Below are positions 1-64,000 of a stretch of DNA of 64,000 bases, piece after piece. The translations under genes and the position numbers were made by a program. This DNA is from an uncultured Myxococcales bacterium (GTDB lineage: Bacteria; Myxococcota_A; UBA9042; DTJE01). The notes beneath the pieces are model-generated. The model worked only from the letters and a program-made list of their open reading frames with translations, did not search any database and had not been told where the DNA came from. Location: assembly GCA_903847405.1 (NCBI GenBank), contig CAINDP010000212.1:1-64000 (forward strand), read 5' to 3'. Every line of letters starts with the position of its first letter. Within the stretch, counting starts at the first letter, position 1.

Positions 1-85
1 CGTGGACGTAGACGTGGACGAACCGCCCGGCCTCCGGAAGGCGTCCACGTCGACGTAGACGTCCACGTCCACCTGCACGTCCACG
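1..85 (-). repeat. GTGGAC-hexamer intergenic repeat, copy 1
   Basis: Read on the minus strand, positions 85-42 are a degenerate array of the hexamer GTGGAC with one GTGCAG interruption. A shorter block at 1-20 reads GTGGAC on the plus strand. The two blocks face each other and pair at 17 of 20 positions (1-20 with 42-61), so the region can fold into a long imperfect hairpin around a GC-rich loop. The block at 42-85 matches 19480-19523 at 42 of 44 bases, including the GTGCAG interruption. It begins about 18 bases after the stop codon of the preceding minus-strand gene. Function is unknown; a transcript-end structure or a mobile repeat are both possible. Confidence 0.8.
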
Positions 86-102
86 GGGTTCCTTTCCTGA
101 CG

Positions 103-1782
103 TCAGCGCAAATCAAACGGGAAGATCAGCGGGTCGATCCCCTCGTCCAGCACCGCTACGTGAACCCCGGCGCGGGTGACCCGGGCCGTCCGGCCCTCGA
201 TCCGCACGTGGTCGCCGGTCGCCAGGGCCGGGAGGATGCGACCCAGGAATTCCCGGGCGGCCGCGTCGGGGCGGATGCCCGGGCGCAGCAGCGGTGAATC
301 GGGGAGGCCACAGGCGACTCCCGACGCGTCGGCCTCGGCCGGTCCCTGCAGCACGACGCCGCGGGCGGCATCCCACCACAGCCAGGGACGGCCCAGGGCG
401 TCGCGGGCCGCGCCCTGCAGGAAGGGAAAGACCTCGTCGAGGACGGCGGACAGCCGGGACGCCATGTCCAGCGACGCCGGGCAGTCGAAGCGGCACGGAA
501 GGTGGGGAACCAGGGTGAACGGCGAGACCGGGTCCAGGACGTTCAACTGCCAGCGGAACGCGTCCGAGCGACGGTGCGCGGCCCTCAGCAGGCTGGAGGT
601 CGTCGCCCCGGGCCCCGCAGCCGTGAAGGCCTCGATGCAGCACGGGGGATAGCCCAGCAGGCGCCCCAGCGAACGGCTGAAGTCCCCGGGATCCATCGGC
701 GCGGCGCCGTCCTGCGACCGTGCGTACCGGGCCACCAGGTCGGCGGCGTCCCGCGCCTGGTCGCCGCGGGAAAAGAAGAGGCTGTGCAGCGCGGCGCCGC
801 GAGCCCCGGCGCCGGCGTCGCGATCCCGGAGGGCCGCGGGCATCGGCACCTCGGCGGTCTGCAACCCCTGGCCCTGCAGCAGGGCGACCTGGCGCGCGGC
901 ATCCACGGCATCCACCACGATGCGCCCGCAGGCGCGGACACCGGACGACACGCCCAGGACGTGGATCCGGCCGGACAGGAACGACGCAGGATGGGAGCGC
1001 GCCCCGATGCCCGCCGGTTCCAGAGGCACGTCCCGGCCGCTCCCCGCCCCGAAGGGCCGCAGGCGCAAGCGGCCACCCACGCCCGCCCCCAGGGCCGCCC
1101 CGGGAATGCCGTCGCACGCCAGGGCCAGCCGGCAGTCCCCGCAGTCCTCGCAGTACACGCGCGACGGCGCCTCGAAGGGCACCCGTAGCGTCGGATCGCC
1201 TGCACGCCCGGGAGGGTCGGACCGGGCCACCAGCGCGTTCGATATCACGCGGTCCTCGGCCAGGGACGGGAAGGCGCACAGGGGCCACCCGCGGACGGCG
1301 ACACGGCGAAACAGCGTCGAGGCGACGTCCAGGCGGCGCTCGTCCCCGGCCCGGGGCCCGGTGGCGGGAACCTCCAGGACGAAGGCGTCGGCGTCGCAGG
1401 GGTTAGACGGGTCCAGGTTCCCGTTCCCCGCGTCCCCGGCCGCTTGCCGCAGCACCACGTACGCCAGGCGCCCCTGGGCGCGCAGGTCGCGGATGAACCT
1501 CCAGGGGGCGTCGCCGTCCAGCAGGAGTTCCAGTTCGTCCACACCCGCGTCGACGGCCTGGGCCAGGGCGCCGGAGGTCACCTCCGAGGACGGGCCGAAC
1601 AGCCGTACCCGGACGAACCCGGCCTGGCGCGCCGCAACCACCAGGTCCACCGGGGGCGCCAAGGCCGCCCCGGGCCACGCGATGGTCAGGCGATCGCGGT
1701 GTGCGGCCGGAATGCGCAGAAGGAAGGCCTGGGGACTCCCGGCCGGCGGCGCCCGCAGGACCGTGACCAGTCGCGGGGTCAT
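103..1782 (-). CDS. Degenerate radical-SAM/SPASM-like protein fused to a GYPPCC domain
   Basis: 559 residues, function unknown. Residues about 40-245 have the look of a radical-SAM fold with a C-terminal Cys cluster: C211, C214, C217 and C223 followed by a GIP...RLRPF stretch as in SPASM-type tails. No CxxxCxxC cluster for a catalytic 4Fe-4S centre is visible, so this part may be a non-catalytic relative. Residues about 365-470 carry LGYPPCC (376-382) and PCRFDC (429-434), the Cys pattern of DUF483-like proteins, which could bind a metal. The start is the ATG that overlaps the stop of the upstream peptidase gene by four bases (ATGA). A longer reading frame continues upstream but is only a shadow of that peptidase. 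It is the last gene of the ExbD/TonB-like operon. The domain assignments rest on motif patterns only. Confidence 0.75.
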   Translation of the reverse strand: MTPRLVTVLRAPPAGSPQAFLLRIPAAHRDRLTIAWPGAALAPPVDLVVAARQAGFVRVRLFGPSSEVTSGALAQAVDAGVDELELLLDGDAPWRFIRDLRAQGRLAYVVLRQAAGDAGNGNLDPSNPCDADAFVLEVPATGPRAGDERRLDVASTLFRRVAVRGWPLCAFPSLAEDRVISNALVARSDPPGRAGDPTLRVPFEAPSRVYCEDCGDCRLALACDGIPGAALGAGVGGRLRLRPFGAGSGRDVPLEPAGIGARSHPASFLSGRIHVLGVSSGVRACGRIVVDAVDAARQVALLQGQGLQTAEVPMPAALRDRDAGAGARGAALHSLFFSRGDQARDAADLVARYARSQDGAAPMDPGDFSRSLGRLLGYPPCCIEAFTAAGPGATTSSLLRAAHRRSDAFRWQLNVLDPVSPFTLVPHLPCRFDCPASLDMASRLSAVLDEVFPFLQGAARDALGRPWLWWDAARGVVLQGPAEADASGVACGLPDSPLLRPGIRPDAAAREFLGRILPALATGDHVRIEGRTARVTRAGVHVAVLDEGIDPLIFPFDLR

Positions 1783-2708
1783 TGCACCTCGTCCGGGCCG
1801 TTCACGGCCTGCAGGGCTTCCAGTTCCTCGCGCATCGCCCACAGGGCCTTCCGCGCCAGGGCCTTCCGGCGCTTGCGCACGTAGGCCCACAGGAACAGCG
1901 CCAGGATCAGCATCCACAGCAGCGCCGCGCTGGTGGCGAACACGATCCAGGACGAAAACGGGCTGACCGTCCGGGCGAACCGGGTCCACAGGTCCGCGGT
2001 CGGGGCGTCGAAGGTCCGCTCGACGGCCAGTTCGAAGGGCAGCCCCGTGCGAAGGGACTCCACCAGGCGCTTCACGCCCACGCCGCCGCCGGTGCGCTGC
2101 AGGAACCGCACGAACAGTTGCGACTGGGCGTAGGCCAGGTGGACGGTCGGGACCTCGGCAGGGAAGCGGTCGGTCAGGGTGTCCAGGGGCAGGAAGGAAC
2201 CGGTCGCCGCGGCGCCCATGAAGGTCTTCAGGCGCTCGCCCACCTCCTCGCCGGCCACCAGCATCGCGAACCCTTCCTGGAACCACCGGGGCGCAGGCCG
2301 CCCCGCCAGGGCGGAATCCAGGTACACGTGGGCCAGTTCATGCACGAAGGTGTCGGAGGCGTTGAAGACCTCGTTGCCCCGGGCGGACATGACGATGAGG
2401 CCGTCCTCGGGGAAGGCCAGGCCCGCGATCCAGTCCCGCACGGGCCCGTCCGTGCCGACCATCCGCTGCATGTCCTCCTCGCTGGACGCGATGCGGACCT
2501 CCAGCACCCGGTCGTCGCTGGTGCCCAGCAGGCCCAGGACATACGAACGCTTGGCTTCCGCGATGGAGGCAAGATGGTCCGCGAGGCCCGAGGATCCGGC
2601 ATCGGGAACGAACCGGAAGTGGGGCGTCCGGACTTCCGAAAGCCCTGGCGCAGCCTGCAGCGACACCAGCAGGAATGCCAGGAAGGCGAACCGCATCGGG
2701 CGAAACAC
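1779..2708 (-). CDS. Exported, membrane-anchored gluzincin peptidase (MA family-like)
   Basis: 309 residues. An N-terminal signal sequence (about residues 5-22) is followed by a zinc-peptidase domain with HELAH and a downstream PRWFQEGFA, where the Glu of EGFA is the expected third zinc ligand. This is the pattern of the MA-like peptidase families. A hydrophobic segment near residues 255-278 and a basic RKRRK tail suggest that the peptidase domain faces the periplasm and a short tail faces the cytoplasm. The GTG at 2708 is preferred because GGAGG lies five bases upstream; the ATG at 2696 has no ribosome site. It lies between the TonB-like gene and the GYPPCC gene and is probably co-transcribed with both. 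The substrate is unknown. Confidence 0.85.
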   Translation of the reverse strand: MFRPMRFAFLAFLLVSLQAAPGLSEVRTPHFRFVPDAGSSGLADHLASIAEAKRSYVLGLLGTSDDRVLEVRIASSEEDMQRMVGTDGPVRDWIAGLAFPEDGLIVMSARGNEVFNASDTFVHELAHVYLDSALAGRPAPRWFQEGFAMLVAGEEVGERLKTFMGAAATGSFLPLDTLTDRFPAEVPTVHLAYAQSQLFVRFLQRTGGGVGVKRLVESLRTGLPFELAVERTFDAPTADLWTRFARTVSPFSSWIVFATSAALLWMLILALFLWAYVRKRRKALARKALWAMREELEALQAVNGPDEVQ

Positions 2709-2722
2709 GGCCGCCTCCCGCA

Positions 2723-3763
2723 CTATTCTTCGCGCTGCCAGAAGAACCGTCCCTTGGTGGCACCGACCTCCAGGAGGAAGCCGAACGAGAACTCGATCCG
2801 GCCGCTGTCGTCCGCCAGGCCCGACGGCGGATTCGGGAACGGCCCCGCCTGCCGGAAGGCCCGCAGGGCCTCCTCGTCCAGGAAGGGAAGGCCCGACTCC
2901 CGCACGACCTGCAGGCGGACGACGTCGCCCTTGGCGTCCAGGACCACCGAAAGGACCGTCAGCCGATCCTTGCTGCCGTAGACCTTCCCGTAGGGATCCC
3001 GGGCCTGGTAGGTCCCGCCGGGGCTCCACTCGCCCCGGACGCGTTCCTTCACGCGCTGGAAGAAGTCCCAGTACTTGAACGACCGGGTGTTCACGAGGGT
3101 CTGGTCGCCTTCCTCGGCCACGCCCAGCACCGCGTCGGACGAAATCATCCCGCCCAGGGGCCCGCCCCCGCCGCCGCCCAGCGTGCCCGCCGATCGTGCC
3201 GCGCCTCGGGCTCCGCCCAGGGAGGGAACCAGCATCTTGTCCAGGCCCGCCAGCCCCCGGATTCCCTTTCCGGGGCGGTCCGGAGCCGGCTTGCCCGAGG
3301 GGACGACCGCGGGCATCGGCGTCGCGGAGGGGAGCGCCACGGCCCCCTCGGCCTGGCCCGCGGCGGGCGGCGGACCGGGCTCCCCGGTTCCCTGGGGGCT
3401 GCCAGGCACACCGGCCTTGCCCGTCGGCATCCGGCGGGCCTTCATTTCCTTTTCGACCTTCCGGTCCCACTGCGACAGGAACCGGGCCTCGTCCGGGGCC
3501 TGCTCGACCGCAGGCTTCGGAAGGTCCACCACCTGCCCGTCGAGGGGCTCCGGCTTCTTCGTCCTGGGGGACAGTTTCGCGGTCGAATTCGCCTGGTCCA
3601 GGATGCGCAGTCGCACGGATTCCCGTCGTGTGGCGACGTCGGGCGGCGATGGGACGGTCAGCAGCAGGATCGCGACCACCAGGTGCACCAGGGCGGAAAT
3701 CGCGAGGCCGGTAATCAGTCGGCGACGATCGCGCCCGGTCAGGATTTCCAGAACGCGTCCCAT
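2723..3763 (-). CDS. TonB-like energy-transducing protein
   Basis: 346 residues with the TonB/TolA layout. A short cytoplasmic N-terminus is followed by one membrane segment (about 17-38), a long Pro/Gly/Ala-rich periplasmic linker (about 60-205), and a C-terminal domain (about 225-330) with a TonB-type LDAKGDVVRLQVVRESG stretch and a DEEALRAFRQAGPFPNPP stretch. Such proteins couple an inner-membrane proton-driven motor to outer-membrane partners. ExbD lies just upstream, nine bases away, which supports the assignment. No ExbB-type motor gene lies in the operon, so that partner must be encoded elsewhere. A TolA- or AgmX-like role is possible, and the outer-membrane partner is not evident. Confidence 0.85.
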   Translation of the reverse strand: MGRVLEILTGRDRRRLITGLAISALVHLVVAILLLTVPSPPDVATRRESVRLRILDQANSTAKLSPRTKKPEPLDGQVVDLPKPAVEQAPDEARFLSQWDRKVEKEMKARRMPTGKAGVPGSPQGTGEPGPPPAAGQAEGAVALPSATPMPAVVPSGKPAPDRPGKGIRGLAGLDKMLVPSLGGARGAARSAGTLGGGGGGPLGGMISSDAVLGVAEEGDQTLVNTRSFKYWDFFQRVKERVRGEWSPGGTYQARDPYGKVYGSKDRLTVLSVVLDAKGDVVRLQVVRESGLPFLDEEALRAFRQAGPFPNPPSGLADDSGRIEFSFGFLLEVGATKGRFFWQREE

Positions 3764-3772
3764 CGTCCCGCC

Positions 3773-4204
3773 TCAAGGCCCGCCGGGGGCCGGAGCGGCA
3801 GCAGCCGAGTGCTCGACGGAGGCGGCGAAGTTCTTGACGCCGAGCCCCCGGAGGGCATCGATGACCTCCATCACGCGTCCGTACTCGACCTGCCGGTCCC
3901 CGTCGACCAGGACCTCGGCCTCGGGATTCGTCTGCAGCAGACCGGGCACCCGCTGGCGCAGGTCCTCCATCGACACTTCCTCGCCCTGCAGCATCAACTT
4001 GCCCCCGGGGGCGACGACCACCGACAGCGACGAGGCGGATTGGTCGCGCCCCGTCGCGCCCTCGGGCAACTGCACGTCGATCGACTTCCGGGTGATGTAG
4101 GTCGCCGTCACCATGAAGATGATCAGGAGGACCAGCATGATGTCGACCATGGGGGTGACGTTGATCTCGGTGATCATCCCCCTGGGGTCACGGGACGAAT
4201 GCAC
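3773..4204 (-). CDS. exbD: ExbD/TolR-type proton-channel subunit
   Basis: 143 residues from the chosen start. The single membrane helix follows the family signature INVTPMVDIMLVLLIIF, whose Asp (residue 21) is the essential proton-path residue of ExbD/TolR. The periplasmic part ends with EVLVDGDRQVEYGRVMEVID, typical of the peptidoglycan-facing ExbD/TolR fold. The GTG at 4204 is preferred because GGAGG sits four bases upstream. Starts further upstream (4273, 4258) fall inside or on a good sigma-70-type promoter, so they would precede the transcript. It is the first gene of a four-gene operon with the TonB-like gene, the peptidase and the GYPPCC gene. Confidence 0.9.
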   Translation of the reverse strand: MHSSRDPRGMITEINVTPMVDIMLVLLIIFMVTATYITRKSIDVQLPEGATGRDQSASSLSVVVAPGGKLMLQGEEVSMEDLRQRVPGLLQTNPEAEVLVDGDRQVEYGRVMEVIDALRGLGVKNFAASVEHSAAAAPAPGGP

Positions 4205-4256
4205 GCTGCCTCCATTGCTCCCGGAGCCGACCACGGCGCCTGACGCGGCCGTCAGC

Positions 4257-4286
4257 ATACTATCGGTCGCCACCGCGCAGGGTCAA
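4257..4286 (-). promoter_or_regulatory. Sigma-70-type promoter of the exbD operon
   Basis: On the minus strand, TTGACC (4286-4281) is followed by an 18-base spacer and TAGTAT (4262-4257). Both hexamers are close to consensus. Transcription would begin near 4250, about 45 bases before the GTG start of exbD, which supports that downstream start. Confidence 0.65.
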
Positions 4287-4366
4287 GGCCTTCCCCCGTC
4301 CCGGCGCCTGTGGCATCATACGCCCGCCCCACATTGTGGGGGCTTTCCACGACAGGAGAACCGATC

Positions 4367-5584
4367 ATGTCCGAGCCTCAGTCCACCTGTCCGATGTCCC
4401 GATGCTCGCATGTCGTCCTGACGCTGGTCCTGGGCCTGGGCCTGGGATTGCCGCTGGCCGTCGCCGCCTGGCACACGGTCGCCCGGGAGTGGAAGACCTG
4501 CACCCAGGTATCGCAGTGGAAGCAGCGTGGCGATGCCGCGTTCCTGGCCGGCGACTATTCCACGTCCGCCCGGGCCTATTCGCGTGCCCGCACCATCGAC
4601 CCGACGACGACGGGCGTCCTGCCCCTGTTCGCCCGTGCCCGCCTGTTCGACGCCGCCTGGCATCCCGACACCCTCCAGGGGGACTACGTGGCCGAGGTGG
4701 CCCTGGACCTCGACGCGGTCGAGGCCGCCTTCCCGGCCGACAAGCCCACCGTCACCGCGGTCCGGGGCTTCCTGGCCATCCTGGGCGGCCGGCCTGCCGA
4801 GGGCGAAGCAACCACGCGGAAGGCCCTGGAACTGGACCCGGCGAACGGCCCGGCGAACCTGGGCCTGGCCCTGATCCTGCGCCGCACCCCGGACAAGGCC
4901 AAGGAAACCCTCGTGGCGATGGAGGCCGCGATCAAGGCCCGGCCGAAGGCCCCGGAACTCCTGGCGCTGATGGGCCGCATCCTGCTGGATCAGGGCGACG
5001 CGAAGACCGCCGCCGACCGCCTGTCCGAATCCGTGGCCCTGCGCGAAACGGCGGATTCCCTGCGGGACTACGGCACCGCCCTGCTGGCCCAGAACGATTC
5101 CAGGGGCGCGGCCAAGCGCCTCGGGGACTCCGTCCGCCTGAACGACCGTGACGCGACGACCTGGTCGCTGCTGGCCCAGGCCGACCTGATGATCGAGGCC
5201 TACGACCAGGCGGAAGCCGCCGCCCGCAACAGCCTGACCATCCAGCAGTCGCCCACCGCCGCCATCCGCCTGGCCCAGGCCCTCAACCGCCAGAACAAGT
5301 TCGGCGAGGCGGCCCAGTTCCTCCAGCAGATGCTGCAGACCCAGCGGGACCTCGTGGCCCTGTTCGAGTTCGCCTCGGCCCTCGAGGGCCTGGGCCGGAC
5401 GCCCGACGCGCTGTCGGTCTACCGGGAGATCCTGGCGACCCAACTGCCGCGCGAGCAGCAGCAGTCCAAGCTGGTCCAGCAGATCCAGTCCATCTCGGCC
5501 CAGCGCGTGCAGGCGCTGGAAGCCACCGCCGTCCCCGTCGCCGCAACCCCCGCTCCCAAGGCCGCGAAGAAGGGCTCCCGCTGA
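4367..5584 (+). CDS. Membrane-anchored TPR-repeat protein
   Basis: 405 residues. A hydrophobic N-terminal segment (about 15-35) probably anchors it in the inner membrane, with the rest outside. The remainder is an array of helical pairs with TPR character from about residue 45 to 370, for example LDPANGPANLGLALILRR and RDATTWSLLAQADLMIEAYD. It ends in an Ala/Lys-rich tail. TPR arrays act as protein-protein scaffolds, so no enzymatic role is implied. The start ATG has AGGAG eight bases upstream; a start 57 bases earlier lacks one. The leader contains a perfect hairpin CCCCAC-ATT-GTGGGG (4327-4341). It is divergent from the exbD operon. Confidence 0.85.
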   Translation: MSEPQSTCPMSRCSHVVLTLVLGLGLGLPLAVAAWHTVAREWKTCTQVSQWKQRGDAAFLAGDYSTSARAYSRARTIDPTTTGVLPLFARARLFDAAWHPDTLQGDYVAEVALDLDAVEAAFPADKPTVTAVRGFLAILGGRPAEGEATTRKALELDPANGPANLGLALILRRTPDKAKETLVAMEAAIKARPKAPELLALMGRILLDQGDAKTAADRLSESVALRETADSLRDYGTALLAQNDSRGAAKRLGDSVRLNDRDATTWSLLAQADLMIEAYDQAEAAARNSLTIQQSPTAAIRLAQALNRQNKFGEAAQFLQQMLQTQRDLVALFEFASALEGLGRTPDALSVYREILATQLPREQQQSKLVQQIQSISAQRVQALEATAVPVAATPAPKAAKKGSR

Positions 5585-5601
5585 AGGCGCACGCTCCCCT
5601 G

Positions 5602-5652
5602 CCCTCTTTCCCCAAAGCAGGAACCGTCGTCGTGGAATGGAGGGAAAGGGGG
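5602..5652. terminator. Possible shared hairpin between convergent genes
   Basis: An 11-base-pair stem, including one G-U pair, joins 5602-5612 to 5642-5652 in the 75-base gap between the convergent TPR and PP2C genes. There is no clear T-run on either side, so intrinsic termination is only a possibility. Confidence 0.3.
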
Positions 5653-5659
5653 CCGACCC

Positions 5660-6463
5660 TCAGGTTTCGACCAGCGTCACCGTGACGTTGTCCACGCCGC
5701 CGGCGGTGAGTGCGGCGTCCACCAGGCGGCGGGACCGCGCGTCCAGGCTGCCTCCCTCGTTCAGGAGGTCCCGGATGGTGTCGTCTTCCAGCATGTCGTT
5801 CAGGCCGTCCGAGCACAGCAGGTAGATGTCCCCGGGCTGGGTGCGCCGGCGGAAGAACTCGATGTCGGCCTTTTCGCGCAGGCCCAGGGCCTTCATGATC
5901 ACGTTGCGGTGCGGGAACGAGCGCGCCTCGCTGGGGTGGATCATCTGCAGGCGCAGGTACTCGTTCAGCAGGGAGTGGTCCTGGGACAGCACCCGGAGGT
6001 TCCCGTTGCGCAACCGGTAGATCCGGCTGTCCCCCGAGAACACCACGAACACCGTCGACCCGTGGAAATAGGACGCCACGACCGTCGTCCCCATGCCCCG
6101 GAACGCCGCGCTGGCGGACGACATTTCGAAGATGATGCGGTTCGCGAACTCGATGGCCGCCACCAGGTCCGTTTCACCCGGCGTGGGCCGTCCCAGCAGG
6201 CCGCGCACCGCGTTGCCCACCCGCGTCATGGTATCGTCGGACACCTTCCCCGTGAACCAGTCCCGCACCGAGTCCACGCACAGGGACGACGCCACGTCGC
6301 CCCGCTGGTGGCCCCCCATGCCGTCGGCCACGACGTACAGGTCCTGTTCGGGCAGCAGCAGGAACGAGTCCTCGTTGCGCTGGCGAACACGCCCGACATC
6401 GGTCAGCGCGAATGCCCGCGTACGTCCGCCCCCGCGACCGGTTTCCTGAAACGCACGCGTCAT
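5660..6463 (-). CDS. PP2C-type Ser/Thr protein phosphatase
   Basis: 267 residues. It carries the metal-binding and catalytic motifs of bacterial PP2C (PppA/Stp type): RNED (29-32), VADGMGG (45-51), FSGDSRIYRLRNG in the middle, LLCSDGLND near the C-terminus and a final GGVDNVT. It would remove phosphate from Ser/Thr residues using two divalent metal ions in the cytoplasm. The start ATG overlaps the stop of the TldD-like gene by four bases, so translation is probably coupled. No Hanks-type kinase lies in the window; the FHA protein at 29.6-31 kb is the only visible phospho-Thr reader, but a link is speculative. Confidence 0.93.
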   Translation of the reverse strand: MTRAFQETGRGGGRTRAFALTDVGRVRQRNEDSFLLLPEQDLYVVADGMGGHQRGDVASSLCVDSVRDWFTGKVSDDTMTRVGNAVRGLLGRPTPGETDLVAAIEFANRIIFEMSSASAAFRGMGTTVVASYFHGSTVFVVFSGDSRIYRLRNGNLRVLSQDHSLLNEYLRLQMIHPSEARSFPHRNVIMKALGLREKADIEFFRRRTQPGDIYLLCSDGLNDMLEDDTIRDLLNEGGSLDARSRRLVDAALTAGGVDNVTVTLVET

Positions 6464-8190
6464 GGCTTGACACCGCCCGTGCTGCGCACAACCGCCGGGG
6501 GAGGCAGGACCGGCGGTCGCTCCGTCCCTTCCTGGGCGCGCTGCAATTCGATTTCCGCAAACAGCATGTCCGGCGCCACAGTGGAAACGGGGACCATCCC
6601 CGATTCCGCGCCGCAGTATCCGTTGAAAACCCCGTAGGTATCGGACGTCGCCACGATTTTGTTGATGGACGAAAGGGGCGTCCCGACGATTTCGATCCCG
6701 CGCACCAGCGTTTCCTCGCCGGTCTTGGCGTCCACGCGGTACGACACCCGCGGCGAGCCCTTGTAGGCCTGGAAGCCGTAGGACGACGTGTTGGTGGATC
6801 CGCCGGCGATGCTCTGGATGATGATGCCGAACGGCTTGCCCTGCCGCCGCACTTCCTCGAGCAACAACTCCTTCATCCGCGCCCGGGGGACCGGCGACTT
6901 TCCGCGCACCACCAGGTTGGCCATGCGGCCCACCGCGGGCTGGTACCCGTCGGATCGGCCGTGGCCGTTCGACTTCGCGACACCCTCGATCGGCTTGCGG
7001 GACATCAGGAAGCCCCGCAGCACGCCGTTTTCCACCAGGACCGCCTTCTGGGCCTTCACGCCCTCGTCGTCCACGCGGTAGGCGCCGTTCAGGGACTCGC
7101 CCGCCGCCTCGGTGACATTCGGATCGTCCACGATGTCGATGGCCTCGGGCAGGATCTTCTGGCCCAACTGGCCCTTGAACGTCCGTCCCTCTTCCTCGCC
7201 CTGCTGCCGCTGGCCCTCCAGGCGGTGCCCGACCGTTTCGTGGAAGAAGACGCCCGTGGCTTCCGGCGACATCAGGACCGGGACCGTCAGCGGGTCCACG
7301 ATCGGCGCGTCGCGCATCTTCACCAGGCGCTCGACCATGACCCGCAGATCCTTCACCGCGGCGTCGGCGGAAGGCAGGTCCTCGGGACGGCGGCCGTACC
7401 AGTTCACGGTGTCCTGCAGCAGCATGCCGTCGGTGGCCCGCGTGACCGCCACGGCCAGCAGTTGCACGTAGTCGTCCACGGTCTTGACCAGGGTGCCTTC
7501 CGTGTTCGCGAAGTACCGCGTCAGGCGCACCGTGCTGACCTCGACGGACGAATCGAAGATCTCGGGATAGTCCAGCAGGACGCCCGAGATCCGCCGCACG
7601 TCGCGCTCCCAGGCCTTCCTGTCGAACTTCATCGGCGGCCGTTCCTCGACCAGGCGGACGGGTTCGTCGCGGGTCAGGCTGCCGGCTTCCCGGGCCTTGG
7701 GGTCGTTCACGGTCTTGGACTTGACGGTCAGGTAGGACATCAGCCCGGCCTTGTACCGGTAGTCCGTCAACAACCACAGCACGCGCCGCAGCGCGTTTTC
7801 GGACCGGTCGTCCAGCGGCGCGATGTTGTTGGGGATGAACTTCTGGCGCGGGTTGAAGAAGGACTCCTGGTCCTCGGACGAATCCATGTCGTAGTCGCCG
7901 ACACGGACATCGACCTGGGCCGAGCGGTTTTCGAACGTCTGGGACTGGAAGATGGACCCGAACTTTCCGCTGATGTACGTGCGGTCCGAATCGCGAATGG
8001 TGTAGGCGATGAAGTAGGGGGCCTCGTACCCGGACAGGCGCAACGAATCCCGGCTGCGCCCCAGCTCGTCGGTCATCGCCTTCAGGATCCAGTCGCCGGC
8101 GGGGGCCGGAGCGGCGGCCCGGGCAGGGGACGGCGCCAGCGCCAGGCCCAGAAGGACGACGACACCCACGGTCCGGAATCCAGCGGTCAC
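6460..8190 (-). CDS. TldD/PmbA-family metalloprotease homologue with a signal peptide
   Basis: 576 residues. The TldD zinc motif HETVGHRLEG is at 317-326, and the C-terminal half contains the typical FGIIIQSIAGGSTNTSSYGF and SYRVDAKTGEETLVRG stretches. TldD works with TldE/PmbA as a cytoplasmic protease. This copy instead starts with a hydrophobic leader (about residues 7-25, ending ARAAAPA) that looks like a signal peptide, and no PmbA partner is adjacent. The start is a GTG at 8190, with AGGAGG seven bases upstream, overlapping the Nudix stop as GTGA. Export is inferred from the leader only. Confidence 0.88.
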   Translation of the reverse strand: MTAGFRTVGVVVLLGLALAPSPARAAAPAPAGDWILKAMTDELGRSRDSLRLSGYEAPYFIAYTIRDSDRTYISGKFGSIFQSQTFENRSAQVDVRVGDYDMDSSEDQESFFNPRQKFIPNNIAPLDDRSENALRRVLWLLTDYRYKAGLMSYLTVKSKTVNDPKAREAGSLTRDEPVRLVEERPPMKFDRKAWERDVRRISGVLLDYPEIFDSSVEVSTVRLTRYFANTEGTLVKTVDDYVQLLAVAVTRATDGMLLQDTVNWYGRRPEDLPSADAAVKDLRVMVERLVKMRDAPIVDPLTVPVLMSPEATGVFFHETVGHRLEGQRQQGEEEGRTFKGQLGQKILPEAIDIVDDPNVTEAAGESLNGAYRVDDEGVKAQKAVLVENGVLRGFLMSRKPIEGVAKSNGHGRSDGYQPAVGRMANLVVRGKSPVPRARMKELLLEEVRRQGKPFGIIIQSIAGGSTNTSSYGFQAYKGSPRVSYRVDAKTGEETLVRGIEIVGTPLSSINKIVATSDTYGVFNGYCGAESGMVPVSTVAPDMLFAEIELQRAQEGTERPPVLPPPAVVRSTGGVKP

Positions 8191-8618
8191 CGCGCGTCCT
8201 CCTGGCAACCGGCGGCGGGAAGGAGCCCCGCGACCAGGCGTGCGATGGCGTCCTCGTCCGCCGGAGCGAACGGATACGCTTCCATTTCCCCCAGGGTCAC
8301 CCACTTCAGGGCATGCACGTTCAGGCACTCCAGGTGGTCCTCCAGGAGGCAGCACCGGTAGACCCGGAAGTCCAGCGTGAAGGGTTCGTAGTCGTGGAAG
8401 GTGTGGCCCAGGAGGGCGCCCACCTCGATGATCGCGCCCAGTTCCTCGAGCATCTCGCGCCGCAGAGCCGTCGCGTCGTCCTCGCCGGCCTCGACCTTGC
8501 CGCCGGGAAACTCCCAGTACAAGGGGAATACGGCACGGGGATTCCGCTGGGTGATCAGGAACAGCCCATCGCGTTCAACGACCGCTGCAACAACCTGAAT
8601 CCCGGGCTTGCCGGACAA
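8187..8618 (-). CDS. Nudix hydrolase (MutT-like)
   Basis: 143 residues with a complete Nudix box, GKVEAGE-x7-REMLEELGA, at about residues 46-68. Sequence around it (PLYWEFPGGKVE; HDYEPFTLDFRVY) resembles the MutT/8-oxo-dGTP or CTP pyrophosphohydrolase branch. The likely role is hydrolysis of oxidised or non-canonical nucleotides. The TTG at 8618 is preferred because GGAGG lies five bases upstream and the length suits the family; a TTG at 8675 would add 19 residues without homologous character. It is the first of three overlapping genes with the TldD-like and PP2C genes. Substrate cannot be fixed from sequence. Confidence 0.88.
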   Translation of the reverse strand: MSGKPGIQVVAAVVERDGLFLITQRNPRAVFPLYWEFPGGKVEAGEDDATALRREMLEELGAIIEVGALLGHTFHDYEPFTLDFRVYRCCLLEDHLECLNVHALKWVTLGEMEAYPFAPADEDAIARLVAGLLPAAGCQEDAR

Positions 8619-8700
8619 CGAAGCCTCCCGAACCGGCCCGCTGGCCACGATAGCCCTTGGCCCGACCGAAGGCAAGGTGATGACGACGGGTTTTCGGCCT

Positions 8701-9303
8701 CTATTCGCCCTGGGTCGGGGAGAAATCGGCGTTCAGCGCTTCCATCTTCTCCCAGATGTGCGAGACGTCGTTCGTGTAGATGAGGAGGTCCCGCCGCCGG
8801 CCCGCGACGTCCTTGACGTGGCGGCGCAGGATGGCTTCCTTCTTGAAGCCCATGGCCTCCAGCGCCTTCTGGGCGCCGACCTTCCCGCCGGCCACGTAGC
8901 CCTTGATCAGTTCCAGGCCGGCCCCGGGGGCGGCGCGGACCAGGTGGCGCAGCAGGACCTTCGCCAGGCCGTGGCGCTGCCAGGGGCGCCCGACCACCAA
9001 CCGGACCTCGCCGATGTGGCGGGTCCAGCCGTACAGACCGCGCTCGATGGTGGCCGACGCGATGATCCGGCCGTTGGCCTCGGCCACCAGGGCCAGCACC
9101 AGGTCCTCGGTCTCGCGCACGAAACGGTGGACCACGTCGGGCTTCGACACGTCGTTGCGCAGGAAGTTGCGATCCTCCAGGGGCAGGCTCTGGAAGAACT
9201 CCACCATCCGGGGTTCGTCGCTGATCGTCATCTCGCGGACCACCACCGACCGGCCATCGGGCAGCAGTTCGGTCTGGGGGAAGTTCTCGTGCTCCAGGGT
9301 CAT
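8701..9303 (-). CDS. GNAT-family N-acetyltransferase
   Basis: 200 residues with a GNAT acetyl-CoA-binding core: EVRLVVGRPWQRHGLAKVLLRHLV corresponds to motif A, with R/Q-x-x-G/A as RHGLA, and ALEAMGFKKEAILRRHVKD to the end of the fold. Acetyl transfer to an amine is the expected chemistry and the acceptor is unknown. ATG at 9303 has GGAGG five bases upstream; a GTG six bases earlier overlaps that ribosome site and is unlikely. It lies between the kor operon and the Nudix gene on the same strand. Confidence 0.88.
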   Translation of the reverse strand: MTLEHENFPQTELLPDGRSVVVREMTISDEPRMVEFFQSLPLEDRNFLRNDVSKPDVVHRFVRETEDLVLALVAEANGRIIASATIERGLYGWTRHIGEVRLVVGRPWQRHGLAKVLLRHLVRAAPGAGLELIKGYVAGGKVGAQKALEAMGFKKEAILRRHVKDVAGRRRDLLIYTNDVSHIWEKMEALNADFSPTQGE

Positions 9304-9340
9304 GGGCACCTCCTTTGGATCGTCCCGAGTCGGCTGCGGC

Positions 9341-9892
9341 TCAGGCGGCCGCGACCAGCGACCGGCCGTGCTCGTAGCCCCGCCGGAACGCGTTCAGGTT
9401 CAGGGACTCGGTACCCTTGGGGACCGACGACAGCAGCGCCTTTTCCGCCGCGACCAGTGACACGACGCCGGTCACGCCGGCAAAGAAGCCCACCATCACG
9501 ATGTTCAGGACCAGCCGCCGTCCCAGTTCCTCGGCGATGCGCGTCGCGGGGATGCCATAGGCCTTCACGCCGGGGGGCAGGTCCTTCGGGGTCACCAGTT
9601 CCTCCTCGTACAGCAGCAGCCCCTCGGGCTTCAGCGTCGGGATGAACTGGGTGTAGGCGTCCGCCGACATGACCACCAGGACGTCGGGGTTCTGCACGTA
9701 GGGGTAGGCCACGGGGTCGTCGGCAATCGTCACCTGGGCGCTGCATGCGCTGCCGCGGGCCTCGGGCCCGAACGCCTGGATCAGCGTCGCGTTCCTGCCG
9801 TCGAAGATGGAGGCCGCCTTGCCGAGGATGATGCCCGACAGGATCACGCCCTGCCCGCCCAGTCCTCCGATCCGGATCCCGGTGCTCACCAT
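9341..9892 (-). CDS. korC: 2-oxoacid:ferredoxin oxidoreductase gamma subunit
   Basis: 183 residues. RIGGLGGQGVILSGIILG at the N-terminus is the family signature of the gamma domain of 2-oxoacid:acceptor oxidoreductases, followed by AFGPEARGSACSAQVTIAD. It is the last gene of a four-gene operon in the order delta, alpha, beta, gamma, starting one base after the beta stop codon. The complex converts a 2-oxoacid and CoA to acyl-CoA and CO2, reducing ferredoxin, and can run in reverse. Four-subunit enzymes of this order are usually 2-oxoglutarate-specific, but substrate choice is inferred. Confidence 0.92.
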   Translation of the reverse strand: MVSTGIRIGGLGGQGVILSGIILGKAASIFDGRNATLIQAFGPEARGSACSAQVTIADDPVAYPYVQNPDVLVVMSADAYTQFIPTLKPEGLLLYEEELVTPKDLPPGVKAYGIPATRIAEELGRRLVLNIVMVGFFAGVTGVVSLVAAEKALLSSVPKGTESLNLNAFRRGYEHGRSLVAAA

Positions 9893-9893
9893 G

Positions 9894-10784
9894 TCAACCC
9901 CCGTACGTACGATAGCGGTCGCCCAGCACGCTGCTGAAGTGGGAGTTCATCGCGTCCAGCCAGGTCGGCCGCTCGCGGTCCACGAAGGTCCCCACCACGA
10001 TGTCGCCTTCCATGCCCACCGCGACTTCCTTCGTGTCGGCGCCGTTGCGCAGCACCGACCGCTCCTTGTACTGGCGCACCATGTCCACGCCGTCGCCCAG
10101 GCGGTTGCGCCGCAGGAACAGCGTGGGGCACGGCGCCATGATCTCGATGAACCGGAAGCCCTTCTTGCCCAGCGCTTCCTTGAAGCAGCGGGTCAACTGG
10201 CGGACGTGGAACACCGTCCACCGGGCCACGAACGTCGCCCCGGCGGCGTCGGCCAGGAACGGCAGGCTGGCCGGGTTCTCGAAATTCCCGAAGGGCATCG
10301 TGGTCTGGGTCGCGCCGATGGGCGTCGTGGGCGCCACCTGGCCGCCGGTCATGCCGTACGTGAAGTTGTTCACGCAGACGACCAGGATGTCCATGTTGCG
10401 CCGGGCGGCGTGCATGAAGTGGTTGCCGCCGATGGCGAACAGATCGCCGTCGCCCGAGTACACCACGACGCTGAGGTCGGGGTTCGCCAGTTTGAGGCCC
10501 GTCGCGAACGGGATCGCCCGGCCGTGGGTCGTGTGGAAGGAATCCAGGTTCAGGTAGCCCGCCACGCGGCCCGTGCAGCCGATGCCCGACACGATGGCGA
10601 CCTTGTCGAGGTCCTTGGCCGCCTCTTCCAGGGCCCGCGTGAAGCAGTTGACCGTGGTGCCGATGCCGCAGCCGGGGCACCAGATATGCGGGATCCGCTC
10701 CTGCCGCAGGTACGGCATGACCGGGTTGTCCACCAGCGGCAGGCCGGACAGGTCCAGGTCGTCGTTCAGGGTGGATTCGCTCAT
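9894..10784 (-). CDS. korB: 2-oxoacid:ferredoxin oxidoreductase beta subunit (TPP-binding)
   Basis: 296 residues. HIWCPGCGIGTTVNCF near residue 33 is the conserved Cys-containing start of the beta fold. GDGDLFAIGGNHFMHAARRN, ending in a later NNFTYGMTGGQ, is the thiamine diphosphate and Mg motif. This subunit holds the TPP and does the decarboxylation with the alpha subunit. ATG overlaps the alpha stop by four bases (ATGA). The short N-terminal DLSGLPLVDNPVMPYLR is like that of KorB proteins. Confidence 0.95.
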   Translation of the reverse strand: MSESTLNDDLDLSGLPLVDNPVMPYLRQERIPHIWCPGCGIGTTVNCFTRALEEAAKDLDKVAIVSGIGCTGRVAGYLNLDSFHTTHGRAIPFATGLKLANPDLSVVVYSGDGDLFAIGGNHFMHAARRNMDILVVCVNNFTYGMTGGQVAPTTPIGATQTTMPFGNFENPASLPFLADAAGATFVARWTVFHVRQLTRCFKEALGKKGFRFIEIMAPCPTLFLRRNRLGDGVDMVRQYKERSVLRNGADTKEVAVGMEGDIVVGTFVDRERPTWLDAMNSHFSSVLGDRYRTYGG

Positions 10785-11938
10785 CGCGCCGCCTCCAGGA
10801 TTCGGTCCAGGATGACCTGGGGTTCGTGGACCGTGCCGCCCGCGTGATCCACCAGCAGGACCGGGACGCTGCCTGCGACGGCCCGCGAAACCTCGTGGAC
10901 CATCTGGCCCAGGTTCAGTTCCGGAACGACCATCGCCCGGCACTGGGTGGCCAGGTACGCGATGCGGGTGGTCGGGAACGGCCACGCGACCACCAGGCGC
11001 GCATGGCCGACCTTGAGGCCCTGTGCGCGGGCCTGAAGGACCGCCGACGAGGCCACCCGGGACGTGATGCCGTAGGACACGACGATGACGTCGGCGCCCT
11101 CGCACTCCTCCTCGCGGATGTCCGTCAGCGCATCGGCGTTGTCGCGGATCTTGTTGGTCAGGCGGCGGATCAGTTTGTCCTGGGACTTCGGCGTCAGGGC
11201 CGGCCAGCCGCGTTCGTCGTGGGTCAGGCCCGTGACGTGGATGCGATGGCCTTCGCCGGCCTTGGTCATGGCGGGAACGCCGTCCGCGCAGGCCTCGAAG
11301 GGCCGGTAGTCGCCCGGGGCCTTCTTGGTCCAGCGACGCTCGGTGATCTCGATTTCCGACGCCTCGGGAATGACCACGCGTTCGGTCATGTGGCCCACGA
11401 CCTCGTCCATCATCAGGAACACCGGCACGCGCCACTGTTCCGACAGGTTGAACGCCTTGATGGTCAGGTCGAAGCATTCCTGCGGGCTGTTGGGGCACAG
11501 GGCGATGATTTCGTAGTCGCCGTGCGAGCCCCACTTCACCTGCATCATGTCGGCCTGGGCCGGCAGCGTGGGCAATCCGGTCGACGGGCCGCCGCGCTGC
11601 ACGTCGATGAAGACGCACGGCGCCTCGGTGATGTAGGCCAGGCCCAGGTGCTCCATCATCAGCGACAGGCCGGGGCCCGAGGTGACGGTCATCACCTTCT
11701 TGCCGCCCCAGACCGCGCCCAGCATGGTGATGGACGCCGCCAGTTCGTCCTCCATCTGGATGAACACGCCGCCCACCATCGGAATCCGCTGGGCAAAGCG
11801 CTCGACCACCTCCGTGGAGGGCGTGATCGGGTAGCCGGAAACGAACCGGCACCCGGCCGCCAGCGCGCCCTCGCAGGCCGCATGGTCCCCATCCAGAAAG
11901 TGGATTCCGGTAAGTACCCCCTTGGGATCCGCCGTCAC
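10781..11938 (-). CDS. korA: 2-oxoacid:ferredoxin oxidoreductase alpha subunit
   Basis: 385 residues. The pyrimidine-binding alpha fold is recognisable from GCRFVSGYPITPSTEV, MEDELAASITMLGAVWGGKK and TSGPGLSLMMEHLGLA, all typical of KorA. The C-terminal VVVPELNLGQMVHEV stretch is also a family mark. It pairs with the beta subunit to form the catalytic core. The start is a GTG with GGAGG four bases upstream. The frame closes with an ATGA overlap into korB. Confidence 0.95.
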   Translation of the reverse strand: MTADPKGVLTGIHFLDGDHAACEGALAAGCRFVSGYPITPSTEVVERFAQRIPMVGGVFIQMEDELAASITMLGAVWGGKKVMTVTSGPGLSLMMEHLGLAYITEAPCVFIDVQRGGPSTGLPTLPAQADMMQVKWGSHGDYEIIALCPNSPQECFDLTIKAFNLSEQWRVPVFLMMDEVVGHMTERVVIPEASEIEITERRWTKKAPGDYRPFEACADGVPAMTKAGEGHRIHVTGLTHDERGWPALTPKSQDKLIRRLTNKIRDNADALTDIREEECEGADVIVVSYGITSRVASSAVLQARAQGLKVGHARLVVAWPFPTTRIAYLATQCRAMVVPELNLGQMVHEVSRAVAGSVPVLLVDHAGGTVHEPQVILDRILEAAR

Positions 11939-11951
11939 GGTACCTCCGGTG

Positions 11952-12239
11952 TCAACGTGTGGGAGGAGTGGCCGCCGCAGCAGCCCTTGCTGCTTCGAGG
12001 TCCTTGAACCGCATTCCGAAAATCGCGAAGTCCGGGCAGTACAGGCCGCACAGGCCGCAGCCGGTGCAGTCCTCGGGCCGCCCCAGGATCGGGTAGTGGT
12101 AGCCCTTCGCGTTGAACTCCCGTCCGAATTCCAGGCAATCCGTCGGACAGAACTCGATGCAATACGAGCACCCCTTGCAGACTTCGGGCTGCACGAACAC
12201 GGTCCCCTTCGCCTTCCGGACCGGGGCTTCGTCGCTCAT
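11952..12239 (-). CDS. korD: 2-oxoacid:ferredoxin oxidoreductase delta (ferredoxin-like) subunit
   Basis: 95 residues with two full 4Fe-4S motifs, CKGCSYCIEFCP and CTGCGLCGLYCP, so it carries electrons from the catalytic subunits to ferredoxin. It is the first gene of the kor operon, 13 bases before korA. ATG at 12239 has GGAGG nine bases upstream; an upstream extension of 19 residues is not needed. Confidence 0.93.
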   Translation of the reverse strand: MSDEAPVRKAKGTVFVQPEVCKGCSYCIEFCPTDCLEFGREFNAKGYHYPILGRPEDCTGCGLCGLYCPDFAIFGMRFKDLEAARAAAAATPPTR

Positions 12240-12320
12240 CCTCAAGGACCTCCGTGGCTGCGGCCCGGTCGCGGGCCCGCCGCCATGACGGGACACTTGC
12301 GACTACACACCGTGACGACC

Positions 12321-12349
12321 TTGGTAAGCCGTACGGCGCCCAAAGTCAA
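12321..12349 (-). promoter_or_regulatory. Candidate promoter of the kor operon
   Basis: On the minus strand TTGACT (12349-12344) is followed by a 17-base spacer and TACCAA (12326-12321). The first hexamer is near consensus and the second weak. It lies about 80 bases before korD. Confidence 0.45.
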
Positions 12350-12396
12350 GGCGCGGCCGAAGGAAGGAATCCGGTCCACTTTCGGCCCCGCACCCC

Positions 12397-12424
12397 TTGC
12401 ACCCGCCTTTCGGATGCTTATTGT
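12397..12424 (+). promoter_or_regulatory. Candidate promoter of the small membrane protein gene
   Basis: TTGCAC (12397-12402), a 16-base spacer and TATTGT (12419-12424) precede the ATG at 12487. It faces away from the kor promoter, giving a divergent arrangement. Confidence 0.4.
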
Positions 12425-12486
12425 CCCCCTTCGCTGGGAGAATGCTCCCGCTTGTCGTGGATCGCTCAACATTGCGGGGGGTTGGC

Positions 12487-12687
12487 ATGAAGTGGCCGTC
12501 GGGAAGGGCCTGGACCGTGACGCGGGTCGCAGGACTCGCCGTAGCCGGTGCGGTGGCCGGGTTCCTTTACTACTCCTACGTCGGATGCGAATCCGGAGGC
12601 TGCGCGATCACCTCCAGCCCGTTCCTCACGACCGGCTTTGGCGCGGCGATGGGATTGTCGCTGGGCTGGCCGTCGGGCCCCCGCTGA
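12487..12687 (+). CDS. Small membrane protein, DUF6132-like
   Basis: 66 residues with two hydrophobic segments. The middle reads YYSYVGCESGGCAITSSPF, matching the Gly-Cys...Gly-Cys-x-Ile-Thr-Ser pattern of DUF6132 membrane proteins, which often neighbour sulfur or rhodanese-type genes elsewhere. The role is unknown. ATG at 12487 is chosen because the family consists of just these two helices; the upstream extension looks non-coding. It is divergent from the kor operon. Confidence 0.75.
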   Translation: MKWPSGRAWTVTRVAGLAVAGAVAGFLYYSYVGCESGGCAITSSPFLTTGFGAAMGLSLGWPSGPR

Positions 12688-12756
12688 CCTCGGGCCTTGA
12701 AGCCTCCCCCCGAAGCGCGTACCATCCGCGCCGATCGTTCGACGCAAGAGGACCCC

Positions 12757-13530
12757 ATGGGACTGTTCAGCAAGCTTTTCGGCGGCGGCAAGGACAAGGC
12801 CGAGGAGGCGACCGCCGATGCCTCCCCGCGGGGTCCGGCGCTGCCGGGACCCGTCGTCCGCCTGATGAAGAAGGTGGAAAACAAGTACGGCCAGGCCCAG
12901 GACCGGCAGGCCGCCATCCGCCAACTGGCCGACATGGGGACGCCCGAGGCCGTCCACGGGATGCTGCGACGCTTCACCTTCCGCATCGAGCAGACGATCG
13001 GTGACGAGGAGGAGAAGCGCCAGGTGTTCGACGAGGTCGTGCGCCTGGGGCCCTTGTCGGTGCCGCCGATCCTCGACTTCCTGGAAAAGGAGAACTCGCC
13101 GTACTGGCCCACGAAGGCCCTGCGGGACATCCTGGGCGAGGAGGCGACCGTCGCGCACCTGATCGACATCATCGAGCGCACCGAGGCCATCTTCGACCGC
13201 GACATCGAGCGCAAGATCGAGCTGGTGTCGAACCTTCGCGAGTACAAGGACCCCCGGGTCCGCGACATGCTGGAGGGGTTCCTGGCCGGGGACAACGAGG
13301 AACTGCGCGTCCACGCCATCGAGGGCCTGGCCGACCTGGGCCGCGACGAGATGGGCGACACCCTCGTCGAGCGCCTCCTGGACGAGAACGAAACGCAGCG
13401 CGTGAAGACCGCGGTCCTGAACCTGCTGATCGAAAAGCAGTGGAAGGTGAAGCGCCACAAGGAAGCGATCCGCAAGGTCATCCCGGCGGCGTTCTGGATC
13501 GACGACGTGGGCGTGATCCACCGGCGCTGA
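12757..13530 (+). CDS. HEAT-repeat protein
   Basis: 257 residues. It begins MGLFSKLFGGGK, followed by a low-complexity linker and about four to five HEAT-like helical pairs from residue 45 to the end (QLADMGTPEAVHGML; HAIEGLADLGRDEMGDTLVERL). Such solenoids bind proteins; no catalytic motif is present. The ATG at 12757 is preferred over a TTG 60 bases upstream because the sequence before it has no protein-like character, although the ribosome site (AAGAGG) is only fair. No partner is evident. Confidence 0.8.
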   Translation: MGLFSKLFGGGKDKAEEATADASPRGPALPGPVVRLMKKVENKYGQAQDRQAAIRQLADMGTPEAVHGMLRRFTFRIEQTIGDEEEKRQVFDEVVRLGPLSVPPILDFLEKENSPYWPTKALRDILGEEATVAHLIDIIERTEAIFDRDIERKIELVSNLREYKDPRVRDMLEGFLAGDNEELRVHAIEGLADLGRDEMGDTLVERLLDENETQRVKTAVLNLLIEKQWKVKRHKEAIRKVIPAAFWIDDVGVIHRR

Positions 13531-13603
13531 TGCCCCCCCGGGACGCTTCGTCGTCGCGGCTCCCGACGCCCCCCGCCCGCTCCCGTCGTGCTACTCTTCC
13601 GAC

Positions 13604-14620
13604 ATGACGAACACCCCTTCCGAAACGTGGAACCGGGTCCGCTGGGCCGCGTCCGGCCGACCCTGCGTCGAATCGCTGTTCCTGAAGTTCCACCTGCCCG
13701 ACAGCACCGCGTTCTGGGCGCGCTTCACGCTGCGCAGGCCCGCCCCGGGGGCCGGCGAGGCCGTGGGGTGCCTGTGGGCGGTCTGCGCCCGGCCCGGAGG
13801 CACGGCCGTGGCGTGCAACGTGTACCCGGAGTCCGACGTCGACTGCGCCCGGAACCGCTTCTGGCTGCGCATCGGGCCGGGCGAACTGAGCACGGGCCGG
13901 ACGGTCGGCCGCGTGGACCGGCTGGTCGCGCCGGACGGGTCCTCGATTCCCGGCGACATGTCCTGGGACCTGTCCTTCGACACCGGGCCGACCCTCGTCC
14001 ACCTGCCGCTGGAATCGCTGTACGACGCGCCGCTGCCCCGGAACAAGATCGTGTCGCCCCTGGTCCAGACGCGCTTCCACGGCACGATCCGCGTCCAGGG
14101 AACGGAAATCCACGTGTCGGGCGCGCCGGGCATGCAGGGGCACAACTGGGGCGCCGCCGTCGCGCCGACCTGGGCGTGGTGCCACGTGGCGGGCTTCGAC
14201 GGCGAGGGCGACGCCGTGTTCGAGGCGCTGAACAGCCGGCTGCCGATGGGGCCCGTGGAGGTCCCGCTGACCATCCTGTACCTGCGGCTGCGGGGGCGCG
14301 AGCACAAGCAGAACCACCCGGCGCGCATGGTGCTGGCGAAGTCCCGCGTGGAAGGCCTGCTGTGGCAGTTCGAGGGCTCGATGGGCGGGGTGCGCCTGGA
14401 CGGCGAGGTCGTCGCGCGGCCCGATGCCGTCGTGGGCCTGGACTACCTGTCCTCGGACGGCAGCGTCGTTCGGTGCGTCAACTCGAACCTGGCGTCGGCG
14501 CGGGTTCGGGTGCGGGGCCTGCCGGGCGGCGAGCGGGTCCTGACGACCGACCACACCGCGACGCTGGAACTGGGCGGGCTGGCGGCGCCGCCGGACGTGC
14601 ATTCTGCGGTGCGGGGGTAA
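13604..14620 (+). CDS. CrtC/AttH-like lipocalin-fold protein
   Basis: 338 residues, mostly beta-rich. GAPGMQGHNWGAAVAPTWAW at about residues 175-195 matches the His-Asn-Trp-Gly motif of the carotenoid 1,2-hydratase (CrtC), AttH and tocopherol-cyclase-like superfamily. No signal peptide is seen, so it is probably cytoplasmic. The family includes hydratases and lipid-binding proteins, and no carotenoid genes lie nearby, so the ligand is unknown. A more distant relative lies at 24783-25880. Confidence 0.7.
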   Translation: MTNTPSETWNRVRWAASGRPCVESLFLKFHLPDSTAFWARFTLRRPAPGAGEAVGCLWAVCARPGGTAVACNVYPESDVDCARNRFWLRIGPGELSTGRTVGRVDRLVAPDGSSIPGDMSWDLSFDTGPTLVHLPLESLYDAPLPRNKIVSPLVQTRFHGTIRVQGTEIHVSGAPGMQGHNWGAAVAPTWAWCHVAGFDGEGDAVFEALNSRLPMGPVEVPLTILYLRLRGREHKQNHPARMVLAKSRVEGLLWQFEGSMGGVRLDGEVVARPDAVVGLDYLSSDGSVVRCVNSNLASARVRVRGLPGGERVLTTDHTATLELGGLAAPPDVHSAVRG

Positions 14621-14647
14621 CCCCAGCACGATACCCAGGAAGAGGGA

Positions 14648-15271
14648 TCAGCGCTCCTGGACTCTTGCCGGTTGCATCACGACGTGCAGCCGCTTCTCGG
14701 TGGACTTGAAACGGAGGACCGAACTCTGGTACCCGGCCTTCTCAAAAAGGATCAGCGCATCCTGCTCGATTGGTTGCTCAGAGTCGTCCTGGTAACGCAG
14801 AGGCGAGTTGCCCAGGAATCGCTTGATGACTGCCTCAGGGCGTGACTGCGCAAGACGATCGGGCGCCTCGTCCTTGATCGTCTGGTAGTCTCGCGCTTTC
14901 GGATCGACGAAAACATGGAAGATGGCGACGCCATCCGGTTCGGACGTGATGTCGATGTATTTGAGGCGCTGTGCCAGTTCGCGCTTGATCTTGAATTCCT
15001 CGCCACGCCTCAACGTGACCCGGACACCTCGATCGGGAACGCAGTCCCGTTTTGAAATGTCGAGGTCAAGCTGGAGGCCGTCACCAAGACGTTCCAGTTC
15101 AACACTCGAAAATTCGTGAAGAAGCGGCGTTTGTCCAATCAGACCAAGTCGTCGATCCTGTACATCCGCCCCTGGAGGGTCCGTATGGATGATGAGGACG
15201 GTCGGCGAGCAGCCCACCACCGCAAACAAGGCCAGGGTCAGCAGCGGTAGCGTTGCACGATCAGTCCCCAT
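14648..15271 (-). CDS. Lipoprotein of unknown function, PEGA-like N-terminus
   Basis: 207 residues. A lipoprotein signal ends at the FAVVGC lipobox (Cys about 21). The next residues, VLIIHTDPPGADV...GQTPLLHEF, resemble a PEGA-type beta repeat. The rest is beta-rich with a central acidic segment and no catalytic motif. The ATG at 15271 has GGAGG with suitable spacing. It stands alone between convergent and same-strand neighbours. Cell location is inferred to be the periplasm or outer membrane. Confidence 0.78.
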   Translation of the reverse strand: MGTDRATLPLLTLALFAVVGCSPTVLIIHTDPPGADVQDRRLGLIGQTPLLHEFSSVELERLGDGLQLDLDISKRDCVPDRGVRVTLRRGEEFKIKRELAQRLKYIDITSEPDGVAIFHVFVDPKARDYQTIKDEAPDRLAQSRPEAVIKRFLGNSPLRYQDDSEQPIEQDALILFEKAGYQSSVLRFKSTEKRLHVVMQPARVQER

Positions 15272-15426
15272 CGACTCTTCCCTCCTCCAGAAAAGAACAC
15301 CATCCACGATTGGCGAAATCATTGGGGCGACGCTATCAGGATGCGGGGGGCCCTACAAGTCCATCGGACGGTCGATGGGACAGTTCGACGGGCGAACTCC
15401 CTGGGCGGTCCTGAGCGACGCGTGGG

Positions 15427-16923
15427 TCAATGACCGTCGAGCGCCTCCCGGAGGGCCAGCAGCGTTTCATCCGTGGCCTTGCGCGCGGCGAACCGGTCCA
15501 GGGCCGGGCAGCGCCCTCGGGCCGACGCTTCGGAGGTGCACTCCGGGGCGTTGACCAGGACCGCGAACTGCAGCACCCGCCCCCCGGCCAGCGGCAGGAT
15601 GCCGGCCAGCGTCACCGCGTCGTCCAGCGTGCCCGTCTTGGCCCGCAGGCGTCCGGCCAGCGGCGTGCCCTTCAGGCGCTTCTTGAGGGTGCCGTCCACG
15701 CCGGCCACCGGTAGCGCATCCAGCACGACGCCGCCCTTCGGAGCCCGAAGCAGCCAGCGCAGCAGCGCCACCGTCCCCCGGGCCGACACCGCGTTCGCAT
15801 CGTACAGGCCCGAACCGTTCGCGAAATGGAAGGCGCCCGCGGAAAGGCCGACCGGGTCCTTCAGGAAGGCGGACAGCGCACGGGCCCCTTCCGCGAAGCC
15901 GACCGGACGGCCGTCCGCGTCCCGGGAACCCACCAACCGCAGCACCGCTTCGGCGTACGGGTTGACGCTGTCCTTCAGCATCGGCAGCAGGAGGGCGGCG
16001 AGGGTGGGCCCTTCCCGCGTGCACAGGACCCGCGCGGTGCCGGGGGCGGCGCCAAGCCCCGGTCCATCGCCCAGTTTCACTCCGGCCGCCTCCAGATCCA
16101 GCAGGAACGCGCCGGCTGCATGGGCCCCCGGATCCGGGACGCGGAACGACTGGAGGATGGGCTGCTTCGATTTGAACGCACCTGACAGGCGCAGGACCAG
16201 CCGGCCTTCCCGATCGACCTCGCCCGACAGGACGAAAGGGCCCGGGGCGCCCGCCCTGCCCTTCGCCGCCTTGCGCTTCCCCGCGACGGCGCCCGCGGTC
16301 ACGGCGTCGTTGACCACGATCACGCGGTCCGACGCGCTGGACAGGGCAACCCGGGGCGCAGCACCCGGCGCCGCCGACGACACCGTGACGGTCACCGCGC
16401 CGCGATCCACCACGAACGCGGCGACACCGGCGCGGTAGGGGGCCAGGGTGCCCTTCCGGTCGTAGGCCGGGGGATCGGACTCGTCCGTGAACGGTCCCGC
16501 CTCCACGATCAGTTCGCCGGCCGACGTCACACCCTTGTCCCGGACGCAGCGCGCCAGGGCCTGCAGATCCGCCGCTTCCAGGGTCGGATCGCCGCCCGGG
16601 GTCACGATCAACGCATCGACCCGCGGGCCGTCCCCCACCGCCGACACCGTCGTCGGGAACGTCCGCTCGGTTCCCAGGACCCGCAGCGCGACGGCCGCCG
16701 TGAACAGTTTCGTGACCGACGCGGGGTTCAGCAGGAGGTCCCCGTGCAACGCCGCCACCTCGCGGCCGTCCACGGCGAACACCGCGCCCACCCGCGCGCC
16801 CGCCTCCAGGGTCCTCAGGGGCGCCAGGGCGGAATCCAGGGGGCCGGGGTCCGCCCGGGAAGGTGCGGCGACCAGCAGCGTCAGCAGCAGGATCAGGCAG
16901 GTTGCGGCGCGCGTGACAGCCAT
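15427..16923 (-). CDS. dacB: D-alanyl-D-alanine carboxypeptidase/endopeptidase (PBP4, S13 family)
   Basis: 498 residues with signal peptide (ending APSRADPG). The three penicillin-binding motifs are present in order: SVTK, following NPA, near residue 70 (nucleophile Ser), SVN in KDSVNPYAE, and KTG in LRAKTGTLDDA. The HFANGSGLYD stretch is also typical. It trims or cleaves cross-linked peptidoglycan in the periplasm. ATG at 16923 is used; a GTG four codons earlier is equally possible because neither has a strong ribosome site. Confidence 0.93.
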   Translation of the reverse strand: MAVTRAATCLILLLTLLVAAPSRADPGPLDSALAPLRTLEAGARVGAVFAVDGREVAALHGDLLLNPASVTKLFTAAVALRVLGTERTFPTTVSAVGDGPRVDALIVTPGGDPTLEAADLQALARCVRDKGVTSAGELIVEAGPFTDESDPPAYDRKGTLAPYRAGVAAFVVDRGAVTVTVSSAAPGAAPRVALSSASDRVIVVNDAVTAGAVAGKRKAAKGRAGAPGPFVLSGEVDREGRLVLRLSGAFKSKQPILQSFRVPDPGAHAAGAFLLDLEAAGVKLGDGPGLGAAPGTARVLCTREGPTLAALLLPMLKDSVNPYAEAVLRLVGSRDADGRPVGFAEGARALSAFLKDPVGLSAGAFHFANGSGLYDANAVSARGTVALLRWLLRAPKGGVVLDALPVAGVDGTLKKRLKGTPLAGRLRAKTGTLDDAVTLAGILPLAGGRVLQFAVLVNAPECTSEASARGRCPALDRFAARKATDETLLALREALDGH

Positions 16924-16983
16924 GGGTTCAACCACGAAGTGAAGACGCGGGGACGTCCGGGGAGGAAGAGGGGGACACGAACC

Positions 16984-18354
16984 TCACCAGCGCGCGACGG
17001 CGCCAATCACCATGCCCCGTCCATCCGGCGCCGGGGCGGCGACCGGCATCGGCATCCGCTCCATCGTGATGCGGTCCTCGGGACGGACCTCGGCGCGCAC
17101 GGCCTCCCAGATGACCAGGCCGATTCCCAGCGCCAGCAGGCCGCTGCCCACGCCGAAGCCGACGTATTCGTACTTCCGGTAGGTCGACTCGTCCGAGTCG
17201 TGCTTGTCCGCCATCGACCGCAGCCAGAACGCCGCGCCCAGCGAACCGCCGCCCAGGATCATCGACGTGACGCCCAGGCCGCCGCGCCAGGAAAACGACT
17301 TGTTCGCCAGTTTCAGGTCCAGCCGGACGTCCGACACCGTGCCGACGCGGACCGTCACGGCCTGCGACACCTGCGTGTAGTCCTCCTTTTCGACCACGAC
17401 CTGGTGGACGCCCGATTCGCAGGGGAGCGGCTCGGCGAAGGGGGACACGGCCACGACCTTGCCGTCGATGTAGATGCGGGCCTTGCGGATGTTGGTGAAG
17501 ACCCGGATGAACCCATCGGTCTTCAGTTTTTCCATCGCGAAGGTCATGCGCAGGGGTTCCCGGGAACGGACCATGAACTGGCGCTCCAGGCTCTGGTGCC
17601 CGATGCGCTTGAGGATCACCCTGTGCGTGCCTTCCGGCAGGTGGGTCGTGTAGGGCGTCTGCCCCAGGACCTGCTCGGGGTCGTCCACGTAGATTTCGGC
17701 GCCCGTCGGGTCCGAGTCGATCGTGACCTCGGGAAGGGCCAGGAACGCCTTTTCCTTCATCAGTTCGATCGTCCGCTCGACGTCCGCGGCATCCGTCGGC
17801 AGCGCGCCGCTGTTCTGGGACTTGTACAGGTCCAGGTAGGCACGGTAGGTGGCGCCGGCCTTGTCGTACCCCGCGGCCTTCTCCCAGGCCTTCGCGGCGT
17901 TGAACAGGTTCGACGGGTGGGCGAACAGGGCCTGGGCGGCCTCGAAGGTGGACACGGCTTCCAGGTACTTCCCTTCGTCGTACAGGGCCTGGCCGCGGGC
18001 CGCCAGAGCGCGGGCCTTGTCCTTGGGGTCCTCGACGACGGGCGCAGCGGGTGTCTCGGCGGGCACCGGGGTCGTGCCGTCCGCAGCGACCGGCGGGACC
18101 GTGCCATCCGCCGGGGGCGTCCCGGCAACGGGCGCGGGGACGTCGGCGGGAGGCGTCGCAACCGCGGGCGCGGCCGCCTCGGCCGGGACCGGAGCGACGG
18201 CCGCAGGGGCGTCGGCCGGAACCGGGGCTTCTGCAGGCGCGGGCGCCACGGCCGGCGACGGGTCCGGCTGGGGCTCCTGGGCCAGGACGTGCGCCGGGAG
18301 CGTCACGCCCACCAGCATCACCAGGACCATCATGCGCAGATCGATTCGCTTCAT
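16984..18354 (-). CDS. Exported TPR/PEGA-domain protein
   Basis: 456 residues. The signal peptide (about 1-25, ending HVLAQEP) leads into an Ala/Pro/Val-rich low-complexity region (about 27-110), a short TPR-like helical part (about 115-190), and PEGA repeats starting VTIDSDPTGAEIYVDD and IRVFTNIRKARIYIDG. Two hydrophobic segments near the C-terminus (about 370-425) suggest a membrane attachment. PEGA domains are wall-associated binding modules. The promoter in front has a palindrome in its spacer (18452-18466), suggesting repressor control. It is divergent from the aldo/keto reductase. Confidence 0.82.
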   Translation of the reverse strand: MKRIDLRMMVLVMLVGVTLPAHVLAQEPQPDPSPAVAPAPAEAPVPADAPAAVAPVPAEAAAPAVATPPADVPAPVAGTPPADGTVPPVAADGTTPVPAETPAAPVVEDPKDKARALAARGQALYDEGKYLEAVSTFEAAQALFAHPSNLFNAAKAWEKAAGYDKAGATYRAYLDLYKSQNSGALPTDAADVERTIELMKEKAFLALPEVTIDSDPTGAEIYVDDPEQVLGQTPYTTHLPEGTHRVILKRIGHQSLERQFMVRSREPLRMTFAMEKLKTDGFIRVFTNIRKARIYIDGKVVAVSPFAEPLPCESGVHQVVVEKEDYTQVSQAVTVRVGTVSDVRLDLKLANKSFSWRGGLGVTSMILGGGSLGAAFWLRSMADKHDSDESTYRKYEYVGFGVGSGLLALGIGLVIWEAVRAEVRPEDRITMERMPMPVAAPAPDGRGMVIGAVARW

Positions 18355-18441
18355 TCGGTTCCCCCGGGCTGGAAGATCAATGGCAAAATCCTCGGCGACG
18401 CTGCCGTCATCAAGGTTCCGGGCAATCGCAATACGGGTAGA

Positions 18442-18470
18442 ATGGTAGGAGCACCCCAAAGGGGTGTCAA
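18442..18470 (-). promoter_or_regulatory. Promoter with an operator-like palindrome in its spacer
   Basis: On the minus strand TTGACA (18470-18465) is separated by 17 bases from TACCAT (18447-18442). The spacer contains the perfect palindrome CACCCC-AAA-GGGGTG at 18452-18466. A protein bound there would cover the promoter. Confidence 0.6.
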
Positions 18471-18512
18471 GGACGGCGCAGCCTAGCGCCATGCGGCGCA
18501 GAAGGAGAAAGG

Positions 18513-19442
18513 ATGCAGTATCGGCGGCTTGGGAAGGCAGGGTTCGACGTGTCCGTCGTTGCCCTGGGCACATGGGCCATTGGCGGCAAGGACTTCGGGC
18601 ACACCGACGACCGGGATTCCATCAAGGCGATCCACCGGGCCCTGGACCTGGGGGTGACGCTGTTCGACACGGCCCCCATCTATGGCAGCGGCCGGGCCGA
18701 GGAGATCGTGGGGAAGGCTCTGGTGGGGATCCGCAAGGACGTGATCATCGCGACCAAGTGCGGGCCCGTCGAGCCCCGTCCCGGGCTTCTGCGGATGGAC
18801 TACTCGCCGAAGGGGTTGGCCGCGCAGGTCGACGCCAGCCTGCGGCGCCTGCAGACGGACGTGATCGACCTGCTGCAGTTGCACTGGCCGGACCCGGCAT
18901 GGCCGATCGAGGACGCCGTGGGGGCCATGGCGCGACTGGTGCAGACGGGGAAGGTCCGGGCCATCGGGGTGTCGAACACGCAACCCGAGGAACTGCAGCG
19001 GGCCCTGGCGGCGGGTCCCGTCGTTTCGGTGCAGGAGCCCTACAGCCTGCTGAACCGCGACTTCGACAAGGAACTGCTGCCCCTGTGCCGCGAGCATGAC
19101 CTGGCCGTCCTGGTGTACGAACCCCTGGCCCGGGGCCTGCTGTCCGGCAAGTTCAACCCGAAGTCCCGATTCGAACCGGGCGACGTCCGGGCCACGGATC
19201 CCCGCTTCAAGGGCAAGGCATTCCTGGCCAACCTCCAGGCCGCGGAGCGGGTCGCGACGATCGCCAGGACCGAGGGCCTCCCGGCGGCGCAGGCGGCCAT
19301 CGCCTGGGTCCTGGCGCAGCCCGGGATCACCACGGCGCTGTGCGGCGCCAAGACCGCGGCCCAGACCTTCGAAAACGCCCGCGCCGCCGATCTGGCCCTG
19401 GATGCGACGACCCTTGCCGCCCTGGACGGGATCCTGGCCTGA
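18513..19442 (+). CDS. Aldo/keto reductase
   Basis: 309 residues. The AKR pattern is clear: LGTWAIGG near the start, LGVTLFDTAPIYGSGRAEEIVGKAL (Asp and Tyr of the catalytic tetrad), IIATKCGP (Lys), and later LLQLHWPDP (His) and IGVSNTQPEEL. It reduces an aldehyde or ketone using NADPH in the cytoplasm, or acts in reverse. AAGGAG lies upstream of ATG. Its stop codon is followed 38 bases later by the GTGGAC repeat at 19480. The substrate is unknown. Confidence 0.93.
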   Translation: MQYRRLGKAGFDVSVVALGTWAIGGKDFGHTDDRDSIKAIHRALDLGVTLFDTAPIYGSGRAEEIVGKALVGIRKDVIIATKCGPVEPRPGLLRMDYSPKGLAAQVDASLRRLQTDVIDLLQLHWPDPAWPIEDAVGAMARLVQTGKVRAIGVSNTQPEELQRALAAGPVVSVQEPYSLLNRDFDKELLPLCREHDLAVLVYEPLARGLLSGKFNPKSRFEPGDVRATDPRFKGKAFLANLQAAERVATIARTEGLPAAQAAIAWVLAQPGITTALCGAKTAAQTFENARAADLALDATTLAALDGILA

Positions 19443-19479
19443 TCGCTCGCCTGCCGAAACTCGCATTCGTGGACGGTGT

Positions 19480-19535
19480 CGTGGACGTGCAGGTGGACGT
19501 GGACGTGGACGTCGACGTGGACGTGGACGTGGACG
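19480..19535 (+). repeat. GTGGAC-hexamer intergenic repeat, copy 2
   Basis: About nine GTGGAC-type hexamers lie on the plus strand, with GTGCAG interrupting at the same place as in copy 1 at the window start. The first 44 bases match copy 1 at 42 positions. It lies between convergent genes (aldo/keto reductase stop at 19442, phosphatidylserine synthase end at 19542) and runs in the same direction as the upstream gene. Read as protein it would give Val-Asp repeats, but no gene uses it. Confidence 0.85.
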
Positions 19536-19541
19536 CTCGCG

Positions 19542-20321
19542 CTACAACGGTTCGCGTGCCCGGGGCGTCGGCCTGCGCCCATGGCGAATCCGCCACGCCA
19601 GGGTGACCAGCCATTCCGCCGGCCCCATCACGACGTATGCCGAGCCCAGCACCAGCAGGACCGCGCTGGCCTTCGTCTTCACGATCGCAGCCACGATCAG
19701 GGCGACCATGACCAGCAGCAGCACCTTGATCGGCAGGGTCAGGTGGACGTGCTTGAAGTTCCGGTACCGGACGGTGCTGACCATCAGCATCCCCACCGAA
19801 AGCATCGCGATCCCCGTCAAGAGGACCTGCGTTTCGGCGTTGACGTCGAGGTCCACGCACATCCACACCAGCGTCGCCACGATGCCCGCGGCGCCCGGGA
19901 TGGGAAGGCCCGTGAAGAAGTTCGAGGGTCCGCGGGTGCGTTCGGCCTGGACGTTGAACCGTGCCAGCCGCATGGCGCCGCAGGCCAGGTACAGGAACGC
20001 CAGGATCAGCCCCGCGTGGCTGCCGTCCACGTCGATCTGGCGCAGCGCGAAGGCATAGGCCAGCACGGCCGGCGCCATCCCGAACGACAGGATGTCCGCC
20101 AGGGAGTCCAACTGGACGCCGAACTTGGTTTCGGTGCGCGTCATGCGCGCGACCCGTCCGTCCAGACCGTCGGCAATCGCCGCCATCACGATGGCCAGCG
20201 CGGCGCGACGGAACGCCTCGGCGGTGCCCTCCATGCTCCAGATCACCGCCAGCAGGCCGAAGAAGACACTGCTGAGCGTGAAGAGGTTGGGCAGGATGTA
20301 CTTGCTTTTGCGAAGGTCCAT
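19542..20321 (-). CDS. pssA: CDP-diacylglycerol-serine O-phosphatidyltransferase
   Basis: 259 residues and about eight membrane segments. The CDP-alcohol phosphotransferase motif DG-xx-AR-x8-G-x3-D-x3-D is complete (DGRVARM ... GVQLDSLAD, near residue 54-76). The start region LRKSKYILPNLFTLSSVFFG is characteristic of PssA type II. It makes phosphatidylserine from CDP-diacylglycerol and serine in the inner membrane. No psd gene is adjacent. The start ATG at 20321 is chosen at the conserved MDLRKSK; the ribosome site is weak. Confidence 0.93.
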   Translation of the reverse strand: MDLRKSKYILPNLFTLSSVFFGLLAVIWSMEGTAEAFRRAALAIVMAAIADGLDGRVARMTRTETKFGVQLDSLADILSFGMAPAVLAYAFALRQIDVDGSHAGLILAFLYLACGAMRLARFNVQAERTRGPSNFFTGLPIPGAAGIVATLVWMCVDLDVNAETQVLLTGIAMLSVGMLMVSTVRYRNFKHVHLTLPIKVLLLVMVALIVAAIVKTKASAVLLVLGSAYVVMGPAEWLVTLAWRIRHGRRPTPRAREPL

Positions 20322-20397
20322 CGCGAAAAGCGTACGCGTCTTGACGCGGCTTGGCAAGGTCAACCAGCAGGTCCGGAAACGGGCCGGGCGCCCGGGA

Positions 20398-22443
20398 TCA
20401 CGCCCACCGGTTCCAGCGGCCGACCCACCGGCCGAAGACCCCGAATGCCTTGGGATCCCCGGACCCTGGCAGGGCCGGCCGTTCCACCGTGAAATCGACG
20501 GCCTCGGGAAACTCCCGGCGCAGGTCCAGCAGCGCGCCGAGGGTCAGGGCCGGCACCCAGGCGATGTCCGAGTAGAACGATCCCCGGGGCGATGCCCGGC
20601 CCGACCAGTAGGCCCAGTCGGTGTGGTTCACCTGCTCGGGCTGCCACCCATGGAAGCGCGCATCGCGGCCCAGGTCGTCCCGGGCCGACGACACCAACTG
20701 GGCGCAGTACGCGATCATCCACGCGGCCACGCGCCCCCAGTGCCCGTCCCCCGTCGCCCGCTGCAGGCGCAGGTAGTCCAGCGCGATGGCCACGCCGTAG
20801 GGATCCAGGTGATGGTGCGCCACCGACACGGACGTGCCGCCGGTGGTCGAAAACGCCCGCCGGCCCAGGGGCGTGCGCGGGTCGAACGGAACGTCCCACC
20901 CGAACACCCAGGTTTCGGTGAACCGGGCCGCCGCCACCGCGCCCTCCAGGTGGGTCGGATCCCCCGTTTCCCGCCAGGCGGCCAGCAGCGCCCGCAGCAC
21001 CGCGTGGCCCGCCTCCTTGTCGATGCACAGCGCGTCCAGCGTGTCCCCCGAAAGGTCCCCGCGGATCGCCGACGCGGCAAAGACGTCGGCCGCCGGACGC
21101 AGGGCGGACAGGTACCGCCCGTCCCGGGTCCGGGCGTGCAGTTCGGCCAGCAGCCACACGATGTAGGCGCCGTTCGTGCCCGTGTCGTCCACGCGCACGC
21201 CCGCCGGGGTCCACCACTTGCCCGGGTTGCCGTCGGACGGCAGGTGGGCCGCGAAGAAATCCCCCAGCGCACGGGCCTGTTCCAGCCACCGCGACCCGTC
21301 GCCCCCGACCGCAGCGGCCGCGTCGGCCAGGCCCAGGAACGCCACGCCCGCCTAGCCCATCAACCGCGTGGACAGCGTGTCGCGACGGGCGTAGGCCAGT
21401 CCCGTCCACCGCCGCCGGCCCCGCTGCCAGTCCGTGTGGAACAGCCCGTTCGCCAGGCGCCCGCCCCCGAAGAAGTCGGCGACCGCCGTGGCCATTTCGA
21501 CCAGGCGGGGTTCGCCCGTTTCCACGCCGACGCGGTGCAGCGACAGGGCCAGTTCGATGTTCTTGCCCAGGAAACCCGCCGACAGCGTGTTCAGGACCGG
21601 CAGGTGGGCCAGGCGCGCCTCGATGAAGCCCGTGGCGCCCCCATCCTGGACGAACAGGTTGCGCGTAACGTGCTGGACCTTGGACCGGACGATCGCGCCC
21701 CAGTCCGGGACGACCGGCGGCGCGGGCATCCGGCCCCACCACCACCGCAGGGCGTCGTGCATCGCCGCGATGCCGCCCGTCGGCGACGCGAACACCACGA
21801 AACGGCGGGTCCCGGTCCACTGGCCGTCCACGCGGTGCCAGCGACGCACGCCCCGCCGCGGGCCGCCCAGCGGGTACCACTTGCGGCGGTAGGCCACCGG
21901 TTCCTCGGCCAGGGGCCATTCGACGGCCAGGCGCACCTGCTCGCCTCCGCCACCGTGGTCGGGCGGGATGATCGACGTCCGCACGCACGACAAATCCGCC
22001 TCGCTGGCGGCCGGCAACGTCCACAGACCGACGCACGCGACGCCGTCGGACACGAACGACGCCGACGGCAGCGCGCAGCGATCCTCCCGGAAGGCCCAAC
22101 CCACCTCGGGCCCGCCCCGGGGGAACCGCCCCTCGCCGATCCGGTTGCCGTCGTACATCACGGCAGGCACGGTCCAGTGAACCGCGGCCCCCGCCCATTC
22201 GACCCCATACGACACCCGCAACCGGCCGCGCCCCGCGATCCGCCACGTCCGTTCGACGACCCGGATCCGGCCGTCCGGCGACGCCTCGACGACGCGATCC
22301 TCGACCATCCCCAGCGCCCCGAAGGACGCCCGCAGGACGCCCCCGTCGGATTCGACGGACTGCGGCGCCACGCGGCGTCCGTTCCATTCGATGGCGATGT
22401 CCAGGTGAAGTTCGACGGCGAGGTCGGGGATTGGCGTGTCCAT
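20398..22443 (-). pseudogene. Hairpin-fold glycosidase-like protein interrupted by an in-frame TAG
   Basis: One continuous frame of 682 codons is broken only by TAG at 21354-21352. The first part (21352-22443, 363 codons) is beta-rich, with many Trp residues and a YRRKWYPLGGPRRGVRRWHR stretch. The second part (20398-21351) is all-alpha, with aromatic-rich repeats (WVFGWDVPFDP; GYIVWLLAE-like YIVWLLAELHAR), as in six-hairpin glycoside hydrolases and similar (alpha/alpha)6 enzymes. The sequence runs smoothly across the stop (RLMG-stop-AGVAFLGLADAA), so it was probably one protein and a single change such as TGG to TAG would explain it. No motif pins down the substrate. If the stop is real, a GTG at 21345 could start a separate 315-residue product. 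It could be a sequencing error, a pseudogene or amber readthrough. Confidence 0.7.
21352..21354 (-). other. In-frame TAG inside an otherwise intact gene
   Basis: The minus-strand reading is ATG GGC TAG GCG GGC GTG GCG. The frame is open for 363 codons before it and 317 after. No GGAGG site precedes the GTG two codons downstream, which argues against an ordinary separate start. Confidence 0.8.
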
Positions 22444-22447
22444 GGGC

Positions 22448-23755
22448 CTACAGGACCTTGAACGCCAGGTCCAGCGCGACGTGGTGCATCGAGCCGTGGC
22501 CCTTGCCGTTGACCGGCGGGCTGAGGACGCTGTCCTGGATGTTCATCAGTTCGTACCAGGTCCGCTGGTAGGTCAGGCCGACCTGCAGCCACTTCAGCGC
22601 GCGCCACCGGGCGCCCATCGAGATGCCGTTGTGGCTGCGGGTGATGTTGTCCAGCGACAGGGTGCTGGTCGGGATCGGGGTGGCGTCATGCTGGTAGCCG
22701 ACCATCAGGTCCAGTTCGGGGATCGGGCGATACATCATGCCCGCGCTGATGTTCCAGGCGTTGTTGTAGTTCTTGGGCGTGCGCATTTCGATGACGCCGG
22801 CCTTCATCACCTGTTCCTGGAGGGTCTGGTAGTGCCAGTAGAACATGTCGACGCCGATCTCGACGTCCTTGATGAACTCCCAGTTGATGCCCGCGCGCAG
22901 GGTGAAGGGCAGCGTGAAGTTGGTGGTCTGCTGCAGTTTCTGCGTCGCGCCCAGGGAGTTGGTGATCTTCAGCGGCCCCTTCAGCGTCACGTCCGCGCCG
23001 CTGATGAACGAAAAGCCCAGGCCCAGCGTCTTGATCGGCCGGAACAGCAGGCCCACGTTCCAGTTCCAGGTCCAGCCCGCGCCCATCAGGTCCATCTTGC
23101 GGTCACCGGCCCGCACGGCCTCCGAATCGTCCCAGCGCAGGTCCGGATTCGCCGTGATCTGATCGTTCATGTACTGCACACCCTGCTGGCGCAGGTACAC
23201 CGCGCTGATCCCGGCGCCCAGCGAGAACTTTTCCGTGATTTCGTAGGCCAGGGCGCCCGTCATGTGGACGGCCGCGAAGAAGCCGCTGACCAGGTGGTAC
23301 CGGGTCGGCTCGTTCTTGGGCAGCACCGCGCCGAAGAAGTTCGGGGCGTAGATCGCCAGTCCGCCGCGCAGTTTCTTCGTCCCGAAATCGGACCCGATGG
23401 CCAGGAACGGCAGCACGCCCCAGGACTGGTCGGGCTTCAGTTCGGCGTTGTCCTTGATCGTCCCGCGCAGCTTGCCCTTGCTGTCATAGAACTTGAACCC
23501 GAGGTCCACGAAGGTGGCCTGGGCCGTCAGGTAGACGTTCGTCCCCTTCTGCAGCGTCAGGCCCGCCGGGTTCGCGAAGATCGCGGTGAGGTCGTCGGGC
23601 TTGCCCATGACGGCCATCATGCCGCACCGGCGCGTGCCGAAATCCGGGGTGCTGAAGCCACCCGCCTTCGCGGGGCCGGCCGCGCCGACGGCCAGGATCG
23701 CCGCCATCGCCGCCACCACGGTCCGCCCACCCAGCCGCGCCGTCACATTCGCCAT
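22448..23755 (-). CDS. Outer-membrane FadL/TodX-family transporter
   Basis: 435 residues. After a signal peptide (ending GPAKAGG), FSTPDFGTRRCGMMAVMGKPDDLTAIFANPAGL matches the N-terminal hatch pattern of FadL proteins, in which NPAG(L) is highly conserved. The remainder alternates in the manner of a 14-strand barrel and ends in a hydrophobic strand (ALDLAFKVL). Such proteins carry long-chain fatty acids or other hydrophobic compounds across the outer membrane. GGAGG lies five bases before ATG 23755. It starts just upstream of the interrupted gene, four bases apart, so the two are probably co-transcribed. Confidence 0.88.
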   Translation of the reverse strand: MANVTARLGGRTVVAAMAAILAVGAAGPAKAGGFSTPDFGTRRCGMMAVMGKPDDLTAIFANPAGLTLQKGTNVYLTAQATFVDLGFKFYDSKGKLRGTIKDNAELKPDQSWGVLPFLAIGSDFGTKKLRGGLAIYAPNFFGAVLPKNEPTRYHLVSGFFAAVHMTGALAYEITEKFSLGAGISAVYLRQQGVQYMNDQITANPDLRWDDSEAVRAGDRKMDLMGAGWTWNWNVGLLFRPIKTLGLGFSFISGADVTLKGPLKITNSLGATQKLQQTTNFTLPFTLRAGINWEFIKDVEIGVDMFYWHYQTLQEQVMKAGVIEMRTPKNYNNAWNISAGMMYRPIPELDLMVGYQHDATPIPTSTLSLDNITRSHNGISMGARWRALKWLQVGLTYQRTWYELMNIQDSVLSPPVNGKGHGSMHHVALDLAFKVL

Positions 23756-23922
23756 CCGGTCCTCCGGTTCCACGGTCGGCGGCGATGCTATCCCGCATGA
23801 CGCAACGGGTCAACGCGATCTGCACGGTTCCAGGCGAACCGCAAACACCCTGGAATTTCCTCTCGACGCGCTTTGACGCAGTGCTATCATCTGCCCGACC
23901 TGGACCCACCTGGGAGGTGATG

Positions 23923-24714
23923 ATGGCCCCTGATCGCAAGTTCCAGACGCGCATGGCTGCGGGGATCGCGCTTTCCCTCCTGGTGGGAATCGCGGCATGC
24001 GGCCTGGACGAGCACTACACCGGCATGGGCGCGGGCGCATTGCCCGGCGACAAGCTCTACCCGCAGCCGGACCCGGGCCCGAACCCGTGCCAGGTGACGA
24101 CCGACGTCCCCACCAGCACCGACCTCCCCGTGGTCACGGTGGACAGCCTGGCCGGCAAGACCTACCGGTTCGACAGCCTCGCGCTGTCCAAGCCGCTGCC
24201 CGAAGCCCTGGCGGAAATGGTCAACCCCTTCATCGTGGACCAGTTGACCCAGGAACTGATCAACGTCCTGCTGGTCATCGACACGGACGATCGCACCGCG
24301 GAAACGATGGGCGTCCGTCTGGGCACCGGCCCCAAGCCGGCGACCGCCGGATCCTACGCGTTCGGCGACGCCCCGCAGACCGTGACCTTCACCTTCGAAA
24401 ACCCCGGATTCATTTCCGCGGCGCCGACCAGCCTGGCGATTTCCGTGTCGTTCGGCGACTCGTCCCTGGTGCTGCCCGTGAAGGCCCTGACGCTGAAGGG
24501 CACGTTCAAGACCGATGGCACCGCCATCCAGGGCGGCACCCTGGTCGGCGCGATCACCGAAGCGGACGCCACCACCGCCATGACCCCCCTGGGCTCCCTG
24601 GCGGACGTCCTGACCCTCCAGAACCCGCCGATCACCCCCGACACCACCGTTGACGGTCAGCCGGCCTGGTCCTTCGAGGCGACGTTCACGGCAATCGAAG
24701 CGACGGTGAATTGA
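23923..24714 (+). CDS. Lipoprotein of unknown function
   Basis: 263 residues. The N-terminus is basic then hydrophobic and ends in a GIAAC lipobox (Cys about 25), so the protein is probably lipid-anchored. The rest is beta-rich and Thr/Pro-rich with no recognised motif. Two adjacent ATGs (23920, 23923) are available; the second has GGAGG five bases away. Its stop lies 68 bases before the next gene, a CrtC-like secreted protein, on the same strand. Confidence 0.75.
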   Translation: MAPDRKFQTRMAAGIALSLLVGIAACGLDEHYTGMGAGALPGDKLYPQPDPGPNPCQVTTDVPTSTDLPVVTVDSLAGKTYRFDSLALSKPLPEALAEMVNPFIVDQLTQELINVLLVIDTDDRTAETMGVRLGTGPKPATAGSYAFGDAPQTVTFTFENPGFISAAPTSLAISVSFGDSSLVLPVKALTLKGTFKTDGTAIQGGTLVGAITEADATTAMTPLGSLADVLTLQNPPITPDTTVDGQPAWSFEATFTAIEATVN

Positions 24715-24782
24715 CCGCGGCCTTGCACGTCCTACCCACGCGCCGGGCTGCACGGAATCAGAAACTCCCAAGGAGGCTCACG

Positions 24783-25880
24783 ATGTCGGTGAAGGCCATC
24801 AGTTCCCTTTGGATCGCGGTGCTCCTGTTCACCGCCCTGCCCGCCCAGGCCAAGGTCAAGGCCGACATGTCGGGCGCGGCGGTCCAGCAGACCAGCAAGC
24901 TGGACTTTCTGCGGCACCCCGACGACGCGAAGTACTACACGGAATCGTGGACCACGATCCTGCAGTCGGACCAGGGCCACATCCTGTACATCAACTTCAT
25001 GTACACCAACATCGGCGTGACCTCCGGCCGCGCGGCCGTCAGCGTCAACCTCACGATGCCCGGCGGCTCCCAGGCCAAGAACTACGGCTGGGAGTACGAC
25101 CAGGACGAGTACCAGGAGGACTTCGAGTCCGGTACGATCAAGATCGGGCCCCACTCGCTGACCCTGCAGGGCAAGACCGCCCGGTACCGCATCGAGGCGC
25201 CGGACATGCGCATCAACATCACCCTCAACGGGTGGACCAACGGCGCGAAGTTCCACGACGGCAAGATCTGCATCGACGACGCCTGCGACGAGTGGGTCGT
25301 GTCGTTCTTCCACGTACCGCGGGGCGACTTCGAGGGCGAGATGTCCGTCGGCGGCCAGCGGGCGCGCCTGAAGGGCCAGGGCTACCTGGACCACATGGTG
25401 AACAACCAGCTCAGCAGCAAGTGGTCGACCCACTGGTGGACGACGCGCTACTTCGCCCCGGACCACACGGTCGCCTTCTGGGCGTTCAAGACGCGGCCGG
25501 ACCGCGGCGGCGAAAAGGTGACGCGCCTGCTGATCGCGGACCGCGAAAGGATCCTGACGCTGACGGACAACGGGGGCCTCAAGACCGATACGCCCGTCAA
25601 GGATCCGGCCCCCAAGGGCCACAGCTACGACACGGTCTACAACCTGGACGTCAAGCGTTCCGGCCTGACCCTGGTCGGTACCTTCGTCGGCAAGGGCCTC
25701 CACGACCGCGACGGCGTCCTGGAACGCCTGCCCTGGGCCCAGCGCACCATCGCCCAGGCCGTCGCCGGCAACCCGATCATCTACCGCCAGCGGGGCGAAG
25801 CGACCCTGACGCTGACCCTCGAGGGCCAGCCCCCGATCCCCCTGACCGGCGCCGCCCTGATGGAAGCGATCGTCAACTGA
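24783..25880 (+). CDS. Exported CrtC/AttH-like lipocalin-fold protein
   Basis: 365 residues with a signal peptide (about 1-22, ending ALPAQAKVK). The body is beta-rich, and GQGYLDHMVNNQLSSKWSTH with a following FAPDHTVAFWAFKT is in the style of the Svf1/CrtC/AttH superfamily, where GY-x-DH precedes the central strand pair. It would be a periplasmic hydrophobic-ligand binder or hydratase-like protein. The start has AAGGAGG six bases upstream. It is a second, exported member of the superfamily also seen at 13604-14620. Confidence 0.68.
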   Translation: MSVKAISSLWIAVLLFTALPAQAKVKADMSGAAVQQTSKLDFLRHPDDAKYYTESWTTILQSDQGHILYINFMYTNIGVTSGRAAVSVNLTMPGGSQAKNYGWEYDQDEYQEDFESGTIKIGPHSLTLQGKTARYRIEAPDMRINITLNGWTNGAKFHDGKICIDDACDEWVVSFFHVPRGDFEGEMSVGGQRARLKGQGYLDHMVNNQLSSKWSTHWWTTRYFAPDHTVAFWAFKTRPDRGGEKVTRLLIADRERILTLTDNGGLKTDTPVKDPAPKGHSYDTVYNLDVKRSGLTLVGTFVGKGLHDRDGVLERLPWAQRTIAQAVAGNPIIYRQRGEATLTLTLEGQPPIPLTGAALMEAIVN

Positions 25881-25988
25881 CCGCCCCGGTATTCCCTTTG
25901 CCGCCACGGACTTCCCCCCGCATTGATTCCACGACAGTTCCACTCTGATATCACAAGGAAAGTTCTTGCCGCCGACGTGATTTTTTAG

Positions 25989-26018
25989 TGGACCATTCCG
26001 GCCTTGTTTGCCTAGAAT
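25989..26018 (+). promoter_or_regulatory. Candidate promoter of the electron-transfer operon
   Basis: TGGACC (25989-25994), an 18-base spacer and TAGAAT (26013-26018) lie about 66 bases before the first gene. A T-run (25981-25986) lies just upstream. The -10 hexamer is close to consensus. Confidence 0.5.
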
Positions 26019-26083
26019 CCCGCGCAGGATGCCGGACGCCTGTCGTCCGGGTGTACCAGTCTGAAGCGAACACGGAGGACCAC

Positions 26084-26731
26084 GTGGAGGCGCTGCTCGA
26101 GTTTTCCAGCGGGCCATTGTTCCGATTGGCCCTGGTGGTGGCGGGCCTGGGCATGATCGCGCAGTTCGTCCAGAACGCGCTGGTCGTCGCCCGGTCGTCC
26201 GGCACCGTGAAGGCCGGCATCCGGGCCAGCCTGAAGGCCGTCGTGGCCTGGCTGAACCCGGTCAGCCGTGCGCGGAAGTGGGGCCTGGTCGGCGAAGTGC
26301 TGACGGTGTTCGTCGTGGCCGGCGTGATCGTGGTGCCCCTGTTCTACCTGGGCCATGCGCGCCTGTGGGGTCGCACCCTGTTCCTGGACTGGCCCGTCGT
26401 CCCGGCCGAGATTTCCGACCTCCTGACGAAATTGACCATGGTGGCGCTGGCCCTGCTGCTGGCGTGGCGACTGGCGGACAAGAAGTACCGCCAGGTCATG
26501 CTGCGCTTCGACTGGCTGCCGTTGATCCTGGCCCTGTCGGCCTTCGTGTCCGGCTACCTGGTCGCGCACCCGGGCCGCAGTCCCCTGGCGCCCGACACCG
26601 CGGCGCTGATCCATTATCTTTCGGCCGACGCCCTGCTGCTGACGGTGCCCTTCACGCGCCTGGCCCGGTGCGTGCTGCTGCCCTCGGCCATCGCCGGTGC
26701 GATCCAGCACCGCAAGGAGGTGGCGGCATGA
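26084..26731 (+). CDS. Membrane cytochrome b-like subunit (NarI/DsrM type)
   Basis: 215 residues with about five membrane helices. Conserved-looking His residues fall in or near the helices (YLGHARLW; LIHYLSADA), as in the haem-b-bearing subunits of the NarI/DsrM/HmcE group, but the haem ligands cannot be assigned with certainty. The likely role is quinol oxidation or quinone reduction for the iron-sulfur and cytochrome subunits that follow. GTG at 26084 has GGAGG five bases upstream. It overlaps the next gene by four bases. Confidence 0.75.
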   Translation: MEALLEFSSGPLFRLALVVAGLGMIAQFVQNALVVARSSGTVKAGIRASLKAVVAWLNPVSRARKWGLVGEVLTVFVVAGVIVVPLFYLGHARLWGRTLFLDWPVVPAEISDLLTKLTMVALALLLAWRLADKKYRQVMLRFDWLPLILALSAFVSGYLVAHPGRSPLAPDTAALIHYLSADALLLTVPFTRLARCVLLPSAIAGAIQHRKEVAA

Positions 26732-27558
26732 GCGGCCAGAAAGGAATCCTGACCGACGTCACGAAGTGCATCGGCTGCGAGCGCTGCGTCCAGTCGTGCC
26801 GCATGGCCAACAACCTGGGCACCGTGCTGCCGTTCCGCTGGCTGCTGGATGACGGGCTGTCCGCCGTCCGCTGGTGCTCGGTGCTGCGCAAGGACAACAA
26901 GTTCGTCCGCAAGCAGTGCATGCACTGCCTCCAGCCGGCGTGCGTGTCCGCCTGTCCCGTCGGCGCCCTGCAGAAGACCGCCGAAGGGCCGGTCATCTAC
27001 GACTCGGGCAAGTGCCTGGGCTGCCGCTACTGCATGATGTCCTGCCCCTTCGGCATCCCGCGCTACGACTGGGAGTCGGCGGTGCCGTTCGTCCGCAAGT
27101 GCCAGATGTGCTACCAGGGCCGCGTGTCCAAGGGCGTCCAGCCCGGCTGCACCGCCGGCTGCCCGGTGGGCGCGACGATCTTCGGCGACCGCGACGAACT
27201 GCTGGCCGAGGCGCACAAGCGCATCGCGGAGAACCCGGATCGCTACCTTCCCACCGTGTTCGGCGAGAGCGAGGTCGGCGGCACGTCGGTGCTGTACCTC
27301 GCGCCGATGCACCTGGACATCCTGACCCTGGGCAACAAGCTGGACGAGCGCCCGATGCCCGGCCGCACCGCCACGGCGATGTCGGCCGTGCCGATCGTGT
27401 TCGTGGGCATGGGAGCCCTGATGACCAGCGTCTACTGGATCATCGAACGCCGCATGAAGAACGAGCGCGACCGCGCCGCCAAGAACGGCACGTTGCCCAC
27501 GAGCACCCACGGCCACGGGGCCGCGGGTCACCACCACGACGACGGGAAGGAGGGCTGA
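26728..27558 (+). CDS. HybA/NrfC-type 4Fe-4S electron-transfer subunit
   Basis: 276 residues. Four Cys clusters typical of this family are present: CIGCERCVQSC, CMHCLQPACVSACP, CLGCRYCMMSCP and CQMCYQG...CTAGCP, enough for four 4Fe-4S clusters. A single membrane helix near residues 208-230 and a His-rich tail follow, as in HybA. It would relay electrons between the membrane partner and a redox enzyme. There is no Tat or Sec signal at the N-terminus, so the clusters may lie in the cytoplasm or be carried across with a partner. It overlaps the upstream gene as ATGA and ends two bases before the next. Confidence 0.92.
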   Translation: MSGQKGILTDVTKCIGCERCVQSCRMANNLGTVLPFRWLLDDGLSAVRWCSVLRKDNKFVRKQCMHCLQPACVSACPVGALQKTAEGPVIYDSGKCLGCRYCMMSCPFGIPRYDWESAVPFVRKCQMCYQGRVSKGVQPGCTAGCPVGATIFGDRDELLAEAHKRIAENPDRYLPTVFGESEVGGTSVLYLAPMHLDILTLGNKLDERPMPGRTATAMSAVPIVFVGMGALMTSVYWIIERRMKNERDRAAKNGTLPTSTHGHGAAGHHHDDGKEG

Positions 27559-27560
27559 CC

Positions 27561-29399
27561 ATGAAGATGAAGCGCCTCAAGACCGTCAAAAGCATCCTGT
27601 GGGCCTTGGTCGGGGCCGCCTTCGCCATCGCCGTGTTCCGCTTCTGGCGGGGCCTGGGTCCCACCACGGCGTTGACCGATCTGACCCCCTGGGGCTTCTG
27701 GATCGGGTTCGACGTCATGGGCGGCGTCGCGCTGGCCGCCGGCGGGTTCGTCGTCGCGGCGACCGTGTACGTGTTCCACCTGGAACGGTACCGCCCGATC
27801 CTGCGCCCGGCCGTGTTGACCGCCTTCCTGGGCTACGCCGCCGTCGTCGTCGGCCTGATGTTCGACCTGGGCCTGCCCTGGTCCATCTGGCACATGATCG
27901 TGTTCTGGAACCCCCACTCGCCGCTGTTCGAGGTCGGCTGGTGCGTGATGCTGTACCTGACCGTCCTGCTGCTGGAGTTCCTGCCCGTCATCCTGGAGAT
28001 GTCGAAGCACCCGGTGGTCGCGGCCGTCCACCACACCCTGCACAAGTTCACCGTGCCGCTGGTCATCCTGGGCATCATGCTGTCCTCGCTGCACCAGTCG
28101 TCCCTGGGGTCGCTGTTCCTGATCATGCCCCACCGGCTGGACCCGCTGTGGTACACGCCGATCCTCCCGATCCTGTTCTTCATTTCCGCCGTCGCCCTGG
28201 GCCTGATGATGGTCACGACCGAGTCGCTGTTTTCGGCGTGGCTGTACGAAGAGGAATACGAACTGGACCTGCTGCAGGGCCTGGGCCGCGTCGCGGCGGG
28301 CGTCCTGTGGTTCTACCTCGCCGTGCGGCTGGGCGACCTGGCGTACCGCGGCACCCTCCCGCACGTCCTGGACGGGGGCTACGGCCCGACCCTGTTCCTG
28401 ATCGAGATCCTGGTCTCGGTGATCATCCCGGCCACCCTGCTGACGATCCCGGCGACGCGCAAGCGCATGAAGACCCTGGCCATCGCGGCCGGCATGACCG
28501 TGTTCGGCATGGTCTTCTACCGCATCGACGTGGGCGGCCTGGCCATGATCGAAACGACGGGGACGCGCTACATCCCGTCGTGGACCGAACTGACCGTGTC
28601 GTTCGGCATCGTGGCGGGCGCGGCGCTGGTGTTCTTCTGGATCGCCGAGCACTTCCACCTGATGCACGGCGGGCCGATGGTGAAGGGCCGCGAGACCCTG
28701 CCCGACATCAAGACCTTCCGGCCGCGCCTGATCCGCGGCGCCGTGATGTTCGTCGGGGGCGCCGCCCTGGCGACGGCCCTGCTGCCCGGGACGGCCCTGG
28801 ACGGGTACCCGGTGGTGGCCCAGACCGTCCATCGCACGGGCTACGGCGACGTGATGATCCTGGACGGCAACCGCAACGACAAGGGCGTCCGGTTCGATCA
28901 CAAGGCCCACGCGGACATCGTCGAGGGCACCGACAAGTGTGCCTACTGCCACCACATGGTGAAGCCGGGCGCCCAGGCGACGGGCTGCGCGGAATGCCAC
29001 ACGGACGAGCACCTGCCCACGTCCATCTTCAACCACCGGCTGCACCAGGACCTCCTGGCCCAGGGCCCGGGCTGCCTGACGTGCCACGAGGACACGACCA
29101 AGCCCAAGGACCTGGAGCACTCGAAGCCCTGCCTGGACTGCCACGACAGCATGATCCCGGCCGGCGCCGCGTTCAAGCCCCTGGCCGCGCCGAGCATCGG
29201 GCTGGCCCCGGGCTACATGGACGCGATGCACGGCCTGTGCCTGCGCTGCCACACCGAGCAGGACGGCGGCCACTCGACCGACGCGCCGACCCTGGCCCGC
29301 TGCAGCACCTGCCACTCCGAGGCGGTCAAGGCCTTCGACCCCATGCACCCGGACAAGCGCCTGCCCGACGTGAAGAAGGACGACGCCAAGGCCGATTAG
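27561..29399 (+). CDS. NrfD/HybB-type membrane protein fused to a six-haem cytochrome
   Basis: 612 residues. Residues about 1-400 form a ten-helix NrfD/HybB-like membrane domain, beginning LTPWGFWIGFDVMGGVALAAGG, the family's quinone-site region. Residues about 440-612 are hydrophilic with six CxxCH haem motifs (CAYCH, CAECH, CLTCH, CLDCH, CLRCH, CSTCH) and extra His residues, as in class III multihaem cytochromes c. The cytochrome part must lie in the periplasm for haem attachment. The fusion would pass electrons between the quinone pool and the periplasm without a separate cytochrome. AAGGAGG lies seven bases before ATG. It is the last gene of the operon, and no hydrogenase or other catalytic subunit is present. 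Confidence 0.9.
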   Translation: MKMKRLKTVKSILWALVGAAFAIAVFRFWRGLGPTTALTDLTPWGFWIGFDVMGGVALAAGGFVVAATVYVFHLERYRPILRPAVLTAFLGYAAVVVGLMFDLGLPWSIWHMIVFWNPHSPLFEVGWCVMLYLTVLLLEFLPVILEMSKHPVVAAVHHTLHKFTVPLVILGIMLSSLHQSSLGSLFLIMPHRLDPLWYTPILPILFFISAVALGLMMVTTESLFSAWLYEEEYELDLLQGLGRVAAGVLWFYLAVRLGDLAYRGTLPHVLDGGYGPTLFLIEILVSVIIPATLLTIPATRKRMKTLAIAAGMTVFGMVFYRIDVGGLAMIETTGTRYIPSWTELTVSFGIVAGAALVFFWIAEHFHLMHGGPMVKGRETLPDIKTFRPRLIRGAVMFVGGAALATALLPGTALDGYPVVAQTVHRTGYGDVMILDGNRNDKGVRFDHKAHADIVEGTDKCAYCHHMVKPGAQATGCAECHTDEHLPTSIFNHRLHQDLLAQGPGCLTCHEDTTKPKDLEHSKPCLDCHDSMIPAGAAFKPLAAPSIGLAPGYMDAMHGLCLRCHTEQDGGHSTDAPTLARCSTCHSEAVKAFDPMHPDKRLPDVKKDDAKAD

Positions 29400-29410
29400 C
29401 CCCTCCCCCA

Positions 29411-29604
29411 ATAAGTGGGACAGTCACCCTTTTCCCGAAAGAATGGGGACACGGAAATGGGGACAGACACCGATTTCCTGTGGGCGGGTGATTTCGGGGG
29501 GTTGCGAATTGGCGCCGAATTGGTGCCGGTGACCCAGTCCTGACCCTCGTCACAGGGGCCTGTGGAAAATCAGGGAGTTGAAAAATCGGTGTCTGTCCCC
29601 ATTT
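29411..29604. repeat. Composite inverted-repeat element, copy 1
   Basis: Three parts: a 21-base block AAGTGGGACAGTCACCC-TTTT (29413-29433), and a perfect 22-base inverted pair (29455-29476 and 29583-29604) whose core reads GGGGACAGACACCG. The 106 bases between the arms contain an 11-base tandem pair (29507-29517 and 29518-29528). The first block starts 13 bases after the cytochrome stop codon. The same arrangement occurs at 51604-51710 in opposite orientation. It resembles REP-type palindromes mobilised in trans by tyrosine transposases, but no transposase is present here. Confidence 0.75.
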
Positions 29605-29645
29605 GGGTCTACTCGATCGCGCTGGACAGGGTCCCGCCTGCACCG

Positions 29646-30995
29646 TCACCTGCAGCCGAAACGCTCGATCCAGCGATAGACCTGGCGCCGATCCCGGCCC
29701 AGGCGGCGGGCGATCTCCGACACGTTTCCCGCGCAGTCCCGGAAGACCTCCTGGAACCGCTCGGCGGACGGCAGTTCGGGCTCGGTGACGGCCGGGACCC
29801 CCGCCGTATCGGCCGGTTCGTCCACGGGCGTCGGCCGCCCCCCGGAGGAGCGCGGGGTGGCCGCGATGCGCGCCTGGATGCGGTGCCGGATCGCCTGGGG
29901 CAGCGCGGCCAGGGGCAGCGGGACGTCCCCGGGGGCATCCTGCTGCGCGACGTCCACCGCGGACAGCAGTTCCCGGACGTTGAACGGCCAGGCGTGCACC
30001 GCCAGCGCCTCGGCGGCGTCCGCCGACAATCCCGGGTGCCCCGACGGAAGGCGGCCCAGCGCGATGGCCAGCGCGTCCTCGGGCCGCTCCCGCAGCGGCG
30101 GCAAGGCGATCGTCCGCTGGGACAGCCGCGCGAACAGGTCCGCCCGGAACCGCCCCGAGGCCAGGCGGGCTTCCAGGTCCTGGTTGGTCGCGGCGATGAA
30201 CCGCACGTCCACCGTCACGTCGTCCACCGTCCCGATCGTCGCGATTTCGCCGGTTTCCAGGAACCGCAGCAGCTTCGCCTGGGACTCGTCGGGCATTTCG
30301 GCGACTTCGTCCAGGAACAGCGTCCCGCCCGCCGCGGCCCGGGCATAGCCGCCGAAGTCCTTCGTGGCGCCGGTGAACGCGCCCTTGCAGTGGCCGAAGA
30401 AGGCGCTTTCGAACAGCCCGCCCGACACGGCGGCGCAGTTCACCGCCACGAACCGGCCTGAACGCCCCGAGCAGGCGTGCAGGTAGCGGGCGAACACCTC
30501 CTTCCCGGTTCCCGTTTCGCCCCGCAGCAGCACCGTCGCATCCGTAACCGCGATGCGGCGGCAGGTTTCCTCGACCCGGCGCAGGGCCGGCGAATTCCCC
30601 AGGAACGGCAGCCCCGCGGCCAGCGGCGAGGGCACGTCCAGACCGATTTCGCGCATCACGAACAGCGTCCCGCCCACGCGCAGCACCGACCCGTCCCGCA
30701 GGACGGCCGACGCCACGCGAACGCCGTCCACGAAGATCCCGTTCTTGCTGTTCCGGTCGGTCACGAACCAGGAGGCCCCCTTGCAGTGAAGCTCCGCGTG
30801 GACCCGCGACACCTGGGGATCGGCCAGGACCAGGTCCGCCCCGTCGTCGTTCGACCGGCCGATGACGGTCTTCGCCTGCAAGATCAAGGCGGAAAGGGCC
30901 CCGTCGGGCAGCGGGGGATGGATCTGGAAGAGGTGGTGGACCTTCGACGACGCCTGGTCCGTGACGTCCATCGTCTGTGTCGAGCGGCGCTTCAT
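29646..30995 (-). CDS. FHA-domain sigma-54 transcription activator
   Basis: 449 residues in three parts. An N-terminal FHA domain (about 35-115) has the phospho-Thr-binding residues GRS (46-48), SRVHAEL and [10 protein letters not shown]. The AAA+ domain (about 130-365) has Walker A GETGTGKE (159-166), the sigma-54-contacting loop GAFTGA (205-210) and Walker B LFLDE (226-230). The C-terminal Fis-type helix-turn-helix (about 410-449) ends [16 protein letters not shown]. There is no receiver domain, so activity should be set by Thr phosphorylation of itself or a partner. It is divergent from the repeat lipoprotein at 31227, whose promoter is a sigma-54 type with a palindromic upstream site. ATG at 30995 has GGAGG three bases away, slightly close. 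Confidence 0.93.
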
Positions 30996-31066
30996 GACCC
31001 TCCCGGACTTTGGCCGAGGATAGCACGCGCGGGGCGGGACGATCACCTCCCGACGGCGACCAGCCT

Positions 31067-31103
31067 GTGTCCCGGGACACCCCCGGGTGTCCCACCCTGT
31101 CCC
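31067..31103. promoter_or_regulatory. Palindromic upstream activator site
   Basis: GTGTCCCGGGACAC at 31067-31080 is a perfect 14-base palindrome. Two more TGTCCC half-sites follow at 31088-31093 and 31098-31103. The palindrome lies roughly 125 bases before the expected start of transcription of the lipoprotein gene, a normal distance for a sigma-54 activator site, and about 70 bases from the start codon of the activator gene. Binding by that activator is inferred. Confidence 0.6.
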
Positions 31104-31173
31104 AGGGCGGCCCTCCGCGTCCCGAATACAGGATACCGTTGATTTTGCTGCACTCCATTACCCGCACGACGAC

Positions 31174-31189
31174 TGGCACGGCCCCTGCA
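31174..31189 (+). promoter_or_regulatory. Sigma-54 promoter of the repeat lipoprotein gene
   Basis: TGGCACGGCCCCTGCA has the invariant GG and GC with exactly ten bases between, and differs from the consensus TGGCACG-N4-TTGCA at only one position of the second box. It sits 38 bases before the start ATG, and a GGAGG lies at 31213-31217. Confidence 0.75.
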
Positions 31190-31226
31190 AAGGAGATGAC
31201 CGGAGGCCCAACGGAGGAAACCTGCC

Positions 31227-33344
31227 ATGCGCAACACATCCCGACATGCCCTTGGAACCCTGCTGATGCTGGTGGCCGGCCTGGCCGCCTGCGACCCCGG
31301 CCCGTACAGCATCGATCTGGCCGGCCTGGACCTGTTCAGCCCCGACGTCGCGATCGACGCGTCGCCGGACGTCCCCGGGGACGCCGTGGACGACCTGCGC
31401 CCCGACGAGGGCATCGCGCCCCTCGACGTCCCGTCCGAAGCCCAAACCGACATCCCGCCGCCGTCCCCGTGCATGAAGGACCTGAACCCCCAGTGCGAGC
31501 CCAAGGAATGCCCCCTGGACGACGGCACCACGGGCCTCTGTCGCTGGGATGCCTACGCCACCTGCGGCTGCACGCCCCGGGTCCCGCCGGTCAAGCCGTG
31601 CGACAAGGACCTGAACCCCCAGTGCAAGCCCGAAGCCTGTGACGACGGCAACGCGACGACCACCGACGATCGCTGCCGCCAGGTCGAAGACGCCAACGGC
31701 GTGCTGTCCTGCGAGTGCGCCGGCGCGCCCGTCCCGGCCGATCCCTGCCTGAAGGTGTTCAACCCCGAGTGCAAGCCCACCGAATGCAAACTGGTCACCG
31801 GGGAACCCGGGCGCTGCCAGAAGGACGACGTGCTGGGCTGCGGCTGCAAGCCGGAACTCACGCCGCTGGACCCGTGCTCGGAGGCATTGAACCCCAAGTG
31901 CGAACCCAAGGAATGCCCCCTGCAGAACGGCGCCCTGGGCACGTGCCGCTTCGACGCCGCGGGCAGTTGCGCCTGCGCCCCCTTCCTGCTGCCGACCGAT
32001 CCCTGCGTCAAGGACGCGAACCCCGAGTGCAAGCCCGAGTTGTGCGACGACGGCAACCCCGCCACCATCAAGGACGAATGCCGGTGGGTGTCCGACGCGG
32101 CCGGCTGGAAGTACTGCAAGTGCCTGGGCGAATACGTCCCCTACGACCCGTGCGTGCCGCCGTTCAATCCCGAGTGCAAGCCCACCGACTGCAAGCTGGC
32201 GACCGGAGCGGTCGGCCGGTGCCAGAAGGACGAGAAGTTGGGCTGCGGCTGCCTGCCTGTCATCACCCCCGTGGACCCCTGCAGCAAGGAATTGAACCCG
32301 ACCTGCGAACCCAGGGACTGCGCCTTCGCAGACGGCTCCGTGGGCACCTGCCGCTTCGACGCCGTCGGGCGGTGCGGCTGCGCGCCCTTCGTTCCGCCGC
32401 AGGATCCCTGCAGCAAGGAGCCCAACCCCCAGTGCAAGGCCGAGGTGTGCGACGACGGCAACCCCGTGACCCAGAACGACCGCTGCCGCTGGGTCATGGA
32501 CGCGATCGGCCTGTCGTACTGCAAGTGCGGTGGCGAACTGCCGCCCCGGGACCCGTGCAGCCCGATCCTGAACCCCGAGTGCAAGCCCACGGAATGCAAG
32601 CTGGCCACGGGCGAAGCGGGCCGATGCCAGAAGGACGACAAGGTGGGCTGCGGCTGCCTGCCGGTGGTCGTGCCCGTGGACCCCTGCGGCAAGGACCTGA
32701 ACCCCTCGTGCGAACCCGGCGACTGCCCGATGGCCGACGGCACGGTCGGAACCTGCCGCATCGACGCCACGAAGGTCTGTGCCTGCGCACCGTTCGTCCC
32801 GCCGGTGGACCTGTGCGGCAAGGACGCGAATCCCCAGTGCAAGGCCGAAGCGTGCGACGACGGCAACCCGATCACCCTGCTGGACCAGTGCCGCTGGATT
32901 TCGGATGCCTTCGGATACAAGTGGTGCAAGTGCCTGGGCGAGGTCGTGGCCGAGGACCCGTGCGCCAAGGACCTGAACCCCCAGTGCAAGGACGTTCAGT
33001 GCACGCTGTGGACCGGCGAAACGGGACGCTGCGCCAAGGACACCGTCCAGGGCTGCGGCTGTGCACCCGTGGCCGTCGTGGACCCCTGCAGCCGGGACCT
33101 GAACCCGCAGTGCCTGGTCACCCGGTGCGACGACGGCGACCCCAAGACCCTCGAGGACGCCTGCATCTGGCTGACGCTGCCCCTGGGCATTGATGCGTGC
33201 AAGTGCGTGGGCAAGCCGGCGGCCTTCGACCCCTGCGCCGACTGGTTCAATCCCGCCTGCAAGCCCGAAGACTGCAAGACGGCCGACGGGAAGGCGGGGC
33301 GCTGCGGCTGGAACTTCGACGGTTGCGGCTGCACGGGCGTCTGA
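31227..33344 (+). CDS. Lipoprotein made of fourteen six-Cys repeats
   Basis: 705 residues, function unknown. A lipoprotein signal with LAAC lipobox (Cys about 22) leads to an Asp/Pro-rich stalk (about 23-78). The rest is fourteen repeats of about 40-48 residues built on DPC-x4-NPxC-x3-C...C...C-x-C, six Cys each. The repeats come in three types. A carries a GTCR-type centre. B carries CDDGN and CRW, with a longer spacer. C carries GRCQKD. Repeats 1-12 are four A-B-C sets, and 13-14 are a B and a C-like repeat. Six Cys per unit suggests disulfide-bonded modules on the cell surface. It is controlled by a sigma-54 promoter and probably by the FHA activator divergent from it. A structural or adhesive role is plausible but unproved. 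Confidence 0.85.
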   Translation: MRNTSRHALGTLLMLVAGLAACDPGPYSIDLAGLDLFSPDVAIDASPDVPGDAVDDLRPDEGIAPLDVPSEAQTDIPPPSPCMKDLNPQCEPKECPLDDGTTGLCRWDAYATCGCTPRVPPVKPCDKDLNPQCKPEACDDGNATTTDDRCRQVEDANGVLSCECAGAPVPADPCLKVFNPECKPTECKLVTGEPGRCQKDDVLGCGCKPELTPLDPCSEALNPKCEPKECPLQNGALGTCRFDAAGSCACAPFLLPTDPCVKDANPECKPELCDDGNPATIKDECRWVSDAAGWKYCKCLGEYVPYDPCVPPFNPECKPTDCKLATGAVGRCQKDEKLGCGCLPVITPVDPCSKELNPTCEPRDCAFADGSVGTCRFDAVGRCGCAPFVPPQDPCSKEPNPQCKAEVCDDGNPVTQNDRCRWVMDAIGLSYCKCGGELPPRDPCSPILNPECKPTECKLATGEAGRCQKDDKVGCGCLPVVVPVDPCGKDLNPSCEPGDCPMADGTVGTCRIDATKVCACAPFVPPVDLCGKDANPQCKAEACDDGNPITLLDQCRWISDAFGYKWCKCLGEVVAEDPCAKDLNPQCKDVQCTLWTGETGRCAKDTVQGCGCAPVAVVDPCSRDLNPQCLVTRCDDGDPKTLEDACIWLTLPLGIDACKCVGKPAAFDPCADWFNPACKPEDCKTADGKAGRCGWNFDGCGCTGV

Positions 33345-33368
33345 TCCGGACCTTCCCCCGCACGAACG

Positions 33369-34412
33369 TCACTCCTTCGCCAACTGCCGGAACGCCAGCC
33401 ACTTCAGATAGCGCACCAGCAGGCCGGCGTGGCCCGCCTCGTCGACATCCTTCACGGCCAGTTCCAGGGCGGGAGTGCGGCCGCCCTTGCCGAGGTCCGA
33501 GGACCGCAGCCGGCTGTTGCACTTCAGTTCCACCGGACCCTCGCGGGTCGGGATTTCGAACCGCAGCAGCAGGGGCATTTCCGGATCCGCGGGAACCCAG
33601 GGGCAGTCCACGCCCGCGGCGCCCATGCCGATCCATCGCATGCGGACCGGGATCGGAACGCCCCCGGCCTCCAGGAACGCCGGCATGTCCACGATCTGGC
33701 GCGTTCCGCGGGTGTCGATCTGGGAGGTCAGCGGACCCTTGCGGCCCCCCGCGGCTTCCGGCGGGGCGGCAGGCGGCTTCGGGGCCGGCGGTTCGGGCGT
33801 GACGGGCGGGACGGGATCCCTCGGGATCGCCATCGAGGTCCGGCCGCGGGCCGCGGGTTCGGGTCGATCCAGTTCCAGGGCGGCCGGGACCTCGGACACA
33901 CGGTAGGCCGACGGGGCGCGCGGCGCGGCCGGCGCGGGTGCGGGCTGGGCGGGCGCAGGATCGGCACGGACAGGTTCGGCCGGCGCCGCGGCGGGATCCG
34001 TGGCCGTCGGGAAGCGGAAGATGAACTGGGTCATCCCGCGCTCGGGCAGTTCCCGCGACGTGACCGGCACATCGGCGAACCCGAACAGGCGATTCACGAC
34101 GCGCTGCAGGGGCAGCGGCGAACCCGCACACACCGCCCGTTCCCAGTGCAGGCCCACGCCGGGATTCGGCCCCGCCTGGTGCCGCATCACGCGGGCGAAC
34201 AGGAACGCCGTGCCCGGCGGCACGCCCAGGTCCTCGAACACCAGCGCCACGATCGCGCCGGCGGGGAAGTTCTCGAAGCGCGGGGTCCGCAGGAACAGGC
34301 CGCCCGTGCTGATGTCGGCCGTCCGGCTGTCCAGCCGGTTGCCATCGATGTAGCACAGCACCTCCGCCTCGAACGGGCGCCGGGGATGCTGGCGTCGATC
34401 ATCTGAGTCCAT
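33369..34412 (-). CDS. PilZ-domain protein with long flexible linker
   Basis: 347 residues. The N-terminal PilZ domain has RRQHPRR (about 5-11) and DISTGG (about 33-38), the two parts of the c-di-GMP-binding signature. The middle (about 140-225) is Pro/Ala-rich and disordered. The C-terminal part (about 240-345) is beta-rich and may be a second, degenerate PilZ-like domain. Likely role: sensing c-di-GMP and acting through a partner. The ATG at 34412 is preferred over an upstream start because GGGAG lies eight bases away. It is convergent with the repeat lipoprotein gene. Confidence 0.82.
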   Translation of the reverse strand: MDSDDRRQHPRRPFEAEVLCYIDGNRLDSRTADISTGGLFLRTPRFENFPAGAIVALVFEDLGVPPGTAFLFARVMRHQAGPNPGVGLHWERAVCAGSPLPLQRVVNRLFGFADVPVTSRELPERGMTQFIFRFPTATDPAAAPAEPVRADPAPAQPAPAPAAPRAPSAYRVSEVPAALELDRPEPAARGRTSMAIPRDPVPPVTPEPPAPKPPAAPPEAAGGRKGPLTSQIDTRGTRQIVDMPAFLEAGGVPIPVRMRWIGMGAAGVDCPWVPADPEMPLLLRFEIPTREGPVELKCNSRLRSSDLGKGGRTPALELAVKDVDEAGHAGLLVRYLKWLAFRQLAKE

Positions 34413-34510
34413 TTCGGTTGCTCCCGTGGATCGGCGACAGTGTACCGCGCGACCGGACATCCCCCAAGCGCGCGGAGCAGGCCATCCGGCGGATTTCCGA
34501 CAGAATCGAC

Positions 34511-34539
34511 TTGGGGAACCGTTGGAAGTGCACTATCCT
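34511..34539 (+). promoter_or_regulatory. Candidate promoter of the hybrid kinase gene
   Basis: TTGGGG (34511-34516), a 17-base spacer and TATCCT (34534-34539) lie about 65 bases before the kinase ATG. Both boxes match consensus only partly. Confidence 0.35.
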
Positions 34540-34603
34540 CGCGTTCCACAGGGAGCAACGGCCGTCGATGAACCCGTCCGGATCCTGACGCAGGAGGCTG
34601 CCC

Positions 34604-36574
34604 ATGGAATCACAGGACACCGAATATTCTGCTGACACCGACGAACCCCGGGATCCGCTGCGGCCCCTGATCGACAACCTCGACATCGGCGTGTTCAGCA
34701 TCGACCGGCCCTACGAGGGCACCTTCAGCCAGTTGAACCCCGCCTGCGCGCGAATCCTGGGATACGCGTCCGTCGAGGATGCGCTCGGGGCCTCGGTGAT
34801 GGGCCACTACTCCGATCCCAAGGAGCGCGCGGAAACCTTCGCGCGGTTCCTGGGAAGCCCCGCCTTCAACGATCGCGGCGCGATCAAGTTCGAGGCCCAG
34901 CGACTGCGGCACGACAACGGCGAGCCCGTGGACGTGCTGCTGACCCTCACGGTCAAGGTCGACGAAACGGGCCGGGCCACCCGCATCGACGGCGCCGTCG
35001 AGGACATCGGGCAGCGTCGCAAGAGCGAAACGGCCTTCCGCGCCAGCGAGCAGCGGTTCCGGATCATCTTCGAGACCATCGGGATCGCCAGCGCCCTGAC
35101 CGACGGGGACGGCCGCATCGTGCGCGTGAACCCCGCCTTCCTGGCGTTCGTCGGGTATGACGAACCGGACGTCGTGGGCCGCTTCCTGGACGACTTCCTG
35201 TACCAGGCGGACCGGACGCCCGGCCTGGTTTCGCGCCAGACCGCGGCCCCCGGCCCCCGGGCGGCGGTCAGCAGCGAACTGCGCTTCGTCCGCAGGGACG
35301 GCGGGATCGCCTGGGGCCTCGCGACCGTTTCGTGGCTGAACGACAAGGACGGCCACCAGACAGGCGTCGTCATGATCCAGGACCTGACCGAGCGCCGCCG
35401 TCGCGAGGACGACCAACTGCGCATCGAAAAGCTGGAGTCCCTGGCCGTCCTGGCAGGCGGGATCGCCCACGACTTCAACAACATCCTGACCGCCGTCATG
35501 GGCAACATCAGCCTGGCGGCCGAAACGATGGGGGTTCCCCAGAGCGCGTACGAGCGCCTGCTGCTGGCCGAGCGGGCGACCACGCGGGCCCGGGACCTGA
35601 CCCAGCAGTTGATCACCTTCGCGAAGGGCGGCGCGCCGCTGAAGCGGCCGGCCTTCCTGCCCGACGTGGTCCGCGAATCCGCCAGCCTGTTCCTGCGCGG
35701 GTCCAGCGTGCGGTGCGACGTCACGGTCGAACCCGGGCTGCCGCCGGCCGACGTGGACCTGGGACAGATGGTCCAGGTGTTCAACAACCTGCTGCTGAAC
35801 GCGGCCCAGGCCATGCCGGACGGCGGTCGGGTCGAGGTGCGCCTGGCGCCCGCGGAACTGCCGCCGGACAACGCCCCGGGCCTGAAGCCGGGGCGCTACC
35901 TGAAGATCGAGGTCGAGGACCATGGTCGCGGGATCCCGCCCGAGCAGGTGAACCGCGTGTTCGACCCGTACTTTTCGACCCGTCCCCAGGGGACCGGCCT
36001 GGGGCTGGCCACCGTGTATTCGATCCTCCGGCGGCACGAAGGCCACGTCGAGGTCCGCTCGAAGGAGGGGTTCGGGACGACCTTCACCCTGCTGCTGCCG
36101 GCGTCCGACAAGTCGCCGGAACCCGGTTCGCAGGTGGTTGCGCGAACGGCCCCGCCCCGGGCGACCGGACGCATCCTGGTGATGGACGACGAGCCCACGG
36201 TCCGCGAGGTCGCGGTGGAAATCCTGCGCCGTTGCGGGTACGAAGCCGACGAGGCCGCGGACGGCGACCAGGCCGTCGATGCCTGGCGGTTGGCCCGGGA
36301 TGCCGGGCGGCCCTACGACGTGGTGATCCTGGACCTGACGGTACCGGGCGCACCGGGCGGGGCCGAGGCGATCGCGCGCATGCGGCAGTTCGACCCGAAC
36401 GTGAAGGCCATCGTCAGCAGCGGGTACTCGGCCAGTGCCGTGCTGGCGCGGTACAAGGACCACGGGTTCGCCGGCGTCGTGGCCAAGCCGTACACCATCG
36501 AGGAATTGAAGGACGCGGTGGAGCGGTTGATGCCGCGGGAACCGGGGCGTGACGGGGAATCGGAGGGTCGATGA
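34604..36574 (+). CDS. Soluble hybrid histidine kinase with PAS domains and receiver
   Basis: 656 residues. Two PAS domains (about 25-135 and 148-265) precede a histidine kinase with H-box GGIAHDFNN (His289) and an ATP-binding domain (N-box LLNAAQAMPDGG; G1 box DHGRGIPPEQ; GTGLGLATVYSI). A receiver domain follows at about 525-645 with phospho-acceptor Asp577 in LDLTVPG. No membrane helix is visible, so it should sense an intracellular signal through the PAS domains. AGGAGG lies six bases before ATG. It overlaps the following small membrane gene by four bases. The output partner is unknown. Confidence 0.93.
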   Translation: MESQDTEYSADTDEPRDPLRPLIDNLDIGVFSIDRPYEGTFSQLNPACARILGYASVEDALGASVMGHYSDPKERAETFARFLGSPAFNDRGAIKFEAQRLRHDNGEPVDVLLTLTVKVDETGRATRIDGAVEDIGQRRKSETAFRASEQRFRIIFETIGIASALTDGDGRIVRVNPAFLAFVGYDEPDVVGRFLDDFLYQADRTPGLVSRQTAAPGPRAAVSSELRFVRRDGGIAWGLATVSWLNDKDGHQTGVVMIQDLTERRRREDDQLRIEKLESLAVLAGGIAHDFNNILTAVMGNISLAAETMGVPQSAYERLLLAERATTRARDLTQQLITFAKGGAPLKRPAFLPDVVRESASLFLRGSSVRCDVTVEPGLPPADVDLGQMVQVFNNLLLNAAQAMPDGGRVEVRLAPAELPPDNAPGLKPGRYLKIEVEDHGRGIPPEQVNRVFDPYFSTRPQGTGLGLATVYSILRRHEGHVEVRSKEGFGTTFTLLLPASDKSPEPGSQVVARTAPPRATGRILVMDDEPTVREVAVEILRRCGYEADEAADGDQAVDAWRLARDAGRPYDVVILDLTVPGAPGGAEAIARMRQFDPNVKAIVSSGYSASAVLARYKDHGFAGVVAKPYTIEELKDAVERLMPREPGRDGESEGR

Positions 36575-36879
36575 GTTCCTGGGAACTGCTGGGCGCGGTC
36601 GCGATCGTCTGGGTGCTGTGGGCGGTGGCCGCGGTCACCGGGCGGGCCGTCGCGGACGCCGGGGATCAGGCACCGGAGCGCAAGCGCAGCGGCGTCACCA
36701 TCGTGCCGGTGTTCCTGTTCCCCCTGGTGTTCTGGCAACTGGGACGGCTGATCGACGTGGTCGCCGCGCCCTGGGGCACCCTGGTGATCGGATGCTTCCA
36801 CCTCTTCCTGGGAATCGTGTTCGTCGTCGGGATCGCGCGGAACGTCCAGCGTCTGCGGGAGATCCGGCGGGGCGCATAG
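36571..36879 (+). CDS. Small membrane protein of unknown function
   Basis: 102 residues with three hydrophobic segments (about 5-25, 43-62 and 68-88) and a basic C-terminus. No known motif. The ATG overlaps the kinase stop (ATGA), so translation is probably coupled to it, which suggests a shared task. Confidence 0.75.
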   Translation: MSSWELLGAVAIVWVLWAVAAVTGRAVADAGDQAPERKRSGVTIVPVFLFPLVFWQLGRLIDVVAAPWGTLVIGCFHLFLGIVFVVGIARNVQRLREIRRGA

Positions 36880-36907
36880 GGCGGGCATCGGCAGGCCACG
36901 GTCGCGA

Positions 36908-38146
36908 TCACGGCGCGTCGAACGGCACCTCCAGGATACGGACCGTCGCGAAACACGCCGACGAATCGTTGGACTGCTGGAACAGGACGGCGTGGTCCCC
37001 GGCGGCGATGCGCGCGAACACGTCGGGCGACGCCGCGACCTGCCACAGGACGGTCCCGGCCGCGTCATAGCGCACGGTGCGCGGGACCGATTCGCGATCC
37101 GCTTCCCCGCGAATGCCCACCAGGGCGCCGCCATCGGGCGCCGGCACCACGAACGTCGCCGATGCGAAGAAGCCGGGGAAACCCGCCGAGATGGAATGGC
37201 ACGCCTGGGGCAGGTCCTCCTTCGTCCAGGAAACGGTTCCATCGGACGCGAACCGGGTCACCTTCCACTCCAGGAACTCGACGGCACCGCCGCCGATCTG
37301 CCCCACGGCCCACACGTCGCCGGCCACGCCACGGGCCAGATCGGCGACGTACGCGCTGCCGCCCTCGGTGTGACGCCACGTTTCGGCGCCGTTCGCAGGG
37401 TCGATCGCCCGGACGTCGAACGCCCGCGCGCCCCTCGGCGCATAGACGGCGTTGCCGGACGCGTCCTCCACCAGACCGGTGCCCGTGGACGGCGGGTCCA
37501 GGGGGACATCGCCGAGGGTCGCGCCATCGGCAGGCGCGTACCGGCGCAGAGTGCCGGGGGTCGGCGGCGTCGAGGCTTCCGCGGCCGTATACGCCACCCA
37601 CAGTTCGTTCTTCGAGGAACGAAGCAGCGACCAACCCGCGATTCCCGGCTCCTCCAGGCTCCACGAAACGGCTGCACCGGAAGCGGCTCCCAGGTCCACG
37701 CGGGCCAGCCAGGCACCGCCAGGCGTCCCGCCATGGCACAGGATCGCCACGGAACCGTCCTGCAGAACCACCGGGTTCGCCACGAGGGAGGTGGGCGCCG
37801 GCCCCCCGACCCAGGAGCGGCCGGGTTGGCCCTGCCGATCGATTTCGATCAAGGCCGCGCGCCTTTCGTCGCCCTGCCCTGCAACACCCGCAAGGACCCA
37901 TCCCCCGGCGGGCAGCGCGGCGGCACCGGACAGTTCCAGACCGCAGAGGGAGTCCCCGGGGAGGTCCAGCGTGAACGTTGTGGAAGCGCCGGGCAGCACG
38001 TCGGGCAGGCCCGGGCAGGCCGGCGCGTCGGCGTTGACGGCGGCGTCGGCGGCGGCAAGGTCCATGGCGTCGTCGGACGTTCCTGCGCAGGCGAACCACA
38101 GCAGCGACGGCAGCAAAGGCAGCAGCAGAGCGACGGCCCGGTTCAT
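36908..38146 (-). CDS. Exported beta-propeller-like protein
   Basis: 412 residues. The signal sequence ends at ACAGTSDD and could be a lipobox (Cys20), although the -2 residue is Phe. The mature part is a series of beta-rich units with G-x-x-W and G-x-V-x-W patterns (ANGAETWRHTEG; DGTVSWTKED; AAGTVLWQVA) typical of PQQ/propeller blades. No catalytic motif. The upstream region contains a possible minus-strand sigma-54 promoter (38176-38189). Function is unknown; a binding role on the cell surface is likely. Confidence 0.75.
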   Translation of the reverse strand: MNRAVALLLPLLPSLLWFACAGTSDDAMDLAAADAAVNADAPACPGLPDVLPGASTTFTLDLPGDSLCGLELSGAAALPAGGWVLAGVAGQGDERRAALIEIDRQGQPGRSWVGGPAPTSLVANPVVLQDGSVAILCHGGTPGGAWLARVDLGAASGAAVSWSLEEPGIAGWSLLRSSKNELWVAYTAAEASTPPTPGTLRRYAPADGATLGDVPLDPPSTGTGLVEDASGNAVYAPRGARAFDVRAIDPANGAETWRHTEGGSAYVADLARGVAGDVWAVGQIGGGAVEFLEWKVTRFASDGTVSWTKEDLPQACHSISAGFPGFFASATFVVPAPDGGALVGIRGEADRESVPRTVRYDAAGTVLWQVAASPDVFARIAAGDHAVLFQQSNDSSACFATVRILEVPFDAP

Positions 38147-38174
38147 GGTTTCCCCCGACACGAAAATCGCAGAC

Positions 38175-38189
38175 TGCAAACGATTGCCC
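38175..38189 (-). promoter_or_regulatory. Possible sigma-54 promoter, minus strand
   Basis: On the minus strand GG, ten bases and GC are present with a TTTGCA second box, but the first box reads GGGCAA instead of TGGCAC. It lies just before the exported propeller-like gene, at a distance that leaves a leader of about 20 bases. Confidence 0.4.
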
Positions 38190-38385
38190 CCCCCCCGACG
38201 TTCTGTCCACCCCGGCGCTTGCCACGGAGGGCGTCGCTGGGGGGGGACAGGAAGGATGCAACGACCCGTTCGAACACACGGTTGGCCAAATCGGTGCAAC
38301 GGTACTCCAATGCGGGCCGGACGGAAACGGAAGGGGACGTTCACAGCGCGGCCTGCAGCCTGCGTGCGCCCGATCCGCCGGGGGC

Positions 38386-38400
38386 TGGCACGCCCCTTGC
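38386..38400 (+). promoter_or_regulatory. Sigma-54 promoter of a predicted outer-membrane gene
   Basis: TGGCACGCCCCTTGC is a full match to TGGCACG-N4-TTGC. The start ATG is 43 bases downstream. A TGTCC half-site (38204-38208) and an opposite GGACA (38245-38249) lie upstream, between this promoter and the minus-strand one. Confidence 0.75.
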
Positions 38401-38442
38401 GAACAGACTCCACATCGGAACCCGGCCACGGAGGCGCCACTG

Positions 38443-39087
38443 ATGACGAGACATGGCATCCACGCACTGGTGGTCCTTGCGATCACCACCATGGCGGTTG
38501 CGGCCGGGGCCGCCGAACCGGATCCGGAAGGCGCTTTGCCCGAACCGGCGTCCGTGCCCGGCATGGTCGTCGCCGTTCCCCCGGCACCGCTCCAACGCAT
38601 GCGCGACCGCATCGGGTGGGTGCGGGCGGGAGCCCTGCTGGGAGGCCAGATCGAACACAACAGGATCGCCCAGGCCGGGTTCAAATTGCAGTTCTTCGAA
38701 GTGGATTGGCAATCGGCCTACGCGGTTCCCCTGATGACGGCCTGGACCTTCGGGCTGGGGGACCCGGGCCCATATAACCGGCAGATCGATTTCATGGTGG
38801 GCGGCGAGGCCGGATTCCTGCACCGCTGGGCCGACGATCGGTTGATGCTGGGCGTCGCCTTCGGGTTGGCGGGCGGGGGTCCCTGGACCATGGCAGGCCT
38901 GGCCTTGCGACCCACGATCCGGTACCGGCACTACTGGGGTCGGCTCGGTGTCGAAGTGTCGCTGGAGGTGCCGTTGATCATGGGGAAGGTCGTCCACTTC
39001 ACCGAACGCGAATTCACGCCCGGCGAGCCGGCGGGCTGGCACGTGTCCGGGTGGCTTCCGGTGCTGGGATTTTCCATCGGGATGTGA
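38443..39087 (+). CDS. Exported protein, possibly a small outer-membrane barrel
   Basis: 214 residues. A signal peptide (about 1-23, ending AAGAAEP) leads into alternating hydrophobic strands (FKLQFFEVDW; FMVGGEAGFLHRW; LGVAFGLAGG; GRLGVEVSLEVPLI) and a final PVLGFSIGM, consistent with an eight-strand outer-membrane barrel. No known family is recognised. A GGAGG lies eight bases before ATG. Its promoter is a strong sigma-54 type, so it may share control with the lipoprotein at 31227. Confidence 0.72.
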   Translation: MTRHGIHALVVLAITTMAVAAGAAEPDPEGALPEPASVPGMVVAVPPAPLQRMRDRIGWVRAGALLGGQIEHNRIAQAGFKLQFFEVDWQSAYAVPLMTAWTFGLGDPGPYNRQIDFMVGGEAGFLHRWADDRLMLGVAFGLAGGGPWTMAGLALRPTIRYRHYWGRLGVEVSLEVPLIMGKVVHFTEREFTPGEPAGWHVSGWLPVLGFSIGM

Positions 39088-39151
39088 CGAAGCCGGATAC
39101 ACTGCCTGTGTTCGCGCATCGAAAACCGGCACGTCGCGTGGAGGCTGCCCC

Positions 39152-39580
39152 TTGAGACGTTTCCTGGCCGCGTGTGCCCTGGTGCTGGGCGCGGGGTGTG
39201 CCCAGGGAACCACCGCCAGCGATGCGGCCGAGGATGACGCCGTCTGCACCCCCGGCACGTCGCGATGCAGGCCCGAAATCCACCACCAGAGTCGTGAAAC
39301 GTGCGTGGGCGGCGGCGACGTCAGCGTCTGGGCCGATGACGACTGCCCCACGGACTACACGTGTCACTACTTCTCGACCTGCAGGGACGGCAGGTGCATG
39401 GAGGACCCCTGGCCGACCGAATCGGGCGTCGACAACGACGACGACGGCTACCCGGATCGGCCTCCCTGCGGGGGACCTTACGACTGCAATGATTCCAACC
39501 CGACGGTGCACCCCGGGGCCGACGAAGCCTGCAACGGCGTTGACGACGACTGTGACGGCACCACCGACGAGGGGTGTTGA
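39152..39580 (+). CDS. Lipoprotein with Asp/Asn/Cys-rich metal-binding tail
   Basis: 142 residues, starting at TTG with GGAGG seven bases upstream. A lipoprotein signal ends at GAGC (Cys16). A Cys-rich part follows, then a tail (about 92-142) with DNDDDGYPD, DCNDSNPTVHPGA and ACNGVDDDCDGTTDEGC. This tail is the MopE/Stigma-type putative metal-binding motif, common in secreted proteins of Myxococcota and probably calcium-binding. The role of the protein is unknown. Confidence 0.82.
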   Translation: MRRFLAACALVLGAGCAQGTTASDAAEDDAVCTPGTSRCRPEIHHQSRETCVGGGDVSVWADDDCPTDYTCHYFSTCRDGRCMEDPWPTESGVDNDDDGYPDRPPCGGPYDCNDSNPTVHPGADEACNGVDDDCDGTTDEGC

Positions 39581-39599
39581 GGCGCCCCCGCCGCAAGGT

Positions 39600-39962
39600 T
39601 CAGACCGGTCCCGGCGTCGCGGCCTGGCGGGATGCGGACACCAGTCGGTCCAGATCGGCCTTGTGTGCGCCCATCAACCCCACGCCGACACCGTGCTGCT
39701 TCAGGAGTGCCGTGGCCTTCGCGCTGAGGCGCAGGAGCACCAGGATGCCCACCAACGGAATGATCATCGCCAGCGCCCAGGCCAGCGGTGCGGACAGCTT
39801 CATCGCGCTGGCCAACCGGTGCACCATCACCAGATTGAGGATGGCGACGATGAGGAAGGAATACGGGATCAGCCAGCACGCCAGCGAGGCCAGCACCAGC
39901 CACATGATCCACTTCTGCCCACTGGCGACTTCCAGAACCTCATCGGTGGTAAACGGATTCAT
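39600..39962 (-). CDS. Small membrane protein of unknown function
   Basis: 120 residues with two or three hydrophobic segments in the middle (WIMWLVLASLACWLIPY; LAWALAMIIPLVGILVLL) and a soluble C-terminus. No known motif. ATG at 39962 is the best start, at the beginning of the helix-bearing part; the region before it is C-rich non-coding. It belongs to the accessory-looking stretch 39.6-48.2 kb. Confidence 0.65.
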   Translation of the reverse strand: MNPFTTDEVLEVASGQKWIMWLVLASLACWLIPYSFLIVAILNLVMVHRLASAMKLSAPLAWALAMIIPLVGILVLLRLSAKATALLKQHGVGVGLMGAHKADLDRLVSASRQAATPGPV

Positions 39963-40103
39963 GGTCTTCCCCCCCCCGGATTTAGCCAGAAAGGTACTGC
40001 AAGTCTGACTGGCACACAACGGGCGGCGAACGGAATTTTCTATGCTGTTCGTCCACCCCAAGTGATACGCAGGGGCAGCACCCATCGCGGGAATCCGGTT
40101 TCG

Positions 40104-40655
40104 CTAGAACCTGCCGCTGACGCCAAGAACTGCGCCGCCCTTGATGGGCGCCACGCTGACCGCAGGCAAGGGAGCGCCCCCTCTGACTGGCATGAACTCG
40201 CCCGCAATCGCCAATCCGATGCCGGCGAGGCCAACCGCGGTCCCCGTGACGCCCAGGACGAATCCCGCGACCTCGCCCGGCCCGCTGGCAGGACGATCCG
40301 CCTCCATGTAGAGGAACCCGATGGCGCCCAGGATGGACAGCGACGAAAACACGTAGGCCCCGACCCGGGTGCCTTTCCTTGGCTTCTGGCCGGCCGCGAT
40401 GTCCTTCGCGTTCAGGCCCATGAAGACGATCGATGGCGTAACCAGGGCAAGGCCATACAGGACTTCGCCCAGAATGAGGGCCCGTCCGATTCCGCTGAGA
40501 TCGACGGTCTGCAGACCGGAGCCAAGATCCGGTGGCGGTTGTTCCTGGGTGGCGCTCTTCGCGAGGCATTCAACAACGGGGATCGTCGTCACCAGGATCG
40601 TCAAGGCGGCCAAAAGAATGACGAATCGCAGCAGGCCCGCGGAAACGCAGCGCAT
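40104..40655 (-). CDS. Membrane protein of unknown function
   Basis: 183 residues. The N-terminus is hydrophobic (FVILLAALTILVTTIPVV) and could be a signal peptide or anchor. Three further hydrophobic segments follow (LYGLALVTPSIVF; YVFSSLSILGAIGF; GFVLGVTGTAVGLAGIGLAI). No known domain. It lies upstream of the 39600-39962 membrane gene on the same strand, 141 bases away, so a loose functional pair is possible. Confidence 0.65.
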   Translation of the reverse strand: MRCVSAGLLRFVILLAALTILVTTIPVVECLAKSATQEQPPPDLGSGLQTVDLSGIGRALILGEVLYGLALVTPSIVFMGLNAKDIAAGQKPRKGTRVGAYVFSSLSILGAIGFLYMEADRPASGPGEVAGFVLGVTGTAVGLAGIGLAIAGEFMPVRGGAPLPAVSVAPIKGGAVLGVSGRF

Positions 40656-40919
40656 TCACATCGCCTTGCCCGAGATGGTTCCGGCGGGGGAACTGTATCG
40701 GTTTCGGCCGGTGGGTTTCAAGCGATCTCTTGACGGCGGCCAGGTCGGTATCTCCCCTTTCCAGTCTGCCAGATGGAACTGACGCTCGACGACCAGCGCG
40801 CTCCCCACTAGACTCCGCGGATGCAGTCCGGTGGAGCCGGCGTGCCCGCGGTGAGTCGGATGCGGACGGCGGTACCGGGATCCGGCATCCTGTGCGGCCA
40901 CAGGCCGACGTGAGGGGCC

Positions 40920-41951
40920 ATGAATCATGTCTTGAAATCCTGGTTTGCTGCGTTTGTCCTCGCCGTCGTTGCATGTCGTTCGCCGGGTTCCGCCCCGGCT
41001 GCCAACGGCGAACCCGCGTCAGCGACCGCAATCCCGCCGTCCCTAACCGCGGCCGCGGATCCTGCCGGGTATGAACAGGCTTGCCGGGGGGTCCTATGCC
41101 GGCCGGCACGTACCGTGAGCCTGGTACTCCCGGACGGGAGCCGATCCGAAACGGCCATACCGGGGCCTTCGCCGATCGTCATGGATCGGAAGCTTGTGAC
41201 CATCCTGCCCGGTGAAACGGTGCGGGTCGAGGCTGTGGTCAGGGACGGCACCCTCATCGACCTGAAGGCTGTGGACACGGTGGCGGACCCGGGCCGGACG
41301 ATTACACTGCACCTGGAACAGCGGACGGCACCGGCCGATCCGGCTTCGGAGGATGACCACGAGAAGACGGTTCTTGCAATCGAGCGAGCGAACCCAGGGG
41401 TCCTTCAGACGTCCGGCCGATATGTGGGGATGGTCCTGACGATCGACAACCCGTTCCCACAGGAACTGAAGTTCCGACTGGGCATGGTCAAGACGGGTGA
41501 GGATCGGCTGGTTGCCACCAGCGTCTACCCTGTGAAGTCGCAGAGCAAGTCGCTTGAACTGTGGCCCCACCCGTTCACCCGCCTGGCGGCGGTCGATTTC
41601 CGGCTGGTGGATGCAGAAACGGCCCAGGCGGAAGCCGGCGATGCGAAGCCCGTCCAAGGTTCGGCGCCGCGGTCGAAGCCTGGTCGCGTGGCGGTGATCT
41701 TCGGGTTCACGGTGAACGACCGGAAGGAGCTCGTCGAGTGCCACGTGTTGCGCGTCATCGATCCCGCGACCCAATCGATGGACGCGATACCGTACGAAGT
41801 CTCGGCGGCCTATCGCGACGAGGCGTGCACCATCATTCGCGGCAAGGGCTTCGAGCCCTCGTACAAGGATGGGAAACTGGTAGAAGCCTACACACACTTC
41901 GCCCTCGATCTCGCCGCTCCGGACAGGGTCGTTACACAAGTGCGGCGGTGA
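40920..41951 (+). CDS. Lipoprotein of unknown function
   Basis: 343 residues. The signal sequence ends at FVLAVVAC, a good lipobox (Cys19). The mature part is beta-rich; DNPFPQELKFRLGMV and LELWPHPFTRLAAVDFRL are typical of an Ig-like secreted domain, but no family is recognised. GAGG lies four bases before ATG. A weak promoter-like pair (TCGACG at 40786, TAGACT at 40809) lies upstream. It is surrounded by other unrelated exported genes. Confidence 0.72.
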   Translation: MNHVLKSWFAAFVLAVVACRSPGSAPAANGEPASATAIPPSLTAAADPAGYEQACRGVLCRPARTVSLVLPDGSRSETAIPGPSPIVMDRKLVTILPGETVRVEAVVRDGTLIDLKAVDTVADPGRTITLHLEQRTAPADPASEDDHEKTVLAIERANPGVLQTSGRYVGMVLTIDNPFPQELKFRLGMVKTGEDRLVATSVYPVKSQSKSLELWPHPFTRLAAVDFRLVDAETAQAEAGDAKPVQGSAPRSKPGRVAVIFGFTVNDRKELVECHVLRVIDPATQSMDAIPYEVSAAYRDEACTIIRGKGFEPSYKDGKLVEAYTHFALDLAAPDRVVTQVRR

Positions 41952-42147
41952 CGGGGGCGTCGCGGTGTTTCCTGGAGGGGAGTTTCAGCGGCGGCCCACC
42001 GGGTGGCGCGTCAGTGACGAACCCCGGTGGCCGGCCCGCAGGGACGAGCATCCGGCGCGTGTCCCTACAAGATCCGGCGCAATTCCGCCGGCGATCGCTC
42101 CATCGAAGCCCCGTTGCAATCGAGAGCCGCGGAGGGATCGGCATTTG

Positions 42148-43344
42148 CTACTCGGCCTTGCACCTGCGCCAGACATCGACCCGCGCCCGCACCCCCTCGG
42201 GGTTTGGGACGCGGTCGAACGGGGCGCCCGAAAAGTCCTCGTCCACCCACCAGAAGCGGTACGGCGCGTTGCCCCCGGACTGCACCGAGAAGGCGATCCA
42301 GCGCCCGGAATCGGGGTCCTTCAGCACGAACCTCGCGCTATGCATGTTCACCAGGTAGAGATAGTCGCCGAACCTCGGTTCCACGCCGTCGGGCACCAGG
42401 CAGTACCCGTCCTTCAGCACCTTCATGGTGGCGTCGGTCGACCGGTCCCACGGCCCGTTCCGCATCGCGGACTCGAAGAATTGCCGAGCCGGACCGTGGC
42501 AGACCTCATTGTCGTCAGGTCCGGGGAAGGTACCGGCCTTCTCTGATACCCACGGCCCCAGCACCTGCTGCAGCGGCACCCACGCACCCCCGGCATCAGC
42601 GGCCAGGATCCCGTCCAGCCGACCCTCAATCCCGGCGGGGTCGAAGCCGACGGAAAGGTGCTGCGCCACGATCGTCCGGTTCGACGGAGTCACCTGGATC
42701 TCGATCCGCAGCGTCTCGGGATGGGCCGGCGTGACGCGCGGCTGTCCTGTGGCCTGGATCTCCTCGACGCGCAACGGAATCCCGGAGGGCCATCCGACGC
42801 TCTCCATCGCCGGCAGCGGGGACCGGAACTCCTCCGCGCACGGCGTGTACCCGTCTGTCTCGGCAAGGCACGCCGTCGCGACCATCCGATCGATGGTCCA
42901 CAGGACATCGCCCTCAATCACCGTCGGACTGCCGCTCCAGCCTCCCTCCTGCGGGAACGACAGGATGATGCGCGGGAAGGACGGAATGTCCCCCACTTCG
43001 AACGAGGCATCGGGAGGCAGCCTCCCGTCCCCAACGTAGGCATCCCAGCGTCCCCGATCGGGCCGCAGGAAGTCCAAGCGACGATGGTCGTCGTACCACG
43101 ACAGGAAGTCCCCGACGGTCAAGGGTCGCAGCGTGATCCCCTTCGCCAGGGCCAAGGCATTGACCTGATCCACTTGCTCGGCCAGCAACCTTCCGTCGGA
43201 CGTGTCGATCGGGCCGTTATCGGCGGGGGCTGCTGTGTCCTGTGAGACGTCGGCGAACCCCGGGTCGCCGACGTCTGCGGCGCCGGAACTCGACGAGCAC
43301 GCAGAGAACGCCAGAAGCAATGCGATGCAGGACGTCTTTCCCAT
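42148..43344 (-). CDS. Lipoprotein of unknown function
   Basis: 398 residues. LLLAFSAC is the lipobox (Cys16), followed by an Asp-rich linker (DVGDPGFADVSQDTAAPADN) like those of other lipoproteins here. The mature domain has scattered Trp and Cys residues (ATACLAETDGYTPCAEEF; NEVCHGPARQFFESAMR) and no recognised motif. The start ATG has GAGGG four bases upstream. Nothing indicates an enzymatic role. The flanking gaps of 196 and 246 bases contain no clear gene. Confidence 0.75.
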   Translation of the reverse strand: MGKTSCIALLLAFSACSSSSGAADVGDPGFADVSQDTAAPADNGPIDTSDGRLLAEQVDQVNALALAKGITLRPLTVGDFLSWYDDHRRLDFLRPDRGRWDAYVGDGRLPPDASFEVGDIPSFPRIILSFPQEGGWSGSPTVIEGDVLWTIDRMVATACLAETDGYTPCAEEFRSPLPAMESVGWPSGIPLRVEEIQATGQPRVTPAHPETLRIEIQVTPSNRTIVAQHLSVGFDPAGIEGRLDGILAADAGGAWVPLQQVLGPWVSEKAGTFPGPDDNEVCHGPARQFFESAMRNGPWDRSTDATMKVLKDGYCLVPDGVEPRFGDYLYLVNMHSARFVLKDPDSGRWIAFSVQSGGNAPYRFWWVDEDFSGAPFDRVPNPEGVRARVDVWRRCKAE

Positions 43345-43590
43345 GGTCCCTCTTCTTTCTGCCCGAACGCCTGGTCAATGATGGGTTTTCCTGGGAGCGC
43401 AATCAAGCGGGAACCGTTCCACCCAGGGACCGTTGCCCCTATCTGGGATGGTGTTCGCGTTGTTCTGGGTCGGTCCAACAACGGCTTGCGCTCGCTGGTC
43501 ATCCGGCCCCTCGGCGATCGCGAAGTCGCGATTTCGGGATCCCTTCGTCCCGCGTCGGCACAGACGAGAAGTGGGAAGCACGGCCAACTT

Positions 43591-43944
43591 TCAGATTTCG
43601 GGTGTCTCAGCATTCACATCCGCGATCAAGACATCCCCGGATGTATCGTCCGGTAGGTCGGTCAAAGGAACGCAAGCAATCGTGTGGTTGCAGTCCGGAA
43701 GGCAAGCCCAAGCACCATCCGCCATGCAACTGCAGCCGCTTGAGATGCAGCCTGTCGGGACGCCCGGTGGGCACACCCTGCCCTCGGAGCAGTTGGGCGG
43801 AAAGCAAGCGGCCTCGCCCGGGCGGCTGTCGCCGGGCCTGCAGGCCGTTCTGATATCGACATGGCTCTCGTCAGCGATTCCGTAATCGTTTGGGCTCTCG
43901 TCGGCAACCGTGTCGTTGGTCGCCCCGGGTTCTCGGTCGTTCAA
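43591..43944 (-). CDS. Short Cys-rich protein, start uncertain
   Basis: 117 residues. The first part is Asp/Glu-rich; residues about 35-92 hold ten Cys in a pattern CRPGD...CFPPNC...VCPPG...CISSGCSCM...CLPDC like the small Cys modules of exported proteins in this window. The proposed start is a TTG overlapping the stop of the upstream gene (TTGA), and there is no signal peptide, so either the protein is a C-terminal fragment, or the start is wrong, or it is translated by coupling. Codon use is compatible with coding. Confidence 0.5.
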   Translation of the reverse strand: MNDREPGATNDTVADESPNDYGIADESHVDIRTACRPGDSRPGEAACFPPNCSEGRVCPPGVPTGCISSGCSCMADGAWACLPDCNHTIACVPLTDLPDDTSGDVLIADVNAETPEI

Positions 43945-44609
43945 AACGCAAAGGAGAGCGAAGCGCCCCGTGTGCCGCGAATGGGGTCAAGGAGAAGTGC
44001 GATACCGGTCCAGCGGACAAGTGAGCCTTCGGAACGACCTTCGCTTCGAGCCCTCTCCAAGTCGTTGAGACGTGTCTGAAAGACGCCAACAAGAGGCGCA
44101 CCAACGATGAATAGTGCCGCACTGACAGGAAGAGTTGTAGAAAGTACAGCCGTTGGACAGAAGTTTGGTTCATCGCTCCATCGACCGGAGGAATCGGGTG
44201 TTCGATTGTGTACCTTGCACCATTGATACATGACACCGCCGAGGATTGCCACCGCAGCCCCAGCGACAAGGGCCGCGATGCCGCCGTTCCGATGCTGCGT
44301 CCATTCAGCCTCACGCTGCTTCAGGAAGTCACTGAACGAGAACGAGGCGCCTCGGCCATCAGCGCGCTTCTCAGCCGCCTTACGATACTCGGACAGAAGC
44401 CGGTTGCTCCTGTCGATCCCGACGTGACTGAGCATCGCCCGCCATTGGATGGCATCCATGCCTGAGTCCGACGGAGCGCCTGGAGCGCCATTCGACGCGA
44501 TGCTCATGGTTTCGGTGGCGGGGGTCGAATTGACCTGGGCATTCACGGAAATTGAGTGAAGGACCGTTGCCATCGAAAGAGCCAGAAGGAGTCCAACCCT
44601 GCGTGTCAT
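43941..44609 (-). CDS. Exported membrane-linked protein of unknown function
   Basis: 222 residues with a signal peptide (about 1-24, ending ISVNAQVN). A helical, charged middle (about 55-100) is followed by two hydrophobic segments (GGIAALVAGAAVAILGGVMY; LPVSAALFIVGAPLVGVF). This layout is shared loosely with the PEGA protein C-terminus at 16984-18354, but sequence similarity is not evident. GGAG lies seven bases before ATG. It ends at the start of the Cys-rich gene. Confidence 0.65.
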   Translation of the reverse strand: MTRRVGLLLALSMATVLHSISVNAQVNSTPATETMSIASNGAPGAPSDSGMDAIQWRAMLSHVGIDRSNRLLSEYRKAAEKRADGRGASFSFSDFLKQREAEWTQHRNGGIAALVAGAAVAILGGVMYQWCKVHNRTPDSSGRWSDEPNFCPTAVLSTTLPVSAALFIVGAPLVGVFQTRLNDLERARSEGRSEGSLVRWTGIALLLDPIRGTRGASLSFAF

Positions 44610-44845
44610 ACGACAGCTCCACCGGAGGTAGGTGAGTGCGTTTGCACAATAGCACCTTGTTCGCCAGCGCGCGCGCTTTTCGGGCCCGTCGAACGGCTTG
44701 CGCGTGAGTGGCAAACCCCGGTGCCCGGCCCAAAGGGACCGTGACGGAAGGGGTTTGTCCGTTCCACACGCGGGTTGTACGGCCCCCTCCTTTCGACGAT
44801 CCCACTGGCTGATTCAAAGGGAGGGCCTTGGTCTGGACGGCTCAG

Positions 44846-45790
44846 TTACCGATCCGGAGCACCTGCGGAGACGACCCACGGGCAGTGGCGCGGCGCCGCG
44901 CCGCTCGGGTCTTCCCCATCAGCGCCGCATCCGTAGCGCCCTTCAGCAGCAAGCCATCCGCACTGATCACCGGGCGCCTCGTATCGGAAGCACGCTGTCT
45001 CCTGCGAGACCAGGCCATCGCATCGGAACAGGAAGGAGCCATCGCAGCACCCAGCCAACGGGGTAGCGTCGCAACCGGGTGCGGCCACGCATCGAGATTT
45101 GTAGGGTCCCGGCTGCCACTCGCAGATGGAGCCCTCGGAGCAGGTTCCACATGATCCGCCGCAGCCATCGCTACCGCATTCGCGGTCCTGGCAACTCGAC
45201 ACGCATGCTGCTCCCGGACAACGGTACGGATGCTGGCCTGAGGGATCGGTACCGATGTACCCGCACTCATAGATCTGCCGATTCGGATTCCAGCCGCAGG
45301 AGGCGTCCTTTGCCACCTTGCCGCAATGAGCGCCCCACACTTCATTGTCGCGACAGTACTGAAGAAAGTAGGAACCATCGCAGCACCCGACAGTTGAAAC
45401 CGCTCCGCAAAGGTTCGGCAGGTGGGGGTCATTCCATGTTTCTTCAACCTGCCAGGGACAGTCGGGATCGGATGCTTGTTGATGCACACATGACGCTGTT
45501 CCGTTGGACTCCAGGCATTCATGGGCCAGAGGGCATGCCTCCCATCTCGGATGACAGGCGGTGCACGAGCAGCAGGAACCGTATTCGATCGGGTATTGGT
45601 CACCGCAGACCAGCAACCCGGTTGGATTCCAGGGGTCACAGCGCGGATAGGGGCCGCACTCGTCCGGGTATGCCATCGAGAACAAGCAAGAGAACCCACA
45701 TCCCAGGCCGCCCAAACCGGCAAATGGCGCCGAACATGTGCAAGAAGCGAGGAAACTCGCGGCCACGACTGCGACCAGGCGGCGTCTCAT
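44846..45790 (-). CDS. Cys-rich exported lipoprotein
   Basis: 314 residues. A lipoprotein signal ends at FLASC (Cys17) with further Cys following. About 40 Cys are spread over the protein. GCCDGSY and GCCDGSF occur in two related units, and CGSDGCGGSCGTCSEG is a motif common in Myxococcota secreted proteins. Disulfide-bonded modules on the cell surface are likely. Function is unknown. The start ATG at 45790 is chosen by the signal peptide; a longer frame upstream has no protein character. Confidence 0.75.
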   Translation of the reverse strand: MRRRLVAVVAASFLASCTCSAPFAGLGGLGCGFSCLFSMAYPDECGPYPRCDPWNPTGLLVCGDQYPIEYGSCCSCTACHPRWEACPLAHECLESNGTASCVHQQASDPDCPWQVEETWNDPHLPNLCGAVSTVGCCDGSYFLQYCRDNEVWGAHCGKVAKDASCGWNPNRQIYECGYIGTDPSGQHPYRCPGAACVSSCQDRECGSDGCGGSCGTCSEGSICEWQPGPYKSRCVAAPGCDATPLAGCCDGSFLFRCDGLVSQETACFRYEAPGDQCGWLAAEGRYGCGADGEDPSGAAPRHCPWVVSAGAPDR

Positions 45791-46318
45791 CCCCGCGGAA
45801 CCTCGTTGCTGCGGACAAGCAAGACTATCCGAGTTCTGGCATCGGGTTGTCAACCCGTGCGGCCGACGACAACTTGATTCCGCGGTACTCCTAGTGCTCG
45901 ACTGCCGCAGCGTCGTGCGGGGCCGTCCTGCCTTGGGCTGTACGACGGCTTGCACGTCACCTGCACCCGCGTGCCGGCCGCAGGCCGGACTGGCCCGGAC
46001 CTTGCCCCCGCGGCCGATTAGAAGCTGCGGGGCGTTGAGAGTGGTGCGCCGCGGGGATCAGCAAGGGCCGGGACAGAGCGGGTGTCAGGTGCATGGGCTG
46101 GTTGGACGGGCACCTTTGTTAGCGATGTCGGAACGGGTTCCCATGGCAATGCATCCGTGGTTTCACGCACGATCAATCCGCGGGAACAAGAGGAGCAGCA
46201 GTGCGCAACGGAGTTGCAATTGGTGCGTAAAGATGATTTCTCCCAGAATCGTTCACGTCGGTAAGGGGACTGGTGGTAATGTCGACAGTTCGTGGGAGTA
46301 CGTATCGGAGGTCCGGTG
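45791..46318. other. Gap without a convincing gene
   Basis: 528 bases. No frame has a credible start, ribosome site and protein-like composition. A short plus-strand frame at 46082-46264 ends in a hydrophilic stretch and could be a remnant of an exported protein, but this is weak. The base composition falls towards AT-rich from about 46100 onward. Confidence 0.5.
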
Positions 46319-47068
46319 ATGAGATTCTTGATCGGTACCTCTCATGGACGGCTTTGCCGATACTTTGGATTGATGGCATCCATCGTGCTGGGTGTGGCTG
46401 GTTGCCGCCTTCTCGCGTCTGACGGCGATGTTGTCGAGCATTCCGAAACATGCGATAGGGACCCAAGTGGAACCCTAAGCGAGCAATATGTCTGTTTCGA
46501 TAGGCGGTGCGTCGTCGCCTCGGTTCAGTTTGACAGCCGCACGGCGGTGCCAACGGAACAATTGGCTGGTGTCAATTGCCTTGACAGGCAAGGGAATAGC
46601 ATTGAGGGAGAATGCCTTCTGCAGTCCACCGATGCGCAAGGTACCGTGTATCTGAACTTGACCTTCGATGATTCTAGCCTGCCTTTGGGAAAGACTGCGC
46701 AGGATTGCTCAAGTTCTCTAACTGTTGCAATTCCATTTGTAGTCGATGGGGCTCCCAGGATAGGTGAGGCTATCGCACTTAACGACCTTTCAGGCGTCAC
46801 CGCGTCAATTACTGTTCGCGGCGCGTATGTGGGTGAGGATGGCAGAGTTAGCTACTTCATCGCGCCGGGTGCTGTGACGTATGGCCTGGTATCGGGTTCT
46901 CTTCGGGTTTCAGACAGCGGAGCAGGTTCCTGGAGGTTTCGGTGGAATGCCAATCTGGAGATGGTTTCGGTTAGCCCGGTGGTTGTTGGGCAGCCACCAT
47001 CCGCGATTTCACTAGAGGTGGATCAATGTTGCGTTCCATCGCTTGTAGAAACGCAATCATGTCATTAG
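46319..47068 (+). CDS. AT-richer lipoprotein gene of unknown function
   Basis: 249 residues. The signal sequence ends at GVAGC (Cys about 29), a lipobox. The mature part is beta-rich with few charged residues and six or seven Cys, including a terminal CC and C; no family is recognised. GGAGG lies seven bases before ATG. Codon use differs from the neighbours: many A/T third positions, close to half G+C against about 70 percent elsewhere. This suggests recent acquisition or low expression constraint. Confidence 0.72.
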   Translation: MRFLIGTSHGRLCRYFGLMASIVLGVAGCRLLASDGDVVEHSETCDRDPSGTLSEQYVCFDRRCVVASVQFDSRTAVPTEQLAGVNCLDRQGNSIEGECLLQSTDAQGTVYLNLTFDDSSLPLGKTAQDCSSSLTVAIPFVVDGAPRIGEAIALNDLSGVTASITVRGAYVGEDGRVSYFIAPGAVTYGLVSGSLRVSDSGAGSWRFRWNANLEMVSVSPVVVGQPPSAISLEVDQCCVPSLVETQSCH

Positions 47069-47448
47069 GAGACGCACTGAAAGGGGCCAACACTGCCTGC
47101 GGATGTCGGACGGACTGCGATTGAAGGCAATCCATGCAGAAGATATTGCCGCCTCGCGACGGATTCGCGAGTCTGCGAGGGTGGGCCCAACCATCGAATC
47201 TACGGCCCCGATTCAATCGCATGGCACTCCAGTCAAAGGCGATCGCACATGTTCCTGTGGTCATGACTCTGCCCGGGAACCGTCGGGACACGCCAGGATC
47301 CCCCTGAACGGTCCCGGCCTTGAGCGGAAACCTCGATTCGCGATTCCGAGTTGTTGTCCTGGTCAACAGCAGTGAGTCCCCACCCCGCTCGCTTTCCCCG
47401 CCCCCTGACCTGTTGGGCCCGGGGGAAGGGAAGGCGCGGGCAGGTGCG
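47069..47448. other. Gap without a convincing gene
   Basis: 380 bases between the AT-richer lipoprotein gene and the end of the helical protein gene. Several short frames are open but none has a ribosome site with protein-like sequence. The last 70 bases return to GC-rich composition. Nothing else is seen. Confidence 0.5.
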
Positions 47449-48168
47449 TCACGCGGCGTCGGCATGAGCGGGGGACGGGGGAGCGGGCGGGATCGCGGGG
47501 CTCGGGACTACCGGTTCGTCACCCGCCCTGGGGTCCGCGGTGGGGGCCACCACCGACCGCAAGTCCGGGAACAGCGCGGCGGCCGCCTTGGCGTCCTTCA
47601 GGCGACCCAGGACGGTTCCCTGGGCCACGCGGTAGGCGGCCAGGAAGGCGTCCCGGGCGGCGCCGGCGGCCTTGGTCGCCGACAGGGCCTTGCTGCGGGC
47701 ACCCTGGTAGGTGACGTCCGCGGCCTCGAACGCCGCCAGGGCCGCGGCCAGGGCCTTCGCGACCGGCTCCATGCCGGCCGAGTCCGCCAGGCTCTGCTGC
47801 AACGCCTTGGTCTTGCGCACCCGCATGAACTGGGCGCCGTACAGGATGCCGGTCAGCCCGTCGGGGAACACGACGCGGTACAGGCCCGAGCCCACGTCGT
47901 GCGCCGCCGCCTTGCGGACGTCCATTTCGGCGTCGCGCACCGCCACTCCCAGTTTGGCCCCGGCCTGCTTCCACTGCTCGCGGAAGTACCGCACCTCCTC
48001 ATGCGCCGACCTGGCGCCCATGGTGGCCAACGCCAGCTTCTGGACCTCGTCGCGCATTTCCGTGGCCAGGTCGGCCATGCGCGAGTCGCTGTCCAGGCAG
48101 CGCGCGGTCACGCGTCCCAGTTCCTCCAGCCTCGCCGTCGTCCAGGAACTCTTCGTGGTGTGTCGCAT
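47449..48168 (-). CDS. Alpha-helical protein of unknown function
   Basis: 239 residues, nearly all helical and Ala-rich in the second half (about 130-190, coiled-coil-like), with a Pro-rich tail. No signal peptide or membrane segment. GLYRVVFPDGLTGIL in the middle is the only beta-like part. GGAGG lies seven bases before ATG. It may bind a partner through its coiled coil. No homologue is recognised. Confidence 0.68.
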   Translation of the reverse strand: MRHTTKSSWTTARLEELGRVTARCLDSDSRMADLATEMRDEVQKLALATMGARSAHEEVRYFREQWKQAGAKLGVAVRDAEMDVRKAAAHDVGSGLYRVVFPDGLTGILYGAQFMRVRKTKALQQSLADSAGMEPVAKALAAALAAFEAADVTYQGARSKALSATKAAGAARDAFLAAYRVAQGTVLGRLKDAKAAAALFPDLRSVVAPTADPRAGDEPVVPSPAIPPAPPSPAHADAA

Positions 48169-48789
48169 GATCGGTCCTCCAATTCACCGCCCGCCGCACC
48201 TCGCGACGGGGGGTACGGGGCCTGGACGTTCGGGGGGGAACTGGCATTCCCGGGAGTGCACAAGTTTTTTTGCGGGCCGGGCAGAGGTCCCGTTGGACCG
48301 GCCGAACGGTTGTGCGAACCATTGATGCCCACACGCGGTTCGCCGAATCCGTCACGCGCCGCATCCGCAATGCCCGCGGGTCCGCGCGACCGTTTCGCCG
48401 GGCTTCCCGTTCGTGCCGTCCGTACCGGCAACCGGTCCCGCAGGTCACGCCGCAGCACCCCTGAACCCGCAAACCCGTCCCGCGCCCCGCCGCACCCGCC
48501 GGGACTCCACGAACCCGTTCACCGATTCCATCCGAACCCCCTACCGCCCCCCAAGAACCGTTCCCCACGCCAGCGGCCCCTTCGGTCGTACCGCCAAACC
48601 GCCGTTCCGCGCCCGCCGCGCCTTCCAGGCCCCCGTCAAACCGCCTGTCCGTTACCCCCGCACCGTTCCAATCCCCGCACACCCCCCGCGACACCACCGC
48701 ACGCCCCGACACCACGCCGGCAACCATCCCCCTCTTGCCAACCGCCCCCCATCCGTGCGAATCAAGCCCGGTCCACCCTGGAGGGAAAC
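48169..48789 (+). other. C-rich, G-poor leader before the M2 peptidase
   Basis: 621 bases without a gene. From about 48460 to 48780 the plus strand is strongly C-rich and G-poor, with many CCG, AACC and CCGTTCC runs, unlike the rest of the window. C-rich, G-poor RNA is the preferred loading site of Rho, so a regulated leader is possible. No riboswitch is recognised. Confidence 0.45.
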
Positions 48790-50604
<1,815 letters not shown>

Positions 50605-50652
50605 TCGCCCTGGACCGCGTGCAGCCCTGAACGCCCTTCCCTGCTCCTGACC

Positions 50653-51585
50653 CTACCCCATCCCCTTGATGTCCTTCGGCTCGGCCGGGTCGAACGTGCC
50701 CGTGAACGGATCCACGCGCTGCATGGCCAGTTCGGTGAACGCGGCGGACTGGATGCGGCGCACCATCGCCATGTCGTTGTCCTGGGTCCGGTGCAGGCGC
50801 GTGGCGTCGGCCATGAAGTCCGCGCAGGACACGCCGGGCGCGGCGGGCAGGCCGGCGTCGAAGACCTCGGTGATCGGGCCCGGGTCGGCCGCGCCCAGCA
50901 TCCGATAGATCCAGAAGCGGTTCTTCAGGTGGTAGGTGCGCTCGACGCTGTGCGCCGGCAGGCCGCCCGTCAGCACGGCGGCATCGGCGGCGATCTTCGC
51001 GGCCGTGGTGGCGATGCGCGAGGTCAACTGGTGCTCGGGGTGCCCGGTGCCGCCCCGGTTCGGGTCGAACGTCAGCAGCAGGTCGGGTTTGTGGCGCCGG
51101 ATCGCGGTGACCACGTCGCCGATGGGATCGCCCTGGCCCTGCCACTTCGCGTAGATTTCGTGCCGCTTGGGGAAGGACTCGACGGGCAGCGGCGCGTTCC
51201 AGTAGCGCAGGTGCGTCAGGTCGGCGCGGTACCGCTGGGCCACCTTCGCCATTTCGCCCATGCGCACGGTCGCGACGTCCGGGTGGCAGCCTTCCGGCAG
51301 GCAGCACTCGCCGCCGTCGCCGCGGGTCATCACGACCATGGCCAGCGGGTTGCGGTAGTGGATGGAGGCCCGGGCCAGCAGCACGCCACCGAAGCACTCG
51401 TCGTCGGGATGGGCCGCGACCCACAGGACGCGGGCGCCCTGGGCCAGGAACGCGTCCACCGGCATCGGCTCGGGGGTGCCGTCCGCCCGCCGCGCCGTGC
51501 TGTTGCAGGCCGCGCCCAGCATCCCGGGCAGCGTCACCGCGGCACCGGCCACGACCGCACTCTTCAGAAACGTCCGTCGGTCCAT
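50653..51585 (-). CDS. Tat-exported PIG-L family deacetylase
   Basis: 310 residues. A Tat signal with RRTFLK (3-8) and a hydrophobic segment ends before an ACNS lipobox-like Cys. The deacetylase motif WVAAHPDDE (about 57-65) and a later TGHPEHQ form the zinc site of the PIG-L/LmbE group, which removes acetyl from N-acetylglucosamine-type substrates. The substrate here is unknown. ATG at 51585 has GGAGG six bases upstream. The intergenic repeat at 51604-51710 separates it from pntB. Confidence 0.9.
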   Translation of the reverse strand: MDRRTFLKSAVVAGAAVTLPGMLGAACNSTARRADGTPEPMPVDAFLAQGARVLWVAAHPDDECFGGVLLARASIHYRNPLAMVVMTRGDGGECCLPEGCHPDVATVRMGEMAKVAQRYRADLTHLRYWNAPLPVESFPKRHEIYAKWQGQGDPIGDVVTAIRRHKPDLLLTFDPNRGGTGHPEHQLTSRIATTAAKIAADAAVLTGGLPAHSVERTYHLKNRFWIYRMLGAADPGPITEVFDAGLPAAPGVSCADFMADATRLHRTQDNDMAMVRRIQSAAFTELAMQRVDPFTGTFDPAEPKDIKGMG

Positions 51586-51603
51586 CGCGCACCTCCCCGC
51601 ACG

Positions 51604-51710
51604 AAATGGGGACAGCCCCCGATTTCGTGATGGCGGGAACGTAACGAAAAAATCGGTGTCTGTCCCCATTTTTCGACCGGGGCGGAAAAAAGGGTGACTG
51701 TCCCACTTTT
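51604..51710. repeat. Composite inverted-repeat element, copy 2
   Basis: Order and parts are the same as copy 1 but reversed. The 22-base arms are at 51604-51625 (two mismatches to the other copy) and 51650-51671, separated by only 24 bases and able to form a 22-base-pair hairpin. The 23-base block with GGGTGACTGTCCCAC is at 51688-51710. The block ends on the first base of the pntB stop codon. Confidence 0.8.
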
Positions 51711-53116
51711 CAGTGGCCGCTGTCGCCGGCCAGGGACTTGACCAGTTCGCCGACCACGGCCTTGGCGTCGCCGAACAGCATGTAGGTGCGGTCCTGGAAG
51801 TACAGGTCGTTGTCGATGCCCGCGAACCCGGGGTTCTTGCTGCGCTTGATGGCGTAGACCGTGCGGGCCTTGTCGGCCTCGATGATGGGCATGCCGTAGA
51901 TGGGGCTGTCCTTCTGGTTGCGGGCGGCGGGATTCACGACGTCGTTGGCGCCGATGACCAGCGCAACGTCGCACTGGGGCATGTCGCGGTTGATGTCGTC
52001 CATTTCGACCAGGTCGGTGTAGGGGATGTTGGCTTCGGCCAGCAGCACGTTCATGTGGCCGGGCATGCGGCCCGCCACGGGATGGATGGCGAACTTGACC
52101 GTGATGCCGCGACGTACCAACTGGTCGTACAGTTCCCGCACGCGGTGCTGGGCCTGGGCCACTGCCATGCCGTAGCCCGGGATGATGACGACCAGGGAGG
52201 CCTGCTCCAGGACCTGGGTCGCGCTTTCGATCGTTTCGGACTTGTACTGGCGGACTTCCGCACCGGCCACGGGGGCCGCGATCTGGCCGAACCCGCCGAA
52301 CAGCACGTTGGTGAAGGACCGGTTCATGGCCCGGCACATGATCAGCGACAGGATGAAGCCCGACGAGCCGTCCAGGGCGCCCGCGACGATCAGCAGTTTG
52401 TTGTCCAGCACGAAGCCCATGGCCACGGCCGACAGGCCCGCATAGGCGTTCAGGATGCTGATGACGGTGGGCATGTCCGCGCCGCCGATGGGGATGATCA
52501 GCAGCACGCCGAACAGCAGGGCCAGTACGATGATGACCGGGAACGCGTAGGCCGACCACGGTCCGGTGGGCTGGACCACCAGCAGCACGCCCAGGGCGAC
52601 CGCGATGCCCAGCAGGCCCAGGTTCATGAAGTTCTGGCCCTTGAACGTGACGGGCCGCTGCGGGATCCACGAAATCCCCTGCAGCTTGCCGGCCGCCAGC
52701 AGGCTGCCCGTGAAGGTCAGGAAGCCCAGGATGATTTCCGCCACGATGGCGATCATGCGCAGGGTCGTCAGTTGCTCGGGGCCCTCGCCCACCCACAGGT
52801 AGTACTTGGCCGTGCCGACCAGGCCCGCCGCCAGGCCGCCGAAGGCGTGGGACAGTGCCGTCCGTTGCGGGACCGCGGTCAGCGACACGCGCGACAGCGG
52901 GATGCCGACGGCCACGCCGGCCACCGCCGCGATGATCAGCCACAGGTGGTGGACGACCTGGGGCAGCGCCCAGGTGGACAGCACGGCGATGCCCATCGCC
53001 ACGGCGCCCGAGACGACGCCCCGGCGGGCGGTCTTGGGATCGTTCATCCAGTACAGGGCCAGGATGAACAGCGCCGACGCGACCAGGTACGCGAACTGCA
53101 CGATGGAATGCATCAT
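51710..53116 (-). CDS. pntB: NAD(P) transhydrogenase beta subunit
   Basis: 468 residues. About nine membrane helices (residues 1-265) are followed by a soluble NADP(H)-binding domain with IIPGYGMAVAQAQHRV, PVAGRMPGHMNVLLAEA, ANDVVNPAARN and KRSKNPGFAGIDN, all diagnostic of PntB. The enzyme uses the proton gradient to make NADPH from NADH. ATG overlaps the alpha-2 stop by four bases. Its own stop lies exactly at the edge of the composite repeat. Confidence 0.95.
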   Translation of the reverse strand: MMHSIVQFAYLVASALFILALYWMNDPKTARRGVVSGAVAMGIAVLSTWALPQVVHHLWLIIAAVAGVAVGIPLSRVSLTAVPQRTALSHAFGGLAAGLVGTAKYYLWVGEGPEQLTTLRMIAIVAEIILGFLTFTGSLLAAGKLQGISWIPQRPVTFKGQNFMNLGLLGIAVALGVLLVVQPTGPWSAYAFPVIIVLALLFGVLLIIPIGGADMPTVISILNAYAGLSAVAMGFVLDNKLLIVAGALDGSSGFILSLIMCRAMNRSFTNVLFGGFGQIAAPVAGAEVRQYKSETIESATQVLEQASLVVIIPGYGMAVAQAQHRVRELYDQLVRRGITVKFAIHPVAGRMPGHMNVLLAEANIPYTDLVEMDDINRDMPQCDVALVIGANDVVNPAARNQKDSPIYGMPIIEADKARTVYAIKRSKNPGFAGIDNDLYFQDRTYMLFGDAKAVVGELVKSLAGDSGH

Positions 53117-53568
53117 CGCGCGCCTCCGTCGGGAGGCGTGGCGGCCGGCGCAGGCGTCTTGGGCGGCGTGGGTGTCTTGAACATCTTCAGCATGCGGTCG
53201 GTGATCAGGAACCCGCTGACGATGTTCGTCATCGACGCGAACAGCGCGATCGCGCCCAGCATGCGGATTTCCACCGGGTAGTCGGACCCGGTCACCAGGA
53301 TCGACCCGACGACCGCGATGGCCGAAATGGCGTTGGTCAGGGACATCAGCGGGGTGTGCAGCAGGCGGGACACGCGCCCGATGACCCCGATCCCGATGAA
53401 CGTGGACAGGGCGAACACGAACAGCATGGACCACAGGTCGGCATCCGGCGGCGCCGCTTCGGCCGCGGGCGCGACCTCGGCGGCCAGCGCCGGCAGCACT
53501 GCCAGCATCGTCAGCGTCAGTGCCGACGCAGCCATCGCGATCGCCGGCAGGTTCCATCGTCGGGCCAT
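53113..53568 (-). CDS. pntAB: NAD(P) transhydrogenase membrane subunit alpha-2
   Basis: 151 residues with three to four helices. ALSTFIGIGVIGRVSRLLHTPLMSLTNAISAIAVVGSIL is diagnostic of the membrane part of the alpha subunit, with helix residues lining the proton path. The first 50 residues include an extra hydrophobic signal-like segment (ALTLTMLAVLPALAAEV) and an acidic Ala-rich linker, longer than usual. The soluble NAD-binding alpha-1 subunit is missing from the window, so it must be elsewhere. GGAG lies upstream of ATG 53568. Confidence 0.92.
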   Translation of the reverse strand: MARRWNLPAIAMAASALTLTMLAVLPALAAEVAPAAEAAPPDADLWSMLFVFALSTFIGIGVIGRVSRLLHTPLMSLTNAISAIAVVGSILVTGSDYPVEIRMLGAIALFASMTNIVSGFLITDRMLKMFKTPTPPKTPAPAATPPDGGAR

Positions 53569-53676
53569 GGGAGGCTCCCGGGAGAAAGTCGGAACCACTA
53601 TAGGCATCCAATGGGGGGTGCGGAATGGGGGTCGCACGATTTGCTGTCCCGGTGCGGGGAACGGCCCCCCAACCCC

Positions 53677-55101
53677 CTACCAGGGCCAGGGATCCGTCCA
53701 GACCGGGTCGCACAGGTTCGCGAAGGCGCCCGAATGGTGGGCCAGCCACACCGCGACGCTGGCGGCCTTGTACCGCCCGGCCAGCGCCGCCGTCCCGCCT
53801 TCGCCGTCGCAGACGTACACCGACGCCGGCGCCCCCTCCACCGCGCACCGGCAATCGAAGTACCGCTGGCGGATGGGCGCAGCCGACGTCGTCGGGGAGG
53901 TCGCGGAACCGGGGGTGACGTCCCCGCCGAAGGTCACCAGGCCGATCCTCCGGCCCAGGCTGTCCAGCCGTTCCAGCAGCCAGGTCGGGGGCACCAGGGG
54001 CCCGGGCGCCAGGGGGTCGCAGTACCCGGAGGGCAGGCAACCGGCCGTGTCCCGCAGGCACGCGCAGTCGGCCGGGGACGACGCGGGTCCCGAATCCGCG
54101 AACGAGCAGTCGTCCTGGTCCGACAGGATCATCACCAGCAGCAGCGCGCCGTCCCGCAGGAACCCGCGGGACTGGGCGGCGTTCGGACCTTCCGGGTCCA
54201 GGGCCTCCCACGCCGCACGCAGGCCCTGCCGAGGTCCGGCGCAGGACGCCGCGGACGGCCCGATCCGGGTCAGGCAGCCCAGCAGGTGCGCGACCAGCAG
54301 TTTCCGGACGACGTCGTCCGACAGGCCCCTCCATGCGGGGTCCCCGGTGTACCTCCCGGCCTTCCAATCGGCCAAGGTGCGTTCGACCACGTCGCCGTCC
54401 AGGGGCACGATGTCGGCGGGACAGGCGCCGCCTGCACCCACCCAGTCGAACCGGTACCGGCAGGCGGACTCCACGACGTGCAGCGCGCCGTCGGGAACCG
54501 GGTCGTCCCCCGCAGGCGGCGCGTCGCAGGCAAAGGGCGTCCCCGAGGGCCCGGGCTCGCAGGTCCAGTGTTCGGGGTCCGGCCACTCCCGGACGATCGC
54601 GCCCAGCACGCAGTCGGCGTCGGACAGGCACGGATGGACCCTGCGCACCGGGCAGGACGGCGCCGGACCGTCCAGGGCGCGACGCGTGAAGGCGCCCAGC
54701 AGTTCCCCGGGGCGATTCGCGCCGCAGGCTCCCGGCGTCGTCACCGCCACCCGCAGGTCGACCGCGTCCCAGGCGCCGTCCACCAGGTTCGTCACGAACC
54801 GGTCCATCTGGCCGAACACGCCGCACATGGACGGCGAGTCGTCCAGCACCAGCAGCAGGTCGACCTTCGTCTTCGCCGGATTGTGGCAGGCGCACTCGCC
54901 GCCGGTCGCGCAGTGCAGCACGTCGCAGGCGGCCGCATCCGGGGTGGCCGTCCCGTCCGCCGGCGCGTCGGTCGGCACGTCCGGCGGCGCGTCCTCCCGC
55001 ACATCTTCCGGCACGTCCGCCCCCTCGTCCGCGACGTACCGGCACGCGCCGATGCCCGAAGCCACCAGGAAGAACGCCAAGGTGCACGCACGCGATGCCA
55101 T
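53677..55101 (-). CDS. Cys-rich lipoprotein with MIDAS-like VWA domain
   Basis: 474 residues. The lipoprotein signal ends at GIGAC (Cys19), followed by an Asp/Pro-rich linker (about 22-60). VDLLLVLDDSPSM (about 78-90) has the DxSxS metal site of a von Willebrand A domain. The domain is enlarged by Cys-rich inserts (about 25 Cys). The later LLLVMILSDQDDCS supplies the second VWA acidic site. Such proteins bind other proteins through a metal ion. GGAGG lies four bases before ATG. The partner is unknown. Confidence 0.82.
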   Translation of the reverse strand: MASRACTLAFFLVASGIGACRYVADEGADVPEDVREDAPPDVPTDAPADGTATPDAAACDVLHCATGGECACHNPAKTKVDLLLVLDDSPSMCGVFGQMDRFVTNLVDGAWDAVDLRVAVTTPGACGANRPGELLGAFTRRALDGPAPSCPVRRVHPCLSDADCVLGAIVREWPDPEHWTCEPGPSGTPFACDAPPAGDDPVPDGALHVVESACRYRFDWVGAGGACPADIVPLDGDVVERTLADWKAGRYTGDPAWRGLSDDVVRKLLVAHLLGCLTRIGPSAASCAGPRQGLRAAWEALDPEGPNAAQSRGFLRDGALLLVMILSDQDDCSFADSGPASSPADCACLRDTAGCLPSGYCDPLAPGPLVPPTWLLERLDSLGRRIGLVTFGGDVTPGSATSPTTSAAPIRQRYFDCRCAVEGAPASVYVCDGEGGTAALAGRYKAASVAVWLAHHSGAFANLCDPVWTDPWPW

Positions 55102-55257
55102 GCCCCCCTCCCCCGTTGCCCGGACACTTCCGAGGCTACACGGACCCGGCGGGACGAACACCCGGATCGCCGGGGAAACGCGACGCGCCGGGCCCGCACG
55201 GGGCAACCACGCCCAGGCGACCGGGAAACCGCCGGCGCACCTGTGCCCCCGCGCGTC

Positions 55258-55286
55258 TTGACGCCCCGCGAACCTCCCCGTATCGT
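55258..55286 (+). promoter_or_regulatory. Promoter of mntP
   Basis: TTGACG (55258-55263), a 17-base spacer and TATCGT (55281-55286) lie 45 bases before the mntP ATG. The -35 box is nearly consensus. No manganese riboswitch (yybP-ykoY) is visible in the short leader. Confidence 0.6.
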
Positions 55287-55331
55287 CGCCGGAGGCTGCA
55301 AGACACCCCGACAGGACCGCACGGAGCCGCG

Positions 55332-55901
55332 ATGGACCTGATCGTCATCCTCGGGATCGCCGTCGCCCTGGCCATGGACGCCTTCGCGGTCGCGCTGGGC
55401 ACCGGCATGACGCTGGGGAAGGTGTCGGGGCGGCAGGCGTTCCGGCTGGCGTTCCACTTCGGCCTGTTCCAGTTCCTGATGCCCCTGGTCGGCTGGTTCA
55501 TCGGGTGGACCGTCGCGGACTACATCAGCGGCATCGACCACTGGATCGCCTTCGTCCTGCTGTCCTTTGTCGGCGGCCGCATGTTCAAGGAGGGCCTGGA
55601 GCCGCCCTCCGCGGACCGGAAGGTGAAGGATCCGACGAAGGGCCGGGTTCTGATCCTGCTGTCGGTGGCCACCAGCATCGACGCCCTGGCGGTGGGCCTG
55701 TCCATGGCCCTGCTGGGCGTGGACATCTGGTACCCGTCCGTCGTCATCGGCATCGTCGCGGCGGCCTTCACACTGGCGGGCCTGCGCCTGGGGCGCCTGC
55801 TGGGCGAGCGCTTCGGGCACCGCATGGCGCTGCTGGGCGGGGCCGTGCTGATCGCGATCGGCGTGCGCATCCTGGTCGGGCACCTGATGGGCATGGACTG
55901 A
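55332..55901 (+). CDS. mntP: Manganese efflux pump MntP
   Basis: 189 residues with six membrane helices. The family Asp-containing motifs are present in both halves: ALAMDAFAVALGTGM and SIDALAVGLSMALLG, which form the metal site. The loop between the halves is short and charged. It exports Mn2+ from the cytoplasm. A promoter lies close upstream, and no transcription factor gene is adjacent. Confidence 0.93.
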   Translation: MDLIVILGIAVALAMDAFAVALGTGMTLGKVSGRQAFRLAFHFGLFQFLMPLVGWFIGWTVADYISGIDHWIAFVLLSFVGGRMFKEGLEPPSADRKVKDPTKGRVLILLSVATSIDALAVGLSMALLGVDIWYPSVVIGIVAAAFTLAGLRLGRLLGERFGHRMALLGGAVLIAIGVRILVGHLMGMD

Positions 55902-56022
55902 CCGTCGCGCCCCCCGGCCGAATGCAACCGGAAGCCTTCGGTTCAATTCAAGGTTCGGCACATTCCCCCCCGGTTTTCCGGTCACGCTCTAGAATCGGGG
56001 CGCATCCCACTGGAGGTGTCCC

Positions 56023-56604
56023 ATGCGTTCCACCCGTCTGATGGTCCCGTTGCTGGTCCTGCTGCTGGCGGTCCCGGCCATCGCGGCCACGGTCACCGTC
56101 GAGGGCAAGGACTTCCCGGACACGGTCACCGTCGAAGGCAAGGCGCTGAAGCGCGTGGGCGCCGGGCTGCGCGAAAAGTGGATGTTCAACGTGTATGCCA
56201 TGGGCGCGTACTCGGAAAGCGGTTCTTGCGACACGTCGGCCATCATCGGAAAAGACGAGGTCAAGCACCTGCGCCTGGAAATGCTGCGCAACGTGTCCGG
56301 CGAAAAGATGGGCAACACGATCGGCGGGTCCTTCCGCGAACACATGCCCGCCAACGCGTCGGACCAGTTGAAGGCGCAAAGCGAAACGTTCCAGGGCTAC
56401 TTCAAGGACGAGTGCTCGAAGGGGTCGGTCCTGGAGTTCACCTACGTCCCGGGCACCGGCACCCTGCTGAGGCAGAACGGCAAGAGCCTGGGCGCGCCGA
56501 TCCCGGGTTCGGAGTTCGCGCGGATCCTGTGGGACATCTACTTCGGCGGGAACACCTGCTGCAAGGACCTCAAGAAGCAGATTCTGTCGGGGTGCGGGCA
56601 ATAG
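56023..56604 (+). CDS. Exported chalcone isomerase-like protein
   Basis: 193 residues with a signal peptide (about 1-21). The body begins FPDTVTVEGKALKRVGAGLREKWMF, the pattern of the bacterial chalcone isomerase-like family, in which enzyme activity is not established. Cys residues near the C-terminus (NTCCKD; SGCGQ) are unusual and may form disulfides. GGAGG lies upstream of ATG. It ends directly at the start codon of citrate synthase, so the two are co-transcribed. A fatty acid- or lipid-binding role is a possibility for this fold. Confidence 0.85.
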   Translation: MRSTRLMVPLLVLLLAVPAIAATVTVEGKDFPDTVTVEGKALKRVGAGLREKWMFNVYAMGAYSESGSCDTSAIIGKDEVKHLRLEMLRNVSGEKMGNTIGGSFREHMPANASDQLKAQSETFQGYFKDECSKGSVLEFTYVPGTGTLLRQNGKSLGAPIPGSEFARILWDIYFGGNTCCKDLKKQILSGCGQ

Positions 56605-57903
56605 ATGGAAGGCAACACCGTGGACACAGCGACCCTGCACATTGGCGACACCACCCTCAACCTGCCGATCGTGGCGGGCAGCGAAGGCGAGCGCGCGCTG
56701 GACATCCGCCACCTGCGGCGCGAAACGGGCTGCATCACGTTCGACCCGGGCTTCGCGAACACCGGCGCGTGTTTCAGCGACATCACGTACATCGACGGCG
56801 AGAACGGCGTGCTGCGGTATCGCGGCTTCGACGTCGAGGACCTGGCCGAGCACTGCGAGTTCATCGAGGTCGCGTACCTGCTGGTGCACGGCCGACTGCC
56901 GAACGCGCAGCAGAAGGCCGAGTTTTCGCGACTGCTGAACCTGCACTCGCTGATCCACGAGGACATGGTCCACTTCTTCGCCCACTACCCGGACCGGGCG
57001 CACCCGATGGCGGTCCTGTCGGCGATGGTGGTGTCGCTGTCGTCGTTCTACCCGGAACTGGGTGAAAACCGCCGGGAAGACATCGACATGACCGTCACGC
57101 GGCTGCTGTCGAAACTGCGGACGATCGCCGCCTTTTCGTACAAGAAGTCCCTGGGCGAACCCATCGTGTACCCGCGCCACGACATGAAGTACTGCGAAAA
57201 CTTCCTGAACATGATGTTCAGCAGCCCGGTGGTCCGGGACCCGGTCAACCCGGTCCTGGCCGACGCGCTGAACAAATTGCTGATCCTGCACGCGGACCAC
57301 GAGCAGAACTGTTCGTCGTCGGTGGTGCGCGCCGTGGGCAGCGCCGACGCGAACCTGTACGCGTCGATTTCCGCGGGGATCTGCGCGCTGTGGGGGCCGC
57401 TGCACGGCGGCGCGAACCAGCACGTCATCGAGATGCTGGAAGACATCCGGGCGAACGGCGGGAAGGTGGACAAGGCCATCGAGCGCGCCAAGAACCGGGA
57501 CGATCCCTTCCGGCTGATGGGCTTCGGGCACCGCGTGTACAAGTCGTACGACCCGCGCGCCCGGGTGGCCAAGAAGATCTGCAAGGACGTGATGGCCGCC
57601 CTGGGACGGCAGGACCCGCTGCTGGACATCGCCCAGGAGCTGGAGGCGAAGGCCCTGGCGGACCCCTACTTCCAGGAGCGCAACCTGTACCCGAACGTGG
57701 ACTTCTATACCGGCCTGACCTACCGGCAGATGGGCATCCCGACGGACATGCTGACGGTGATGTTCGCCATCGGCCGGCTGCCCGGGTGGATCGCCCAGTG
57801 GCTGGAACCGCGGACCGACGGCGAACTGAAGATCGCCCGGCCGCGGCAGATCTACACCGGCCCCACGCTGCAGACCGTCGTGCCCCTCGAAGATCGTCCC
57901 TGA
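56605..57903 (+). CDS. gltA: Citrate synthase
   Basis: 432 residues, the length of type II citrate synthases. The catalytic residues are visible: GPLHGGANQHVIEML (first His), GFGHRVYK (second His) and PNVDFYTG (Asp). GVLRYRGFDVEDLAEHCEF is the family N-terminal region. It condenses acetyl-CoA and oxaloacetate at the entry of the citric acid cycle. The ATG directly follows the upstream stop; a GTG five codons later with GGAAGG in front is an alternative start. Together with kor it supports a complete oxidative or reductive cycle. Confidence 0.96.
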   Translation: MEGNTVDTATLHIGDTTLNLPIVAGSEGERALDIRHLRRETGCITFDPGFANTGACFSDITYIDGENGVLRYRGFDVEDLAEHCEFIEVAYLLVHGRLPNAQQKAEFSRLLNLHSLIHEDMVHFFAHYPDRAHPMAVLSAMVVSLSSFYPELGENRREDIDMTVTRLLSKLRTIAAFSYKKSLGEPIVYPRHDMKYCENFLNMMFSSPVVRDPVNPVLADALNKLLILHADHEQNCSSSVVRAVGSADANLYASISAGICALWGPLHGGANQHVIEMLEDIRANGGKVDKAIERAKNRDDPFRLMGFGHRVYKSYDPRARVAKKICKDVMAALGRQDPLLDIAQELEAKALADPYFQERNLYPNVDFYTGLTYRQMGIPTDMLTVMFAIGRLPGWIAQWLEPRTDGELKIARPRQIYTGPTLQTVVPLEDRP

Positions 57904-57943
57904 AACATGCGCGGCTGAACGTGCGGATGAAGGAGCGGGAGGA

Positions 57944-58579
57944 TCAGGGAACCACGGCCTCGGTGGCGACATCGACGGCCTTGCTGACCGCGTCCGACAG
58001 GCGCGTGACGGTCCACTTCCCGGTCCGGACGTCCAGCGAAACGTCGTAGGCGGCGTTCGCGGGGTCGTCGGGGAAGGCCGCCAGGATGGCCGCCGGCGAG
58101 TCCATCGTCGTGGGGAACGGGCTGTTGTTCGTCGCGTCGCACACCACCGCGCCGCACGTCGCCGCGGGCTGGCAGTCGCACAGGTTCCGGGCCGCGCAGA
58201 CGCCGTCCGTCACGTCGAGCTGCAGGATGCTGGTTTCGTCGCAGAAGGACAGGGCCCATCCCGACGCCGAAGCGCCCGAGGGCGTACCGTCGCGGTTGAT
58301 GTCCCGGCCCGCGATCACGCCCGCCCAGCGCGCCGTCGATCCGTAGGCCGCCGTGGCCACGGGCAACAGGGCCACCACCGTGGCGCCGGCCGTCGCGGCG
58401 GCAACCGTGGGGGTTTCGGGGCAGGTGTCGGTGGGCCGGGGATCCGCCAGCCGCGCGCAGGGGATCGGGGCGGTCACGCCCTCGCGGGGAACGTCCGTCA
58501 CTTCGCTGCCCAGGCTGCTGCTGCATGCCGCCGCGGCCACCAGGGGCAGGATCCACGGCCACGCGAACGAACCACGCAT
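57944..58579 (-). CDS. Lipoprotein of unknown function
   Basis: 211 residues. The signal ends at AAAAC (Cys19), followed by SSSLGSEV. Several Cys pairs (ARNLCDCQPAATCGAVVC) suggest disulfides. The protein is otherwise Ala/Thr/Asp-rich and has no recognised domain. GGAGG lies six bases before ATG 58579. It is convergent with citrate synthase and divergent from the alpha-glucosidase gene. Confidence 0.75.
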   Translation of the reverse strand: MRGSFAWPWILPLVAAAACSSSLGSEVTDVPREGVTAPIPCARLADPRPTDTCPETPTVAAATAGATVVALLPVATAAYGSTARWAGVIAGRDINRDGTPSGASASGWALSFCDETSILQLDVTDGVCAARNLCDCQPAATCGAVVCDATNNSPFPTTMDSPAAILAAFPDDPANAAYDVSLDVRTGKWTVTRLSDAVSKAVDVATEAVVP

Positions 58580-58764
58580 TGAAAGCCTCCCGTTCCCGGG
58601 CCACCACGCCTGCGGCAGCCGCAATGGCGCCTACTGTCGGCCGGAAGGCGACCGGTGTCAACCGCCGTCCGATCCGCCGCAAGCGGTGTAGAATCCCCTG
58701 TCCCCCCCGGAGCCGGAGCCGACCAGGGGCGATCCAACAGGACCCTGCCGCGTGGAGGCGCACA

Positions 58765-61158
58765 ATGGACATGGACTTCGCCACTCAGTTGAAGGGCCTG
58801 CACTACCTGGGAATTCGCACGGTCCTGCGCACGGTGCGGTACGCCGTGTACCGCGACGTCCTGGATCGGAAGTACGAATCGAAGCGTTCCCGGAAGCGGG
58901 TGAAGATCGGCCGTCTGCTGGACGCGACCCCCGTCGCAGGCGGCCTGGACGCGCGGTTCGAAACGGCGACGCTGGAGATCCGCTTCCTGGCGCCCGACCT
59001 GGCCCGCGTGACCTGGCAGCCCGGCGTGCTGCCCGTGCCCTATGCCATCGCCCGCGCCGACTGGCCGGCCGTGGACGTCGCCTGGACCCCCGCGGCGGAC
59101 GGCGGCGGACGCCTGTCCACGTCGGCCCTGGAAGTGACCCTGGGCACCGACGGCGGCATCGCCTTCGCGGAACCCGGCAAGGCCCCCCTGCGCCAGGACA
59201 CGCCTCCCGAACGGATCGGCGACGGCTGGGCGTCCGTGGCGACGCTGGACCCGACCGAGCGCATCCACGGCCTGGGCTTCCGGACGCACGCCATGGACCT
59301 CCGCGGCGGCGAGTTCGGCTTCTGGAACACGGAACCGAAGGGCGCCTACGGCCCCGCCAGCGACCCGCTGTACGTGAACGTGCCGGTGTGGCTGAGCCTG
59401 CGGGACCACGGCAGTGCGCTGGTGTTCTTCGAGAACTCGTTCAGGGCGAAGGCGGCCTTCCGGGATGCCCAGGAAATCCTGTTCGACGGCGGCGCGCTGC
59501 GGTACTACGTGATTCCGGGACCCCTGGCCCGCGCCTACGACCGCTTCAGCGAACTGACCGGCCGCCCTGCCCTGCCCCCGATGTGGGCCCTGGGCTTCCA
59601 CCAGTGCCGCTGGTCCTACCGGAACGAGGCCGAGGTCCGCGAGGTGGCGGACGGCTTCGCCGCGAACGATCTGCCCCTGTCGTCGATCCACATGGACATC
59701 CACTACATGGACGGCCACCGGGTCTTCACGGTGGACAAGACGGCGTTCCCGGACCTCAAGGCGCTGTCGGCCGACCTGCTGCAGCGCGGCATCCGCCTGG
59801 TCACCATCCTGGACCCGGGCGTCAAGAAGGACGACACCTTCGACGTGTACACGGCGGGCAAGGACGCCGGCATGTACTGCACCCTGCCGGACGGCAGCGT
59901 GTCGCACGCGGACGTGTGGCCGGGCACCTGCGGCTTCCCCGACTTCACCGACCCGAAGGCCCGCGCGTGGTGGGGCGATCTGTACCCGCGCCTGCTGGAC
60001 CAGGGCATCACCGGTTTCTGGCACGACATGAACGAGCCCGCCGCCTTCGCCGCCTGGGGCACCTGCACGCTGCCGCTGGCCACGCGCCACGACATGGAAG
60101 GCCGCGGCGGCGACCACCTGGAAGGCCACAACCTGTACGGGCTGCTGGAGAATCGGGCGGGGTACGAGGCGCTGGCCCGGCACCGCCCCGACGCCCGGCC
60201 GTGGATCCTGTCGCGGTCCGGCTGGGTCGGCCTGCCGCGGTACGCCTGGCACTGGACCGGCGACAGCGAAAGCAACTGGTGGAGCCTGCGCCAGACGCTG
60301 CGGATCGTCCTGTCGCTGGGCCTGTCGGGCATCCCCTACACCGGGTCGGACATCGGCGGGTTCGGCGGCATCATGCCCCAGACCGAACTGATGATCCGCT
60401 GGTTCCAGGCCCAGGCGTTCCTGCCGTTCTTCCGGATCCACTCGGCGTTCTTCACCCAGCGGCGCGAGCCCTGGTGCTTTGGCGAGGAGCCCCTGGGCAT
60501 CCTGCGCGAGGCCCTGCGCCTGCGCTACGCCCTGATGCCCTACTGGTACACGCTGGCGCTGCAGGCCCACCGCACGGGCGCGCCCCTGGTCCGCCCGCTG
60601 TTCTGGGACGATCCGACCGACGGAGGCCTCCAGACGGTGGACGATGCGTTCCTGCTGGGCGACGCCCTGCTGGCGGCGCCGGTCATCGAGGAAGGCGCCA
60701 CGGCACGCCGGGTGCGCCTGCCTGCGGGCCGCTGGTACGCGATCGACGACCAGGAATCCTTCACCGGCGGCCGCGACGTCATCGTCAACGCCCCCTTGAA
60801 CCGCATCCCCGTGTTCGCCCGGGCGGGCTCGGTGGTCCCGATGGACGACGCCGGACGGACCGTGCTGCATCTGTGGGCACCGGCGGAAGGCGCGGCGCCC
60901 GGCGGCGCGCTGTATCGCGATGCGGGCGACGGCCATGGCGCGTCGCGCTACGAACGCTACGCGGTGGCGACGGTGGACGGCGCGATCGAGCTGACCCGCA
61001 CGGCAGAGGGCGCCTATCCCGAGCCCGCCGAGGGCCTGGTGCTGCGCCTGCGGGGCGCCACGGCGGCGAAGGCGGCGGTGGACGGCGTCGAAATCACCGG
61101 CCCGGGCCCCTGGACCCTGCCGAACGGGTGGGTGAAGGTGCGCATTCTCCCCGATTGA
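58765..61158 (+). CDS. GH31 alpha-glucosidase
   Basis: 797 residues. Catalytic motifs of glycoside hydrolase family 31 are complete: GFWHDMNEPAAF (nucleophile Asp) and WTGDSESNWWSL (acid/base Asp), with the Trp-rich LPPMWALGFHQCRWSY before them and a C-terminal beta domain. It cleaves alpha-linked glucose from oligosaccharides. No signal peptide is present, so it works in the cytoplasm on internal or imported sugar. GGAGG lies six bases before ATG. A frame extending upstream overlaps the lipoprotein gene and is spurious. Confidence 0.95.
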   Translation: MDMDFATQLKGLHYLGIRTVLRTVRYAVYRDVLDRKYESKRSRKRVKIGRLLDATPVAGGLDARFETATLEIRFLAPDLARVTWQPGVLPVPYAIARADWPAVDVAWTPAADGGGRLSTSALEVTLGTDGGIAFAEPGKAPLRQDTPPERIGDGWASVATLDPTERIHGLGFRTHAMDLRGGEFGFWNTEPKGAYGPASDPLYVNVPVWLSLRDHGSALVFFENSFRAKAAFRDAQEILFDGGALRYYVIPGPLARAYDRFSELTGRPALPPMWALGFHQCRWSYRNEAEVREVADGFAANDLPLSSIHMDIHYMDGHRVFTVDKTAFPDLKALSADLLQRGIRLVTILDPGVKKDDTFDVYTAGKDAGMYCTLPDGSVSHADVWPGTCGFPDFTDPKARAWWGDLYPRLLDQGITGFWHDMNEPAAFAAWGTCTLPLATRHDMEGRGGDHLEGHNLYGLLENRAGYEALARHRPDARPWILSRSGWVGLPRYAWHWTGDSESNWWSLRQTLRIVLSLGLSGIPYTGSDIGGFGGIMPQTELMIRWFQAQAFLPFFRIHSAFFTQRREPWCFGEEPLGILREALRLRYALMPYWYTLALQAHRTGAPLVRPLFWDDPTDGGLQTVDDAFLLGDALLAAPVIEEGATARRVRLPAGRWYAIDDQESFTGGRDVIVNAPLNRIPVFARAGSVVPMDDAGRTVLHLWAPAEGAAPGGALYRDAGDGHGASRYERYAVATVDGAIELTRTAEGAYPEPAEGLVLRLRGATAAKAAVDGVEITGPGPWTLPNGWVKVRILPD

Positions 61159-61209
61159 TCTTGTCCGCGATCGGCCCAAGGGTACGAACGTCCCTTTCGG
61201 GCGGATCCG

Positions 61210-62394
61210 ATGAACATCCAACGAACCTGGGTCGTCGCACTGTTGCTGACGATCTTCACTTCCTGCCAGCCCACCTCCCCGGCCGGAGCCGGCTTCACCG
61301 ACGTGTCCCCGCGCCAACTGGTGCGTTCCGAGGACGGCTACCTGTACGCGGTGGTCCCGACCTGCAGCCGCTATCCCGACTGTGCCGGGGCCGTGCTGAA
61401 CGCCTACCGGTCCAGGGAAACCCTGGGCACCGACGACTTCCTGCTGCTGGATCCCCAGCACGCGCCGGGCGCAGGCGCCGGGTCGTCCGCCATCGCGCAG
61501 GACGGGACCGGGCGGATCCACGTCCTGTGGGTGACGCGCAGCGGCCACGCCAAGACGGCGACGATCGACACGGCCACGGACCTCTGGTCGGCGGCGACGG
61601 AACTGGAGGCGACGGACTGGACCGACTTCGGCCAGGGCGACGCAGGCGTGGCGCTGGTGGCGGACGCGGCGGGCAGGCCCCATGCGTTCTGGAACCGGCG
61701 CATCGACGGGCACCTCCGCATCCGGTACTCGGTGCTGGAGGGCGCCACGTGGTCGCCCCCCGTCACCATCGACGACGTGGTGCAGGGCGACCGCCGCAAC
61801 GCCTGGCACCCGACCGCGGCCTTCGCGCCGGACGGAACCCTGTGGCTGGCCTGGCTGGAGGGCATCGGCAACTACGTGGACGACGGGATCATCCACGTCC
61901 GCACCCGCGCGCCCAACGGCATCTGGCGCGCGTCGCAGTCCATTCCCGGCGAGGCGATGACCGGCATCGACAACGGGCCGTCGATGCTGGTCACAGGGGA
62001 CGGGGTGGTCCACCTGGCCTTCAACGACACGGGCAACCTGGCCCGGTACTGGTATCACGACGCGGCCGGCTGGCACGGCGACCGGCAGCCCCCGGAAACC
62101 CGCAGCCACAACCCGTCCCTGGGACCCGACGGCAAGGGGGGCGTGTTCCTGTATGCCCATGGAACCGTGCCGGCGGACGATCTGGCGGGACACGGGGACG
62201 ACCTGTTCACGATGCGGCTGCCGGCGGGCCAGGCCACCTGGGGCCCCTGGACCCGGATCGTGGCCGGCCGTTTCGACTGTTCGGTTTCGACCCGGTGGGC
62301 CCAGTTCCACGAGCCCCACCCCGGCCTGCGCGACTATGCGTACTGGAGCGATTCGTACCCGAACGACCTGTGGATCGGGATGAACATCCAGTAG
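61210..62394 (+). CDS. Lipoprotein with propeller-like repeats
   Basis: 394 residues. TIFTSC is the lipobox (Cys19). The mature part shows about six repeats with D-G-x-x-x-x-x-W/F patterns (GRIHVLWVTRSG; GRPHAFWNRRIDG; GTLWLAWLEG; GVVHLAFNDTGN) as in sialidase-type or BNR propellers. No catalytic residues are seen. A surface glycan- or protein-binding role is likely. It follows the alpha-glucosidase gene by 51 bases on the same strand; the ribosome site is weak. Confidence 0.78.
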   Translation: MNIQRTWVVALLLTIFTSCQPTSPAGAGFTDVSPRQLVRSEDGYLYAVVPTCSRYPDCAGAVLNAYRSRETLGTDDFLLLDPQHAPGAGAGSSAIAQDGTGRIHVLWVTRSGHAKTATIDTATDLWSAATELEATDWTDFGQGDAGVALVADAAGRPHAFWNRRIDGHLRIRYSVLEGATWSPPVTIDDVVQGDRRNAWHPTAAFAPDGTLWLAWLEGIGNYVDDGIIHVRTRAPNGIWRASQSIPGEAMTGIDNGPSMLVTGDGVVHLAFNDTGNLARYWYHDAAGWHGDRQPPETRSHNPSLGPDGKGGVFLYAHGTVPADDLAGHGDDLFTMRLPAGQATWGPWTRIVAGRFDCSVSTRWAQFHEPHPGLRDYAYWSDSYPNDLWIGMNIQ

Positions 62395-62518
62395 GGTGCT
62401 GCCACGAATGCGGCGGCGCGACGCCAACTCCCGTGGGCCTCGGCGGCCCGGCCGGCTTTCCTTCCCCCCGGCTTTCGGGTAGATTTCCGGCGCCTTCTCT
62501 TTTCAAGGACCGCCCGCG

Positions 62519-63436
62519 ATGGAAAGCCCGATTCATGCACGCCGGCACCCGTCGGTTTTGGACCTGATCGGCAACACGCCGCTGGTCCCCATCCGGCACA
62601 TGAACCCGAACCCGCGGGTCGAGGTCTGGGCCAAGGTGGAAGGCTTCAATCCCGGCGGTTCCATCAAGGACCGCATCGCCCTGTCGATGGTCGAGGACGC
62701 CGAGGCGTCGGGCCGCCTGCAGCCCGGCATGACGATCCTGGAGGCCACGTCCGGCAACACCGGCATCGGCCTGGCCCTGGTGTCGGCGGTCAAGGGCTAC
62801 AAGCTGATGCTGGCCATGTCCGAGGGCGTGTCGATCGAGCGACGCAAGATCCTGGCCGCCTACGGCGCGGAGTTCCAGTTGACGCCCGGCCACATGGGCA
62901 CCGACGGCGCCATCGAGCGGGCCTACGATCTGGCGGACAAGGAACCGACGCGCTGGATGCTGATCGACCAGTACAACAACCCCGCGAACCCGCGTGCGCA
63001 CTACGTCGGGACGGCCCCCGAGATCTGGCACCAGACCGAGGGCCGCATCACGCACCTGGTCGCGGCGCTGGGCACCACGGGGACCGTGATGGGCTGCTCC
63101 AGCCGCCTGAAGGAATACAACCCGGCCATCCGCGTGACGGCCGTCGAACCCTACCTGGGGCACAAGATCCAGGGGCTGAAGAGCCTGAAGGAGGCCTACG
63201 TCCCGGGCATCTTCGACCGCAAGCTGGTGGACGAAAAGGTCAACGTCGCCGACGACGACGCCTTCGCGACCGCCCGCCGGTCGCCGCGCGAGGAAGGCCT
63301 GCTGGTGGGCATGAGCAGTGGCGCATCCCTGTTCGCGGCCCTGGACCTGGCCTCCCGCATCGAGGAAGGCGTGATCGTCGTGATCCTGCCCGACTTCGGC
63401 GAGCGCTACCTTTCCACGACCCTCTTCACGGCGTGA
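62519..63436 (+). CDS. Cysteine synthase/cystathionine beta-synthase family enzyme
   Basis: 305 residues, PLP-dependent beta-family fold. NPGGSIKDRIAL holds the PLP lysine, EATSGNTGIGLAL the phosphate- and substrate-binding loop, and VGMSSGAS the C-terminal Ser that contacts the PLP ring nitrogen. The likely reaction is O-acetylserine (or O-phosphoserine) and sulfide to cysteine; the resemblance is to CysM as well as CysK, so no symbol is given. It lies four bases before the cysteinyl-tRNA synthetase gene. Confidence 0.92.
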   Translation: MESPIHARRHPSVLDLIGNTPLVPIRHMNPNPRVEVWAKVEGFNPGGSIKDRIALSMVEDAEASGRLQPGMTILEATSGNTGIGLALVSAVKGYKLMLAMSEGVSIERRKILAAYGAEFQLTPGHMGTDGAIERAYDLADKEPTRWMLIDQYNNPANPRAHYVGTAPEIWHQTEGRITHLVAALGTTGTVMGCSSRLKEYNPAIRVTAVEPYLGHKIQGLKSLKEAYVPGIFDRKLVDEKVNVADDDAFATARRSPREEGLLVGMSSGASLFAALDLASRIEEGVIVVILPDFGERYLSTTLFTA

Positions 63437-63440
63437 CAGC

Positions 63441-64000
63441 ATGCTGCGACTGCACAACACCCTGACACGGCGCAAGGAATGGTTCCGCCCGATCGTCGAG
63501 GGCAAGGTGGGCATCTACACGTGCGGCCCGACGCTGCACGATCACGCCCACGTCGGCCTGATCCGGCGCCTGCTGGCCGTCGATTTCCTGAAGCGCATGC
63601 TGATGCACGAAGGCTACCAGGTCCGGCACATCGTCAACCTGACGGACGTGGACGACAAGACGATCGCCGAGTCCGCGCGCCGCGGGGTCCGGCTGGACGA
63701 ACTGACCGGGCAGTACGCGGCGGAATTCTTCCAGGACGTGGCCACCCTGCGGATGTTCCCGGCCGACCACTACCCGCGCGCCACCGAGCACGTGGACGAC
63801 ATGATCGCCCTGACGAAGGGACTGGTGGACAAGGGCCTCGCCTACGAGCGCCAGCGGTCGGTGTACTACGACATCAGCCGGTTCCCGGGCTACGGGCGCC
63901 TCAGCAAGGTGGACCTGAAGGGCGTGAAGGCCGGCGCCACCGTGGACCTCGACTACTACGAAAAGGACCACCCCGGGGACTTCACCGTCATGCGGCGGTC
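63441..64000 (+). CDS. cysS: Cysteinyl-tRNA synthetase, N-terminal part (runs off the window)
   Basis: About 186 codons are present and the gene continues beyond the edge. YTCGPTLHDHAHVGLIRR corresponds to the class I HIGH region with the first zinc-binding Cys, and NLTDVDDKTI and YYDISRFPGYGRLS are CysRS signatures. It loads cysteine onto its tRNA. It follows the cysteine synthase-type gene by four bases, so supply and use of cysteine are expressed together. Confidence 0.94.
   Translation, partial: MLRLHNTLTRRKEWFRPIVEGKVGIYTCGPTLHDHAHVGLIRRLLAVDFLKRMLMHEGYQVRHIVNLTDVDDKTIAESARRGVRLDELTGQYAAEFFQDVATLRMFPADHYPRATEHVDDMIALTKGLVDKGLAYERQRSVYYDISRFPGYGRLSKVDLKGVKAGATVDLDYYEKDHPGDFTVMRR

Follow-up and report, generated by a model that had tools for sequence, protein, structure and literature searches.

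How does a bacterial lipoprotein come to carry a long series of small disulfide-type modules in a strict three-type order, and what might such an array do for the cell? These questions are raised by a gene in a 64,000-nucleotide stretch of DNA, hereafter the window, from an uncultured Myxococcales bacterium. Three genomes recur in the analysis: the window's own genome (G000), that of a sister species (G001), and a third genome from the same genus (G002).

A lipoprotein on an acidic tether

The gene and the parts of its product that precede the modules are as follows.

31227..33344, + strand: gene for a Cys-module lipoprotein of 705 amino acids (open reading frame, with an orthologue in G001)
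31227..31292, + strand: signal peptide and lipobox LAA/C (Cys22), with Asp at +2 and Ser at +7 (from sequence)
31293..31469, + strand: acidic, Asp/Pro-rich, Cys-free linker from the anchor to the modules (from sequence)

The lipoprotein signal, MRNTSRHALGTLLMLVAGLAAC, has both the signal peptide and the lipobox cysteine that define a bacterial lipoprotein. Lipobox-type signals were found by pattern search in most homologues, and comparable acidic linkers are present among them. The mature window protein has a net charge of about -45 over its whole chain, and it ends in a module, with no distal head domain after the array. In M. xanthus, inner-membrane lipoproteins have Lys at +2, and the sorting rules also use Ala at +7 (PMC3222651). 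Because the window lipoprotein has neither residue at these positions, it would be assigned to the outer membrane if the M. xanthus rules carry over. The protein is probably lipid-anchored and exposed at the surface.

Other genes in the window include an open reading frame (26874-29399, +) that encodes an NrfD membrane domain followed by C-terminal class III/c7-type cytochrome c domains and is 87% conserved in G001. Also present are a protein (24711-25880, +) whose Svf1_C lipocalin-like domain belongs to a family that takes its name from a eukaryotic protein, and a probable lipoprotein with a weak, sub-threshold match to the PQQ_2 (BamB-like) propeller (36908-38467, -).

Three module types repeat as a block

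Fourteen six-Cys modules with the pattern C-x7-C-x4-C-x9/11-C-x6-11-C-x-C occupy positions 31470-33341. Judged by spacing and sequence, the types ABC occur four times in succession and are followed by BC. This agrees with the earlier sequence-only reading, which had placed the array at 31460-33344. That reading had also estimated the three-module unit at about 130 residues; the unit is real but slightly longer, at 405 bp or 135 residues (43+49+43).

31470..31874, + strand: Unit 1, with A1 31470-31598, B1 31599-31745 and C1 31746-31874 (modules, trees)
31875..32279, + strand: Unit 2, with A2 31875-32003, B2 32004-32150 and C2 32151-32279 (modules, trees)
32280..32684, + strand: Unit 3, with A3 32280-32408, B3 32409-32555 and C3 32556-32684 (modules, trees, AlphaFold2 model)
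32685..33086, + strand: Unit 4 (402 bp), with A4 32685-32813, B4 32814-32960 and C4 32961-33086 (modules, trees)
33087..33341, + strand: diverged end, with B5 33087-33233 and C5 33234-33341 (trees, homologue comparison)

Mean identity between modules of the window protein is 58% at lag 3, compared with 39% and 40% at lags 1 and 2, respectively. None of 2,000 permutations of the module order reaches the observed lag-3 similarity, measured as a BLOSUM score without cysteines (z = 4.5); four A, five B and five C modules can be arranged in 252,252 orders. If blocks had been duplicated, every third module rather than the adjacent one should be closest, and by non-Cys identity the nearest module lies at a multiple-of-3 lag for 12 of the 14 modules and is adjacent for none. 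The array therefore has the similarity peak at a lag above one module that characterizes a domain super-repeat. C4 is intermediate in sequence (57-61% to C1/C3 and 50% to A1). The acidic DDGN motif varies little or not at all among B modules and is widespread in the module family.

The block is older than the split between sister species

Trees of the modules from G000 and G001 place all B modules in one clade (support 100/97) and all A modules in another (88/82), and C1-C4 group together with weaker support (76/82). When the units are concatenated, Units 2 and 3 are closest, followed by Unit 4, with Unit 1 apart and B5-C5 far outside. Type clades and blocks duplicated as a unit, the further mark of a super-repeat, are thus both present, and the proposal that a three-module unit was duplicated as a block is borne out. 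The alignments are too short to establish that the A, B and C sub-trees agree in full.

The G001 orthologue (L034:3047-5332, -) is 74% identical, lies in conserved synteny and has the same module order, preceded by an extra 42-residue module, Z0, before A1. From the comparison of the two sequences, Z0 appears to be a single module gained or lost since the species split. All 84 module cysteines are kept between the orthologues, and dN/dS is about 0.22. Since same-position modules of the two species pair up in the tree for nearly every position, the block duplication is older than their divergence. Codon bias makes dS a poor clock, and therefore the values of 0.48-0.82 between units and 0.55 between orthologues, although similar, do not date the units.

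The two last modules have a separate history. B5 and C5 are far more diverged than the others, and the placement of C5 with C1-C4 is not secure, so the pair is best seen, to judge from the trees, as a diverged end of long standing and not as a fifth block cut short. A short-type module also closes the homologous arrays in G002, G004, G009 and G010. We infer that the array grew by unequal recombination of the 405-bp block and then settled.

Other arrays mostly lack the three-type order

With a module-pair profile, the family was found in 13 of 52 genomes of the organism's class, and the same 13 were the only positive genomes among 379 sampled across the phylum. The family is therefore restricted to this class among the genomes searched, and collections of plasmids and phages gave no match. 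Its arrays hold 3 to 25 modules, usually behind a lipoprotein signal. Clear period 3 occurs only in G000 and G001. Similarity peaks at lag 1 in arrays of G002, G009, G010 and G020 and at lag 2 in one G013 array, and the G004 array has a mild lag-3 excess only, beside lag 1. The G008 array, which is ended by a contig edge, has first modules of types A, B and C. A wide module tree across genera, with long branches and only 45 columns, was used for type-level placements alone.

In G002, the divergent regulator and the promoter are kept, yet the array lacks period 3 and is made up of 14 DDGN modules closed by an end module. Array content at this locus thus turns over faster than its regulatory frame, and the three-type order is dispensable there. 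The number of modules is nearly constant, at 14, 15 and 15 in G000, G001 and G002, respectively.

A conserved sigma-54 promoter device

The regulatory frame comprises three elements upstream of the lipoprotein gene.

31174..31188, + strand: sigma-54 (-24/-12) promoter TGGCACGGCCCCTGC, matching 10/11 consensus positions
31068..31079, no strand: perfect palindrome TGTCCCGGGACA, a putative enhancer site (GTGTCCCGGGACAC at 31067-31080)
29646..31046, - strand: FHA - sigma-54 AAA+ - HTH activator, divergent from the lipoprotein gene (Pfam FHA, Sigma54_activat, HTH)

The true start of the activator may lie near 30995. With a -24/-12 element and an activator site upstream, the palindrome centre being about 114 bp from the -12 element, the gene has the sequence features of a sigma-54-dependent gene. 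Published work connects sigma-54 with regulation of the cell exterior, including its lipoproteins (PMC3162934).

The same palindrome and promoter precede module lipoprotein genes in four more genomes (G001, G002, G009 and G018) at spacings of 114-135 bp, the G009 gene encoding four modules. Activators adjoin these genes in G001, G002 and G018 and are unlinked in G009. Common to them and to the window activator is an HTH core, R-R/K-Q-V-Y-R-W, that is absent from ten background sigma-54 activators. The whole G002 genome holds a single copy of the palindrome, at the module lipoprotein promoter, and all four copies in G018 precede sigma-54 promoters scoring 10-11 of 11. Other copies in G000, G001 and G009 lack a strong sigma-54 site (9/11 or better). 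The five other matches in G000, none with a sigma-54 promoter and several inside recognisable genes, were taken as chance. G000 also encodes a paralogue, a short lipoprotein with four clean modules and one degenerate (L049:8704-9627, -; G000:C34:41493-42335), and neither a palindrome nor a sigma-54 promoter was found there.

Links to protease inhibitors

The four palindrome targets in G018 are all secreted lipoproteins, namely a module array, a pacifastin/antistasin chain, and two other acidic Cys-containing lipoproteins. Two of the four are not inhibitor-like. The pacifastin/antistasin chain (L107:253-2661, +; G018:C50) is a 718-residue lipoprotein with 12 Pacifastin_I (4.5e-69) and 6 Antistasin (2.8e-32) domains. 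The remaining two lipoproteins behind a palindrome and sigma-54 promoter are at L108:478-1920 (-) and L106:620-1681 (+), and the former has DDAPIKIKP tandem repeats and a sub-threshold match to an APP copper-binding domain. Of the 52 genomes of the class, 7 have Pacifastin_I above its cut-off; the 14 control genomes have no match above it.

The co-regulated inhibitor array comes from a single genome, G018, a draft with ~5% contamination in which the promoter device is shared. In G004 and G010, a Kazal_1 domain above cut-off follows the module array of the homologue. Shared control in one genome and fusion in two others thus link the module family to serine-protease-inhibitor-type domains, but co-regulation and fusion do not establish the module itself as an inhibitor. 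No Kazal domain occurs in the window protein, and in its genome neither Kazal nor pacifastin reaches the cut-offs used.

Relation to known systems

Searches of Pfam, NCBIfam and PDB sequences with the protein and its module pairs gave no match that names the family. The whole protein matched no Pfam or NCBIfam family at E up to 10, and NCBIfam gave nothing for 28 module pairs except a chance match (0.097) to a model other than TIGR04201. Fold searches with the ABC unit and the B module returned nothing below E 0.4. Weak fibronectin type I fold matches were set aside, and a Toxin_3 match (Pfam) of one homologue probably reflects Cys spacing.

The order of the modules is a new case of an already known kind, the domain super-repeat, exemplified by the seven-module unit of nebulin (Bjorklund et al. 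2006, PMC1553488). As in nebulin, every n-th module is similar, neighbours differ, and several domains were duplicated at once. Unlike nebulin-type cases, the window array is bacterial, has six-Cys modules and has a period of three, and among its relatives expansion was mostly by single modules.

Among bacterial repeats, the Cys-rich repeats of TraA (TIGR04201) likewise form a tandem array on a myxobacterial envelope protein and have been proposed to serve as a stalk (PMC3325183). However, the window protein has a lipoprotein anchor, shows no PA14 recognition domain or MYXO-CTERM, and did not match TIGR04201 in the NCBIfam search at E up to 10. The modules can also be compared with DUF4215 / TIGR02232, the CDDGN-type myxobacterial disulfide repeats. 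These share the CDDGN motif followed by Asp and Cys but differ in Cys spacing, and neither the window protein nor its module pairs matched them in Pfam or NCBIfam. Multi-domain Kazal, pacifastin and antistasin inhibitors are alike in stringing small disulfide-rich domains together on secreted lipoproteins; in contrast, the window protein and module pairs match none of their Pfam profiles, and no inhibitory loop was identified. In the sources searched, neither the module family nor its promoter device has been described.

What the array might do

The modules, their arrangement in ABC blocks, the age of this arrangement relative to the sister split, the conserved palindrome, promoter and activator, and the restriction of the family to this class among the genomes searched are computed results, and on them we tentatively build a reading that we hold at somewhat less than even odds. 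The protein would be a regulated surface lipoprotein with about 14 independently folding six-Cys mini-domains, acting as a multivalent binder, most likely through inhibitor-like heads. On this reading, the FHA-domain activator would answer an FHA (phospho-threonine) signal and fire the lipoprotein promoter. The product would be exported and, given Asp at +2, anchored in the outer membrane, where the acidic tether would display the string of mini-domains on the membrane or cell surface. Three disulfides would close each module. The heads may resemble small protease inhibitors, by likeness to the Kazal, pacifastin and antistasin arrays of relatives, and types A, B and C may differ in the loops that they offer instead of forming the three faces of a rod.

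A passive role is somewhat less likely. The modules might give only reach and stiffness, as proposed for TraA, with the ABC order as a relic of growth. The near-constant module number despite the wholly different types in G002 is consistent with such a spacer, as is the recurrence of long Cys-rich arrays on acidic tethers in the family, and in TraA, several of the stalk repeats can each be dispensed with (PMC6372800). Yet the window protein has no distal head for a stalk to carry, its types stay distinct at each position across the sister-species divergence, and inhibitor domains are fused to or co-regulated with the family in relatives. A plain stalk nonetheless remains close in probability to the binding or inhibitory role. 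A bolder form of the latter seems rather unlikely: that the six-Cys module represents a novel kind of bacterial protease-inhibitor (or decoy) head, displayed as a 14-headed surface chain with three repeating specificities under a dedicated FHA sigma-54 activator, and that this activator controls a pacifastin/antistasin array as well in a relative.

More doubtful still is a metal-binding array in which the CDDGN-P-x-T-x-x-D loop of the B modules would bind Ca2+, making the protein a Ca-dependent adhesin with A and C as spacers. The near-invariance of the acidic DDGN motif in B modules, its wide occurrence in the family and the negative charge of the whole mature protein would suit this role, but no known Ca-binding family was matched in the Pfam and NCBIfam searches.

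The sequence-only reading had suggested a rod with three faces. In such a rod, the three module types would be packed with one constant, repeating geometry, and the exact order would be needed. The strict order in two species speaks for it. However, AlphaFold2, run on window sequences and related loci only, gave a mean pLDDT of 84.7 with a pTM of only 0.45 for one ABC unit (Unit 3), and a pLDDT of 89.6 for a B module alone, with a beta-hairpin inside modules. Confident modules with unsure relative placement fit beads on a string and give three fixed faces no support. Disulfide pairing was sought from modules that have lost a Cys pair, which are few. Moreover, the extra N-terminal module in G001 shifts the register from the anchor, the array ends in BC, and the regulator-linked G002 locus has no period 3. 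We consequently consider the rod improbable. Finally, the G000 draft assembly comprises 273 contigs, but an artefact of assembly or repeats can be dismissed, since the orthologue in an independent draft genome has the same order at 74-80% identity with conserved flanks, and the units differ from one another by 33-42% in protein sequence.

The array defines an undescribed disulfide-module family in Myxococcota. It also provides a bacterial domain super-repeat whose relative age is fixed by a sister species, together with a genome of the same genus that lacks such an order. The conserved promoter device ties this family to invertebrate-type protease-inhibitor arrays in bacteria, and the function of long Cys-rich lipoprotein arrays in these organisms thereby becomes testable.
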